Assembly: GCA_032358255.1 (NCBI GenBank)
Contig: JAULBX010027495.1
Span: 62,001-126,000 of the forward strand
Direction of reading: 5' to 3'
Source of the DNA: Heterotrichella gracilis
Taxonomy: Eukaryota; Sar; Xanthophyceae; Tribonematales; Xanthonemataceae
Length of the DNA: 64,000 bases
Below, in pieces: positions 1 through 64,000 of the stretch; position 1 is the first letter of the stretch, and every line of letters starts with the position of its first letter. The notes below the pieces were generated by a model. The model was given only the letters and a program-made list of their open reading frames with translations, searched no databases and was not told where the DNA came from. A program made the position numbers and the translations under genes.

Positions 1-154
1 TTGTTCGTATTTGCTTTATGCCAGGGATTGAGCAGGACATGACCTACCAGGTAGCACAGCAGCACACAACACCTGCATCCAAACCTTGTCCAAACCCTCT
101 GCCATGCAACCCTTCTCCCGCCCCTGACCTTGCCCCTTCCCCTCGCCCCCGCAG

Positions 155-885
155 CCAGCTGACCAGCCTCCAATCGCTGGAGCTGTGCGGGGGCATGCTG
201 ACCAACATGGCTGCCTGCCACCTCAGCACCCTCACCTCGCTGGTGTCGCTCAACCTGGGCAACAACGGCAACCTGTCAAACGTGTGCGGCCTGTTCCTGG
301 CCCCACTCACCCGCATCACGCACCTCAACCTGTCGCACACGCGCGCAACAGTGGCGGTGCTCAGCTACCTGGCAGGCAGCAAGGTGCGGGGAGTCGCCAG
401 AAACCCTAAACCCTGACAGGCGGTGGGACCTGGAATCGTTCCCTTGGGGTAGGGCTGTGGAGCAAATGGCGTACTTTATGTTGGTGCCTGCATGTGATGC
501 AGTTGTGGGCTTTGTCCCTGTTCTTGGATCTGACCACATGCATCATCCACTTTGGACAAGCACGCAACAGTGGTGGTGCTCAGCTACCTGGCGGGCAGCA
601 AGGTATGTCAAGGTGGCCGGACGCTTTAGAAAACCCTAGGAAACCATGGAGTGGGGTTGCACACAGTGTGTGGCAAAAGCTGGTGGGGGTCTTGGATGCC
701 TGGTTGGGGTGCAATTTCTTTACCTTTGTTTTGCTGTGGTGGCCCAAGTTACCTTGGCTGATCATTACTGATGCCGTGGTTGCCTGCAGGAGTTGGAGTG
801 TGTTGTGCTGTACGGCACCCGCAGCAAGGGGCCAGATGTGAAGCGGTGGAAGGCGGCAATGCCAACACGCAGAATCCTGGTCTAA
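155..885 (+). CDS. Leucine-rich repeat protein, C-terminal exons (5' partial)
   Basis: Two exons are supported: 155-383, entered after a ccccgcag acceptor, and 790-885, after tgcctgcag and ending in TAA. Both sides of the joining intron are phase 0. The first exon reads as leucine-rich repeats (LTSLQSLELCGG, LTSLVSLNLGNNGNL, LTRITHLNLSHT), and the last exon gives ELECVVLYGTRSK and a short basic tail. LRRs of this type form curved protein-binding scaffolds; the partner is unknown. The gene begins left of the window, so domain order and length cannot be judged. The 384-789 intron contains an in-frame copy of the last 14 codons of the first exon (561-602), which could be an extra exon. Confidence 0.75.
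561..602 (+). repeat. Duplicated 14-codon mini-exon inside an LRR-gene intron
   Basis: This stretch encodes HATVVVLSYLAGSK and duplicates the end of the preceding exon at 342-383 (RATVAVLSYLAGSK). It is preceded by ag and followed by a strong gtatgt donor. It is 42 nt long and phase 0 on both sides, so its inclusion would keep the frame. Whether it is spliced in, skipped or decaying cannot be decided here. Confidence 0.6.
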
Positions 886-3138
886 CATACCACACTTGGC
901 ACCCTGGCGCGTGGAGATATGTGACACACCACTTTGTCGCAGCTTCTTGCAACCAGTGTAGTTGATCTTTCATCAAGGATGCGCATCAGCTGGCAGCTTT
1001 ACTTCAGACCAGTTTGACGCTTTTGGTCAGACTTCTTGCAAAGGTGGATGCAGAAGTCACATCTGCTGCTCTGCCCCATGTCAGCAATCGCCTGCCGCCT
1101 CGCACCGGTCCCCTCCTCACAGAACCAGCAGGCAGAGTGGAACGGTGTCTTCCAGAATGTACCATACCTTTGTACCAAATCCGGGGCCTCTGCAGCCAAA
1201 TGGGCATGCCGACACCAGTTTTGCCGATTTCCTCCCCACAGAGCGTAGTCAGCATCTGTGGGGGACCCGTCCAGCAAAGCTTTCTTCCCCTTTTCACCCG
1301 CTTGGACACTGACCAGCAGCAGTGTGCTAGCAGCCACCCACAGCAACCTGGCCACCAGCTACTGTCTGCCGTCAAGGGGAATGTACCACCAGCGCAACAC
1401 TACGGAGTCAGCAATCGGCACCCAGCAGTACAGCCCCTACATGTTTTGCTCCCAGCAGCATACACATATGTGCTTTACTAGTGCCCCTTTGACTGTGGGG
1501 GCACCGCTTCAATGCAGGCGTAATTCTCTGTATCATATACGCACAAGGGGTGCCATAGATACACAGCTCAGGAGCTCCCGGAGCAGTTTTTGAGGCCATG
1601 TCCTCGCTCACCAGTAGCCGCAAGCCAATGTGCAGGCCTTGTACATCCAGCATGGGTATGCAGTGCATCTGCTTCACATGAGGCTGTGCAGCGCAGGTAG
1701 CTTACAATTTCAGCTTACAGCTTTGTTTTTGGTGGATTGTCCAGACCAAGGAAGGAATTCAATCCCTGTGTATGCTGCTCCCGACACAGCTCAGCATGTT
1801 GGATGCAGCACCCATGCCGGATGTTGTATGGAACTTCATGAGGGAACGGAGGCCATTTCTGGGGACAATGATGGATTGAAGGGGGGAAGTGCATCCAAGT
1901 GATGCACCTGGGAGTTGCAGTACTGGTGCAGTCACATAGGGTGCTGCTAAGTGGTGGCATTTACCATACACGGTGTTTTATGGGGGCCATTGAAGGGGTT
2001 CTCATATCCATGTTGCGCGACAATGGCACATGTACCTAAGTAAATTTTATAGCTTTTGAGATGGAGAAGTTATGTAGCTGATACCTGATGATCCATTGCA
2101 GGATGTTGATACTTACATTTGTACAATACGGTGACGCATAACAGTTGTGCTGACAAGCCTGGCATAGGTATGTGCAGATGTCAGAGCGTTTGGCAGATAA
2201 TGCCGTGACGTTGGCAAAATTGGTACATTTAATCTACTGCAGGATACATGTGCTGTTTCAAACGTTGGCACTTTCTGTCACAGTAGTAAGGTCCAAGAGT
2301 GCTGTTTCGGTGGTTTGTTTTCATTTACCATTGCGTCTCTAGAGTCAGCTGAGTGGGTTGCCGTGGCAGTCACTGTGTCACATTAGATGAGCTGCTGATG
2401 ACGCATGTCAGACTCTGTCTTGTGGCCACTGGTGACAGGCAAACAGACTGCAAGCTATATCCTGAGGTTCATGCTGGCAAGAGTTCAGCTCCGACACTGT
2501 CAGGATGACCCCTCAAAGTTTGCCCAATGCCATCACAGTGTAATCATGCGCCATCATGGGCGGCCTCTGGGCCACAACGTGACATGTCATGCACGCGTGC
2601 GCATGCAGCATGCAAGCAGCTAGCATGTGTGCCACGCGGTGTCTGTAAAGTGAACACATGTCATCTCCATGGATGCATTTCAAAACGTTTAATGGATTGG
2701 ATGACCACGGTTTGGAAAAAGAAAATGCTGCAGCCATCGGTCGTGGCATGGTGAATTTCACATGACGCCACAGAAAACGGCAAACTTGGCTATGAAAGTA
2801 CCGGTATCCATATGATAAATGATTAAATACCTTATTTAATAACCGCTGATCCCGGTGTGCAAAAAGCAAGAGAACAGGAAGGGCAAACAATATGGCAGGC
2901 TGCGCCCAGTAATTTGGCAATTTGTTCTGATCAATGAACAAATCGATGTAAATGCAGCTGGGTTGGGTTGTAGTTGATATCTATTATCAAAATCAATCTG
3001 GCTAGACAGTTCAGAGTAACACCGTGTTTCAAGGACTTTGGAACAATTATTGACAGAAAATAAATAAACTTTCAATCCATTCAATTTGTGGCACAATATT
3101 GTACCACTCAGAAGGTTTCCTTCCAATTGCAATGGTGG
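886..3138. other. Intergenic stretch, no supported gene
   Basis: Short overlapping open frames occur on both strands but none resembles a known family or shows coherent splice structure. The first part probably holds the 3' UTR of the LRR gene. Sequence from about 2040 and again from 2800 to 3110 is AT-rich; the latter lies just downstream of the minus-strand glycosyltransferase stop. I see no RNA gene or mobile element. Confidence 0.5.
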
Positions 3139-5553
3139 CTATGGCGCCTGTTCACTGAAATTGGCCCCCTGCATCCTCTGGCAATGCCGCACATCCAGCA
3201 CCACCATATTTCCCTCGGTAGTGTGAAGGCATATGTCGCGCCCCTGTGAGAGCACCTCATCCCCAACCTCCCCACCGCTCTCGCTGCAATCCCCACACAC
3301 CACCGACATCGTCCTCCCCAGTACGTCTTCGTACACCTGCCCCTTGGTGGGGTTTGCAGCGCTTTTGAAGTAGTAGGAATGCTTGCCAGCCTCACGGGGG
3401 CGGGTGTCCACCCATGACAGGTTGTGGCGGGGATTGGGGTGGTCTTGCATCCCCGGCAGGCCGCCCCTGTGGGCAAATGGAACTCCTTACAATCCCAAGC
3501 AAGATTGTGTAAAGGTGGTATTGCTTGCTTGGTCTATAGAAGAGTTCATATTCCATGAAAAAGCCCCCTTACAGAATGTACACCCTATGCCCCAGTGCCA
3601 ATGCTCCCTGTCTCGAGTGTTGAGCCCACTCCCCTGGCGCCAGATCCCACATGCCAGAAACGGTATGTTACAACACAACGCCTACAAACACTGCCCACTG
3701 ATCAATGTGTTACCACTCCTGGAGCGCCACATTCTATTCCCAGGAATTGGCCTTACCGAAAGGTGAGCTCGGTTGTGTTGAGCTCCCGATCGCTAATTGT
3801 GCGATTGAAGATGGCAATTGAGTAGCCAACCGTGAGGCACAGCGTGCGCGGCGTGGGTGCCACCTGCCGCATGACCAGCCTCCGCATGAGCAGCGTGGGC
3901 ATTGCCAGGTAGGCGTTGTACAGGGAGGTGGCGGCGAGGAAGGGGGCACGGCCAGGCATGAGGTCATACCTGTGCCAGGGGTGGGGGGGGGCTGGTGGGG
4001 GAGGTGCATGACAGGTGCAATCAAAAGTTGTAAAAATCTTATTAACTTTGTGTTGTGATCCTACAAGGGCATTTATGCTAAGCTGTCAAATACAATTCGA
4101 TCTTCTTCACCAGTGCAAATTTGAATCACAACGGCAATTCCTACAGCAATTGCAACCACCAGTCATTCTCCCATCCCCACCCACCACTCCAGGTGGTGCA
4201 GGCTGACCATGGGCCAGTTCTGCGCCACGTAGCCCTCCATCAGCCCACTCACATCCCCGCGCACATCAAACTGGTGCAGGTGGGGTACGGGGGTGAGGGG
4301 TATCTCCAGCTTGCGCATACAGTTAGCCAGGGTGACGTCGCTGAAGGATGAGGTCCACCCACACCAGCCACCAACCGAGTCGCCCACCTGAGCCACGGTA
4401 GGGTAGGGTTTTGGATTAGGGTGTGAACAGGGGCTGGTTGGCCCAAGGCGGTTTGTAATCTAGGAGGTAAGCATCTCGGCCACAAGGGTCCTATTATACG
4501 CAGATCATTGAGGTAAATTACAGGATTTTGCGTAGGGGTCGATTGTGTGAGGATAGTCACTCAGTGCCATGCCACCCCTAAACCTTAAACTTGACAAAAC
4601 CTCACCTTGCTTGCTGCCGCTGCGCTGATGGCCATCCCAGCCCCCCCAAAAGCCATGTCCTGCATTCCCTTCACAGCCATGTCCATCTCGCTCCTCCCCC
4701 CTATCCACCACACCTGGCTCGGGTCATATACTGATAGCATCCGGAACAGGTACCTGCAGCGGGCATGTAAATACATGTGAGTCAGTTCGAAAAAGCATGT
4801 GATGGAGGTTTATAGGAGCATTGGCATGGATTGAAGTTGCTGGGTCATGTCAAAATACAATGTGTGCACTCATTCCAAGAATCCACAGCATGCACCGAGC
4901 CAGGGGTGGCACGTGGGTCACATGTAGAAGCTGGTGTATTGCTGGCACGTTTCCCCTGCGTCCCCCCCCATCCATTCCTCACCTGGGGAACCACATGGTG
5001 TCATCATCCCCGTAGATATACCACTGCATCCCGCAGGTGCTGTTGCGCATGGATGTCTCAAGCACTGTGCGGAACCTTGCCCCAAGATTGCGGCCAGGGG
5101 AGTCGAACAGGCGCAGAGGGGGGTAGCGCTCCTCGAATGCCCTAGGGACAACGAGGGGTAGGTGGGGCTGGTACCTGGCAGCGGCTTGTGAAGGGCAGAT
5201 GTGCATGGATGGATGCATCCCCCCGGCACGCATGTAGCTGTAAATGACGCGCCCAATTGAATGCTTTGAAGGCTTAAGATATGACCTTAGAATGCACCCA
5301 AGTGTACTCACCTAGGGTTTGGCAAGGGTTTTGACAGGAACACGTTGACCTCGCTGGTGCCTGGCGGCAGCAGGCGCGCCCACAGCCACACCATGGTGCG
5401 CACCCGGTACAGATAGTTGCTGTCGCTGAGCACGTTGAAGCTGTACTTGACTGTGGAGTCTGGGTTTGGGGTGCAGGGGGTGGCAAGGGGTGCAAGGGAG
5501 AGAAGCACGAAGAGGAGGGCAGGGACCATCGCCGGAGGTAGATAGGGCGGCAT
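3139..5553 (-). CDS. Fringe-like DUF604 glycosyltransferase (GT31-type), secretory
   Basis: Six exons on the minus strand: 5553-5312, 5141-4983, 4753-4606, 4387-4185, 3969-3757, 3466-3139. All junctions are GT-AG and agree in phase, giving 430 residues. The start at 5553 gives a short leader followed by a hydrophobic signal segment (VPALLFVLLSLAPL); an in-frame upstream ATG at 5646 would bury it. Residues 126-128 form the DDD metal/nucleotide-sugar motif (WYIYGDDDTMW). Further Fringe/DUF604 landmarks are FGGAGMAIS, a Cys-containing CGW...DVTLANCM segment, HQFDVRGD, VSLHHLEW and CLTVGYSIAIF. Family members are Golgi/ER-lumen transferases; donor and acceptor are not known here. It diverges from the Siva-like gene across about 1.1 kb. 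Confidence 0.88.
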
Positions 5554-6682
5554 TTGAGGCAAGCTGGTGGAGCAGGCGCGTGTGACGAGGTGTGTGAGGC
5601 GTACGCCGGACCCCTTGAGCGAGGGGTGCTTTGGGTTCAGGTACAAGGGTCAGAGGTCAGGCCCAGCCTGCTATGCCCAGATAACAGCTGACCCCAACGA
5701 CAAGTTGTCTTTGAAAGAACTGCAGAATCTCCAGAACCTATCACTGTGCAGTATGGGACCAGGTGCACAGTTCGTGGCGTCTTTTAAAAGCCATAAATGA
5801 AAAAGCAACTGGTGTGGTGCTTATTTGGCAGCAAGGGCGCAGCAAGTGTCTCGTGGTACTAAAATAGAGTCAGCTGACGTCAACTGTGATCAGTAATATC
5901 ATAGTAGCCACACAGCTGTAAGTGCGGGGTAGGTGGTACCCTACAGTGAATTTCTGGGGCATGCCATTGCATGCATGCATGCATACGTGCTCAGTTTGTG
6001 CAGGTGGTATGCGTTTCTGTGCTTGCGCTTCGCTCACGAGCAAGCCCTTTGGGTTGTTAGCCTGTAACAGACACACACACACACAGTGGGTAGAACCTAC
6101 CAGAACTGCATTGGCACACCGTTTATTAAATTAGGTTTTAAATAAATTAATTCAATTTAATTTTTCCCGGGCAATGGCTGTTCTTACAACAACCAAGCTT
6201 CAAAAGCATTTGACCACCCGCTTATTCCACCATCTCCACAGATGTTCATACCTGCATTTCGGGAGCTAGACTTTGCCCTGCCTGCTTTTGTATCGCATGT
6301 TCGGCTGTTGACCACCTGGGCCATCTTTCTCACCTACAACCTCACAGGAACAACTCGTTCCTCTCTGTGATTTCATAGCCCAGCATCACCGCAGCTTTCA
6401 TTCTCAGGCTGTGCTAGCTGTATTTAGCGTCGCTAAACCTCCTGAACCGGGTTTTCCAAACACGCGCCATTCGCCCCTCCGTTTTCGCGAAGTTTGAGAG
6501 GACCCTCAACCACAGCCACTACAACAGCCACAGTCCAACCTGCCACAATAGCTGTGCAGTACCCCGCAGTCACAGTTCTTCAAATCGCACAAACCCTCAC
6601 TGTGGTGCTCAGGGCTCAGTGCAGCAGGTTCTCGTTTGTCAGAGCAGCTGTCGTGGCTGTGCCAGTTCAAAGCAGCGTTCAA
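5554..6682. other. Divergent intergenic promoter region
   Basis: This lies between two divergently transcribed genes and so must contain both promoters. It includes a catgcatgcatgcat run near 5967, a short (ca)n run near 6070 and an AT-rich patch at about 6118-6165. A frame open from 6494 runs into the Siva-like start, but it is low-complexity (Thr/Ala/Val) and I treat it as 5' UTR. No conserved coding segment is visible. Confidence 0.5.
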
Positions 6683-7749
6683 ATGGCTCTCAAGCGTGAC
6701 AGGAGTTATCCAGCCGACCTGCAACCACAGCTCAAGTCCACAAAACCCACCACAGGTACGAAGCTGCGTCGCACTGCTTCGTCAGATATCACTGCCATCT
6801 GCAAGCTGTGACAGCTGAGGTGATTTTGAAAACGGGGGGTAGTTCCAATGCCCCACTGCCATCATCCTTTTGCTCACGAACTTCCTGTTCCCGTGTGCAG
6901 TCAACCCGTTTGAGCTGATGATGGCTGCCTCCAGATCCCAGGCGGAACAGCAGCAAATGCAGCAGCAAGAGCCTGGTAGGTTGACTAGCGCTTGCAACTG
7001 CCTACACCTGTTAGACAAGGGACATACAGTTTGGTGTTTGGTCCTTTGTGGGATTCCTCACGTTGTTGTGCTTTTCAGTTGTTGAAATGGGGAGTAAATC
7101 TTGTCAGTTTGTCTTGCAGGGAGCGGGGCGCAGCAAGGGATGGGTGGGAGCGCTGGAACACGAACACCCTGTTCGCACTGCGGGTATGCGCCAGGCTGTT
7201 CACTGCTTCCTCCCACCATAACGTTGCCTGAGTGTTGCTTCTGTTATACCTTGGATGAATGACATACCCTGCACATACTGACATAGCATATTTACTCTTT
7301 GCCTGACATTGCAACTGCACACCACCCTCCAGGCGCTCCAGCCAGGAGCTGAGCAACATGGCGCAGTGCTGCGGGTGCCAGGAGGTGTTTTGCCGCGACT
7401 GCTACTGCATCAACTACGACATGCCGCACGACAGGTGCTTCTGTTTGTCCTGCAACGCAGAGGTGCGCCAATTGTACTGCTCCAAGTATGTACCAGTGTG
7501 GGTGCTATGCTCACAGCATCTGTGGTTATATTTGGCTAGCTGCTGGTCAACAAAAAACCAGGTGCAATATCCGCAGTTGGCTAGTGGCTGTGTCAGTCTG
7601 GTGGATGAGCGGCATGATTTTCTTGCAGTTGGCCAACGATGTTGGTGAACACAACCTGTCCCGCCCACGCCATCTATCCATTTCCAGACTTGCCCAACTC
7701 TCCACTGCCCCTGTTCTGCTCCCGCATCCACACTTCCTCCTCTTTGTAG
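6683..7749 (+). CDS. Siva-family cysteine-rich zinc-binding protein
   Basis: Exons 6683-6755, 6901-6975, 7120-7183 and 7333-7485 join in phase, followed by a less certain last exon 7629-7749 (161 residues in total). The start MALKRDRSYPADLQPQLK resembles the N-terminus of animal Siva. The decisive part is the Cys pattern C-x2-C-x4-C-x2-C-x13-C-x2-C (CCGCQEVFCRDC...FCLSC), which has the spacing I recall for the C-terminus of SIVA1. It probably binds zinc and acts as an adaptor; animal Siva acts in apoptosis and ubiquitin signalling, but its role in an alga is unknown. The 3' end is ambiguous: an alternative last exon from 7750 runs to a TGA near 7941, and a donor also exists at 7462. Confidence 0.7.
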
Positions 7750-9243
7750 GCAACGCACACGCAAAGCCAGCCCAGCAGCCACACTAGTAGCGCGTACTGG
7801 CACACACCTGCCAGCGCCGGTATGTTTCTCTCCCCCTGGGACCAGGCCAACACGGCAGGTGGGCACAGCTGGTCACATGGGAGCTCATCCACCGGGTCCT
7901 GTGGGACGTACTATGGGGGAGCGGGAGAGGGCGGTGGATTTGTGAACGTGACTCCTGTCAAATGGAGCCACCTGACGTGACAACTGCCAATATGAACATG
8001 GTGGCGCACTAGAGAGCAGCTGCAGGTGCAATATGGATTGCGCAAAGCGTGGTTTTACTGAGATGCTTGCCAGGCCACCAGCATCTTGCTGCGCACATCC
8101 CATGCCTTGTTGTACATATGTCTGTTGTTTGCGCCATCGCCTGGGCATGTTTGCACTGGTCCTGTATCTCATTGGCATTTTATATCATGGAAAACATATC
8201 ATAGGCATAACTTCTGCACTTGCAGCTTGACAGCTTTTAGCTTAGTAAGCTTGCCAGAATTTCTGGAAATAATGGACATGGAGCGCACCACTGCAGGGTT
8301 CTAAAACGTTGTGACATACTGCAATTGTAACTGAATATGATGTAACTATATCGAGACTCTGCTTTGTGCCAGCAGCACCCAAGGTGGAAAACGAGGGCCT
8401 ATGGGGGTCAGCGGTGATCATCACCATTTCGCACCCCCCAATGCCATGGCGCTTCATGCCCATGGCGCATCCACGCACCCTCTGGGTTACCCCCCATCCC
8501 TCTATCTGCATCACTTTGAGTGCCCACTGGCACGGTTTGCAACCATTCTCGTGTCAACACCATCCTTGTTGGTGAACTATTTTCACCCATGTGGGTGGCC
8601 ACAGGCGGCCCGCTATAGGTGGCTGCGGCGGGCACCATTGCATTCTTGATGGCGACACCAAACCAAGCCGCAGCTCAGCAGCTACAGTAGTCTATACTGA
8701 GAAGCGACACATCCAGGTGTTTGAAACAAGCTGCGTTTGATAACACGCCGCCTGCTTTGTATCGTGGCGTGGTGCTTGTCGCCAGGTGGGTGCTGGTGCC
8801 ACGAGTGGTGGCCTATATGCACGCCCTTGGTTCGCGTGTCCTCCTGTGATATAGCACCGAAAGAAACCGACTATGTGCTTGTTTACAAAATGCCGTTGCC
8901 GCTTATGGCGTTACAAAGTGTGCGTGGCAAAGGGGTGTGAGCTAGGCAAGACTATGGTGCCCCAGTCATGTGCAGTGTCGGTGACAAGCGCTGTGTTGTG
9001 TGCCTGTGCAGTGTTTTGTCCCTCTCTTTAATCATTCCTGTGGAGTCTCATGCACAACCGTGCATGTTGTGGCACACCCTGCTGTTGGCCATTGCCCACA
9101 ACCCTGGACCTAGCCACTGGTGCCTAGCCTTTCCACAGTGTCCCTAGCCTCTAAACCGTCCTGATGGAGAGTACTTGGAAAGCTCATCAAACTATCCTAT
9201 GCACCCTTGACGTCCTATTCACCCCTTTGTGTGGTAGGGCACC
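7750..9243. other. Intergenic, no supported gene beyond a possible alternative last exon
   Basis: The first roughly 190 bases could be an alternative terminal exon and 3' UTR of the Siva-like gene. The remainder shows only short, non-conserved frames. The segment ending at 9243 must contain the promoter of the RS/RRM gene, but no clear TATA box was recognised. Confidence 0.45.
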
Positions 9244-11978
9244 ATGAGCTGCCCAGCACCCAGTGACGAGGCAGCAGCGCCAGAGGAGCAGCCAGAGGAG
9301 CAGCTGGAAACCGAGGAGGCAGAACCAGAAACAGCTGCTGCCGTCGAACCAGAGCCTCTGTCTGAACCAGAGGCAGCTGAGGAGCACGTTCAGCAAGTTG
9401 ACTATGACGATGCAGAGGAGGAGGATGAGGAGGGTGCGGAGCCACAGCCTAGCGCAGACGAGCCGCAGCCTGCCCCCGCCCCTGGGGACACAATAGATGA
9501 CACAGTAGGACAGGACGATGCAGGTGATCAAGGGGAGGAGCCAGCTGCAGCGCCATCACCAGCAGGCGATGGCGCTGTACAGGACAAGGAAGGGGCAAGG
9601 GCATTGGAGCCTCTTCAGGTGAACGGGTCACCAGAGCCTGCGGGGAAGGCAAGCCCTGGCAAGGATGGCAGAAGGGCAGCATCTCCTCCGGTACGTGTGA
9701 CCAGCACACTCCCGGGTTGTGACAGCCATGCATGTGCAATGCTCATGACGAGGCACACCAGCACCCAGCACTCGCGGGTAGCCTTTCCTTGCCACCATGG
9801 ATGAGCGCACTGATTGGCACAAGCATACCATTGCGGCAGAATTGAACATTGCCAGGACTTGTAGTGCATTTTGCGATGCCCTGCAGTGGTGGTGCACACC
9901 CTTGAGGCAGGTGCCATGGCGTCCAATGTCAGCGCCTCATAAGGCCAGCGGTCTGCTCAAACCCTACCCACCTGCTCCCTGTGTGTCCCATGACCGCGTC
10001 AATATATCTGCTGACCCATAGTTCCCATTCCTGCTTCCGCATGTCAGCTCCATGTCATGCCAGCGGGTGTACCGACCCAGATTTCCCATGTCCCAGGCTC
10101 GCAGGCGTCGCTCCGAGTCGCGCTCTCCATCTTTGTCACCTAGAAAGCGGAGGCGATCAAGGTCAAAGTAAGTTTTACTTTGACCTTGATTCAGGCCACA
10201 TTGCACAACCTCTGGTGCCTTGCTACCTGCTTACCACTTGGCTCCCGTTGCCCCATGGTTTAGTGGCGGCATGACCCTGTTAGGTGCATCTGATCATTAA
10301 CCATGATCGTGGGAGGATTGTCCAGCAGTGGTTGGAGTGCGTTCATCTGCATTCCATTTGGTGTAGGCCGCATGCACATAATGATAATGTCCCACATTCT
10401 CGCATTCCCTGCTTTGCCGCCCTGCTGACCAGTGGCATGCCGCCATGTGGCGCAGGGACAAGCCTCGCAGCCGCTCACGGGACCGGCGCCGCAGCCGCTC
10501 ACGCGACCGCAAGGAGCGCAGGTCAAGGGATAGGTCGAGGGACAGGAACCGCAGCCGGTCGCCGCGCCGCGCAAGGTGCGCCAGGCAGATCTGCCGTGGG
10601 CTGGTGCCACCAAGGGGTGTATGTGCATGCGCAGAGCAAGTCAGGACACGTGCGTGTCTTACCCTCTGGGGTAGTCATCACAAATTTATTTGGAGCAAAT
10701 ATTCACGCAGAATTCAGCGCTGTCAAATGGGACCTGCAGTGCAGCCGACCTTGTAAACTGTGACTTATTGGTCCACAGCGGTAAAGCACAAGCGGATGGT
10801 TTTGGTGTGGAATGCAGTAGCAGGCCGCAGGTGTCCTCCCCTTGCTCTCACCCCCCCCTTTCTCCTCTGCCTCCAGGCGCTCCCCTGACGAGTACCGCCG
10901 CCGCTCTCCTGCCGCCCCACGCAAGGAGTACATGTTTGTTGCAGGGCTTAACTTTATCACAAATGAGCGGGTGGGTGGTGTGGTGATAGGCCATGTGCCG
11001 GCTTGGCACACCACATACGCACATTCAATCTACATGGGCACATGCACATGCAGGTGTTTGATGGTTTATATGTATGCACATGCACGTGTTTGAAAGTTGT
11101 AGATGTATGTACATGCAGATGCACAGGCACAGGCACCATCAAAGGGGCACATGTGCTCATGCACCACCACAAAGCACAAACGGGTGCACATACATGCATC
11201 AAAGGGACACATGCGCACATGCGGGTGCACATGCATGCCTTCAAAGCGGCACATGCGCACATGCACCATCAATTGTGCAAGGCAGAGGGAGCAGTGCACT
11301 GCATGCAATTTGGGACAGTGACAAACCAGGTCCTTCCAAGCTCATGTCGCCAGAAGCATCTGCCCTAAACCTTTTTAGCAGAAAGATCAACAGCTCTGCT
11401 GCTCTCCCCTGCAGGAGGTGGAACACAAGTTTGAAAAGTACGGGCGCGTGAAGGCGGTGCGCATTGTGCGCAACCCAAACAATGGGGAGTCCAGGGGATT
11501 CGGCTTTGTGGAGATGTATGAAGCGGAGGATGCAGAACGGGTAAGTCGCTGTGAGAGTTAGACATGGTGGACTTTGGAGTGGGAGGAAAAGTGGGGTGGG
11601 AGGGTTTCTGTAGTGTTAGTTGAGGGCTGTTGGAAATGCACAGGCAGCAGAGGTGGTAGAGAATGCTGGACTGGGTTGTTTAGAGCATTAGATGTACTCC
11701 TGTTGTAGGGTGTCAGGGACATTATACATGCATAAGGGGGGATAAGAACTGTGGGTAGGTAGCAGTCTGGGACACATGCACCCCCACCATGCGGTATTAA
11801 TGGGTAGGGCTTGGGATTTGGGTCACATTGCTTTTGTAAAAGGGTCATTTACATCTTCTGGTTTATGTCCTAAACCCTACACCATCCCCTGAACCCTGCG
11901 CAGGCAGTGCGCCACCTCAACGGGCGAGAGTGGAACGGGCGGCGCCTGCTGGTGGAGCCGGCAAAGTCGGGGCGGTGA
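9244..11978 (+). CDS. RS-domain plus RRM splicing-factor-like RNA-binding protein (TRA2-like RRM)
   Basis: Six exons (9244-9690, 10097-10167, 10456-10575, 10877-10970, 11415-11540, 11904-11978) join in phase to 310 residues. Residues 1-149 are acidic, Glu/Pro/Ala-rich and probably disordered. Exons 2 and 3 encode an arginine-serine domain with repeated SRSRDR units, about residues 150-215. The rest is one RRM: RNP2 MFVAGLNF at 232-239 and RNP1 RGFGFVEM at 271-278, ending NGREWNGRRLLVEPAKS. Spacing and wording resemble Transformer-2-type RRMs, so a nuclear splicing role is likely. The 5' splice site of exon 2 sits inside a perfect hairpin, and retaining that intron gives an immediate stop. The order acidic-RS-RRM is unlike canonical SR proteins, where RRMs come first. 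Confidence 0.88.
10156..10190 (+). promoter_or_regulatory. Perfect RNA hairpin sequestering a 5' splice site
   Basis: atcaaggtcaaagtaa (10156-10171) and ttactttgaccttgat (10175-10190) are exact reverse complements of 16 nt around a 3-nt loop. The donor AAA|GTAAGT of exon 2 of the RS/RRM gene (boundary 10167/10168) lies inside the left arm. In the pre-mRNA the donor would be base-paired and hidden from U1. Unspliced read-through meets TAA at 10169-10171. This is consistent with regulated intron retention; regulation itself is inferred. Confidence 0.7.
11020..11280 (+). repeat. Degenerate cacatgc-rich tandem repeat in intron 4 of the RS/RRM gene
   Basis: Units such as caaagcggcacatgcgcaca and caaagggacacatgcgcaca recur with variation, mixed with plain cacatgcaca runs. 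The repeat lies wholly inside the 10971-11414 intron and has no coding appearance. Confidence 0.6.
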
Positions 11979-12704
11979 TCGGCCACCAGGCAGGGGGGCG
12001 ACGCCATGTGGCAACCACCAGCGCTGGAAACAAGGCGCATGGTAGCGAGTAGTGATGGACGGGTGTGTCACTAGCTCAGCAGGGCTGGCCATCGTGGTTG
12101 TGGGGCAAGGCCAACCCTTTACAGATGCGCTGCTTTTGGGCACTCGAGTGGATGGTATTGATGCTCAAAAGTGGCCCATATGGGTTGCCAAGACTTTGTT
12201 GGGCAACCACTGCAGCTTGTGTCACAGTGACGGGTCCCTGATACCCCAGGTTGTTGCAAGGCCGACGCTAGGTGTACAATAGCACCAGTGTAACAACTAA
12301 CGATGGTCGCTGCATAAGGAAATGGCCAGGCTTGCATCATACTGCTTTTGGAGTGGAGGTCAGGGCATGCAGGGCTATGGTGCCTTGCCTGGACCCTGCT
12401 AGTAGCTGCCCCCACAGACTGTGCAGTGCACTGCAAGTTGCACCAGGCTGAGTGAAACCTTGGCCAACAGCTTGCAGTTAGTACTTGCACGCAAGTGTTC
12501 CACAGATCCTCTCAATAAACTCTACCTTCTTGGCGTACCTTGATATGGCACACTGCATGGCACACATATTAGTTCAGCTCTTGTGATCGTCGCCCTTACC
12601 ATACTCATCTTGTATTGCAGTGCACTGCGACTCACACACACCTACAGCACAAGGCAGCACTTAGTTGACGAGGTTCTTTAGAGGGCAGACTCGCACTCAA
12701 CCCG
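11979..12704. other. 3' UTR and intergenic between RS/RRM and Nudix genes
   Basis: Follows the RS/RRM stop and contains the TGTAA signal listed separately. No additional gene is evident. The end of the stretch serves as the promoter and 5' UTR of the Nudix gene. Confidence 0.45.
12289..12293 (+). terminator. Candidate algal TGTAA polyadenylation signal of the RS/RRM gene
   Basis: A TGTAA pentamer, the usual green-algal poly(A) signal, lies about 310 nt after the RS/RRM stop codon. The pentamer is common by chance, so this rests only on position. Confidence 0.35.
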
Positions 12705-15096
12705 TTGCGGCACCTATCTCAAAGTGGAGGCATGCTGTGTTGTAGGCCACACTGTGTTCTCCGAACGATCCCTTTCGTTCCAGCCAACCTGTGCAAAACC
12801 CGCGTCCGTCGGCTGACAACGTTTGCAACCATTACCGCCATGCCAGCTTCGCAGCCTGTCGCCAGCTTGCCAGGGTTGCAAGGCTACATGCGGTGGGTGT
12901 ATTCATGCAACAGGGACGGCGACGCAGTGCAGCACCTGGTGCCCTGGAGAGCCGGCGCAGAGGGTAACATCGCCGGATACGTCAAACCAGAGTGAGTTCC
13001 CTATTAAATACGTAGTTGAGCATACCGTAATGGCCTTTGTGCATATGCATGCATGTTGGAAAATGCATGCATGCATCTGTCAAGCTGGCGTCGTCGTCTG
13101 TACAACCGCTGCTGCTCCCTGTGACACCATGCCTCCCTCACATGGGTCCTTTAATGTTGCTCAGGTTGGCTGTGGTGTTGCAAACGAGCTTCCCGCAAGT
13201 ATTTCAGGTTGGTCCCTGTGCAGAATGCCTCAGCATCAGCATGCCTGACCCTCGCACACCTCCTTAGGTTGCATATCCTCCTTTGCACGAAGCCTGTGGC
13301 ACCCATGCAGCGTGTACGCATATTTCAGACCCATTTGGGGGGTGAGGCGGCTCGACTAGCACTTCTGCAGACAGAAGCACTGCACCCAGCATTGTACTAG
13401 TCAGCTAGCCACCGGTTGAGACACTGCCTAGTGCCACAAATTCTTTGGTCCCATGAACTCCTCCATTGTCCCGTGTGTGCAGCTGCGGGGCGCGGATGGG
13501 GGCTTATGGTTGCCAGATGACCTGGACTCGTGCGAGGCACGCACAGCGGCCCTGGCAGGTGGGGCTAGGCCACCCTAAACCCTAACCCTACACTGCACAA
13601 GTGGAGGTTTATCAGGCGGCCAAACTCAAGTGCTACCCGCATGTCTTACCACGTTTTACAAGCTGCTTACCAAAGTGTCGAAACATGCCTGCTAATTCCG
13701 GCCTATGCACGTCTTCACATTATGACCTCAACGCCTCACCGGTGCATGGCGCCACGCGCGTCCCAACACACAATCAAGTGCATGCAAGAGGGCTCACCAC
13801 AGTGTGCATGCAGCCGTGACACAGCAGCTGCGCGAGGAGGGTCGCATCAGTGGGTGGCGAGACGAGCTGTACCCCGTGGTGTCGTCATTCCACGCGCCCC
13901 CCCTGTGCCTCATTGAGCGAGCGGCTGCCAAGCACTTTGGCATCAAGGCCTATGGAGTGCACATGAACGGCTACGTGCAGGGGGAGGGGGGCAAGGAGCT
14001 GTGGGTGGCGCGGCGCAGCAGGAGCAAGCCCACATGGCCTGGCAAGCTGGACCACATGGTGGCGGGGGGGCAGGTGGGTGGGAAATGGAGTGGTGGTGTG
14101 AGTTGTGCATGAAGGAGGTGGCAGAGGGGCGTGCCTTGTGCCATGGTGTGGTTCATGGGTACGGCAGGGGGGCGTGTTCTTGTGTCGGTTGTGGTGCATG
14201 GGTTCGGCATGGGGGCCTATGCTCGTGCCAAGGTGTGGTGCATGAGTGTGGCCAGTGCACAGGACTGAGGATAGGAAGAGGTAGACTTCACAAGGGATGG
14301 CTGCATAATGAAACTTTGGTGTTTACCGCCTCGTTGCTTCACTCTGACATTATACATCACCAAGCAAACCTTGCTGCGCACCCACACGACATGCAGCCAC
14401 ACCTATATCCCCCTCCCTGCCTATCGCAACAGTTCCAAGCCCTCTCATCCCCTTGTACAGCCACACAACCTCAGCGTGGGGGAAAACCTGATCAAGGAGT
14501 GTGGGGAGGAGGCCGGCGTGCCTGCTGACCTGGCGCGCAATGCAGTGCCTGTTGGCGCAGTCAGCTACCAGAACATGACTGCCACTGGGCTGAGCAGGGA
14601 TGTGCTGTTCTGCTTCGACCTCATGCTGCCCGCCGACTTTGTGCCCCAGCCACAGGTGCGAGCTGTGCGCATGTGCAGGGTGTGGGGTAGGGCTTGAGGC
14701 GGGTAGCAGGTGATTGTTTTCCATGCACAGGTCAGGGTTTGCCATGTAGAGGATTGAGCGACGATTTGTACGGGACCAAAGCCATTTTTGGGCCCTGTGG
14801 GATGCACTTGCATGTACGTGCAAGAGCATGATCCCTTCTCCGCCCTCATGCGCATGATAGTGGAGGTCAGGTTTGATGTATTCAAGGGGAACGCATGCAC
14901 GCAGGACGGGGAGGTGGAGGAGTTCTTCCGCGTGCCGGTGCATGAGGTGGCGCAGGTGGTGAGGGACACAGACGATTACAAGACCAACTGCAACCTGGTG
15001 ATCATTGATTTCCTCCTACGCCACGGCTACATCTCCCCTGATGAGCCAGGCTACCTTGAGCTGCTGAGAGGCATGCGCAGGGGGGACTGCAGCTAG
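12705..15096 (+). CDS. Nudix hydrolase 20-like protein (DUF4743 + Nudix), probably plastid-targeted
   Basis: Exons 12705-12991, 13165-13207, 13483-13558, 13814-14073, 14461-14655 and 14905-15096 all join in phase to 350 residues. The N-terminus before the second Met (12840) is rich in Arg, Thr and Cys and looks like a transit peptide; starting at 12840 would give a 305-residue cytosolic form. The DUF4743 region follows (GYVKPELAVVLQTSFPQVFQ, GWRDELYPVVSSF), then the Nudix core: AGG at 219-221 and KECGEEAGV at 234-242. The box uses Lys for the consensus Arg and lacks the first consensus Glu, as I recall for plant Nudix 20/24. The end (QDGEVEEFFRVPV, ...DFLLRHGYISPDEP) also fits. Such enzymes hydrolyse nucleoside-diphosphate-linked substrates, suggested to be damaged thiamine diphosphate; the substrate here is inferred. 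Confidence 0.87.
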
Positions 15097-15823
15097 TACA
15101 GGGCAAATGCTGCAATTCCTGGTTGCATGCAGTGATTCTTTATGGGCTAAGCCCATTTTGGACTCGTAGTGTTCCATCAAACTTTGCAGCGTAGCCCCTA
15201 ATACAGGTGTCATCCGCTTATATAGGTCACCCTGATGTATGTAAGGGTTACGTGATCAAGCCAATATTTGACAGTATCAACATTATGAATGATTGACAGA
15301 ATGTGTGTGAACGTTGACGTTGAAATTTCGTAAGGTTTGTGCCTCTCCCAGGCGTACGCGGGTTTCGCCTCGGAGGTTTCAGAGGCAGTACCATCCTAGT
15401 GCCTATTTGCTACAACTCATTGTTACACAGTATTGTACAGAAAGTGTCAAGTAAACTCATCAATTGCCAGTGGCCATGGCGCCCACTCCTGGGATGATGA
15501 TAAAATCAAATGAATTGTATATATTTATCATACATTGTTTTGGATGTCAATCCCGAATGCATAGCTACGCACCAAGTCTCGCTGTCTGGGACGACATCGT
15601 TTCCTGCCGCCCAAGTTGCAGGCAGGGTCTGGAGTCTCAAACCATTTTGGGGCCCACTCCAGAGGCAGTTTTGCGCCACTAGAAGCCCCCCGTTGCAGTG
15701 CAGCAGTTGCCGTGTGGAGGCTCTGAGAGCTGTGATCTACTTCGAAGTCTAAACCCCTATTTCCGCAAAGCTGTGTTGCACACAACGTTCTATTGCAAGG
15801 TCGAAGCTTAGTTCTGTGTCACG
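15097..15823. other. 3' UTR of Nudix gene and promoter region of coiled-coil gene
   Basis: Contains the TGTAA candidate at 15240-15244 and AT-rich sequence near 15500. No conserved open frame is visible. Confidence 0.45.
15240..15244 (+). terminator. Candidate TGTAA polyadenylation signal of the Nudix gene
   Basis: A TGTAA pentamer sits about 145 nt after the Nudix stop codon, in the position expected for a green-algal poly(A) signal. Confidence 0.45.
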
Positions 15824-17334
15824 ATGGGGGGTGGGGACCCTGTGATGGCTGCTATTGACAGTGAAGCAGATCAATTGGAAGTGGAGATCAAGGTAAAAAC
15901 CGCTCAGCTTTATATATAGCTTCTGAAGTCAGGTACCACACAAACCCTTCCTGATCAAAAATGCCAAGTTGTCACTGGCAAACAGGTGGTTGTGCACTCC
16001 TGTCACTGCCATTGTGCTGTGTAGTACTTCTGCCCACTGATTACTCTAGGACTGCACTGTGAGATCCAGTTGCCAAGGCATAAGATGCCTTATGCTCTAG
16101 CAGAGCCATCTTCAAGTAATTGAAAAACTCAAATGTCAGTTGCATATTGTTTGGGCTGACTACCAAGATGTGCACAACCTGGGTGTTTGGCCCATTTTGG
16201 CAGGCAATTTGGCGGATAATAACATCTACTTGGACAAAGAAATATAGGTTGGTCAGGTTCTGTAGCCTCAACAAGTGCTTGCATGCAAACCCACAAGCTG
16301 GTATGTCATCAGCAGTGAACACCAACGTTTGAACACGCTCAGTGCCTTAGCTATGTACTATGATCATCACCTGAGTGACCAGCTTTTCTTTGCAGGCTGC
16401 ACGTGACCGCCTGCAACAGGTGACCTCCCAGGTGGAATCTGAGCGCAACTTGACAGACAAGGTGGCTGATGCAATGGATGCGACAGAGGGGGAGCTGCTG
16501 GCAACGGCGGGGAATGTGGCAGCGGGGGTGGTGGGGGCAGTGAAGCGGGTGGCAGGACTGGTGGTGGGAAGTATGGAGGTGGGGACTGCTGGGTGGGGTG
16601 CTGCTGCTGCTGCAATACATGCCTGCACCCATGTACCACTCTCCACCACAGACCAGCAAATTGCATTGAATGCCAACGCAGCAGGAATTGAAATGGAACG
16701 CTGCCAGCATGGGGCCATGTCACAGCATGCAGCATGCATGCTGTGACTCATGTGGCATTTCACCGCTGGCCCAGATGGCATCATGGTTGTGGTGCACATT
16801 CCAGCATTGCATGCATCATCACGCCAGTGGTCACAGCATGGCTGTGGCACATTTCTCCAATGATTGTCACCATGCCCTGACGAATGCCATTTATCCGCAC
16901 ACATACACATGCAAGGCAATTGTTGTGCACCCATGTGCACGGTGAGTCTTCTTCTCAAATCTCATTCTCTCTGCAAAGTTCCAGATTCCATTGCATGAGC
17001 CTGTTCAAACATCCTCCAGCACAGCGATCAAATTTGATTTTGAATTGCCATTCTTTTTCAAAATCTGCAGGTTGAGCCAGATGAGGCATTAGAGGCATCA
17101 AAACGTGCAGCACAGCAGGTTGGCGATGCCCAGGCGGGTGCAGAGCAGGACCTGCAGCAACGGCTGGTGGAGGCGGCACGTGGCGCTGCTGTGCTGGGGA
17201 AGGAGGCGGCGGCAGGGGTGGCTGAGGCTGCAGAGGGGGTGGCTGCAGATGCTGTGGACGTGTTGCCAACCGTGTTGCCGGGTGGTGATGGGGAGGAAGG
17301 AGGGGAGGGTGGTGCCCCTGCCGTAAAACACTGA
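15824..17334 (+). CDS. Small alanine-rich coiled-coil protein (LEA-like composition), intact copy
   Basis: Three exons (15824-15892, 16396-16578, 17071-17334) join in phase 0 to 171 residues starting MGGGDPVMAAIDSEADQLEV. Residues 10-50 form a heptad-like helix (AARDRLQQVTSQVESERN). A glycine/valine-rich stretch follows (GNVAAGVVGAVKRVAGLVVG), then a long Ala/Glu/Gln amphipathic helix (SKRAAQQVGDAQAGAEQDL...) and an acidic Gly-rich tail ending in PAVKH. The composition recalls LEA or apolipoprotein-like membrane-associating helices, but I recognise no family and assign no function. Exons 2 and 3, their introns and the 3' flank are repeated at 22297-23380, where exon 2 is frameshifted. The GTAT at 16571 is not the exon end: only the GAG|GTGGGG donor at 16578 keeps exon 3 open. 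Confidence 0.7.
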
Positions 17335-18534
17335 AAGTGCCACATGGCATGGCGACCTGTAGGCTGTGGGCTAGATTGTTGTCAATCAAGACCATGAATA
17401 CACCAAATGGATTGGGAATGATGGGTGCACTGTGTCACAGAAACGGGGGCATACCACAAGCAAGAACCTGGTGAGCAATTTGGCATAGTTGTGCCTTAGA
17501 GTATAGACTACAAAAATGGGAATGCTGATCTCAACAATTTCGTTTGAATTTGGGCGACATGTAGACTAACAATGAGCCTATTGCTTTTGATGTGAACAAA
17601 GTGTGCGCATCATGACATGCTGGATGCATGGGACATGTTTTCCTTTACGTTTTGACAGTGTAAAACATGCAACAATGCTTACAATGGCAGAGATCTTAGG
17701 TGCAGGACGGCTGTAACTAGCCTGGCACCGTGTAATGGGATTTACTTTCACAAAAGGTTACCACGATCCTGCCTCTGGGTACCCTGCAGGATGTCAGCAC
17801 GCATCAGTATATACTGGCCTGAATCCACCGTCAATCTAGCAGCCCAACCATCATGGTGAGGATGGTATGCATCGAGAGAATGCTAATAATTTTAATATGC
17901 CAGATATTAAACAATGAATGGTTTGACAAAAAACAGACGGGTGTCCTGCTTCCTCCCACTCTTCAGCGCGACGCTGCTTCTTGGTGCTGACTGTTGTACT
18001 TGAGTTATGAAGGTGGTGGTACTGCATTGGTCTACTGCGTTTTTGCTTGTAGATGCATGCATGCATTGCCTTGATTGCAGATGCCTGTTTCGTTGACCAA
18101 TTTAGTGTACACCGTTGGTTGTGAAACAGACGAGAGCTGCTGCGTTTCTGTGCATTCGTCGTCATCTCCATCCGCTGAAAACTTGTGTCGTTGACCGTTG
18201 TCGTGTTACGAGTATGGTCTGGGTCCCTAGAACCAATGCATATGAATATGCCGGCTGCTGCAAACCATTACCAGCAATCATAGGCACCCATAGCCGTAGG
18301 TATATTATCATACAACATCAATAAGCTCTTCTATTCATCAGCACTGCTTCGACCTTCTTCTGGCTGTCTGCACACGAAGCCCTAGTTTTCGGCCTAATTA
18401 GTGCAGCTGCTGAGGCTAGCAGCAATGGTAGCGCCTGTGCAGCTTGCTCCCGGGCTTGCCACCACGAGCCCCTTCCAGCAACGGACATCACAGCGGCTCG
18501 GGGCATGTACTAGCCTCAGAGCTACCACTCAGTG
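17335..18534. other. Intergenic
   Basis: The first roughly 110 bases are similar to the 3' flank of the duplicate at 23272-23380, so they belong to the duplicated unit. The rest has only short frames. A catgcatgcat run lies near 18054. No gene supported. Confidence 0.4.
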
Positions 18535-19092
18535 CCGACCCATTGGCCGGCTGGGGTGTGCTGGGCAGTGGGCACATGTACATGTTTGCACAACTCAGGC
18601 CCAGTCCCCTTGTGCTTTGCGAGGTGAGCGTGTCCTCCATCAACCCATCCTTCAGAACCAACCTGTTCCACACAATTGCGCCAAGTACCTGTTTCCCTGT
18701 GCCAGAGTGAGTCTAGTCACCAGGTGAGTCTGCAATTTTTGGCGGTGCGGGTATCAATTAAAATGATTTAGTGATGATTCATCAAGTGCCCCAGACCCAT
18801 TGGCCCTCAGCAGCTGGGTTGGGCCCATGTTTGCACAACACAGGCCCCGCCCACTTGAGCTTTGCAAGGTGAGCGTCTTTCCCTCAACCCTTTCTTCAGA
18901 ACCACCCTGTTCTGCGCACTTCCACCAAGTACCTGTGCTCCCTTGCCGGCGTGACGAGTATAGTCGGGGTGGAGCCGAAGTGCTGCGCTTTTTGAGGAAT
19001 GGAACAGGACTTTTGGGAGGCACTGGGAGTCAACTGTACCACAGCTGCTGTGATGTGCTCCTGTAACAAGCGCTTGGGTTCCATTCGTGCAG

Positions 19093-19991
19093 GCTTCCTT
19101 GACAAACCACCTGACAGCCAGTGACGACCCTGAGGACGATGGCATTGCCTACAATGCCACCCATGGTGCAAATTCCACCCCGACCCTCAGGAGCCTTTCA
19201 ACGAGCTCTCTCGACGGTGAGGAGTCTGGGTATACTTTCAAGGTTGCAAACCCTAAACCCTAAACCCTAGACAGCCACCCCGCCACTTACTATCCATACT
19301 CACTTCTTCATTGCTGACAACTTCATCGCTGTTAGCACTGCACGCCACGACGTTGTTGCTGACGTATAGGAGCATGCTGTAGCTAGTGCTGCTTCACCTA
19401 TTAGTCGGGGCATAAGGGCAAGAGCCAGCAGGCTGCGTGATGAACACTGTGTTTGGTTATGTGGCAACAGGGTGCCCAAGACATGCCCGTTCTGGTGAAT
19501 TGAAAAACTTAAAGTGGCACTCGTGTTCCCGTGACACACCCTGCCATGGCCAGTTGTCTGTCGAGGCTTACACCCTACACAATGCAGCTCCTTCATCAAG
19601 TGCATGCCCCTGCCCCTGCTGGTTACTGGTGGGGCGCCCTTGCTGTGCCCTTGCTACCCCCCAGCTGCTCAAACCTTACCTGAAAGCCACCTTCAACCCT
19701 CCACCCTGCAGCTTGCCTCCTGGGAGCAGGTCCTGCGTGAGCGGGAGGCGGCGCTGGCTGTCCAGGCACAGGAGCTTGATGCACAACGGGCTGACCTCCA
19801 GCAGAAGGACCAAGAAGTTGGTTTGCAATTTCGTGACTACGATTCGCGGGCGCTAAGACTCAATGCGCAGGAGGGTGACCTCGGACTACTTGGAGGAGAA
19901 GCTTGCCGCGCGGTTGGTTGCCCTGGTCAGAAGGGAGGAGCAGCTTGCCGCGCAGAAGGCTGACCTAATCAACAGGAAGCAGCAGGTGCAG
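19093..19991 (+). repeat. Exon module copy 1 (A1 19093-19216, B1 19712-19991)
   Basis: A1 follows a gtgcag acceptor and encodes an Asp/Ser/Thr-rich segment beginning ASLTNHLTASDDPEDDG. B1 encodes LASWEQVLREREAALAVQ and carries one extra base near gacctcggactac: before it the frame matches copies 2 and 3, after it the matching frame (EEKLAARLVALVRREEQ) is shifted by one. A1 also ends out of phase with B1, unlike A2 and A3. Confidence 0.65.
19248..19270 (+). repeat. Telomere-type CCCTAAA heptamers in the array
   Basis: Three consecutive ccctaaa-type units lie about 30 nt downstream of exon A1's donor. This is the longest uninterrupted run of Arabidopsis-type telomere repeat noted in the window. 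Confidence 0.75.
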
Positions 19992-20169
19992 GTGCGGTGT
20001 GGGGGAAGGGAATGCAGGCAGGGTGCTTGTGAGCCCCCGGGGTTGGTTTAGTTGGTTTGGAGGTGCTCGCTGCAATATCTCCCTGTGACATGAAACACTC
20101 ACCTGAACACCATGTAATTGCTGGATGCAGACCTATAATTCTTCCGAATGCTTGGTGTCACTCTTGCAG

Positions 20170-20928
20170 GCTTCCTCCACAGACCACTTGACAGCCAGTG
20201 ACCACCCTGTGGACGATGGCAATGCCACCCCGACCCTCAGCAGCTCTCTCAACGGGGACAGCAACAACGTCGTGGCAAACAACGTACCTGGCATTGAAGT
20301 TCTCAGCAGTTATGAAGTGAGTATGGAAGGCTTTTCATCAGTGTCCATCACACCATTTGACCTGCCTCAATCTGGCACTGGGAAACATGCTGGTGCTGAT
20401 GCAGTTGGGGCATTGGTGTGCATTTTGTACCCATGTTGTTGCCACATGGGGCAAGAGGCAGCGGGGCTGCATGGTAGACACTGTGTTGGGCAATGTGGCA
20501 ACAACGTGCCATAGACATACCCCTTCTGGTGCACTGTAAAACGGACTCTTGCGTGTTGAGGCTTACACCCTACACAATGCAGCTTCTTGCCCATGCCTCT
20601 AAAACCAACTCCTCACTGCCTGGGCGCCCTCGTTATGCCCCAGCTGCTCAAATCTGGCCCGCAAGCCAACCTTCCTCCCTCCTCCCTGCAGCTTGCCTCC
20701 CGGGTGCAGTTCTTGCGTGAGTGGGAGGCGGCGCTGGCTGCCCAGGCACAGGAGCTTGATGCACAGCGGGCAGACCTTGTCCAGAAGGACCAGGAGCTTG
20801 ATACGGAGAAGTCTGAGTACATCTTGGGGTCGCAAAAGTTCAAAGCACGGGAGTGTGACATCACCCGCAGGGTTGCGGAGCTTGGTGCGCGGTGGGCTGA
20901 CCTCGTCAACAGGAAGCAGCAGGTACAG
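20170..20928 (+). repeat. Exon module copy 2 (A2 20170-20316, B2 20692-20928)
   Basis: Both exons are open and phase 0 (49 and 79 codons) with good acceptors (tcttgcag, ccctgcag) and gtgagt or gtgcgg donors. B2 reads as a continuous charged coiled coil (QELDAQRADLVQKDQELDTE) ending NRKQQVQ, the same terminus as B1 and B3. Confidence 0.7.
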
Positions 20929-21039
20929 GTGCGGTTTGGGTCAGGGATGGCGGGTGCAGGGCGCGGGCGCTGGGACCGGGGCAGGAGGGGGAGTTGTGCC
21001 CCCCAGGGCCCTAAAAAGAGTTGCGGATATCAATTTACA

Positions 21040-21240
21040 ATTTTTTTCATTCAATAAATGTATTAAAGGCATTATCAATTGATTATATATTGCATAAACC
21101 ATATTGATAATGATTCGTTATGTAATTTCTGCTGATAAATTGGTTAATCAAGGGTAATAAGATAATAACAGGACTACTATTATCTTATTACCCTTGATTT
21201 AATCAATCGATACAAATTTAATGCAAATAACCGCTCTCCT
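21040..21240. other. AT-rich island between module copies 2 and 3
   Basis: This stretch is far richer in A and T than its surroundings and contains the palindromic element at 21146-21199. It has no open frame of note. It may be an inserted element larger than the palindrome, but no terminal repeats were resolved. Confidence 0.4.
21146..21199 (+). mobile_element. Short palindromic hairpin element, copy 1 (MITE-like)
   Basis: The arms 21146-21167 and 21178-21199 are 22-nt reverse complements with core aagggtaataagataata, around a 10-nt loop acaggactac. A second copy at 58674-58721 has the same arms and the reverse-complement loop with one change, so it lies in opposite orientation. This dispersal implies mobility or gene conversion. 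No transposase is present, and no target-site duplication was identified. Confidence 0.6.
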
Positions 21241-21503
21241 TAGAAGGGGTGTGCCTGGATTTTAATGGGGTATTGTGGTTTTATATTTTGTGAAAAGAGG
21301 TTCAGTGGGGTTTGTTCTTGCAGACTGGAAGCCGCCAGGCATCTGTGTGGGGGACCAACTCATTTGGGCTCATCCTTGAGTGTGGAGTCCAAATGCTCCA
21401 CTGTTGAAAAATGGATTCCAGGAATCCAAGGGGGGTGGGGACCAACTGTACACAGCTGTTTTGATGTCCTCCTGTGACATGCGCTTGCGTCGATTTCTTG
21501 CAG

Positions 21504-22292
21504 GCTTCTCTGACAGACCACCTGACAGCCAGTGACCACCCTGCGGACTTTAACAGCGATGACGTTCTCAGCCATGACGAAGTGAGTATGGAAAGCTTTT
21601 CACCTGAAAACTATACCCCAAACTATCCACACTGCCTCCATGCTGCCACTGGGCGACATGCTAGTGCTGATGTCCCTATAAGTTGGGGCAATGATGTGCA
21701 ACTTGAACCCATTATTGCCACAGAGAGCAAGAGCCCAGTGGCCTGTGTGGTGGACGCTGTGTTTGGTTATGTGGCAACAGCGTGCCCAAGACATGCCCCT
21801 TCTGCTGGACTGCAAATTTAAAGCGGCATTCGTGTTCTCGTGAAACGTCCTGCAAGTTGTCTGTTGAGGTCTGAACCCTACCCAATGCAGCTTCTTCATC
21901 AAGAGCCCTGTGAAGGAAGCGTATGCATCTTGGGCCCCTGCTACTTTCAGCCTGGGCCAGCGTGCCCTTGCTACGCCTCAGCTGCTCAAATTTAACCCAA
22001 AATCCAACCCTCTACCCTGCAGCTTGCCTGGGAGCACTTCCTGCGTGAGAGGGAGGCGGCGCTGGCTGTTCAGGCGCAACAGCTTGATGCAGAGCGGGCA
22101 GACCTCTGCAAGAAGCAGGAGGAGCTTGATGTGGAGTTGTTGTGGCCCACGCGCGAGTCGCAAAATTTTGATGGACAGAACATCAACGACATTCAGGACG
22201 AGCTTGATATGCAGTTCGCTGACCTCGGCACCAGAAAGGACCAGCTTAAAGCGCAGCAGGCTGACTTCATGAACAGGAAGCAGCAGGTGCAG
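21504..22292 (+). repeat. Exon module copy 3 (A3 21504-21581, B3 22023-22292)
   Basis: A3 is the shortest A exon (26 codons, ASLTDHLTASDHPADFNSDD). B3 is the longest open B exon (90 codons), containing LREREAALAVQAQQLDAERA and an extra segment around LGTRKDQLKAQQADFMNRKQ. Both are phase 0 and splice toward the 22412 exon. Confidence 0.7.
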
Positions 22293-22296
22293 GTGA

Positions 22297-23380
22297 GCAA
22301 CAAGCGCTTGCATGCCAACCCACAAGCTGGTATGTCATCAGCATTGAACATTCTCATGCCCCAGCCATGTACTGGGATCATCACCCACAAGTAACCAACT
22401 TTTCTTTGCAGGCTGCACGTGACCGCCTGCAACAGGTGGCCTCCCAGGTGGAATCTGACAAGCAAGGTGGCTGATGCAACGGATGCAACAGAGGGGGAGC
22501 TGCTGGCAACGGCAGGGAACGTGGCAGCGGGGGTGGTGGGGGCAGTGAAGCGGGTGGCAGGGCTGGTGGTGGGAACTACGGAGGTGGGCATCGCTGGGTG
22601 GGGTGCTGCAATACATGCCTGCAATTATGTACCACCTTCTACCACAGACCAGCAAATGGCATTGAATGCCAATGCAGCAGGACCTGGTCGTGGATTGAAA
22701 TGGAGTGCGCGTGTTACAGGATACATGTAATCATGTGGCCTTTGACCCCTGGCATCATATTTGTGGTGCACATTCCAGCATTGCATGCATCAGCGCACCA
22801 GTGGGCACCAGCATGGCACGGCACTATCATGTGATACCTCCAACGAGTATCACCCCATGAAGAATACCATTTATCCGCAAGCATGCACATGCATGATCAT
22901 ATATGTCTATACACATGCAAGGCAGTGCACCATGTGCAGGGCGAGTCTTCTTCCCAAACCTCATTTTGTGTGCGAATGAGCCTGTTCAAGGATCCTCCAG
23001 CACAGCGACAAATTGTGGATTTGTTTAATTTGCCATTCTTTTTCACAATCCGCAGGTTGAGCCAGAGACATCGAAACGGGCAGCGCAGCAGGTTGGCGAT
23101 GCCCAGGCGGGTGCAGAGCAGGACCTGCAGCAGCTGCTTGTGGAGGCGTCATGTGGCGCTGCTGTGCTGGGGAAGGAGGCAGCGGCAGGGGTGGCTGCGG
23201 ATGCGGTGGACGTTTTGGATGGTGGCGATGAGGAAGGAGGGGAGGGTGGTGCCCCTCCCGTAAAACAGTGAATATGCACATGGGCGACGTGTAGGCTATG
23301 GGCCAAAGTACTTGGTGGTGGGAACCAAGACCATGGGTACGCAGAGTGGATTGGGAATAATTGGTGTACTGTACAAATGT
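22297..23380 (+). repeat. Segmental duplicate of 16261-17450 (exons 2-3 and 3' flank of the coiled-coil gene)
   Basis: Similarity to the upstream gene spans the intron before exon 2 (acaagctggtatgtcatcag in both), both exons, the long intron between them, and 3' flank including ggattgggaat. Within the exon at 22412, a net 11 nt is missing after gtggaatctga, and this breaks the reading frame. The last exon (23056-23271) stays open and encodes SKRAAQQVGDAQAGAEQDL. Confidence 0.75.
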
Positions 23381-24030
23381 ACAAATGTGTCAAAAAAATT
23401 AGACTGTTGAATAGAAAGTTAAACATGCCCCATGCGCACACTATGTTCACATGATGGCAATGGGCCCATTGTCAATTACCAAAATTTGAAACTTTGGGCG
23501 ATGCTTGTTGAGGTATTAGCATTTTTTATGAGCAGATCAATGGCATTTAAAATATGGTCTATACCCGGTAGGGCTAAAGCATAATCATGCCGATTTGCTC
23601 AACAAGTTGCCTGTTACCATTGCCATATGTATGTATACAAGGCAACTGGGTGCCGTGGGTCATCATGTATTTGTAAGTTGAAGGCAATTGAGTATGTGGG
23701 GGCCCCAGGGGGTGTACGCATGCATTCAATTTGGATGTAAATTACCCGGCATGATGCGATGATTGCATTATCTAGGAGAATTGTTCAGAGCCTTCCGTGT
23801 CTAGCAACGGGCCTCATATGATGTTGCATGGAGGCTCAAAATTGGGTGCAACAACAGAGACCTCCGCATTCAAGGAAGACTGCACCAAGACCAACAACCA
23901 AAACGCATATTACACGGCCAATAGGCTCTTGTTTTCCCGCGAATTTAATGCGAGGGACCCAGCGTGCAGTACAATGCAGACCCCACGTGTGTTCAAGAAA
24001 ATTTCCACCAAACACAATGGATTGATCCCT
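23272..24030. other. Intergenic between convergent genes
   Basis: Begins with the duplicated 3' flank, then unique sequence with only short frames. The genes on either side converge, so this should hold both 3' UTRs. Confidence 0.45.
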
Positions 24031-25344
24031 TCATGATGAGCTGTCACCCAGTCGGTGGCCCTGGCCCCTTCCTCCCCACGCATCATTCTGCCGCTGCTGC
24101 GCCCCTGCGGCCCCCTGGCCACCCGCCCCACCGCTCCCACCAGGAGGATACGCCCCCCTGCCTGCTGGCGCCTGCGCCATGTAGTTCTGCAGGAAGGCAA
24201 GCGGGTTCTGCCCTGCAGCCCCGGGTCTGCAAGGGGAGCAATGGATATTTATGATGTGAGGGTACTTTGCTTTCATTGCAAGGGAGTTGAGCTACAGGGC
24301 GCATGTGGGCGACCACTGTGTCACAATTGTTACATTCCCATTTTCGGATTCAGCTTTCACCAGACAGGAATGACCTTGCAGTTGTCGTTCAAATGTTCAG
24401 CAAAACGTGGCAGACCAACAATGACACCACCAGTACACAGCATGGATCACACATCGACGATTTCTTTTGCTCACCAACAATATGCAAACACATGCTTGCT
24501 AATTGCGTGGTGGATGCATCTCATCGCGTACATGCTTGTCATCTCATGGTGTACATGCTTGTCAATTGCATTGCAGCCACTGCTTGCAGGTCTTTCTTAC
24601 CTGGCAGTCGCTTGCCCCCCACGTTCAGGAGCCGCTGGTGCATTGAGGTTCTCGTTGCTCTTCCACACAAACCAGGCAATCACACCTAGCGCCGCCCCAC
24701 GCCACCCGAAAAACACCGAGACTCCCGTCAGCAGGGCAAGGTGCAGCGCCCGTATCTGCACCCCAAACAGAGCCAGCCCTGGCAGCCCAAAGAAGGACTC
24801 GTCTGGCTGATCGTGCTCCACCCTGCATGCGACAAAGGGGAATGCGGTGATGAACACCCCATGGCAAGCAGAGAGGATAACTGGCAGTGAATTCCCCATC
24901 ATGGTTGCATGTTGTGCGACAGCAATGGAAGTGCAGGGTGCATAATTGCTGCAGTTCATGGCCATTATTGTTTGTTATGCACGTGTCGCATGGTGCCAGC
25001 AATGTGGCGATGCGGACTCCCTGCAAAGGACTCAGCGCCATGACTTACGCCACCCTGGTGGATATTTCCACCTACTCTCATTACACAAGCCACATGTTTC
25101 TCCACCGTGCGTACACGTCCTGGGGGTATGTCTCTGGCTTTGAACGTCCCCTATTTAAATATTGTTTGCGGCATGGTGCAGGTCTGCAACGCTGCGACTG
25201 TACCCACCTGAAGGGGGCGGCACTCCAGTCCCAGCCTAGTCCTGCTGCTGCCTGCTGGGGCGGCGCTGGGGGTCCTCCTTGTCTTGGACCAGCCCTGCCA
25301 GCGCACAAAGCATATTTGTTAACAAGAAGTATTGATGCCTTTGT
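24031..25344 (-). CDS. Small predicted membrane protein, family not recognised (5' end uncertain)
   Basis: Minus-strand exons 25344-25208, 24822-24601 and 24226-24031 join in phase. The middle exon encodes VEHDQPDESFFGLPGLALFG and then hydrophobic stretches (LHLALLTGVSVFFG, AALGVIAWFVW) that could be one or two membrane segments. The last exon is Gly/Gln/Ala-rich and disordered (NPLAFLQNYMAQAPAG...) ending GHRLGDSSS. The first exon encodes GLGWDWSAAPFR before the junction. No in-frame ATG lies in that exon; an acceptor-like ttccccag sits at its upper edge, so at least one upstream exon is missing from this model. I recognise no family. Confidence 0.5.
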
Positions 25345-27245
25345 CTGGGGAAGGTGAGTCACTGCGTGGGGATAGTAAGAGGCAGCAAATGCCTGGGCTT
25401 GCGCTCACGAGAGGTAAGGCAGGTGGGTTTCTGGTGGCTTTACCCTTGCTGTGCAGCGGTGGGCGGCTGAGAGGGAGTGGGACGCGGCGGTGGGGCTCTC
25501 AGCCGCGGGTCGTCATCTGCACCGCACACGCCAAGTTGGTTTCAGTGCTTGGGCCCTCATTAGTTGGTGCGCTTGACTGGCCATGGTTGCTTGGCATAAT
25601 AAAGAACCCTTTAACATCTCACATAAACGCACTGGTAAGCCGATGCCTTCCACTCAAAACACACCCTGGTGTGCAGTGAGAAGGTGAAGGGTCTACAGGG
25701 CAACCTTCCAGGTGCCTAGCTGCCAGCTTAGCAACAACATTGTGGTAGGAACAGCTGGAAACAACAGAACACTAACCAATATATATGAAACATACGTTCT
25801 AGAAGCAAGCTGACCAAGTTTAAGTACGCTAGTCGACGTGGCTGCAGTGCATGCATTGCGGGTCAAAACATGCATGCATTGTCAACATATGCATGCATTA
25901 ACAGACCTTGAACGATTTCGCCATCGATGATCCGAACCATTGCCGCTGTTTCGTCGGGTGCACTACAGAACTAAGTGGGTTCCTCAAAAACAACGTTGGC
26001 AACGTTAAACTTAAACTCTACAGTCAGCGGTGTCGGTACAGTGTGACCCTCAACCCAATATATTGCGATACGTTACGGTGAGATCGAACGTGGTAGCGTT
26101 AAGTGGCCCTGCATATAACGGTGGAAGCACCAGGTATATGAACGCATTGCATGCAAGGGGTACACCAATATCACAACACCCTTATGCTTTTCCCGCCCTT
26201 CTGGCCCTCAGAGCCTGCTAGGGACACTATAACACCGGCACTGTCAGCACCTCACTTGTAGAACCCTGTAACCCTGTAACCCACGCAGCAAGTTGTAGCG
26301 CTTCAAGGTTCTTCTTGTTTATATTCGCCGGCTTTGTTCTTTTGCATCAGCATTGCGTCCAAAATGAAGTCCAACCCTTGGCGCGACAGCATGAAGTTTG
26401 GGAGCTAGGACTGCTTCAGAAATGCCTTTGTGAAGGCATGACCGCTGCAGAACAGCAGCAACCTTTGCGCGATAGTCAAACAAACTGATTACAGGTGTGT
26501 TTTCAGCGGACCAGTGTTGTCAGCGATTGGTGCATTGCACTTCTTTCACTTCCTCACGTTTCAGACAATGCCCCCACACTGACAACTCTTCTTTGCAACC
26601 CGCAACTTTTAAAGTAAAGAGCAGAGGTTTTTGACGTGATTCCCACTTCCGGACCAACTCTAGGGTGCCTGCTGGCTATGAGGCGTTTTCTGGGTCATGC
26701 ATGCCAATAGATGCATCTCACCCGGGGTAACGCTTTGCAAACGAGTGATTGGCCGATAATAGCTCACTATCACTGCTGTAGCTTTTGCATCCGTCTGGTG
26801 TCATCGGTTCGCACTGCTGTCTCCTCTGCAAGTCACCATCATCTGCAAGTCTGTCTGATGATCGATTGCCAATCATGTCCCCAATTTGCGTGGCGTCGTA
26901 ACGTACAGGTCCGAACGGTGTATGAAAGTCGCACAGTGGTCGAAACGCCTTCACTTTTCAGTTGTGGGATCGAAACGCGTGTTGGACTTTACAGGTTTAG
27001 AACACCAACAGAAACGGTGGTGGCAATGCATTACGGTTGGACTGGGACTTTAGATAGGGCCTTGCCATAGCATGTAGGGCCGTCTAGTGCTGCTAAAAGC
27101 CTCGTCCTTAATCACAGGAAAGGTTCCCCTGCGCTCACAAAACTCACTGCACTGCATTGGGAGTGTACACTCGTTCTAGCGGTTTCAGGAGCTTTACGGG
27201 TGGTGGGTGTCTGCTGACGGTCGCAGAGTGCGTTTGTGCAGGTAC
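25345..27245. other. Intergenic, divergent promoter region
   Basis: Lies between divergent genes and likely holds the unplaced first exon of the 24031 gene. A cluster of atgcatgcat motifs occurs at 25848-25900. Several short frames exist but none has conserved content or splice logic. No RNA gene was recognised. Confidence 0.45.
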
Positions 27246-30200
27246 ATGAAGCACGAGACATTCATGACAGTGACTCCAGACATTGTTGCCCCCCTGCTGA
27301 CCAGCAACTTGCCCGTCAGAGACCCTGAGGGGGCTGCTGCTGCAGCTGGCCCGGCAGAGGCCAGCAGGGCATCAGCCAGCAGCAGCCCCGAGACAGCCTT
27401 CCAGTTCTCCTTCGCATTCCCTCCAGCAACCGACCCAAACCTGCAAGCGGAACAGCCCTCCTCGTTTCTACCGGTCGCTGCCCGGCATGGTGCTGCATCC
27501 ACTGCCAGCGCACACCCACCCACTCCTCCAGACTCCTTGGAAGCTGAGCCCTCCTTTGAAGGCCAGCTGGGGCTGGAGAGTTCTGTGAGCAGCCAGAACA
27601 AGCAGGTGCTGGTCTTCCCAGACCTGGTGCAAAGAGGCAGCGAAGATGCGGAACCAGACGCAAGCCTATTCGCCTTCTCGTTTGGCCTCGCCCCACCCCA
27701 CCCGCAACCTGGCACGCTCCCACAGCCTTCCACGTCCACGGGCACGCCACAGGGGATACCGCTGTCACCCCCACCCCCACCACCCTCTGCACCCCATCCT
27801 TCAGAGCTGCCCGCAGCCGCCCACCAGCCGCAACCACTCCCCCCCCTCTCCACCACAGCACAGCAGCCAGTCGCCCCCGGCCTCCTCCCCATCCCCGAGG
27901 TCCACAGCTTGGAGGACGTGTGGCACCGAATGGGGTCCGGGCCAGGCTATGTCCACCTCTTAGTCGACCTGTGCAGCTCCTGCATCCAGCACATCCTGGA
28001 CGGCTCAGAGCACTTCACCTACCTCTGCGACTTCAAAAAGCACCTCACCCCAGCCGAGTTCCAGTCCTACCTGCACATCACGTATGAGGGGAGGACAGTG
28101 GAGCTTGTGCTTGGCCAGATAGGGCGCGGCTACTTCTCCTCGGTGGACATCGATGACAACTACCCTGGCAAGAGCCGGGTGCTGCTGGCGGTCAAGCCTG
28201 ATGGCCAGGCGCTGTCGGTCCTGCGGGCCATGTTCCTCATCGGCATGCAGTGGTTTGACAAGATGCGGCCGGACGTGGAGGTCAAGCAGTACGTGCTGCC
28301 GTTCATCCATGCCAGGGACCAGGAGAAGAGGTGCGGGGGGCAGGGTTGGGATACAAGAATGTGGTTGCAGGTTGCCAGGCTACTGCTGGCAAAGGCAGTA
28401 GAGGGCGTCAAACATGGCATCTTGATGTGCACCTTGCTGCCTACCTTGCAATGCATATGAATCCAAATTAGCAGCACCTTCATCATCGCATGCTTTAGCT
28501 CGTGGTCCAGGAGGTGTGAATTGTACGCTGATCCACCTTTGCCTGCATGCATTGTCGTGCTGCACGCGGCTATGGCCCCCTCCTTAATCCACCACCACCA
28601 CCACTCCCCTCCCCGCAGGCAAGCCTCCTACTACGAGCCCAGCTCGCGAGAGTCGTGGCTCACCGAGCGCCTGCTGCGCCAGCTGCCCTCCGCCCTGGCT
28701 GGCTTCCCCTACCTGTACGAGAGGGAGTGGCGCTGCTCAGCGGGGCAGGGGGACCTGGTGCTCAGCAACGGGAGGGGGGTGTTTGTGGTGGTGGAGGTGA
28801 GGCGGAATACCACCCTGGAAGGACCTGCCACATCCCAAAATGCATGAGATGTCTTTGGCCAGATGGGCAGAAGACGATTTTGACATGGGGTGTTCCGTCA
28901 TCTCAGTGCTGAGAAATGCGGGGGTTTTAACACACCAAAATGCCCTTGTGCACCAGGCTGGTGATCACAACAACAACCCACATGATTCATTGTTACATGA
29001 AGAGTAAGAGTATGGTAGCCATGTTTTTCAGTTCCAATTTTATTCCCGCAGGTGAAGTGGCTGTCCTACAGCGGCAAGGCCAAGGACCGCAGCTCGCGCA
29101 AGTCTGAGGCTGTGCGCCAGGCCGACAAGTATGCCATGGCCTTCCGCAAGCTGCACCCGCAGGCGCTGGCGGTGTTTGGAGCCATCTGCTGCAACAACAG
29201 CTCCAACGAGTGCTGCATACACTGGGTGCACAAGCAGAAGAAGCAGGTGAGGGAACTCTCTTCATGTGGTCAGTGGAATTAAAAGAGTGACATGACCGTC
29301 AGTTGCAGGGAGGGTGGAGTGGTGATGGTGGTGGTGGGTAAATATCAAACCAAAGTATGTGGGCTGCGATCAATAGTGAACGTGGGGCACACCTCCGAAG
29401 CACATTGGCAGCAAGCGAGCTAACTCTGGCGCCATTCACGAAAGTTGTACCCTTTTTCGTAATTATTTTTTTCTCTTGTAAAATGCAAATATTTATAATA
29501 TAAACAGCATTTTCTTTAGTATAGGTTTGAGAGGTGGTGTGGTGAGGCAAGAAAAAGCGTTTCAATTCCCCCCTTGATCTCATCCCTTATTTGCCCCTTG
29601 TGTAGGCCAAGCTGACCTCCCGCCTGGCCAAAGCCCTGCTTCCCTGTGCGGGCGGTGCCTACCTGCTGCCCCTGCACTCGCCTGGGCTGGGCAGGCTGGA
29701 GGTGATGCCCGGGGGGCAGGCGCTGCCGTCACTGCCAGATGACTCAGACTCCTCCAGCGATGATGAGGTGGGAAAGTTCTATCAGTCTGGGTTCCGTGCT
29801 GCATGTGGCGTGGACGCATATGTCAGTGACTCAACAAGGGACCCAATAGTGGAGACAGAGTAGGGATGTGGGATGTATGCCGCATGCTACCCAGCAGCAC
29901 CCAATCTGCAGTGTATTATGTCAGCAAAGTCAATAAAAAATAAAACTGAAATTTGTAAGCTGAAATTGGAGTTTTCACATCTTGTGTTGCAGGACGGCAT
30001 CACGCCTGGCACCTCCCCCGCACTGGATGCCCCAATGGACTTGGCGGATGATGTCCAGGCCAATAGGGGCTGGGGCGCACAAGGTGCGGGCAGGGCGGTA
30101 CATGGGCTAGCTGGGGCCAGGGCATAGCCCAGGGCTGGTGCCAACGCGCATCACCGGACAACGCGCAGCGCCTTGTCTCATTCACCTTATCATGTGTGGC

Positions 30201-33200
30201 AGAATGTGATAGTACCAATGCAAAGGCTGCTGTTTCATGTCTTGCCAAAACCTTGCATGTGGTGCTTTTGTTACAAAAAACAGTAGAAATGAGGGGGAAA
30301 TATGATGGTCGCAGGTATCCCCTTCCAGGCGCAGCAATGGGCAGCGGCCAATAACTGGCCGCACCACCCCCTGGCCGCACCATTTGGCTTCTCACCCGTG
30401 GTGCCAAACAGCGCAGCACTGGCGTACCCCAGCTCGCCAGCCTTTGCCCCCACGCCCCCCACCTACAACCCCCGCCCAGGCATGAACATGTCCTTTGCAG
30501 TGGGGGGCCTAACGGCAGGGGGTCAAGGGGGAAACCCGGGCGCGTTTGGGTTCTCCCCCGCTGTTGGGGCACAGGGCCCGCCCCCCTGGTCTCAGCTGAT
30601 ACAGCACTTTACCGCTCCTGGGGGGGGTCCAACCTTCTCGCCACAGGTCAACGGCATGCTGCTCCCTGCTCTGTGGTGCGTCAGGGAACCACCCCTGCGT
30701 TGCGCCTGTAATCGAACTTACCTCTGTGAATGTATCTGTCATCATCATGTTTGAGGTTAAGGTTTACTGTGTCTGCTGCCGAGGACAAAGTAATCATTGC
30801 AAATTTTGACACTTGATTTTCGACCCCAATGACATTGCGCAAGCCTGTGCTTGTCTGGACACATTTTGTTGCAAAGTGCTGCTGTGTGTCCACAACCAAT
30901 GCATGCATGTGACATCTGCTCCCTGCAATGGCCGACAAGGCCATCCACATCCAACATTTCTCGTCAAGGCTCCAGGCCCACGCCGTCCTTGTTCCCGCAG
31001 GCAAAGCCCAGGCCTCAACCAGGGCCCCGTGATGCCGGCAGCAGCGCACCAGCAGCTGCCACCACACATGCAGCAGCAGCAGCAGCAGCACCTGCCACCA
31101 CACATGCGCCACGGTGCCCAAATCCCCCCACCACGGCCACCTCCCCTCCCATCCCCCTTCCCAGCCTCGCCTCCCCCTCCCCCACCCGTGGGGTCACCGC
31201 CACCCAGTCACTCCCCCTCCGCTGGCGCATCCAGACCGCAGGGGAGCCTCACCATGCAGCGAGGAGGGTGGGAGGACATGCAACGGAAGTCTGTGTCTCC
31301 CTTCGTTGCAGCAGCGCAGAAGGTGGGTGCATGGCGGCATGGCCTGTGGAACATGTCTGCTTTGTAGGCACATAGAAAAAGCACTTCAGCGTACCTTTGT
31401 GCGCATTTGCACCGTAGCGTCCTACTCATTTTAGAACTGACAATGGGTTGATGCATTTCTGTTGGCATCTGGGATGCGGGTCGTGCTGAGACAGTGTGTT
31501 CATGGTTTTCATGCTGACTTTACCATTCCCACCCTCCCGTGCAGGTGTCAAGCCCAGGGGGCCATCCAGCGCAGCCAGGGCCCCTACCCCCAGGAGTGGA
31601 GGCACCCAGCAAGGCGGTGGTGGGCAAGCCACCGCGGCCGCCACAGGCCCCACCAAAGCTGGAATCGGGACAACTGGAGGCACTGTCTGGTGGGTGGTGC
31701 AGGGAGTGCATGGGTGGGGTAGGCGGTGTACCAACTGCCTTGAATTTTGAATCGCATCCATGCGGCTGTGTATTGTTTAGTCACATTCGTAATGTCACCA
31801 ATCCTGCTGCAAGGCATATCACATCTACATCAGCTTTGTCGAAGTGTTAAGAATTACTAATGTGCCTTGTCTGAAATGCGTGGGCATATGAAGAGGTAGA
31901 GATAAGTTCAAGATTTTAACGCCATGCATATACCCCTAACATCCTTCCTGAATGGTATGACACTGCAAGTGGCCAGTAAATGCCTTCCTGAATTACATAA
32001 GCCATTCGTTCCTGAACTTTAGTCCCTTGCGACATTACCTGCTCTTCCCTTGCCCCCTCGCAGACCTTGTCTACCGCCGCGCCGCATTTGAGCAGCTCTT
32101 GAAAACCCGCCAGGCCAACGGCCCCGCCGCGGCCATCACCACCAGCCGCTCCCTGCCCCTACCGGAGCCCACCACCTACACCGCGGGTGTGAGCGAGTCC
32201 TTCCAGCTGGACCAGACCTCGGCGCACATGTGGCGCAGGCACTCAAACGAGATGCTGGCGCAGGTGCGATCCCGTTCTGGCATGAATTACTTAGGCCATT
32301 GTTTGCTTCAAAATCGCACTGCAGTAACATACAAAAAAAAAGTGATAAAAATTACTTCATTATGAAGTAGAAACGACATAGTAAAATATGCATCCTGTCC
32401 TTGAACAGGCGCTTTGTGTAAGGAAAAGGGGATTGCAAGGGTTTACCCTCCTTTTCACCATTTCCCCTACCATTTTCCTGCCTACCCCCACAATTAGTGC
32501 CCTCTTGACCATTTCCTGCTTACCCCCACCATTACTCAGTCACTGGCGAGTAATTTGTTTGTTGATGCCCTTGCAGGATGGCGACCCATCACAGCTAAGC
32601 CAGGCCCCTCCTCTACCCCCGCCTACAGCGGTGCCCGCACCTCCACCCCCACCTGTCGTGGCACCCCCACCCATAGCAGCGCCCGCACCGCCCCCACCTC
32701 CAGTCGTGCCACCCCCATCCTCCGGGCCTGTGGTGCAACGCCCCGCCCCCCTCCCGGCCAGCGGCACTTCCACCACCGCCACCACCACCGACCTGCACCT
32801 GTCCACCATCGGCGCCTACCTGCGCTCCCTGCAGAGCAGCCTGGCGCTGCAGGCCTCATCAGTGGAGGGGCTGGCAGGTGGGTGTGTGCGGAGATGGTTG
32901 ATAATAAGTATAAAATATCACGCTGCCTGTCTTTGAAGGCACATGCTGGTCAGGGGAAAATAATGCGTCATGTAGATTTAAAGCCTATGCATAGCCCTCG
33001 CTGACCAATTTCTGATATAATTAGAAAAGCAGACATGTGGCCCATATAGCGGTGCACAACCAACCTGGCCAACCGCACATGTGTCCCACTTGCTGACCCT
33101 CACCCCCCCCTTCCTCCCAGGCGTACGCCGCAAGCTGGCTTCCACCCTATCCACCCCCCTGCCCCCTGGCTCTGCCTGCGCCGACATCCGCGGCCTGCCC

Positions 33201-33840
33201 AACCGCCTGCACGCCCTGGAGCAGCAGCTGGCATACAGCGGGGCGGCGGCACAGGATGAGCTGCAGGCTCTGGGGGAGGTGCTGGAGGGGGTGCAGGCGC
33301 GGGAGGTGGAGGCAAAGGTGGGGGCAGGGGGGGGCTGAGGGTGGGGGCATGGTGTATAGTGGGGTGTCATAGTTCCAGCACAAGCGCCACCGCCGGCGTG
33401 GGGTCGACTCATGGATTCGCCCCCTTGCGCCAGCAGTGGTGCTTGTGTTGTAAATATGACAGCGGCATGGCATGGCATGCGATTGCCCTGATTGCAATTT
33501 CTCCCATTTGTTAAGCCATGGCTACCAGTTGCCTCCCTCGTCCCATGTGCACTCCGTTGCCTGACAGCACCCCATTTGCACCCCCTTGCCGCAGTCCCCC
33601 TCCCCCACCATCAAGCGCAAGGCCGAGGAGCAGCTGACGCCCATGTACACCCCAACTCCCACCCGCACCCCCCGCGCCCACCCGCACCGCGCCAGCCCAG
33701 CAGCCAGGACCCCGGTCCCCGCTGCGTCACCCGGCGACGCACACCAGGGCAACGAGGAGCCGCCAGGTGGCATCCTGGCGTGGTTCTCGGGCCTGTTCAC
33801 ACCCAATAAGAAGGCACGGGTTGGCCCGGGGCCCTTGTGA
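27246..33840 (+). CDS. Large multi-domain protein: PD-(D/E)XK-like domain, Pro/FG-rich linker, C-terminal helices
   Basis: Twelve exons: 27246-28330, 28619-28796, 29052-29246, 29606-29767, 29993-30083, 30315-30675, 31001-31322, 31545-31689, 32064-32263, 32577-32877, 33121-33317, 33595-33840. All eleven junctions are GT-AG and agree in phase, giving 1160 residues. Residues 1-215 are disordered with FSF/FGL patches. A folded region follows (about 220-490) with GDLV...VVVEVKW, where D407, E421 and K423 fit a restriction-endonuclease-like D...ExK core and a helix with QADKYAMAF follows. Residues 540-850 are Gly/Pro/Gln-rich with FGFSP repeats. Residues 850-1080 hold helical, coiled-coil-like segments (LVYRRAAFEQLLKTR, LSTIGAYLRSLQSSLAL, LHALEQQLAYSG). 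The tail is basic (TIKRKAEE, PNKKAR). FG patches plus helices recall Nup58-type nucleoporins, but I am not sure. Two fused gene predictions are possible: reading on past exon 4 meets a stop near 29863. Confidence 0.65.
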
Positions 33841-35240
33841 GGTTCATATCGACCTTCGCGTGCAACTAAAGATATATAATCAATTATCAATAAACTCCTA
33901 GTATATTGCGACTGGAGTATACGCAGCATTCAGCCCGCGACGTTGCCGGGCAGTGTTTTGTGCGCTGGTTAACAAGCTATTGGGCGAGACATGGCAAGGC
34001 GTGACCCTTCTTCTACATCAGGTTGTTGGCAGGAGCTGAGTGATAGTGACAGCAGGTGTTCAAGGGAAAGGGAGGGACAGTGGTGTTGGACGTCCCAGCC
34101 AGGAAACCGTCCTATGTGCGGTGTCCCTCAAGGCAGGCCGGGGTGGTTTGCAGGTTCACATTTTACATATAGTAGGAGCTCGAAGTATGCATAGGTTTTA
34201 ACAGGCGCCTGACGTCCTGTTTGCACAGCTGGACCAATAGGGTAGCGCTGACATGGCAATTCCCCGCTTCAAAGTCATGATATGTGCCGGCGCTTGTGCT
34301 GTTGCCCTCTGTCATAAAAATCTTCAGACTGGATGCCGAGTGTGAGGGAGGCAGTTGCTGTGTGCTTTGACTACTGCTCATGTCAACACCGGCATGTGTT
34401 CCTTATGCACCCCCAAACCCTGCCAAACCCCATGCAACACGTTTTGGGCACAGTTTGCGGTGTCCTGCTAACTGAATGGGTGTAATGAATACCCATGAAA
34501 TTTTACAAAACCTCTTGTGGACCCGGGTGGTGCCCAGCAATGGGCATCAAGGACATGACCGGTCATGCATGCCATACGAATGCCAAGACGAAGTCACTTT
34601 TTAGAAGTGTGCACAGCTAATTGGCGATACCCCCAGCATACACAGTTGGGTTTCGGTTGTTTCTTGAGGTGCGAGTGCACTTGGTGGAACACGCTTTCCT
34701 TGGCCATCGATTGTTCTCGTTACGCTAGTCACCGCTTGGCCATTCCCCCTGCCTGCTGTTTGGAGATGGGTTACCTCACCCTCTCGCCAACCGTTGGGCC
34801 CTACCAGAAAGTCGTACCGGAGGCCATAAAAGCAGAGGAACCCTCCCTAGTCGTTCAGTGGTGTAACTTCGTTTACTGCCAGCCTATCGCCGCGCATATA
34901 TAACGGCAGAGTACGTTGCTGAGTTGAGCAGGTGAGTGGGACCGATTCGCCTCTGTCCAGGAACGTCTGTTAGGGATCACCCATCCTACTTGTCCAGCTC
35001 GCCAAATACTGTGATCCTTTTTAAATTTTGACTGCTTGCCTACTTTGAAAGGGCTGTATTTGTTGCACGCTGGTACCAGTGCTGTTGATACCGGCATTAC
35101 TCGGCATCACTCATCGTCGCACGCACAGCATGCAAACCTTGCGCGCTCCAGTTGGGCGCCTCGTGGCTTTCCCTGGCAGTAAACGGAACGTGGGTTTGGT
35201 TTGCCAGGCTTCTGTGACACAGGTCAACCAACTTCACACG
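33841..35240. other. Intergenic and GST-A promoter/5' UTR
   Basis: No conserved frame. Contains the TATA box at 34897-34903, a GAGCAG|gtgagt donor near 34930 and an acceptor-like gtttgccag just before the GST-A start, suggesting a 5' UTR intron. The sequence cgtgggtttggtttgccag also precedes the GST-B start, so the promoter-proximal part was duplicated with the gene. Confidence 0.5.
34897..34903 (+). promoter_or_regulatory. TATA box candidate of GST-A
   Basis: TATATAA in the context cgcatatataacgg lies about 340 nt before the GST-A ATG and about 30 nt before a plausible first exon ending at the gtgagt donor near 34930. Confidence 0.45.
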
Positions 35241-36890
35241 ATGGCCTCTCGCAAGCTCTACTGGGGGTCTGGTTCAGGCCCAGCTTGGAGAGTCCTTGTG
35301 GCCCTGGAGGAGAAGGGCCTGGAGTTCGAGTCCAAGCTGATCGAGTTCTCAAAGGGTGAGTACAAGGTGTGAAGTTCGTCGTTGAACGTTTTGGTCGTCA
35401 TGTTGCCCATTCCCTTGCGACACCACGATGGGGATGACATGGTGCCAGCAGCACCTTGAAGTCATGGCCGTGCAGTCGCAACTGTTTGCAATACTGTTAT
35501 GTTGCCATACGGTTTTTCATTCATGCCACAGAGGAGCCCAAAACTCCTGAGATACCAGGATGGGGATGCCATGGCACACCACCAACCCTTGATCATGGCT
35601 GTGGTACTGCAATGTGGTCTTTCCATCACGTGCCACCCAGCAAGGACCCTTGACCCACGTTTCTTTTCATGCAGGGGAGCACAAGAGCCCTGAGATCCTG
35701 GCATACAACCCACGTGGCCAGGTGCCCACCTTTGTTGACGGTGATGCGGTAATATGCGAATCACTGGCCGCACTGCTGTATCTGGAGGACACTTACCCAG
35801 AGCCAGCACTGATGCCCAAGGGTGCAGCTGCACGCGCCAAGGTACATAGCAGTTGCTGTAGGTTTGCCCGTTGTCTTTGCCTCACGTTGTGGACAGCGAT
35901 GAAGCAACCCCCACCTCTCTGTGTGTACAGGTGCTTCAGAAATTCCAGGAAGCCAGCAACTACGTTGAGAAGGCATCAACAGTCGTCCGATTGGTGGTAC
36001 GCACCTGTTGCAAATTGCACTTGTATGAGGTGTCTGCTCAGGGTTGATAGCGAGTTCTGACAGACGCTGTTGGTGCTGTTCAGATGCGCAAGCAGGTCAA
36101 CACAGACGAGGAGAAGGCGGCCTTTGAGGTCAAGATAGAGGAGCTCAAGGTGGCTACCTCAACCAGCTTTGGACACACCTAGCACACCCGTCATTGGCTG
36201 ATATCATGCGAGTGTTTCGACATGCCTCCCTTTTGACTGAAGCGATGGTGATGCCATGCGCAGGCAGAGTTGGCCTATTGGGAGGGGTATGTGAAGGACG
36301 GCTATGTGGCTGGCAGTGAGTTCTCCTTGGCAGGTGAGCGGTACTCACAGACCTAAAGCTGATTGCCCGCTCTTCGATAATTTCAGTAAATGGTGGTGTT
36401 TCGAGTTGCAACTTTCAAAAACCCTATACCCTAAACAGTTCTGACTCCCTGTGGGTGTGGTGCAGATGTGGCTGTCGGGCCATTCTTCCTCACTGCGCTG
36501 AGATTTGGGGCTACCTTTGACGCATACCCAAACCTCAAGGCATATGTGGAGAGGCTCAAGGTGGGTGGGTGGGCTGAGTGAGGGTTCTGCTTGCTTAGGC
36601 AAAAGACACACGTAGGAAAGCGCATGGAAGGAGGTCCACTCTGGTGTAGCAAACGTGTTGATTCTATGTAACTGTACAGCAAGACCTTCTTCTTTGCTCT
36701 GCCCTTTGCCACTGCTGCTGCTTATGATTAGTGCTTGGCTGGATTTTCACTTCAATTTAGGGTGAAGTCAGAAACCCTACATTGCTCACTTGCTTTTCGT
36801 CCACTACAGGCCCGGCCTTCCTTTGAGAAGACGACTCCCCCACACTGGAAGACAACCGACGGCAACCCAGCCCTTGCTGGAAAAATCTGA
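35241..36890 (+). CDS. Rho-type glutathione S-transferase, tandem copy A
   Basis: Seven exons (35241-35355, 35675-35841, 35931-35996, 36084-36149, 36264-36333, 36466-36560, 36810-36890) join in phase to 219 residues. The thioredoxin-like N-domain has LYWGSGSGPAWRVLVALEEK and the GSH-site ICES after NPRGQVPTFVDGDA; the helical C-domain has AELAYWEGYV, FSLADVAVGPFF and a final RPSFEKTTPPHW. This wording matches rho-class enzymes (fish GST-A type), which conjugate glutathione to electrophiles in the cytosol. The cysteine seen in copy B at PCWRV is Ala here. An in-frame ATG at 35130 would add 37 residues resembling a transit peptide; I prefer 35241 because only that start aligns with copy B. Confidence 0.88.
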
Positions 36891-38325
36891 GGCCGTGGAC
36901 GGCCTCAGAGGCCCTGGACGGCGGTTACCACCCCAGTGGTGCAAACAGTGATGGCACCACTGCATCACGTGCACTGCAACGCCAGCTGGAGCTGTGCGTG
37001 CAGCTGCATACTCCTGTCGATATTCCAGCTGGCAATGTATTCATCCTTTTGAGCAGCGTGATTTATGGAACATGCTCAGTTGTCGGGGTTGTCGTTATGT
37101 ACACTCTGTGTCGTACTGATATGCACCCACCCAGGTAATTTTAAGTGGTTCAGTCTATTTTCAGTGTATGCACATGTGAAGCAATTTTGAGCGCTATCTG
37201 CGGCCCTTGAGGTATAGGCGTGGTACACCTTGGTGAGTGTGGTACACTTGCCACAAGTGTACGAGGTGTCCACACACCAAGCAATTCCCCGCTCTGTAGT
37301 ATTGAAACTGCCCTGAAAACCTGGCATACGTCATGTTCCCAAGCCACGGAGTTCCTAAGAAAGTTTTCAACGGTGTTGAGCTCAACCCTAGGGGTTTTAG
37401 CGAGCCCGAGGCGATGCTGCATGCCACGTGCTGTGGAAGAGTAGCATGACTTGCATGTTGCATGCCCTCCTTGGAGATGGAGGCAGGCATGGGTTGAAGC
37501 ACTAGTGCTGAATGATTGACTGTAGGGCTTTTTCAAACCCTGCAAACCCTAAAGGTGTTGCTGCAGGCAGCCGAGGACCATTGCATGCATGTGCATGTTC
37601 ACCATTGTATGCGTTCCAATGGCAGAAGACCATTTCCGTAAGAGCACTGGCAGAGTTGCTCGGTGAGTGTGGCTCGGTTGCCTCCGGTAAATGCTGCGTA
37701 TCCACCCATAAGGGTGCATACTCGAGGTGTGTTACAGCAAAGTCAGTGTCCAATCGGGAATGGCATCTGGTCAAGAAACGTATATTAGCGCCCATCCTGC
37801 TTATTCAATTTTGAAACTAAATGCATATATGGGTTGGCTTTTTTTTTTTCAAAGGTTGGTTTGTTGCAGTGCGTGCACCCCGCGCGCTTCACACCCAATA
37901 TGCATGCATGCATTTTCTGTCAAGGAGTAGCTTGCACATGCTGTTTTCTGCGGCGTACGCTGGATCACATCAGGCATATATACCTATGTATATATACCTA
38001 TTGTATCCCAGCATACGCAGCACAGAACAGCATCTGCAAGCTATTGTGGACAAGGAATGCATGCATATGGGCGTGCATGAGTGACACTGCAATATTCCGA
38101 AGCGATATGATCTCAGTACACCCGTGGCTGCACTCCCGCTGCCTGCTGTTCATGAATGGATTACCTCACCCTCACGCCATTTTTGGGCCCTCCCAACAAT
38201 CTCGTCAGGGCTTTACCATCAGAGTTCTGACGTACTGCAAGCAGTATTGGGCGCCTCGTGTCTTCTCTTTTATTCTTAAAGTGAACATAACGTGGGTTTG
38301 GTTTGCCAGGAGTCTTCAAGCAACA
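36891..38325. other. Intergenic between tandem GST genes
   Basis: Only short frames. Contains a T13 run near 37839, tgcatgcatgcat runs near 37900 and 38055, and alternating TA stretches around 37976-38000 that may supply the GST-B promoter. The last part resembles the upstream region of GST-A (ttacctcaccctc, gggcgcctcgtg, gtttgccag). Confidence 0.5.
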
Positions 38326-39885
38326 ATGGCGTCTCGCAAGCTCTACTGGTCAGGTTCAGGCCCCTGCTGGAGGGTACTGGTGGCCCTGGAGGAGAAGGGC
38401 CTGGAGTATGAATCCAAGCTTATCGAGTTCTCAAAAAGTGAGTACCCACTTTGTTTTTGATCACCTATGTGCATGTGTTCATCAGAAAATGTGTTGCTTC
38501 TTCCCTTGCGGCCACCGCCCAACAGGGGAATGCCAAGAGAGGCGCACCACCACCCCTTGATCCATGGCTGTGTTACTGTGACGTATCCTTCAGAGCTTGT
38601 GTAGGTGGCAGCTGGTGGCCAATTTGGACTGTGACTGGCTGATGGCTGTTGGAGCACTGTTATTGCCTTCAATCAAGCAAGGACCCTTGACCAAATGTTG
38701 GTTGGTTTTCTGCAGAGGAGCACAAGAGCCCTGAGATTCTGGCATACAACCCGCGTGGCCAGGTGCCCACACTGGTGGACGGCGATGTGGTTGTGTGCGA
38801 ATCGTTTGCGGCTCTGCTGTATCTGGAAGATGCCTACCCAGAGCCATCACTGATGCCCAAGGGTGCAGCTGCACGCGCCAAGGTACAGGCTACTGGCTAC
38901 TGGCCACCTTTCACCTACTGCCCACCTATGGGACCAGTGAAGCAATCATTTTTTCCATAACAGGTGTATCAGAGGCTTCAAGAAGGCGGCGTTTATGCTG
39001 CAAAGGCCTCAGCAATCGTCCGGTTGGTGGTGCGCACTGAGTTGCCGTTTCACACTGTTTGGCTCAGGTGACAGGTGCGCAGGTGGGGTTGTGACCAGAC
39101 CACGTCGATGATGTTGCAGATGCTCAAGCAAGTGAACACAGATGAAGAGAAGAAGGTCTTTGAGGACAAGATAGAAGAGCTCAAGGTGGGGTCTCGACCA
39201 GCTTTGAACACACCCATCCTTGGTTGATCATCATGCACGTGCCTCAACAGCTGCTTACTTGGTGCCGCCATGTACAGGCAGAGCTGGTATACTGGGAGGG
39301 TTATCTGAAAGAGGGCTTTGTTGCTGGCAGTGAGTTCTCCTTGGCAGGTGAGCGGCAGGCCCAACGCACAAGACGAGTGTGTTCGGCATGACCTTTCAGT
39401 ATGAGTTGACTGATCACCAACACCAGGTTACTGGTATTGTAAGCGGTGTCTTGACTCCTCCATGGTGTGGTGCAGATATGGCTGTGGGGCCGTTCTTCCT
39501 CAGCGCTCTCAGGTTTGAGGCGACCTTTGACGCATACCCAAACATCAAGGCATATGTGGAGAAGCTGAAGGTACGATACCTCCCTCGACGCATAGTGGAA
39601 AAATGTGTGATGCATGCAATGGTCCCCTGCGTATATGCTCATTGAACAACATGACTTCAATCCGCTGACACCATCATAGTATTGCCCCACTACCGTTGCC
39701 CAGCCGATTGCAGAGTCAGACCAGGACTAGCCCTCAACCCAACACACAGCGATCATTTCGAAATGATCGCTGCTGAATTTACCTGCGGCTTCCTTCCATT
39801 TCAGGTCCGGCCGTCATTCGTGAAAACGTTCCCCCCACACTGGAAGACAAGCGAAGGAACTCCTGCCTTGGCTGGAAAGATCTAA
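38326..39885 (+). CDS. Rho-type glutathione S-transferase, tandem copy B
   Basis: Seven exons (38326-38437, 38716-38882, 38964-39029, 39120-39185, 39278-39347, 39476-39570, 39805-39885) with the same phases as copy A and nearly identical lengths give 218 residues. The N-domain reads LYWSGSGPCWRVLVALEEKG, keeping the Cys that fish GST-A also has in PPCWRV. The GSH site is VVCES after NPRGQVPTLVDGD. The C-terminus (RPSFVKTFPPHWKTSEGTP) matches copy A. Retained intron positions show that the pair arose by tandem duplication of the whole gene. Intron 6 contains a perfect 26-nt palindrome at 39747-39772. Confidence 0.9.
39747..39772 (+). repeat. Perfect 26-nt palindrome in GST-B intron 6
   Basis: cagcgatcatttc is followed directly by its exact reverse complement gaaatgatcgctg, with no spacer. 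It lies 33 nt before the exon 7 acceptor, where it could form a cruciform in DNA or a hairpin in RNA near the branch site. GST-A intron 6 shows no equivalent. Confidence 0.75.
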
Positions 39886-40715
39886 GGCCCTGGACTGTTG
39901 GCACTAGTGAGTTGGCAATTTTGGGATGCCTCAACTCAGGCCTTGGGGCTTCAACCATGGAACAATTTACTAAAACTGGTTGAGCAGTAGAAACCAAGTT
40001 GTTTTGAATTTTACAGCCCACCGCCATCATAAGGTCTACGTCAGTTGTTACCACCTTGCTTCAGTCACTGCATTGGCAACGCTGTTCCACCACGCAAACG
40101 CATCATGCATGCGGTACGCTTTCGCAGGGTTGCACGTTGTGCTGTGGAGGAATTTCCCTTAGTGGCTTTGCGTTACGTAAGCGTTACGTTGAAAGCAGCA
40201 ATAATTCATGCGTCTGAATTCATGCGTCCCACCATGATCCCAGTGAACACAATTTTCTTTCCTTATCTGCTGCAATGGCTGCAATGCCGCATAACAACGT
40301 TCCAAGTTGATCAAAGTGCTTGTCAAACAATGTGAGTTTGTGTGCAATATCAGAGTTAAAAAATGTCATGTGTAAACACGTCGATCCATATTATAAGTGT
40401 CGTATGTGATGATCATGGATTTGGTGCGTATAGAATCAGTGATGTCTTGCACATAATGCCTAGCCGGTCTAGTGCGCCTAAAAGGTGACTAAAATTGTAA
40501 ACTGCGGTGCTTCAACTCCCAGCAACACAATGCAGTGCACACACAGCCGGACAAGTACAGTGTACTGATGATGATCGTGCTGCATTGCCAGAACAGCAAA
40601 ACAATACATGCCAAAAAAGCTCAAACAACGCAGGAATTTCCAATTTCCAGGAATTTCCAGTGAGATACCGCCGCATGCTGCTGCTGTGGCATTTGCTCAC
40701 ATGTCACACGCCAAC
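39886..40715. other. Intergenic between convergent GST-B and hydrolase genes
   Basis: Holds both 3' ends. A TGTAA lies near 40370 but is far from the GST-B stop. No further gene seen. Confidence 0.45.
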
Positions 40716-43700
40716 CTACTGCTGGCTCACCCCGGCCCCCGCAGCCAGCCCCTGTGTTGCTCCCTTGCCCGCCTGCGCCAGGACGGTGCCCTCCACAAAC
40801 CTGACGATGTTTTCATTCACCAGCTTCGGCACCTCGTCGTGCGGGCAGTGGCCCCCATTGATCAGCACCACCTGCACGCACGCAATGGCATCGTGTTGAA
40901 CAATCAAAGCTATTACCAGTATAGTCAGTCATTTGGTAATATATAAGAAATCCTGGTTGTAATTCATCAGGAAGGCACCCCTGCGAAAGGCAACTCCCAG
41001 AAACACTGATTTAGGCAACTGAAAAGTCATTTCAATACTAATAAATTTTTGACGTTTGGTGGATTGGAGCACACACGCCCATTAGAAGCTATTCCAACCT
41101 CTGTGTCTGTGTACGTGTCTGTGTACCCCCATACCTGCGTGTTCGCCCCGCAGCTGTCCCCCAGGGCCTTGGCGCGCGCGGGTGCATTGTTCAGCGGGTC
41201 CCTTACCCCCTGCAGCACCATCACGGGGCCGCCAAACAGGTCCTTGACCAGGTAGTTGATTGGGCGGGGCTTGGGCAGGTAGAACACGCTCCTGCAACAT
41301 GCACACAGGTTGAGATGGCTTTTAAAGTGTGAACATCCCACACAAAAGGTGAGATGTGCTTCAACACTGGATGTAAGCGATAACCACAACTGAGCTGTTT
41401 CACCACCCACTAAACTGTTTAACCACAGAAAGGATGAGAAGCATTAAGGAATATACCCTTGGGGTTCAATGCATTTGACACTTTGACCTTAGGCAGTTCT
41501 TGATCATATAAATGCTTGCTTATTGATGGAAGGATCCCCACCTGAACACTTGGACGGCCCCGGGATCCCCAGCGGCGCGGAAAATCTCCTCTGCCAGCCA
41601 CTCGTCAACCCTAGCAGGGTTCGTGGGGTACAGGTTGACCAGGGTCTTGGCCACGGTGCGCTCCAAGTAGCCAAACAGCGCGCTGCTCACAAAATTCACC
41701 ACGAATTTGGGAGGCGGGTTTTTGGGCACGAGGTACTCGCTGGGATTGTGCACGTAGTTGTCCACAATCGGCCCGGCTGAGTTGACCAGCACCAGACCTG
41801 CACGCACAAAATCGCATAGATGAGTAAAGAAGTTACGCTGGTACACAAAAGGATATTCCACAGCGGATCTATAGCACCGTATCAGCTGTGCCCCTTACAC
41901 ACAGTGAGCCAACAGTTTGTGGCACAAACGCAGCAGCTGGTTTTTGTGCGTGATGCTGCCAGCAGCAGTACGACGTGGGCATGGTGGTATGCACATCCAG
42001 CAGATAGAGTAACCATGGATTCATAAATATTTAGCCTACCCTTGACTAGCTGAGGATGCTCACATACTAGCAGTGTGTACCCGCGCACAGACTTGCTTGC
42101 TTACCCTTGACTAGCTGAGGGTGGTCGCCTGCCAGCGACGCCGATATGAAGCCGCCGATGCTGTTGCCAACTGCAACCACAGGGGTGCCCACCACCTGAA
42201 AACGGGGAACTGGTGATCAGGGTAAAACGTGCATGTACGGAACACTTCGAGTGATGGTTGGGTGCACCTACATCTACAAAAGTCAGATACCGTACTTTTT
42301 GTTTCAGTATATACTCGTAATAGCTTCTGTACCGGAATGCAGGTAGTAATAGTAGTGATTATAATAATACTGTTTGTTTCACTCCTTTTCCGCATTTTCA
42401 CACCACTCCAAGTCACAGGATGATACCATTTGAGACTACATATGCCAATTTCTCAATGCAGAGCACAAATTTGCGCGTATGTACAGGGTTCCCGGTGGTG
42501 TACTAGGGTTTTACCTGCACCACAAAGTCCCTCAGGTAGTCCCTCCACAGGTCCTGGCTGTACTCAAAGGGAGGCTTCTCGGAGCGGCCATACCCAGGAA
42601 AGGTGGGAGCATACACCTGGAGACACACACAACGGGGAGGAAAGTCACCACCTCCATACACCTTCCAGCAATTCTGCACTGCTCTCCAATCCTTTTCTTA
42701 TACCCTGAACCCTACACAATGACGCCGCTGAATGCTGCATCCGCCCTTACAGTGGTCGCTGAAACCACCTACATGCATACCCTAAACCTATTGGTTAATT
42801 ACTTAGTTGCATGCATTCCAGCAACCCTTCCCACCTACATGCATACCCTAAACCCTTCCCACGTACCCTAAACCCTGCGTCCGCCAGGGGCTGCATCTGG
42901 CCCCTCCAGTGCTCCCCAAAGGCCCCGAACCCATGCACCAGCAGCAGCGCAGGCGCGCCCTCCCGTTCCTGGGCAGGGGAGGCGCAGTAGTAGTCTGTGA
43001 GGGAGCCCCGCCACCGCCAGTGACGCGGCTCAACACCAGGACATTCCCTGCACGGGACAGGGGGATGTTTATTACTCATTTCATTTTGGCCAAAAGGGGG
43101 AGGGGTAGCCTGTTTGCAGATTGCCCAGGTTGAACAAGCGTCAGGTGTTGTCTGGAGACTGAGTGCGTCAGGATCAACCCTGGGACGCCAGCAAAAATTG
43201 CACAACCTGGCGCGGTAGTAGTATGCCACAAAACCCTACATCCGCCAGTGGTGCGGTTCAACGCTACATGGGCAGTCCCTGCACACCCTGGGGGGAGGGT
43301 GCTGCGGTTGCTGGCACAGAGAGCACCAGGTAGGCGCTGTGTTGGACCACCAGCAGTGCCACTTGTGCAGGGTGTAGGGTTTAGGGCAAGTCATAAATCA
43401 AGTGTTCGAAGGCGTCCCTGCAGCAAACTCGAATGCTGGGCTTGGCAGCCCTATGGTGTGATACACAGCTTGTACTCGCATGTGTGCGCGCGCACCGTAG
43501 CCATCTAGATGCAATGCGAGTACATCAATTGAGTATACACGGGAAGTGAATATCTTAAGGCGTGTACTCACCTGTCCATCCCGGATGCCGCCAGGTGCCA
43601 GTGGAAATCAATTGCCTGTGCACAGCTGGCGGCGGTGGAGGCTGCCACGCCCCCACCTGCTGCAAGGTACTTGCCCGCCTCGCAGTACAGGCGGCGCCGT

Positions 43701-46160
43701 GATAGGGTGCCCAGCTGCAGCGCCAGGGAGAAGACTGCGGGAAAGGAGCCCTGGGGCGCTGCCAGGGTGTCGCACGCGCCGATGGCGGTGGCGATGTGGC
43801 GCACCGCCTGGTCGGCATCGGATTCAAGGTGCCTGGGGTGGGGGTGGGAGGGGGAGTTGGGGTTTGGGGAGGGTATTAAATTGGACATTGAATGCATTTT
43901 TTCCTCCCCCTTGTGGTGGTGTGCAGCTGCACTCCCGCCTCAAGGCGCTTGGTGCGGGGAGGGTGAAACAGGGGAGACATCTGTGACTCCCCACTTTAGG
44001 TACGCGTCCACGTGGTGATAACCCTACTTTAGGGTTTGCAGTCCTGCCCAACCCGCACCGTAGGGTACACATGGTCCATGACATGACATGACATGATAAC
44101 CCTTTGCTAGGGTTTCCAATCCGTCACCAAACCCTTACCGCAGGTACGCATCCATCACCTCCACCGCCCCCGGCTCGCCACCCGCCAGATCCTCCGCCAG
44201 CCTGTGCATCCAATCAGAGCCCTGCGAGGGTGCCAGGTCAGCTGCCACCCCCGCCACATCCTCATCCATAGTGCTGGTGGCCAGGCCTGACGCCATCTGG
44301 ACGAGGTCTTCCACGCTTGGGATGTCGCCAAGTGGCAGGCCGTCCGGCAAGGGGGGGAAGAGGGTCGAGGCGGGGAAGGGGGGGATGACGTCGCCACGTG
44401 TCTGGCTGAACTCTGCGGGGGCAATGTGCACATCAGAGACGGTTCGAGGGTATGTGAAAATGCAGTATGATGTCCATGAAAAGGGGGATGGGGTGGTACG
44501 AGTAGAATTTTTTACCAGGGTGTTTTGGCGTGCGCAGGCCTGCTACGACCAGAGGGCATGTGGTGCATGCTATGTGCAGCGTATGCCTGGCTGGACTGCA
44601 GAGCACAACGTACTCCTAAAATCTGGGGAGTAAGGGAAGTTGTTGAAGATGTAGGTCTGCCAGGACTTGTATTCCACCCCCTGCGGCAGGGCGTCTTTCA
44701 CGGATTGCACCCCTTGGAGCCACCTACAGGCAGGGAAAGCACTGTCAGCAACTCCGCATGATAAACAATGTGCAGCAGCTCACACTTGATGGGACACACT
44801 GGGTTGCTTGCTTTTACCAAATGACACAACCCACCATGCAAGAGTGATTTCCAGTTTGGCTGTACCGCGTGACGCTCATGTGATCATTCATAAAACACCC
44901 CCTGCCCCTCTACCATCTACATCCCCGTACATCCTCCCCCACTCCACCCCAACCAGTCCCCACCTGTGTTCCACCTCCTCTTCAGCCACCACCCTGTCCG
45001 CCCCCACCTCCACCACCAGCGCAGACACCATCTCCTCCCACCGCCCCACACGCACCACCAGCCCGCACCCACGCTCACGCAGGGACACCCGCAGCGCAGC
45101 CACAGCACCCACCAGCGCTGCAAAAATGGGGTATACAATGATATACAATAATCACAATGACAAACACCATCACAATTGTAAAAAATAGTTCAAAGAGGCA
45201 ATTAACAATTAGACAATTACGATGACCAATTACAAGGGATGACACTGCCGTGAAATGAATAGGTGAAGGCATAAATGCTAGCGTGCAATTTTGATCTCCA
45301 ATGCCTCCTTACAGGGCTGGATGTGGTGATACTGATTCGCCTGTGGATGATGACAAAGACATGGCATATTCATTGAGCTCCGTCCCTGCTGCTGCCACTG
45401 GCAGTGCCAATGTCTGCAGTAAAGCCGCACATGAGGCATCAAAGGCGCCAAAACCTCCACAAAAGACACCGCAGTGCAGAACTTGGAACATGTGCAGTTC
45501 GGCCTGCTCAAACCTATGACCACGCACCCTCAATACCCTTGTATGTGGTCAGCAGGGAGGCGCATGCAAGGGGGTCAAAGCAGAACAAGGGGATGACCCT
45601 CCTCCCGCTGGCTAGTGCCGACACCAGGCCTGGGTGGTCATCCAGTCGCAGGTCGTGCTTGAACCACACCTGGAACCCAATGGAGGGTATTAGGGTTTAT
45701 CCTCAAGACAGGCTAGCTTATCACCCGGCAGTCGTGGATGCAGGCCACAAAGTGCTATAGGGAGGCATCCAAATGATAGGCACAGTCCATTTGTAGAATG
45801 CAATTCAAGCTGGTGGTGCATGGTGATTACAAAGGACAATTTCGCATTGCCAAGGGCCTTTAGTGAGGTGCTTCACGGTGGGATGCATGCGAGACGAGTA
45901 TGACGTTGCAGTGCAGCACTCACAATGATTGGAGGTTGGCTGCTGGTGGCTGATGACCCATTGCCACTCTGCGCCACAACAGACAGCTGCAAGTGACAGA
46001 GACGAGGGAAGTCAGCGAGGGAATAATGAACATGGCAGATACCACACCGTAAACACGGCGATTTAGCAAAACCCAAACACAGCGATCACCAAGCTCTGAC
46101 CACGGCCGATACCAAACCCATGGTGTGACGTTTGATGCAGCCTTCTGATTGTATGAGCAT
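40716..46160 (-). CDS. Photolyase N-terminal domain fused to alpha/beta hydrolase
   Basis: Twelve exons are well supported on the minus strand: 45986-45924, 45669-45528, 45117-44964, 44723-44614, 44412-44139, 43832-43572, 43047-42867, 42616-42515, 42195-42105, 41797-41542, 41291-41135, 40871-40716, all phase-consistent (648 residues). The first exon is provisional (ATG at 46160, donor after GGTTTG). The start, IIVWFKHDLRLDDHPGL, and LRERGCGLVVRVGRWEE are the photolyase/cryptochrome alpha/beta antenna domain; the FAD-binding domain is absent. After a middle segment, LLLVHGFGAFGEHWRGQM, PTFPGYGRSEKP and GNSIGG begin the hydrolase. The triad is probably Ser441, Asp576 (GVRDPL) and His605 (GGHCPHDE). 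The same fusion exists in land plants (Arabidopsis At4g25290, from memory). The substrate is unknown; plastid location is possible but the N-terminus is not settled. Confidence 0.85.
42037..42120 (-). repeat. Duplicated 19-mer carrying the exon 10 donor of the hydrolase gene
   Basis: tacccttgactagctgagg occurs at 42102-42120, spanning the end of exon 10 and its donor, and identically at 42037-42055 inside the intron, 65 nt away. The copy also keeps a gta donor, so it is a ready-made alternative 5' splice site that would shift the frame. Confidence 0.65.
43190..43300 (-). repeat. Decayed copy of exon 8 (5' part) in the upstream intron
   Basis: In the sense direction this repeats, with substitutions and an insertion, the start of exon 8: gcaggga, then a ttgaaccgcaccactggcgg counterpart of ttgagccgcgtcactggcgg, then catactactaccgcgcc for gactactactgcgcc. 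It keeps the acceptor-like gcag but contains an in-frame stop. Confidence 0.55.
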
Positions 46161-48149
46161 GGTCAAGCAACTTTTGCGTAGACTCTAGGCTAAAGGTGAG
46201 GCGTAGTGAAGGGAGTCGCTGCGCCGGGTGCGAGTGGGGACCCTAAACCCTACCGGCGTATAATACCCTTACTGAGGGTTTGGCAATGAAAGCATGCAGC
46301 GAGCTCGCATAATAAAAGGATAGGTTCACAGATCATGATCGATCAGAAACGTTGCTAAATCCCTCTGCAACATTTATTAAAGATGTCAACATAGCCGGCC
46401 CTGGACCACATGGGGGTGGGGGTAGTATGAATGTGCGTGGGGTACAGGCTGGTTTGTACACCCAGCAACAACCGTGCTGGTCAGATACCTCAAATTATTA
46501 TTATATTTGTTATAAGTTCAAGCTCGTATGGCGCACGCACCACGTATGCTTAACTCCACGCACCACGTATGCATGCAACATGGGCGTTCACACATGCATG
46601 CAATGGACCCACACATGCATGCATATGCACCTACATACTAGCGTGCCACTACGTTGTCAAGAACGCCCACCTCCGTCCTCTTTCTCCTACTTGTAGATTG
46701 TATGTGAACAAGCCGAGGTCTCTGCCCGGCACGAAACGCGAGGGACGCATGCTGCCGTGGGTGTGTGGTGACGAGCGGTGTGTGGTGATCTGACCGCGGC
46801 TGTGTTTGACCAAACACGCCCTGCGACGTGCTGGCAACTGATGCAGACAACATGGGTGCTGCTATATTTGTTACGTTAAGCAGGGTTTGCACCACGTGTT
46901 TGCAAAGAGAAGGCTCCTAGTGACGAACGGGCAGGACCACACTGTCTCCGCATGTGTACGCTACCCAAGCTCATCCACTAACCAACAACAAGATGCACTC
47001 TTGCAGCACGTCAAATACGTCAGTGGTTGGTCTGTGTCGTTTTAATCACATCCCTAGATAGTGGCTTTACAACCCACTTATGGCTGGACCACACACTCTG
47101 AAGTGTCAAGGGAGGCAACGTGAGGTGACCAGGGGAGGCCTCAAATCGAGTGCCTTCTGGGAAACAAAAACATTGCAGGGTCAATAGCCTTAGGTCCTGG
47201 TACGCCTGGAAACCGTGGCGTATCCCAGGTGATGCAATGTAAAATTATATAGCACTCCTGCAGTGCAAATTGACTGACTGGGTCCAACATGCTGACATGG
47301 CCTGGGCAACTCGAAGACGGTACAGCAAGTATGTTCGTGACACACAGGATGTTATAGCACTTACTATACACAGTGGTTCAGCCATGTATAAGACTTGGGC
47401 CACTGGACCACCTCTGAAAATGTTGGTATTTGTAAATGGCGTTGTGTACTCCAGGGGGACTAAAATCTCCTCGTAATGGCCTACCCATGACAGCCACTCC
47501 CTGCGATGGAAGAATAAAAAGGGAAATGATCATTATTAAACTCTGTTTTCTTGGCATTATGTTTACGCCGTGACCCGTGGACCTAACAACTGGGCATGGG
47601 CAGTTATTGTTGCTTGGTAATGAAGGACATGCAAGAGCGATTATCTACATGATTTGCTGTCCCAGTGATACAACCATGATTGCAACAAAGGACGTGCCAT
47701 GGGGTTGAAGGCACAGCTGCTGACTACCAATTTTCCAAGTCCTTTTCAAGTCCTTTTCAAGCAGGGCATCATGCATGGTAGGTGGCCAGGTTTATCACAT
47801 CCGACCTCCCCGTTTACCCAACCCAACAAGCATGCATTATCATTTATTCGTCTTGTGCTTTGCTACCGTAACACCGTTTTCTAACCGTGCTAGTGTCTTG
47901 CAGCCGTCTTGTGAGCACGCTAAGCAAGGGCGAGCCCCGGGTGTGCTGAATTGGCTGAAGCACTTGCATTGGTGTCACAGGGTGTCGTCCATGCCCTAGT
48001 GTGAGCCTTCCGGCTTGCGCTTGTGCCCCAAACCTGTTAACCCTTGATAGAGCGAAAGCAGCAGTGTATGAGTTGGTATCCGCTCTTGCGAAACCACCCA
48101 ACCGGCGCTCCAGGCAAAGGCAGTGTAGTGACATCACATCACCGTCACC
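46161..48149. other. Intergenic, no supported gene
   Basis: This lies between the divergently transcribed hydrolase and membrane-protein genes and contains both promoters. It has several catgcatgca motifs (46565-46625) and only short unconserved frames. No RNA gene or transposon recognised. Confidence 0.45.
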
Positions 48150-51100
48150 ATGACGGAAGAACCCACCCCCGGTAACCCGCCCCGCCACCGGTTTGGCTTT
48201 CACCATACCGGGCACCGCCGCCTGCTGTGCTTCCACCCTACCGTAGCAAGCGTCGAGGACCAGCACGGGCTGCGGTACAAGTGGAAGGCACGCAACCACA
48301 GGCACGCCATCCCCCATCACCCTACACCCCCCACACACCATCCACCACGCTGCACCGTCGCCCTGCGCCTCAAATGACCCTACCGCACCCCTTTCAGCCC
48401 AATAAATGCCAGAACAGCGTGACACCACCGTTGTCTGTGCTTCACCACCCCTACACACACTGGGGGCACCTTGTACATGGCAATCCTATGCAAGCATGCA
48501 TCCTGTCCCATGAGCTTGAACCCATTCTGTTTAATACTGCTAGCGTGCTTTTGCCTGTGACGCTCTGCCCTGCGTCACTCAAACGCATGCCTGCTGTCTG
48601 CGATCGCAGACCCTGCCAAACCCCGCGCAAACACCCTAAAACCCTAAACCCTAAAAATAGCACGCTATGGCACAGTGCATACCTCGTGCAAGCACCCTGA
48701 ACCCCAGAACGTTCGTGCATGCCTGCGCATCGCACACTTGACACCAGCACTGACCTCGCTTTCTTGTGCACCCTTTGCAGAAGGGCAGGTACCCGGAGCT
48801 TCAGGAGCCACACGCCCTCCAAAGGTGAGGACCCGCATGGGCAGCCCACACAACCTTGACAAGGACAAGGGTATGGACATTGCCATGGACATGGACATGG
48901 GCATGGGCATGGACAGGGGTGGTAATATATAAACCATTCCTTATTTATATATTAACACCCCTGGCGTTGGTGTGGGTGTGGGGTTAGGCATGGGCATGGG
49001 CGCTGCGGTTTTCCACCCTCGTGTTTGGCCTATGTGCTTGCTTGCCCTCCACTTGGCTCCCTCAACCACACCTTGAACGGGCATCCTAGCGGGTCACATC
49101 AGTCATTGGCTATTCCAAGCGCGTGAGCTGCACATGCCTGGGATGTTGCCCCATACTCCACCAGTCACCCGTGTCATTTAACCCTGTCTCCACCACCAGC
49201 GCCTGCTGTCCACCCCCTCCCACGAGGCTCCGAGCCACCATTTCCATAAAATTCTGAAATAAATAAGATATATTATGAGATTCTAAAAGGAAAAATACCC
49301 TATAATCACTACAATAGTTTGAGGCCGTGCGCCCCCTGGCTCCAGTCACCACCCCCTGCTGCTGCTGCCAGTTGGCTTTGGCTACCCCTACACCAACATA
49401 TCCTACTGGGTGGCGCTGGTGTTCACCCTAGGGTGTGTGGCCTGGGTGGTGAACGGCACCTATGCATTCTTCCCTGGTCTGGCAACCAGCGAGCAGCAGC
49501 TGGGGACGGGATTGGCTATTCGGCGCTGGTGGGAGGTGCGTGCGGGCAGGGTGTAGGGTGTAGGATTTAGGGCGCAGGCCTAGCGCAGTTGTGATGCCCC
49601 TGCACAGAGTGCATGTAACTGCCCTTGTGACCCCACTGGAACTGACGTTTACCGTTACCTCGCCGTGCTGGCACAACTTGCTTTTGTTTGCACAAGAAAG
49701 TGCACTTCATGTGATTATAAACCCTAAACCCTAATCCCTAAGCCCATTTGCCTTAAGGCTGTCCCAGGGTCCCTCTTTGAGATCGGCTCCTTCTTGCTCT
49801 ACTGGGAGGCGCTCAACCCCGAGCCCATGGTACACACAGGGCTGGAGCAACCAAAGCAACGTCCAAATCCACAACACCCCGCCACCACCCCTGCCACCGC
49901 AAAGGGCGCAGCCTCTGCATCGAGAAACGACGCAGAAACAGGGGGCAAAGACGGGCCCGTTTTGATGCCGGGGCCAAATGCGCGGCCTCGCTGCCTGCAA
50001 CGCAGCCCCAGCTTCCAAAAACACGATGTTGTGGCCTTCATTGGCAGCTTTGAAGAGCCCACAACTGATGACGCTGGCGCCAAGGGGAGCGAGGGGGCAG
50101 GAGGTGTTCCTCCCCTGGAGGTGGTGAAACAGGCGGGGCTTGACGGGGAGGGCGCGGAGTGGCGCTGGTGGGGGGCGCGGTGGCGTGAGATGGGGTTTGT
50201 GGCCAGCGTGCTGCAGCTGATTGGGGCCACCGTGTTTCTGGTACGAAAACCCTAAAGATCCTAAAAACCCTAAGCACTTAGACTTGTGTGCTGGGGCTGG
50301 TTGGGGGGACAATGTTTCTGGAGGAAAGCTGCGTCTGCTTGCATGCATTTTGCTGTACCGCATGTCTCGGGCTTGCGCTCTGCATCACCCGAGCAGGATG
50401 ACTGAGCGCATGCACTCCATGCATTCTTGATCAAGTTGAGGGCAGCCTTGATGCAGCAGTCGCTCAACTGCTCTGCAATGACCCTAAACCCTGAACCCTA
50501 TGTCGTAGGTCTCGTGCGTCTTTGGCACCCCAGGTGTCTACGCTGCGGAGGATGAGTCCAACTACCGCGCATGGGACGGGGTCTACTGGGGACTACAGGT
50601 GGGTGGTGTGGTGCTCCTCCAGTGAAGCTGATGTACTAGGTATCAGTAGCCATGTGCGAGGAGGAGAGATTCTGAGGGATCCAAAGAGTCAACCATCTTT
50701 GCAAATTGGTCCTGTGGAGGATTTTGTGTGTTCGGAATATGGGGATCTTGGTTTGATGCACCTAGCGCTTGTGAAGTTGATGCTGCCGTGGCATGGAGGG
50801 TGGGCCTACTAAAAAACAAAAAGGACAGCACAGCATCTCCATCATTATTGCCCCAGGTCACCTTTCAGTGACATGAACAATTGGTTTGGGAGATCAGCTT
50901 AGCAATGCGGTCCAAACAGCGGCATTCTTGGAATACCCCTTTACTTCCTCACACCACACCCAGCGTGGCATGGCCAATCAATCGCAGCTGGCCGAGAATG
51001 CCATCACTGGTCCCAGGTTTCTGCCTTTTCCAAGTTGCTGGCTCGTGCTTCTTCATCGCCTCCTCCTACCTGTTCATGACCGAGGTGCAGCCCAACTGGT

Positions 51101-51692
51101 ACACACCCGCGCCCACTGAGCTGGGATGGCATGTGAGCTTCTGGAACCTCATTGGCTCCATCGGATTCTGGCTGTCTGGATTTTTTGGGCTATACGCGGT
51201 GCCCTCTGGGAGGTGCGATGGGCCAGAAAACGGCGTATGCATGATAAACTTTCGCCTATTAATTTGGCCATTGGCAGTGGATTTGCATACAGAAATGGTC
51301 ATCGTATTCCCATGACTTGCATCCCCTCGCCAGATTCCTGCCTAAACCCTTTAGACCTCTACTACCACACTCTAAGAACCATGTTAGCCACCAATCCCTC
51401 CTACAAGCCCTATAGCACTTGAATCCTGGGGAGCCTGCGGCAGCCCTGTCTATGTGTTTAGGTGGCTCCTGGTTCCTGTCGCAGGTTCCAGCATTATGGC
51501 ACCTGCCTGAGCACCTTCTGGGGCAGCATTGCCTTCTTGCTGGGCAGCTACCTGCAGCTGGTGGAGGCAATCAACAAGCGAGTGGAGCCACGCACCGCCT
51601 GGCTACTGCGCAGGCTGCTGCTGGTGGGGCGGGGGGCGGAGTATTCCGAGCAGGACCCATCAAGGGTACAGCATACACAGAAGGTTGCTTAA
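48150..51692 (+). CDS. Polytopic integral membrane protein resembling a fungal integral-membrane family
   Basis: Seven exons (48150-48274, 48781-48824, 49324-49535, 49758-50240, 50509-50602, 51017-51212, 51485-51692) join in phase to 453 residues. About six hydrophobic segments are visible: ISYWVALVFTLGCVAWVV, SLFEIGSFLLYWEAL, VASVLQLIGATVFLVSCVFG, FQVAGSCFFIASSYLFM, FWNLIGSIGFWLSGFFGLYA and FWGSIAFLLGSYLQLVEA. The block V(A)GSxFFIxSxxFMxEVQ...LGWHxxFWNLIGxIGF is what I recall from uncharacterised fungal integral membrane proteins. Residues about 150-230 are a hydrophilic insert, probably on one face. The first two exons are less sure. The exon 5/6 junction needs a weak gtggtg donor; the preferred gtgggt donor would require a non-AG acceptor. 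Function unknown. Confidence 0.72.
48632..48655 (+). repeat. CCCTAAA heptamers in intron 1 of the membrane-protein gene
   Basis: caccctaaaaccctaaaccc is followed by ctaaa: about three telomere-type units, sense-strand C-rich, inside the 48275-48780 intron. Confidence 0.65.
48866..48920 (+). repeat. Minisatellite of atggac/atgggc hexamers
   Basis: About eight degenerate hexamers (atggac, atgggc) occur in a row in intron 2 of the membrane-protein gene, directly beside the hairpin at 48915-48962. Confidence 0.7.
48915..48962 (+). repeat. Intronic inverted repeat (19-nt arms, one mismatch)
   Basis: aggggtggtaatatataaa at 48915-48933 pairs with tttatatattaacacccct at 48944-48962 except at one position, around a 10-nt loop. 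It lies in intron 2 of the membrane-protein gene. Its size resembles the 21146/58674 element but its sequence does not. Confidence 0.65.
49719..49742 (+). repeat. CCCTAAA heptamers next to a 3' splice site
   Basis: Two perfect and one altered telomere-type units end about 15 nt before the exon 4 acceptor of the membrane-protein gene. Confidence 0.6.
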
Positions 51693-53303
51693 ACTGGCAC
51701 TGCAATTCCCGCTGTTGGCTTTTCCTGCCCGGGACAGGTTTTGTGACAAGGGGTCTACGTGGCTGAGTAGCAGCAGTACAGCCATATTAGCAGCTGCTAT
51801 CCAGCAGTACAGCCATATTATAAGCTGCAGTAGCCATATTAGCAGCTGCAGTTAGTAGATGCCTTGCGCCAACCAGCTGGTCTAGCTGGACGGTTTTCAG
51901 TATGGTTCGCCCTTAGTTCACCATGGTTTGGCGGGAGTAGACTTTCTCAGACAACACTGTATTTTTCAGCTATTTGCTGTATAGCTTCTTTTAGGCAAGT
52001 AGTTCTGGTGTGTATGGGTGCGCTTCTGGGCACATACCGTCTCCCAGTGGCTGCATGGGCATTAATATGCATGCACAACAGCATGTATGCATGCGTTGTC
52101 AACTTGGCACCAGCAGCTCTTCCCGTTAGGGTTCGAATTTTTTCCAGGGCTCAACGTATGTCGCGCCGCATCGAGGTTGCGCTCCCACCCCGACGGGCAC
52201 ACCTGTTGCGACATGCCCTACATGCCTCCCGTGCCCGCTGCCAAAGCAAGGTTGCTGATTGGGTGTGGCGTCACGTGCGGGGTGCCCAAGACACGTGGCT
52301 GATGACGCCGCCGACGCCGTCGGCGGTCGGACGGGGGGGTCCTGATAGTCGCGGGGTTCAACGCGCTTCGCCTGCAAAACGGACCATACATAACGGCCTT
52401 TCGAGCCTCACGAACCCATCTATTCTCCTCTGAACATTCCTGCTCCCACAATCGCAAGTCACCTGCACGGTTGCTACTGCTGACAACACGCTCTGAAGTA
52501 CTAGTACGGACACCCTGCCCTGCACCCTAGGACCTGTCCTTGCCAGTGCTGGTTTTGCCACGAAAAGGACGCATAGAAAGGCTAACGCCCTTTCAACCTA
52601 TTCGTTCACTTCGTATCGCGCCTACCTACACCTCCATACACCAGTCCAGAGAGCTCCCTGTCGTTTGTAACCAAGTGGGTACATTCACACCACCTGGTTC
52701 AAGCTCATTGGTCGACACACCATGGCCATCAACAAAATGTCTTCCCCACCCACCCATCTCCGCAAGGCTCCAGCGATCAAGACGGGCAAGACGTATCCCA
52801 AGGACAAAAAGCTTGCAAGGTGAGACTGTATGTCCCACTCACGTAGTCCTAGGGGGCGGTCCGTGTGCTTGCCCACCACCACCCAACCCAACGACACACG
52901 ATTTCAGACAACGTGTGTTACCCTTTGCCTCGCTATCGCAACGCCTTCCCATCGTTTCTAGCTTTCTAGCTGTGTTCTCAACGGAGCGCACGTCCTATAG
53001 CAATGGACCGATAGGCATTCTTGAATGCCCACACGACGCTGAAACTCCGGCTTTGCACACAACGTCCAACGGCTGAGAACAACTTGTGAACTGACGTGAA
53101 CCGCACCTGCTTCGTTATTGTGATCGGAGTGCCGAGCTCAGCCTCAACAGACGTGCCCACCGTGCCACGTCGGGGTACCCATTGCAAGCGTGTGACGCCG
53201 GCAGCAGACATGCCTTCCACGCTCACGAGCCACGGCAAACGACGCCACCGCCACCAATACCCTATCTGACTTGAGCTTCCTTTCTTGCAGGCCCTCGAAG
53301 CCG
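51693..53303. other. Intergenic with two long but unsupported frames
   Basis: Frames of 189 and 178 codons (51864-52433, 52540-53076) show no recognisable domain and compositionally uneven translations; I do not call them genes. The region should hold the promoter and first exon of the 53304 gene. A short GC-rich hairpin (ccgccgac/gtcggcgg) lies near 52307. Confidence 0.4.
51766..51852 (+). repeat. Short tandem repeat with agccatattagcagctgc core
   Basis: Three imperfect units of about 28-32 nt (cagtacagccatatta followed by gcagctgc variants) lie just after the stop codon of the membrane-protein gene. Confidence 0.65.
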
Positions 53304-55920
53304 ATGACCAAGGAGCAGCTGGCACGGCATACCGAGTTGCAGAAGAAGAACAGGCTGCTGCGCGTGCCCAGCTCGTCCAGGAGGCCAGCGCCCGTCCGTG
53401 AGGTGAGGACGAGCAACTGGCATTGTTCGTTGGGACGCTTACTCAGCTTATTGTGTATGCTGTGCCCTACAACTCTGAGGTCTAGTCACCCTCAGCTGAA
53501 CCAATTTGTGTTCGTGAGTGCAATGAACAGTTCTGAGGATCCTGCTCCGTTCCAGACCCTGTTCGCTGACTAACCCTCCCCAACTAGTTTGCTTCAGCAA
53601 TTGCCTGCAGACCGTTAGCCTGAGGGGTTAGGTTGCTGTCCGCCTGGTCTGACGTGTCTGGAAAGTTTGGACCCTTTTCCTGTTCACTTTTTGCTGGGTT
53701 TTGCTCTGTTCGTGGTGTGTTTGGCAATTGCCCCTTGGAGTACGTCTGTTTGGCAACCTCTTATGCCAGCCAGCTCAGTTTGGCTGGTAGGTTTCCTTGC
53801 CTGTAGAAACATGCAGTTTTATCGCGGATTTTTCAACTGCGGCTTTAGCTGTGTGCTGTCTGCTTGACCCTAGCCCTACTCGAGAAGCTCCTTTGAAGGC
53901 ATAGCCGTAGGCCTAGGCCCTAGGGTTTCCCAGCCACCCTTTGGGTTTTTCCCAGCAACCTTTAGAGCTTCCCACAGCCACCCACCACCCGCCTTTTGTG
54001 CTCACACACCTGCTTGCTTGCCTGCAGGCTCCAGGGGTGCAGGGCTCCATGCGCCAAAGGCCAACGAGGGCCAAGTCCAACCAGGGCAACGCCGCCACCA
54101 ACAGCGCCATAAGCAGTGCAGAGCCCGCGCCACTGGCTCTCACCTCCACCACCGGGGCGATCGTCCCCTACGTCCCCATCCCCAAGATTCTGGCCAGGGG
54201 TGCCACATCCGCTGCAGAGCCCACGCCACTGGCCATGGCTCCCACCTTCACCTCTGTCACCACCTACATCACCATCCCCAGGACGCTTGCCAGCTGGTGC
54301 AGTGGCGCCACATGCGCTGCAGGACGCACGCTGGTGGCCCTCACCCCCACCCTCACCAGCGCCCCCAAGGCGTGTGCCTCGCCCTACCCCCTCATCACAG
54401 CAGAGCCCGCACTGATGGCCGCCCCTGTTCCCACCGACCACTCCCAGGCGATGGCAAAGGCATTCTGCGCACTGGTACGTATACGCACCTCGCCCTGCCC
54501 TGCCCTGCTCCATTGGGGGTATTGGGGATGAAAACACCTGCTGAGCGTACGATTTATCCATTTATATTGTTTCGCCTATGTTGCTTTGCTGAGCCCCCCT
54601 GTATTATGTATAAGATTGGTGCCACTTTGAAAGACGAAAGGGCTTTGCGGGGGCAGAAATAAACAGTCAATGCATATACATTTTAAATCCAAAAAGACCT
54701 AGACCTGTAACCCTAAACCCTGAAACCCTAAACCCTAGACGGCCACGAGCCGTGCATTAATGGCATGTACAGTTAATCAACCTGGCTGACCACCGCTGCT
54801 AACCCCCTCCTTCCTTCCCCACCCTGTGTAGGCCAGCAACGTGATCATGAAGCGCTCGCTGGAGCTGACTACAGGCAATGGGCGCGTGCTGGAGTGCATG
54901 CGGGTGGTGGTGGACGCGCGCGGCAGCGGTCTGGGGTCATTGATGGGGAAGGCAAGCAGCGCCACGGAAGACATCATCAGGTGGGTGGCCTGGCACCCGG
55001 CATGTGTGTCAGCGGGCAAGTGGTGTGGTTGCAATGCCTGCACAGCCATTTAAATGTTTGAATTTAATATTTATATTTGAATTTTGAGTTTGAACCTGAA
55101 TTTGTAATATATCTACTCATTTATTTGCATGCCTGTCATGAGCTGGCCTTTGGTGTGTCCAGACGCTGGTTGCAATAGTTGCAATCAAATAATAACATGC
55201 ATGGCATCCTGCCTACAGCTGCCCTATATGTTACCCCCGATACCCTACAAAACCCTACTTCCCATAAACAAGCATAGGAACTCCCACCCTACAATGATAC
55301 GGGTATCCTACAATGTCCTCACCTCAACACCCTGCTGCAGGTGCACCCCTGACCACGTCACCCCCCACTCAGTCCACCACGGCCACGACTACCACGTCAT
55401 CGACACCCCCTACACCACCAGCGACCTCCTGGAGGTGGCCCCCCGCACCTATCCCAGTCCCCAGGAGCAGCATCCCCACATGCATCCCCAGGAGCCAGCT
55501 GGGGACGACGTCCACCTTCAGGACACAGCTGGGGACCACACCAGCATCCACGGGGATCTGGAAACAGGGGGTCTGTCCACAGCACAGGGGGGCGGCACCA
55601 GCAGCAAGGCAGCGGGGAAGCGCTCGGTTCTGCGCCGCCTTGCGCACGCGGGGGCCAAGCGGTGGGCGGCGGTGAAGCGCGCCTCCCAGAGGCGGTCAGG
55701 GGAGGAGGGGAAGGCAGGAAAGGAGGGGAGGGCAGAGGGCGCCATGACTGTGCATGCGGCATCGCACACGGTTGAGGCCCTCAGGCAGGAGGGAGGGCCC
55801 AAGGCAGGGTCCACCGCCGTTGCGGCGCCCAGCGGGGGGCGGTGTGCGGCTGTGGGTAGGTCGCTGCGGCGGCTGGCAATGCGCCTGGCCCCCCGATGCC
55901 TGGCCAGTGAGGTCCTGTAG
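53304..55920 (+). CDS. Unrecognised protein with internal Pro/Thr triple repeat and basic C-terminus
   Basis: Exons 53304-53402, 54028-54474, 54832-54980 and 55341-55920 join in phase to 424 residues. The ATG at 53304 follows a tcttgcag acceptor, so the true start may be in an upstream exon. Residues 1-33 are basic (TKEQLARHTELQKKNRLL). Exon 3 carries three similar repeats of roughly 31-35 residues (AEPAPLALTSTT, AEPTPLAMAPTF, AGRTLVALTPTL). Exon 4 encodes VIMKRSLELTTGNGRVLECM, a probable folded part continuing into HVIDTPYTTSDLLEVAP. The tail is rich in Lys, Arg, Gly and Ala (KRSVLRRLAHAGAKRW). I recognise no domain. Nuclear location would fit the basic tail but is only a guess. Confidence 0.55.
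54708..54738 (+). repeat. CCCTAAA heptamers in intron of the 53304 gene
   Basis: Four telomere-type units with two interruptions lie about 90 nt before the exon 4 acceptor. Confidence 0.65.
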
Positions 55921-57296
55921 GGTGATGATATGCCTTCGCTGGGAGTGCGCATGCCTGAAAGATTTTTTTGTCGCAATCACAGGATGTTTTGTGTGACACC
56001 ATATTTTGTGACACCACATTTTGCGACATGGTGTGAAAGTGGTACAGCTTTTACATTATAGCAAGACCCTCATCCTTAGCCACGAATGAACCAGCCACCG
56101 TCATGACGATTAAACCCTCCACTGCACTACAGGGCCGGCTGTCACGGTTGACCCTAGACCGCATCCGCCGCATACTTGTACATTCACCGGTCAACGGTTG
56201 GCCCTAAAACAGCTTGATCAATCCGTATCCGCAATCTGCTTTCAGCCTTGCCACTCGGTAAAGGCTATTTGTTGTTCTTTTCTCGCCGATCTGAGGCCAA
56301 TAGTTCTGGGCCCTCCTTTTTCCAGACTCAGCTGTTGACTGTCCCGCTGTCATAGACTCTGGAGGCTCCAGCATGAACACATTCCCCCCATTGTACTACT
56401 AGTACGTGATCATGTCCAGCCATTGTCCCTATGGCACGGATCGCTGGGAGATGACCTAGAAAGGGGCGTAAACTTGCCTGCAATTTCAGGTACAATGGCC
56501 CCATCTGTAACATATGCACCCCGGTAATTTCTTGTTGATCCCTGGCAATCTGTAGCCAGTGCTAGAGTCGTCAGTATTTTGAGTTGATTCGCCTGGTCAG
56601 TGAGTTAAACTGTTACTCGATCCCCATTGGCTGCACGCTGAAGATGTGCAGACCTGGGTTCCCCTCCACCACTGGTTGAATGATTCTCCCATAATGCTTG
56701 CAATGATGTCACATTGTGCCCTTCATCTGGCATCATCTAGCGTGACACAGGCGCTGCAATTGCGGTCGCCGCCTTCGTAAGACACAGAATTGGACGCTGG
56801 GTAATGTTACAGAATGTTACTGAGTAGACAACACCAACTCTGGTTGCAGTACACTTCTCCATTGTCAAGAGCAGCGGGGTATGTACTGAGTATATACCTT
56901 GACCTGGTCACCAGCCATTCTGGCTGGTGTGGTGCCCTGGTGCGAGCCAGTGGGCCCCTAACTACGCCTCTGTGCGTTCCCTTTCTTTCTTTCTCTCTTT
57001 CTTGCTACAATGATGTGCATATGCCGCATCACAAACATAAAGGCGTGCACACACACCAGGGGCTTGGTACCCACCTTTGACTGAGCTGCCTGTGTGTGTG
57101 CCCAGGCCTCACACAATCAACAGTACTTTGCAATACTGTGTAAAGTTTACATGGAAACAAACAGAAAATGGTAATAGCATTAATCATACAAAAACTGTCA
57201 CCCCCCGTGCCCAAAATCTAAAAGCTGTAAGAAACTACGATGCATCCCTAAGCGTGTCCCCAAGCTGTGTAATTGCAACACACAGCTACCCAGTAC
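55921..57296. other. Intergenic between convergent genes
   Basis: Contains a threefold attttgtgacacca-like repeat at 55984-56034 and a tttctttctttctctc tract near 56983. Includes the XPG 3' UTR with a candidate signal at 57147-57151. No gene supported. Confidence 0.5.
57147..57151 (-). terminator. Candidate TGTAA polyadenylation signal of the XPG gene
   Basis: TTACA on the plus strand reads TGTAA on the minus strand, about 146 nt past the XPG stop codon. Confidence 0.45.
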
Positions 57297-60200
57297 CTAG
57301 TCTACTGCCTCCCACTTCACATCCTCACCCCCCTCCATACCCTCCTCCCCCACCCCACCCTCCTCTTCCTCCGCATAGCTCACTTCCTTGCCCCGCCCCC
57401 TCCGAGGTCGAGCAGGCGCCACACCCCTTGGCTCCTCCCCTGCTACTTGCACATCTGACGCCCCTTCTCCACTGCTTTTCTTTCGCTTTGCCCCCACTGC
57501 AGGGGCTGCCTTGCGCTGCCGGGGAGGCTTGGTGGCCCCTGCAGGCGCTTTGGAGCGAGGTGCCCTCCCCTTGGCTTTTTGCCCACTACCTCCCTGACTT
57601 GGCGCTGCGGCAGCCTGAGCGGGGCTTGGGGTTTGGGTAGGGTTCCCAGCCGCTGCAGACGGGGATGCAGAGTTGTCATCCCCTGGTTGCGCATCCACTG
57701 CGTTGCACACCACGTGGATCAGCACATGGCGCCATGTGTCATCTTGAGGGTAGCAGCAAATGGCATGAGATTTTAAGCCAAAACATTGCATATATTAAAT
57801 GAGATTATGACAATGCCATTCTGCAAATGGGCATGCACATGTAGTGGCCACGATGATCGAGCCATTCCCATTGCAACTCATCTCAGAAATCTCCAGCTTT
57901 TGCAGGAGTGGTGGGCAATGATTTCTCACAACCCACATGATAATGGCCCTTCTAGACAAACCTAAATTGCTCAGTGTCAGCATCAAAATGGACAAAGTTT
58001 TGATGGCAGGGTTGCTGGCCTGTCCCTTGCTTACCTTGTTCAGCTGCTGGCTGCTGCGCCTTGCGCTTGCGCTGCTTCTTGGCGGGAGCCTTGCTGGTGT
58101 CCGCATAGTTGATGGCAGGGTTGCTGGATCCGGTGATACCTGCAACAGTGGGAAGAGTCGCAGTTACATACGAGGCCAAGCAAAGCTTTGGGGTTTAGGG
58201 TTTAAAAATTGGAGGTATATGCAATGCCAGGCGGGGTGCGCGCACTTCTGTGCTCACGTCAGCTGCCAACCTTTCTGGAACCTGTGCCAGCATGGTCATT
58301 ATTTATGGTTTGAATGTCAAGGTGCTAACCCTGTACCCTCCATGCTACTCGCCGTTGAGCACCAACCTGCCACAGCTTTTGGACTCATGTGGCGTCGCCA
58401 AGCCCACAAGGAAACCGCATGCAAAGCAAAGGAGGACGGATGCATACATATATTCCCCTGGGGACCAACCCTAGGCACCCACCTGCTACAGCTTTCTGCA
58501 GGCGCGTGGACCTGATCTTGGCAAACCGCTGGCTGAAGTGCAGGAATGAGTCCATGGTGAGCTGGGTCTGGCGCTGGTCAAAGGACTTGAGCACAGGCTG
58601 GAGGAGCTCGTCGGACTTGGCCTGCAGGTAGATTTGGGGATTATAATTTAGGGTCTGAGGTGGCCTGCAAAAGCAAGGGTAATAAGATAATAGTAGTCCT
58701 ATTATTATCTTATCACCCTTGGCAAAAGATACAAGACAGTGTCGTAGTCTGTCAGATGTCAAATGCAGGTCGCACAAGATCGAAAGTGGTACAGGGCTAA
58801 AGCCGAACGCTTGGCGTCGCATCTGCACATGCATTTTAGATACACAGGCTATCAAAGGAATAGCCCAGGATGCCTTGCGCCAACCCGCATGTGCAAGGCA
58901 GATCGCTGCATTGGAATTCATGCAACAAAGTAACCAAAATCAGATCACTTAATTGCATAGACGAAGAAGATTTGGTTCGCCAAGCATATCACAAGACGAC
59001 CCAGCAGTCAACTAGTAGTGTCACCTGGTCCCATCCCAGCCTGTCCTGGCAAAACTGGCGCAGCAGCTCCAAGTCAGGCCTGCCATAGGTGAACTTGTCC
59101 TTGCAGGGGTCCACCCGGGGGGTGAGGTAGGCCTCAGACACAGCCGCGCTGGGGAAGGCGTCGGGCACATACCAGTTCTTCTTCACGCCCTGGTGCTTGT
59201 GCTTGAACTGCTTCAGACTCAAGGGCTCCTCCTCGCTTGCCTGCACAGAGGTATGAGGGGAGGAGGGGAGACCCAAAACCAGCTGGAGCAAGCTTCATGT
59301 TGGGAGTTGACATTTAGAAATCCCATGTTTGAGAAAGAAAAGGAATTTTATGATTTTTGCGTAGAAGGCAGCTGTAGCAAAAATGCATGCAATCAAGTGA
59401 CTAACAAGATACCAGGCACACACAATCGGTGTGGATGGCACCATTTGGCACACTAGCAAGTGCCTGGCTGACATAACCCACAGTCTAGCTTTCAGGATGC
59501 ATACACTCTCCAAGCTGGCAATGGAGCATGGACCAACCTGTGCGAGGGCACCAGGCTGGCCAGACGCCTGCTCCTCCTGGCTTGCCTGTGACTCCCCTGC
59601 CTGCCCAGCCTGCGAGCTGCCACCCTGGCCCTTCTTACTGGCCTCCTTGCCCCCCATGCTCTGCGCAGCCTGCAGCAGCTCCGCATCTGGCCTCATGATC
59701 CAGTCCTTGAACTGCTGCAGCCCATCCTTGCCTGGGAAGGCGTTCACGATCTCCACCGCGTTGACAATGCCTATGCCCGCCACCCCCTCTGTGTAGTCGC
59801 TGCCCAGCAGGTGCGCCATGTTGATGAGCTTGGTCTGGTCCATGCCCAGCTCGGTCTGGATGTCGGACACGCGGTACTCCTCCACGTACTTCTTGTTGTC
59901 AAAGATGTTCCTGTACAGCAATGTATGTTGATTATGGTTTCATCCAGCTAAAACCATGGGTGCAGAGAGACGAGGCTCATGGGCCATGCTTATTCAGGTG
60001 ATATTGCCTGACAGGGCAAGCACACCATGTGACCAAAAGGCACGCGGTGCGATCTTGCTTGCAATCGATAGTTGAAATGCTTGTTAGTTACATGTGCAAC
60101 TTTGTTGGCATTCAATGATCACACACACAACTGGCTTGTGGAGAGCTTATTGCCAAGGAGGCTTGGAATGCTTGCCAGCAGATCAGCTCACCTGTACACC

Positions 60201-63200
60201 GTTTTGGCCCCAAACAGAAAGACATCATTATCATCCGTCACCACCCCATCAACGAGCCCCTCCTTGTTCAGGAACGCACACTGGGCCTCGGCCTCCATTG
60301 GGGCGATGATGTAGGGCAGCCCAAACATCTGCAGCAGCTCCTGGCACTCTGCATACATCTCCGCTGTCGGCTCATCCGCATTGCGCAGCTGCAAGGCATC
60401 CTTGGTAAGCACATTGTGATAAGAGAACCACTGGTTAACAACCAGGATTAGCGGGCAATCACAACATAAAGGATGCTGACACACTGTACAGTGAACACAT
60501 CTGCAATGACACGGGTTACATGGCCACTTCACCAGCTTTGTGAAGAGAGGAGTGCATGACAACTGGTGGATGCATACCAGCTGAGGCACGCATGCATGTA
60601 CGAGCACAGGCATGAACTTCCTTTTCTCGCTGTACCTGCCGGTGCTGGGAGGCCCTCAGCGTTTCCTCCTCGCCCTGCAGCGCCTCAATCTCCCCCTCCA
60701 TGTCAAAGACAGGCATGGCATCAACCTCCGAAGGCTGCAGCAGCTGCACGTTGACCCCCCCTTCCACCGCTGCTTCCCCTTGGTGCAGTGACGAAAGCAG
60801 CTGCTGCTCCTCGCGTGCCAACTGCTCAAGCTGCGCCAGCTGGCGAGCTGTCTCCTGCTGCTGAGCCTGTAGCTGCTGAGGCGCCACATCATCCCACATG
60901 TGTACAGCTGGGGCTGGGTGATTGTGGAGTTGAGTATCCATGTCTTCTGCACGGTGTGAGGCGGGTTGGGGCTGGGCATGAGAGCCATTTGCTGCACTTT
61001 GCAAGCGCGATGTCGATTGCGCAGCTGGTTGGTGTGCCGCTGGAGCCAAAACAGGCTCCTTGGGATGTCCTACACTGGCGCTCCGGTGTGCATCGGCAAC
61101 TGCAGCCACTGTCCTGCCGCTGGTGCTGGTGCCTGCCTGTGAGGAGGTAGCGACCCTGCTTGATGATGGATCAACCCCCTGCCCTGTCATGGCAGCAATG
61201 GATGACGATCTGTCGACTTCCACCCGTGAACTGCTGCCAGTTTGGCGCGGGCCCTGATGAGACGAATCACCATCTTCTGGGATCTCCTCCTCAACAGCCT
61301 CACCCATTTCCAAGTAATCAACCATGAGCCGCGCCTTCTCCTCGCCAGACTTGCCCTCCAGCACCGGTACAGCCTGCCTGCTGTCCCTCTCACTTCCATT
61401 GGTGCCGCGTTCTGGTGGCAGAGGAACCACTTCATGCTCGTCTGAGAACCTCACTCCTCGCTTGCCAGGCTGATCCCCCGTTTGCTCAGCAGGCTGCGGC
61501 TGCGCAGTGGTGACAGGCTCAATCAGGCCCTCAGCTTCCATCCTTGACCGGCTCAGGTTGTTGATCAAGCTCGAAAGCTGGCTGCCTGCCCCTGCCCCTG
61601 CTTGCCCCAATGGTCCACCCACACCATCCACTGCTGGTGAGTGATGCGAGCTGGCTCCAGAAGCCTTTGCTATCAGCACCTCTTCACCATCAAGCCCCCT
61701 GGTGCTTGGCTGGTCGGGGCTGGGATCACGATCATCCCCATCCTGGCTGCTGCCACCACCAGGGGTGCCATGCTGCGCTGTCTCCCAGATGAGGTCCCCC
61801 TCGTCCTCACTGCCATTCATCCCCACAAGATCCACTGCACAACCGACAAAAAGATCCACATTATTTCCTCACATGCACTGATTTGTTAAAACAGATTCCA
61901 CCAGCAGTTTCATATATTTGTTTTCCAATGTGTGCCACCTCAACAGTGAAATGGGCTCAATACAGATAACAAAGTGGTTAAGGGCTTATGGTGCAGTAAA
62001 ACCTGATTGCTTGTACAAAGTACGAATTGTCCATCAACATCCACCAGAAATAAATGTACCTCCGGTCTCCGTGAGGCTCCTGCGGATGGCCTCCTGCAGC
62101 TCCCCGTCCCCTGCATCCACCTCCTCATCGCTCCCCCTGTCATTAGGCCCCTTGCCCCAGTCCCCCAGCTTCCTCCCAAACGCAAACCCCTTGGCCAGGC
62201 TCCAGTACTTCTGGCGCTGCTCTGCCCGCTGGCGCCAGTGCGTCTGCTGGCGCTGACTGCTGTTGGGTTGGCTGCCAGGCTCTTGGGATGATTCAAGCTC
62301 CTGGGAGGGTGGCCCTGATTGGTCGACGTCCTCCCATTCGAAATCTTCATCGTCCTCCCCTGCAATGCATACACATTGGGGTAAATTCACATGACAGATG
62401 CCAGCCTCAAAATGAGGATTCTGTTGACAGAAATGCATTGCCGCAACACCGATCGCAGTATATTGACGCATGTGAACAGCATCCAGATTCTTTTCTCAGA
62501 ATATAGATACCACAGAACAAAGGTCTTTCACAGCAACACTGTTGATGAATTGCTCACAACAACATCTTATAATAAACGTGGCATACCTTCCCTTCCCACA
62601 GCCACCTCAAAGCTGATCTCCACAGGCGCCACTCCAATGCCACCCACGCCACCCGGCGTCGCCCCACCAGCCACTGCAGCACCACTCTCACCACCGGCTG
62701 CTTCCTCAGCCTTGGGTCCCGGGGAGGGCAACGATCCCGGCTCCAGGACATCAGTTTGCAGGATATATTCCCTCCCCTCCTCTCCTGCAATCCGACGTGA
62801 GCGCACCCCATCCACGCCCCCAGCTGCAGCGTTCATTGCCTCCTTGATGCTGTCAATCTGGCGCCTGCAGGGGGTGGATGGGCTAGGGTTATTGATGTTC
62901 AAATGCAGCTATTTACACCATCGTCATGCATGCGCTTGCTGTGCATGCAAAATGCCATGCGAACGCCTGATGAGCATCATTTGCCCGCCATTCACAAAGA
63001 GTTACCCATTGGTGGTCCATGGCTTACATCACTAGCGTATCCTGTTGTAAAGGGTCTAGGCCCCACCTGACCGCGCTGGCCTTGAGGAATGTCTGCATCT
63101 GGAAGGTTGAGAAGTTAAGCGGGTGGCCTGTGCGCGCCTGGAACTGCTCCCTGTTCTCCGCCATCTTTGCCTCCCTGGCACGCAGCAGCACGTCGTACTG

Positions 63201-63786
63201 CACAGAGGGCGGCAGGGTGGACAGGACCTCTGGGTCCAGCTCCTGCAGGAAGTGGGTGTGTGCGTGTGTTAGGGTTTAGGATGTGGCATTTGAGGATTAA
63301 GGGTTTTTGGGCGCAGAGGGCGGCAGGGTGGACAGGGACCTCGGGTTTTAGCTCCTGCGGGAACGAGGGATGGTTTAGGATGTGGCCTTTTGAGGCTTAG
63401 GGTTTTGGGTCCAAAGGGAGGCGCCAAAGTGGGCTTTATTTCCTTGGGGCAGGGGTTAGGTGAGGGCTTGTGGTATGATGGGCAAGCGCCACGATGGAAA
63501 GCGCCCTACCAGGGTTTCTACCCTGGAAGGAGAGGGTATTGGCCTTCCGTGGTATCAGCATGGGTAGGGTCTGTGAGGGTTTGCGCTAGGGCTTTGAGTG
63601 GGAGGGAAGGTATTGGCCTACCCCAGGTATCAGCATGGCGCCATCCTCGTCGCTGCTATCCTCCTCTTCCTCCTCCTCTTCCTCCCCTTCATCCCGGTAG
63701 TCCTCGTCACTCTCCTCCCCCGCCGCCTTGCCTCTCCCCTTGCTGGTTGATGGCCCAGCAGCGGTGGGGTGACCAGTGAGGTCCAC
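57297..63786 (-). CDS. XPG/RAD2 DNA-repair endonuclease (5' partial)
   Basis: Eleven minus-strand exons (63786-63622, 63242-63067, 62864-62587, 62359-62060, 61834-60636, 60400-60192, 59910-59538, 59240-59025, 58621-58483, 58139-58035, 57742-57297) join in phase to 1201 residues; the N-nuclease domain lies past the window edge. XPG makes the 3' incision in nucleotide-excision repair. [14 protein letters not shown] and GEEGREYIL are conserved in the spacer start, followed by a long acidic spacer including one 400-codon exon. The I-domain shows [20 protein letters not shown] with catalytic Glu residues, then [17 protein letters not shown], then the helix-hairpin-helix [32 protein letters not shown] corresponds to the PCNA-binding motif, with Leu for the second aromatic. 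The C-terminus is basic ([15 protein letters not shown]), suiting nuclear import. Confidence 0.92.
58674..58721 (-). mobile_element. Short palindromic hairpin element, copy 2 (opposite orientation)
   Basis: The arms 58674-58692 and 58703-58721 are 19-nt reverse complements with one mismatch, around the loop gtagtcctat. The arms are those of the 21146 element, and the loop is its reverse complement with one change. It lies in an XPG intron (58622-59024). Confidence 0.6.
63312..63363 (-). repeat. Copy of the XPG exon 5' edge inside the adjacent intron
   Basis: gcagagggcggcagggtgga and surrounding bases repeat 63200-63250, the start of the [13 protein letters not shown] exon, including an acceptor-like cgcag|gag in the sense direction. 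A ggtttaggatgtggc-type segment next to each copy shows that the duplicated unit is about 105-115 nt. Confidence 0.65.
63535..63563 (-). repeat. Copy of the XPG exon 3' edge inside the adjacent intron
   Basis: ggtattggcct and ggtatcagcatgg repeat 63609-63638, which spans the end and donor of the exon closing with AMLIPG. The copy is diverged at the splice site. Confidence 0.55.
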
Positions 63787-64000
63787 CTGCACAACACAAT
63801 ACCTTCACTTATTAATAACAGAAAGTATATTTATTTATTTGTTGTTTGTTTTTGTTTTTTTGTGTTGGATAACACTGTCAATGAGTGGATGTACAGGTGG
63901 AGCATTATCAAGTAAGTGGGAAACCCATCAGCAGCAAATCGGCAACCATAATGCCAGCGTTAGCCAGACCACTGATGTCGGTGCTCAAGCATAAGCACCA
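63787..64000 (-). other. XPG intron running to the window edge
   Basis: Upstream of the first XPG exon in the window, with a tgttgtgcag acceptor on the minus strand. AT- and T-rich on the plus strand around 63815-63870. No coding sequence was recognised. Confidence 0.6.

Follow-up and report, generated by a model that had tools for sequence, protein, structure and literature searches.

The 5' splice site of intron 2 in a nuclear RS/RRM gene lies within a perfect hairpin at positions 10156-10190 of the window (the whole 64-kb stretch of DNA analysed here), and the arm of this hairpin that falls in the intron is exactly complementary to the exon end and donor beside it. We infer for this structure a mutational origin, a direction of copying and an effect on splicing, and we give about even credence to a hairpin that was made by a template switch and that moderately dampens the splicing of intron 2, as opposed to a tuned switch. 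The hairpin probably came to cover the donor by accident; its reading as a regulated switch is speculation, and the thermal version of that reading is disfavoured.

Structure of the hairpin

The hairpin consists of two fully (100%) complementary 16-nt arms separated by 3 nt (GTT). On the plus strand, the left arm (10156-10171) comprises the last 12 nt of exon 2, which are coding, and intron bases +1 to +4 (GTAA); the loop (10172-10174) holds intron bases +5 to +7, and the right arm (10175-10190) is entirely intronic and is the exact reverse complement of the left arm. This confirms the initial annotation, in which the donor of exon 2 was enclosed by two exact 16-nt arms on either side of a 3-nt loop. 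The donor (AA|GTAAGT, with intron base +1 at 10168) lies within the left arm, and seven of its nine bases from -3 to +6 are paired in the stem, with +5 and +6 in the loop, which places the 5' splice site in a local stem of high predicted stability. Folded alone, the 35 nt are predicted to reach -20.5 kcal/mol (z -7.35, with 0 of 200 shuffles equal or better), and within a 164-nt context the predicted fold has a z of -3.21, with 2 of 200 shuffles equally good; these and all opening energies given below are for naked RNA. As a sequence, the hairpin is far beyond chance. A second near-perfect short hairpin lies in exon 1 of the same gene, at 9548-9577, with 13-nt arms that are 92% complementary and 4 nt between them.

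The host gene and the consequences of failed splicing

A six-exon gene model on the plus strand closes in frame and yields a 310-aa protein with an acidic N-terminus, then an RS region, and then a C-terminal RRM (233-301). Exon 1 (9244-9690) encodes the acidic N-terminal region from the ATG, exon 2 (10097-10167, 71 nt) the start of the RS region, exon 3 (10456-10575) RS repeats, exon 4 (10877-10970) the end of the RS region and the start of the RRM, exon 5 (11415-11540) the RRM core, and the coding part of exon 6 (11904-11978) the end of the RRM and the stop codon TGA. The protein matches Pfam RRM_1 with an E-value of 7.5e-19, and this match together with the gene model supports the RS/RRM make-up that had been claimed for the gene. 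Its PDB matches include many RRM proteins, the best being poly(A)-binding protein, with transformer-2-beta and SRSF2 matching more weakly. These domains suggest that the protein is a splicing factor, of a layout other than that of classical SR proteins: the RS region precedes the single C-terminal RRM, the opposite of the classical order, in which an N-terminal RRM is followed by the RS region. Seventeen RRM matches were found in the genome, two of which are this same gene, and the other 15 show 28-44% identity over the matched parts; an RRM scan of viral contigs for relatives found none.

Failure to use the intron-2 donor would truncate the predicted product. Retention of intron 2 (10168-10455), whose donor GTAAGT sits inside the hairpin, gives AAG TAA, with the stop at 10170-10172, and a 173-aa product without the RRM; the last 24 residues of this product are RS-like, so the claim that retention removes most of the RS region and the whole RRM holds. 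The same annotation placed the stop at the first intronic codon, which is near enough: the TAA comes just after the codon that spans the junction (AA|G). Skipping of exon 2 shifts the frame and gives a 174-aa product, and both alternative forms would carry the premature stop by which unproductive splicing is recognised. An alternative in-frame donor at 10162 (AAG|GTCAAA), with a U1 pairing energy of -5.2 kcal/mol, would lose two residues and lies deeper in the hairpin stem.

At the end of intron 2, an in-frame ATG at 10445 (context GCCGCCATGT, 10445-10455) would start a 141-aa protein with both RS region and RRM. Restart of translation there on the retained RNA is unlikely, seven earlier ATGs (10255 to 10437) lying within 10173-10455, and it is possible that an internal promoter within intron 2 uses this ATG for the 141-aa product.

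Tight palindromes in the genome

The genome searched comprises 68.5 Mb in 903 contigs. Background frequencies come from a 264-kb sample, made up of the 64-kb window and twenty 10-kb stretches from four other contigs, and were compared with four second-order Markov runs; low-complexity and TGCATGCA-bearing rows were removed before palindromes were counted, which reduced 186 rows to 161. Perfect hairpins with arms of 11 or more and loops of 0-3 occur 12 times in this sample, where the simulated mean is 0.25, and those with arms of 13 or more and the same loops occur 6 times, roughly one per 44 kb, against 0 in simulated sequence, where the four runs contained no arm of 13 or more even with loops of up to 13. 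The 16-nt arm of the donor hairpin is the joint third longest among the perfect hairpins of the sample (loops up to 20, low-complexity excluded), the two longer arms belonging to a MITE copy (window 21146) and to an AT-rich near-palindrome (L026:5780). One of the 12 tight hairpins, at L026:5793, belongs to a larger, repeat-like palindrome.

The donor hairpin and four of the other five palindromes with arms of 13 or more, the remaining one being L035:9278, were searched with their flanks, and each was found at one genomic place by a search that skips very common words. Because all five searched members are at a single place, the class looks like the product of local mutation rather than one mobile family. 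Imperfect tight palindromes (arm 14, loop 0-5) with 0, 1 and 2 mismatches number 3, 6 and 22, against 0, 1 and 6 in simulated sequence and 0, 4 and 13 in a control with loops of 40-45. The excess over simulated sequence is what decay of perfect palindromes would give; the excess over the control is modest, and some of the listed palindromes are MITE copies.

Position on the donor

How surprising is it that such a palindrome covers a splice donor? From a guessed density of one donor per kb, 6 palindromes per 264 kb and about 21 donor-covering placements, we obtain a rough estimate of some 30 donors covered by chance genome-wide, or about 0.03 per 64-kb window. The position of the hairpin is therefore a mild surprise, in a case picked after it had been seen, and we do not take it as evidence of selection.

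A genome-wide search with three core patterns that place the donor near the apex of a hairpin, other registers of donor and stem lying outside these patterns, found 20 places (4, 7 and 9, including one spot that was entered once for each strand), where a calculation by hand from word counts predicts about 14.6 (1.1 + 3.4 + 10.1). Donor-at-apex hairpins are neither clearly depleted nor clearly enriched. Among these places, only the hairpin at 10156-10190 has an arm of 16, the others ranging from 6 to 9. Two donor-like hairpins have higher opening costs, L057 (13.8) and L063 on its minus strand (12.0, with 8.7 on the plus strand). The pattern that yielded L063 occurs at 1 place and its reversed control, whose words are about three times commoner, at 14; we draw no conclusion from this difference. 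Another pattern, which includes 10156-10190, occurs at 3 places against 5 for its control, with 10156-10190 as the sole long hairpin there.

Predicted accessibility of the donor

Opening the intron-2 donor from -3 to +6 is predicted to cost about 10.5 kcal/mol (10.4-10.5 in every context, from +20 to +150 nt), and since 20 nt of transcribed intron are enough to reach this cost, the stem is local. When the right arm was shuffled 200 times, the median opening cost was 2.7 and the maximum 7.3 kcal/mol. Pairing with U1 at this donor is computed to gain 5.6 kcal/mol, with a U1 5' end that we take to apply here and that does not come from the sequence of this genome. Because the opening cost exceeds the gain from U1, some intron-2 retention is plausible, and on these modelled energies reduced splicing of the intron is plausible as well. 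The earlier proposal that a hidden donor favours retention is to this extent consistent with the predictions. Against it, 5 of the 190 GTRAGT sites in the 264-kb sample, all of them candidate donors, have a higher opening cost. Two of these five are the two strands of L033:5307-5338.

Within the gene, the intron-2 donor compares least favourably of all five donors when opening cost is set against U1 pairing, both in the -60..+66 context and in the context of 150 nt on either side. In the latter context, the intron-4 donor has an opening cost of 13.5 (U1 -11.8) and the intron-1 donor one of 10.0. High predicted opening cost alone does not mean poor splicing, as introns 1 and 4 and the 5 of 190 sites illustrate. 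The locus at L033:5307-5338 is itself a perfect 12-bp hairpin with an 8-nt loop and with GTAAGT, as candidate donors, on both strands, and none of the 190 costs more to open than its plus-strand site.

In Nicotiana plumbaginifolia, work by Liu et al. in 1995 reportedly dealt with hairpins placed on 5' splice sites. In HIV-1, stabilisation of the donor hairpin (quoted at -7.1 kcal/mol for the wild type) is reported to lower splicing (PMC4974535). In that hairpin as in the present one, the 5' splice site is part of a local stem in competition with U1; the present one differs in that it is perfect, is predicted to be far more stable, belongs to a nuclear gene and is known from sequence alone.

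Origin of the hairpin and its likely effect

We favour an origin by snap-back copying, a single short template switch of the replicating DNA, which would have written the end of exon 2 and the donor in inverted form into the start of intron 2; such a switch explains the perfect inverted copy in one event. The left arm has its own reason to exist because it is in-frame RS coding sequence, giving (R)SRSK inside the RS region beside more RS repeats, and the right arm is intronic, with no evident role except pairing. Since the left arm is RS coding sequence, the right arm is probably the derived copy. The copy adjoins its source and belongs to no dispersed repeat, as is typical of a template switch. 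Template switches that produce perfect RNA hairpins have been described (PMC8794818), and in great apes 4017 significant short template-switch events, enriched in introns, are reported (PMC7954356). With the hairpins of PMC8794818, ours shares a perfect short inverted copy beside its source and at one genomic place; it differs in that we infer the event from a single genome rather than reconstruct it from an ancestral sequence. Among the matches listed from the open-licence literature, as titles and abstract openings, none describes a splice donor covered by a template-switch hairpin. In the pre-mRNA, the stem could form once about 20 nt of the intron had been made and would reduce the access of U1 to the donor. 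The likely outcome would be a constant, moderate dampening of intron-2 splicing, in which unspliced RNA stops at once at the TAA, with no tuned switch.

Two other origins must be weighed against the template switch. A palindromic transposable element inserted at the exon end could have supplied both arms: the window holds palindromic 48-bp MITEs with the ends CAAGGG/CCCTTG, and the hairpin carries CAAGG/CCTTG two bases in from its own ends. It is very improbable that the hairpin is a remnant of this kind, however, in view of its single genomic place, its lack of internal similarity to the MITE, a left arm that is in-frame RS coding sequence, and the absence of a target-site duplication beside CAAGG/CCTTG, where 2 of 7 positions are alike by eye. 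Identity with the 48-bp CAAGGG MITE itself was rejected on the grounds of shared interior, many copies and 7-bp target duplication, none of which the hairpin has, and no Rfam family reaches its gathering score within the window. Inverted copies adjoining their source are also a known type of assembly or amplification artefact, arising from a fold-back read, but the intron into which the sequence continues here ends in a normal acceptor and all six exons join in one open frame, and an artefact strikes us as just as improbable as a transposable element.

With regard to effect, the alternatives to constant dampening range from none at all to regulation. It is possible, if somewhat doubtful, that the hairpin is a neutral passenger and that helicases, RNA-binding proteins and fast U1 binding keep intron-2 splicing at an essentially normal level. 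Enough splicing must take place for the gene to persist, because either retention or skipping after donor failure truncates the product, and the 5 of 190 GTRAGT sites and the two donor-like hairpins (L057 and the minus strand of L063) that cost more to open also speak for neutrality; a local stem that is predicted to form with 20 nt of intron made, the reported reduction of splicing by the HIV-1 donor hairpin (PMC4974535) and the position of intron 2 as the worst of five donors in both contexts speak against it. We consider unlikely a selected autoregulatory switch, in which the RS/RRM protein or a recruited helicase would open or stabilise the hairpin on its own donor and the protein level would be set via the unproductive retained form. 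Such a switch fits an RS/RRM gene with an immediate stop on retention, with three introns downstream of the retained one that make decay of the retained RNA plausible, and with the sole long-arm place within the three donor-at-apex patterns. Unproductive splicing is described for SR genes of Chlamydomonas, one of them an ASF/SF2-family gene that retains its last intron, and the likeness to the present gene is that retention or skipping in an RS/RRM gene leads to a premature stop (PMC7534427); those forms were seen in RNA, whereas here both the hairpin and the potential for such forms are read from DNA. Moreover, the stem is predicted to be far more stable than the HIV-1 donor hairpin as quoted (PMC4974535), which makes an easy switch less likely, and similar tight palindromes occur elsewhere in the genome. 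Because tight palindromes recur, four others are also at a single place and 5 of 190 GTRAGT sites cost more to open, no special design need be supposed. The fuller scenario, in which the donor of an RS/RRM splicing-factor gene acquired the hairpin through a one-step replication error and selection then kept the structure as a self-regulating switch that opens on demand for the protein or its partners, seems to us quite unlikely. Most improbable of all is an RNA thermometer, in which heat would melt the donor hairpin and so control retention. The donor does carry a hairpin, and work on tomato HsfA2 has examined pre-mRNA structure in connection with temperature-dependent splicing (PMC8824230), but none of the temperatures tried, which ran from 5 C to beyond 60 C, opens the predicted stem. 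It is thus predicted to persist past the physiological range, with an opening cost that falls only from 13.4 at 15 C to 9.8 kcal/mol at 42 C. The HsfA2 5' splice-site RNAs are, moreover, reported without a switch-like change, with some melting of the first site only. The temperature-sensitive donor hairpin suggested at the outset is thus unsupported.

If the hairpin has been kept by selection, it would show how one template-switch mutation can create splicing control in a single step; if it is neutral, it gives a measure of the donor-hairpin strength with which a natural spliceosome can cope.

Other palindromic repeats

The window contains two copies (21149-21196 and 58674-58721) of a 48-49-bp, almost wholly palindromic MITE with the ends CAAGGG/CCCTTG, an unusually short transposable element. 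A genome search gave at least 80 matches to it, on both strands, with the best 40 of 105 candidates scored. The ends were exact in 17 of the 18 loci examined, and among these 17 a 7-bp target duplication, judged by eye, was exact in 8, had one mismatch in 7 and had two mismatches in 2. A second possible type of palindromic repeat is represented by L026:5780-5841 and by about 48916-48962 of the window, which share TAATATATAAACCA and its complement near GGGTG/CACCC ends. A possible third type, with AGGACTT...AGTCCT-like ends, occurs at L030:5132-5185, at L040:8663-8723 and perhaps at L035:3350-3382.
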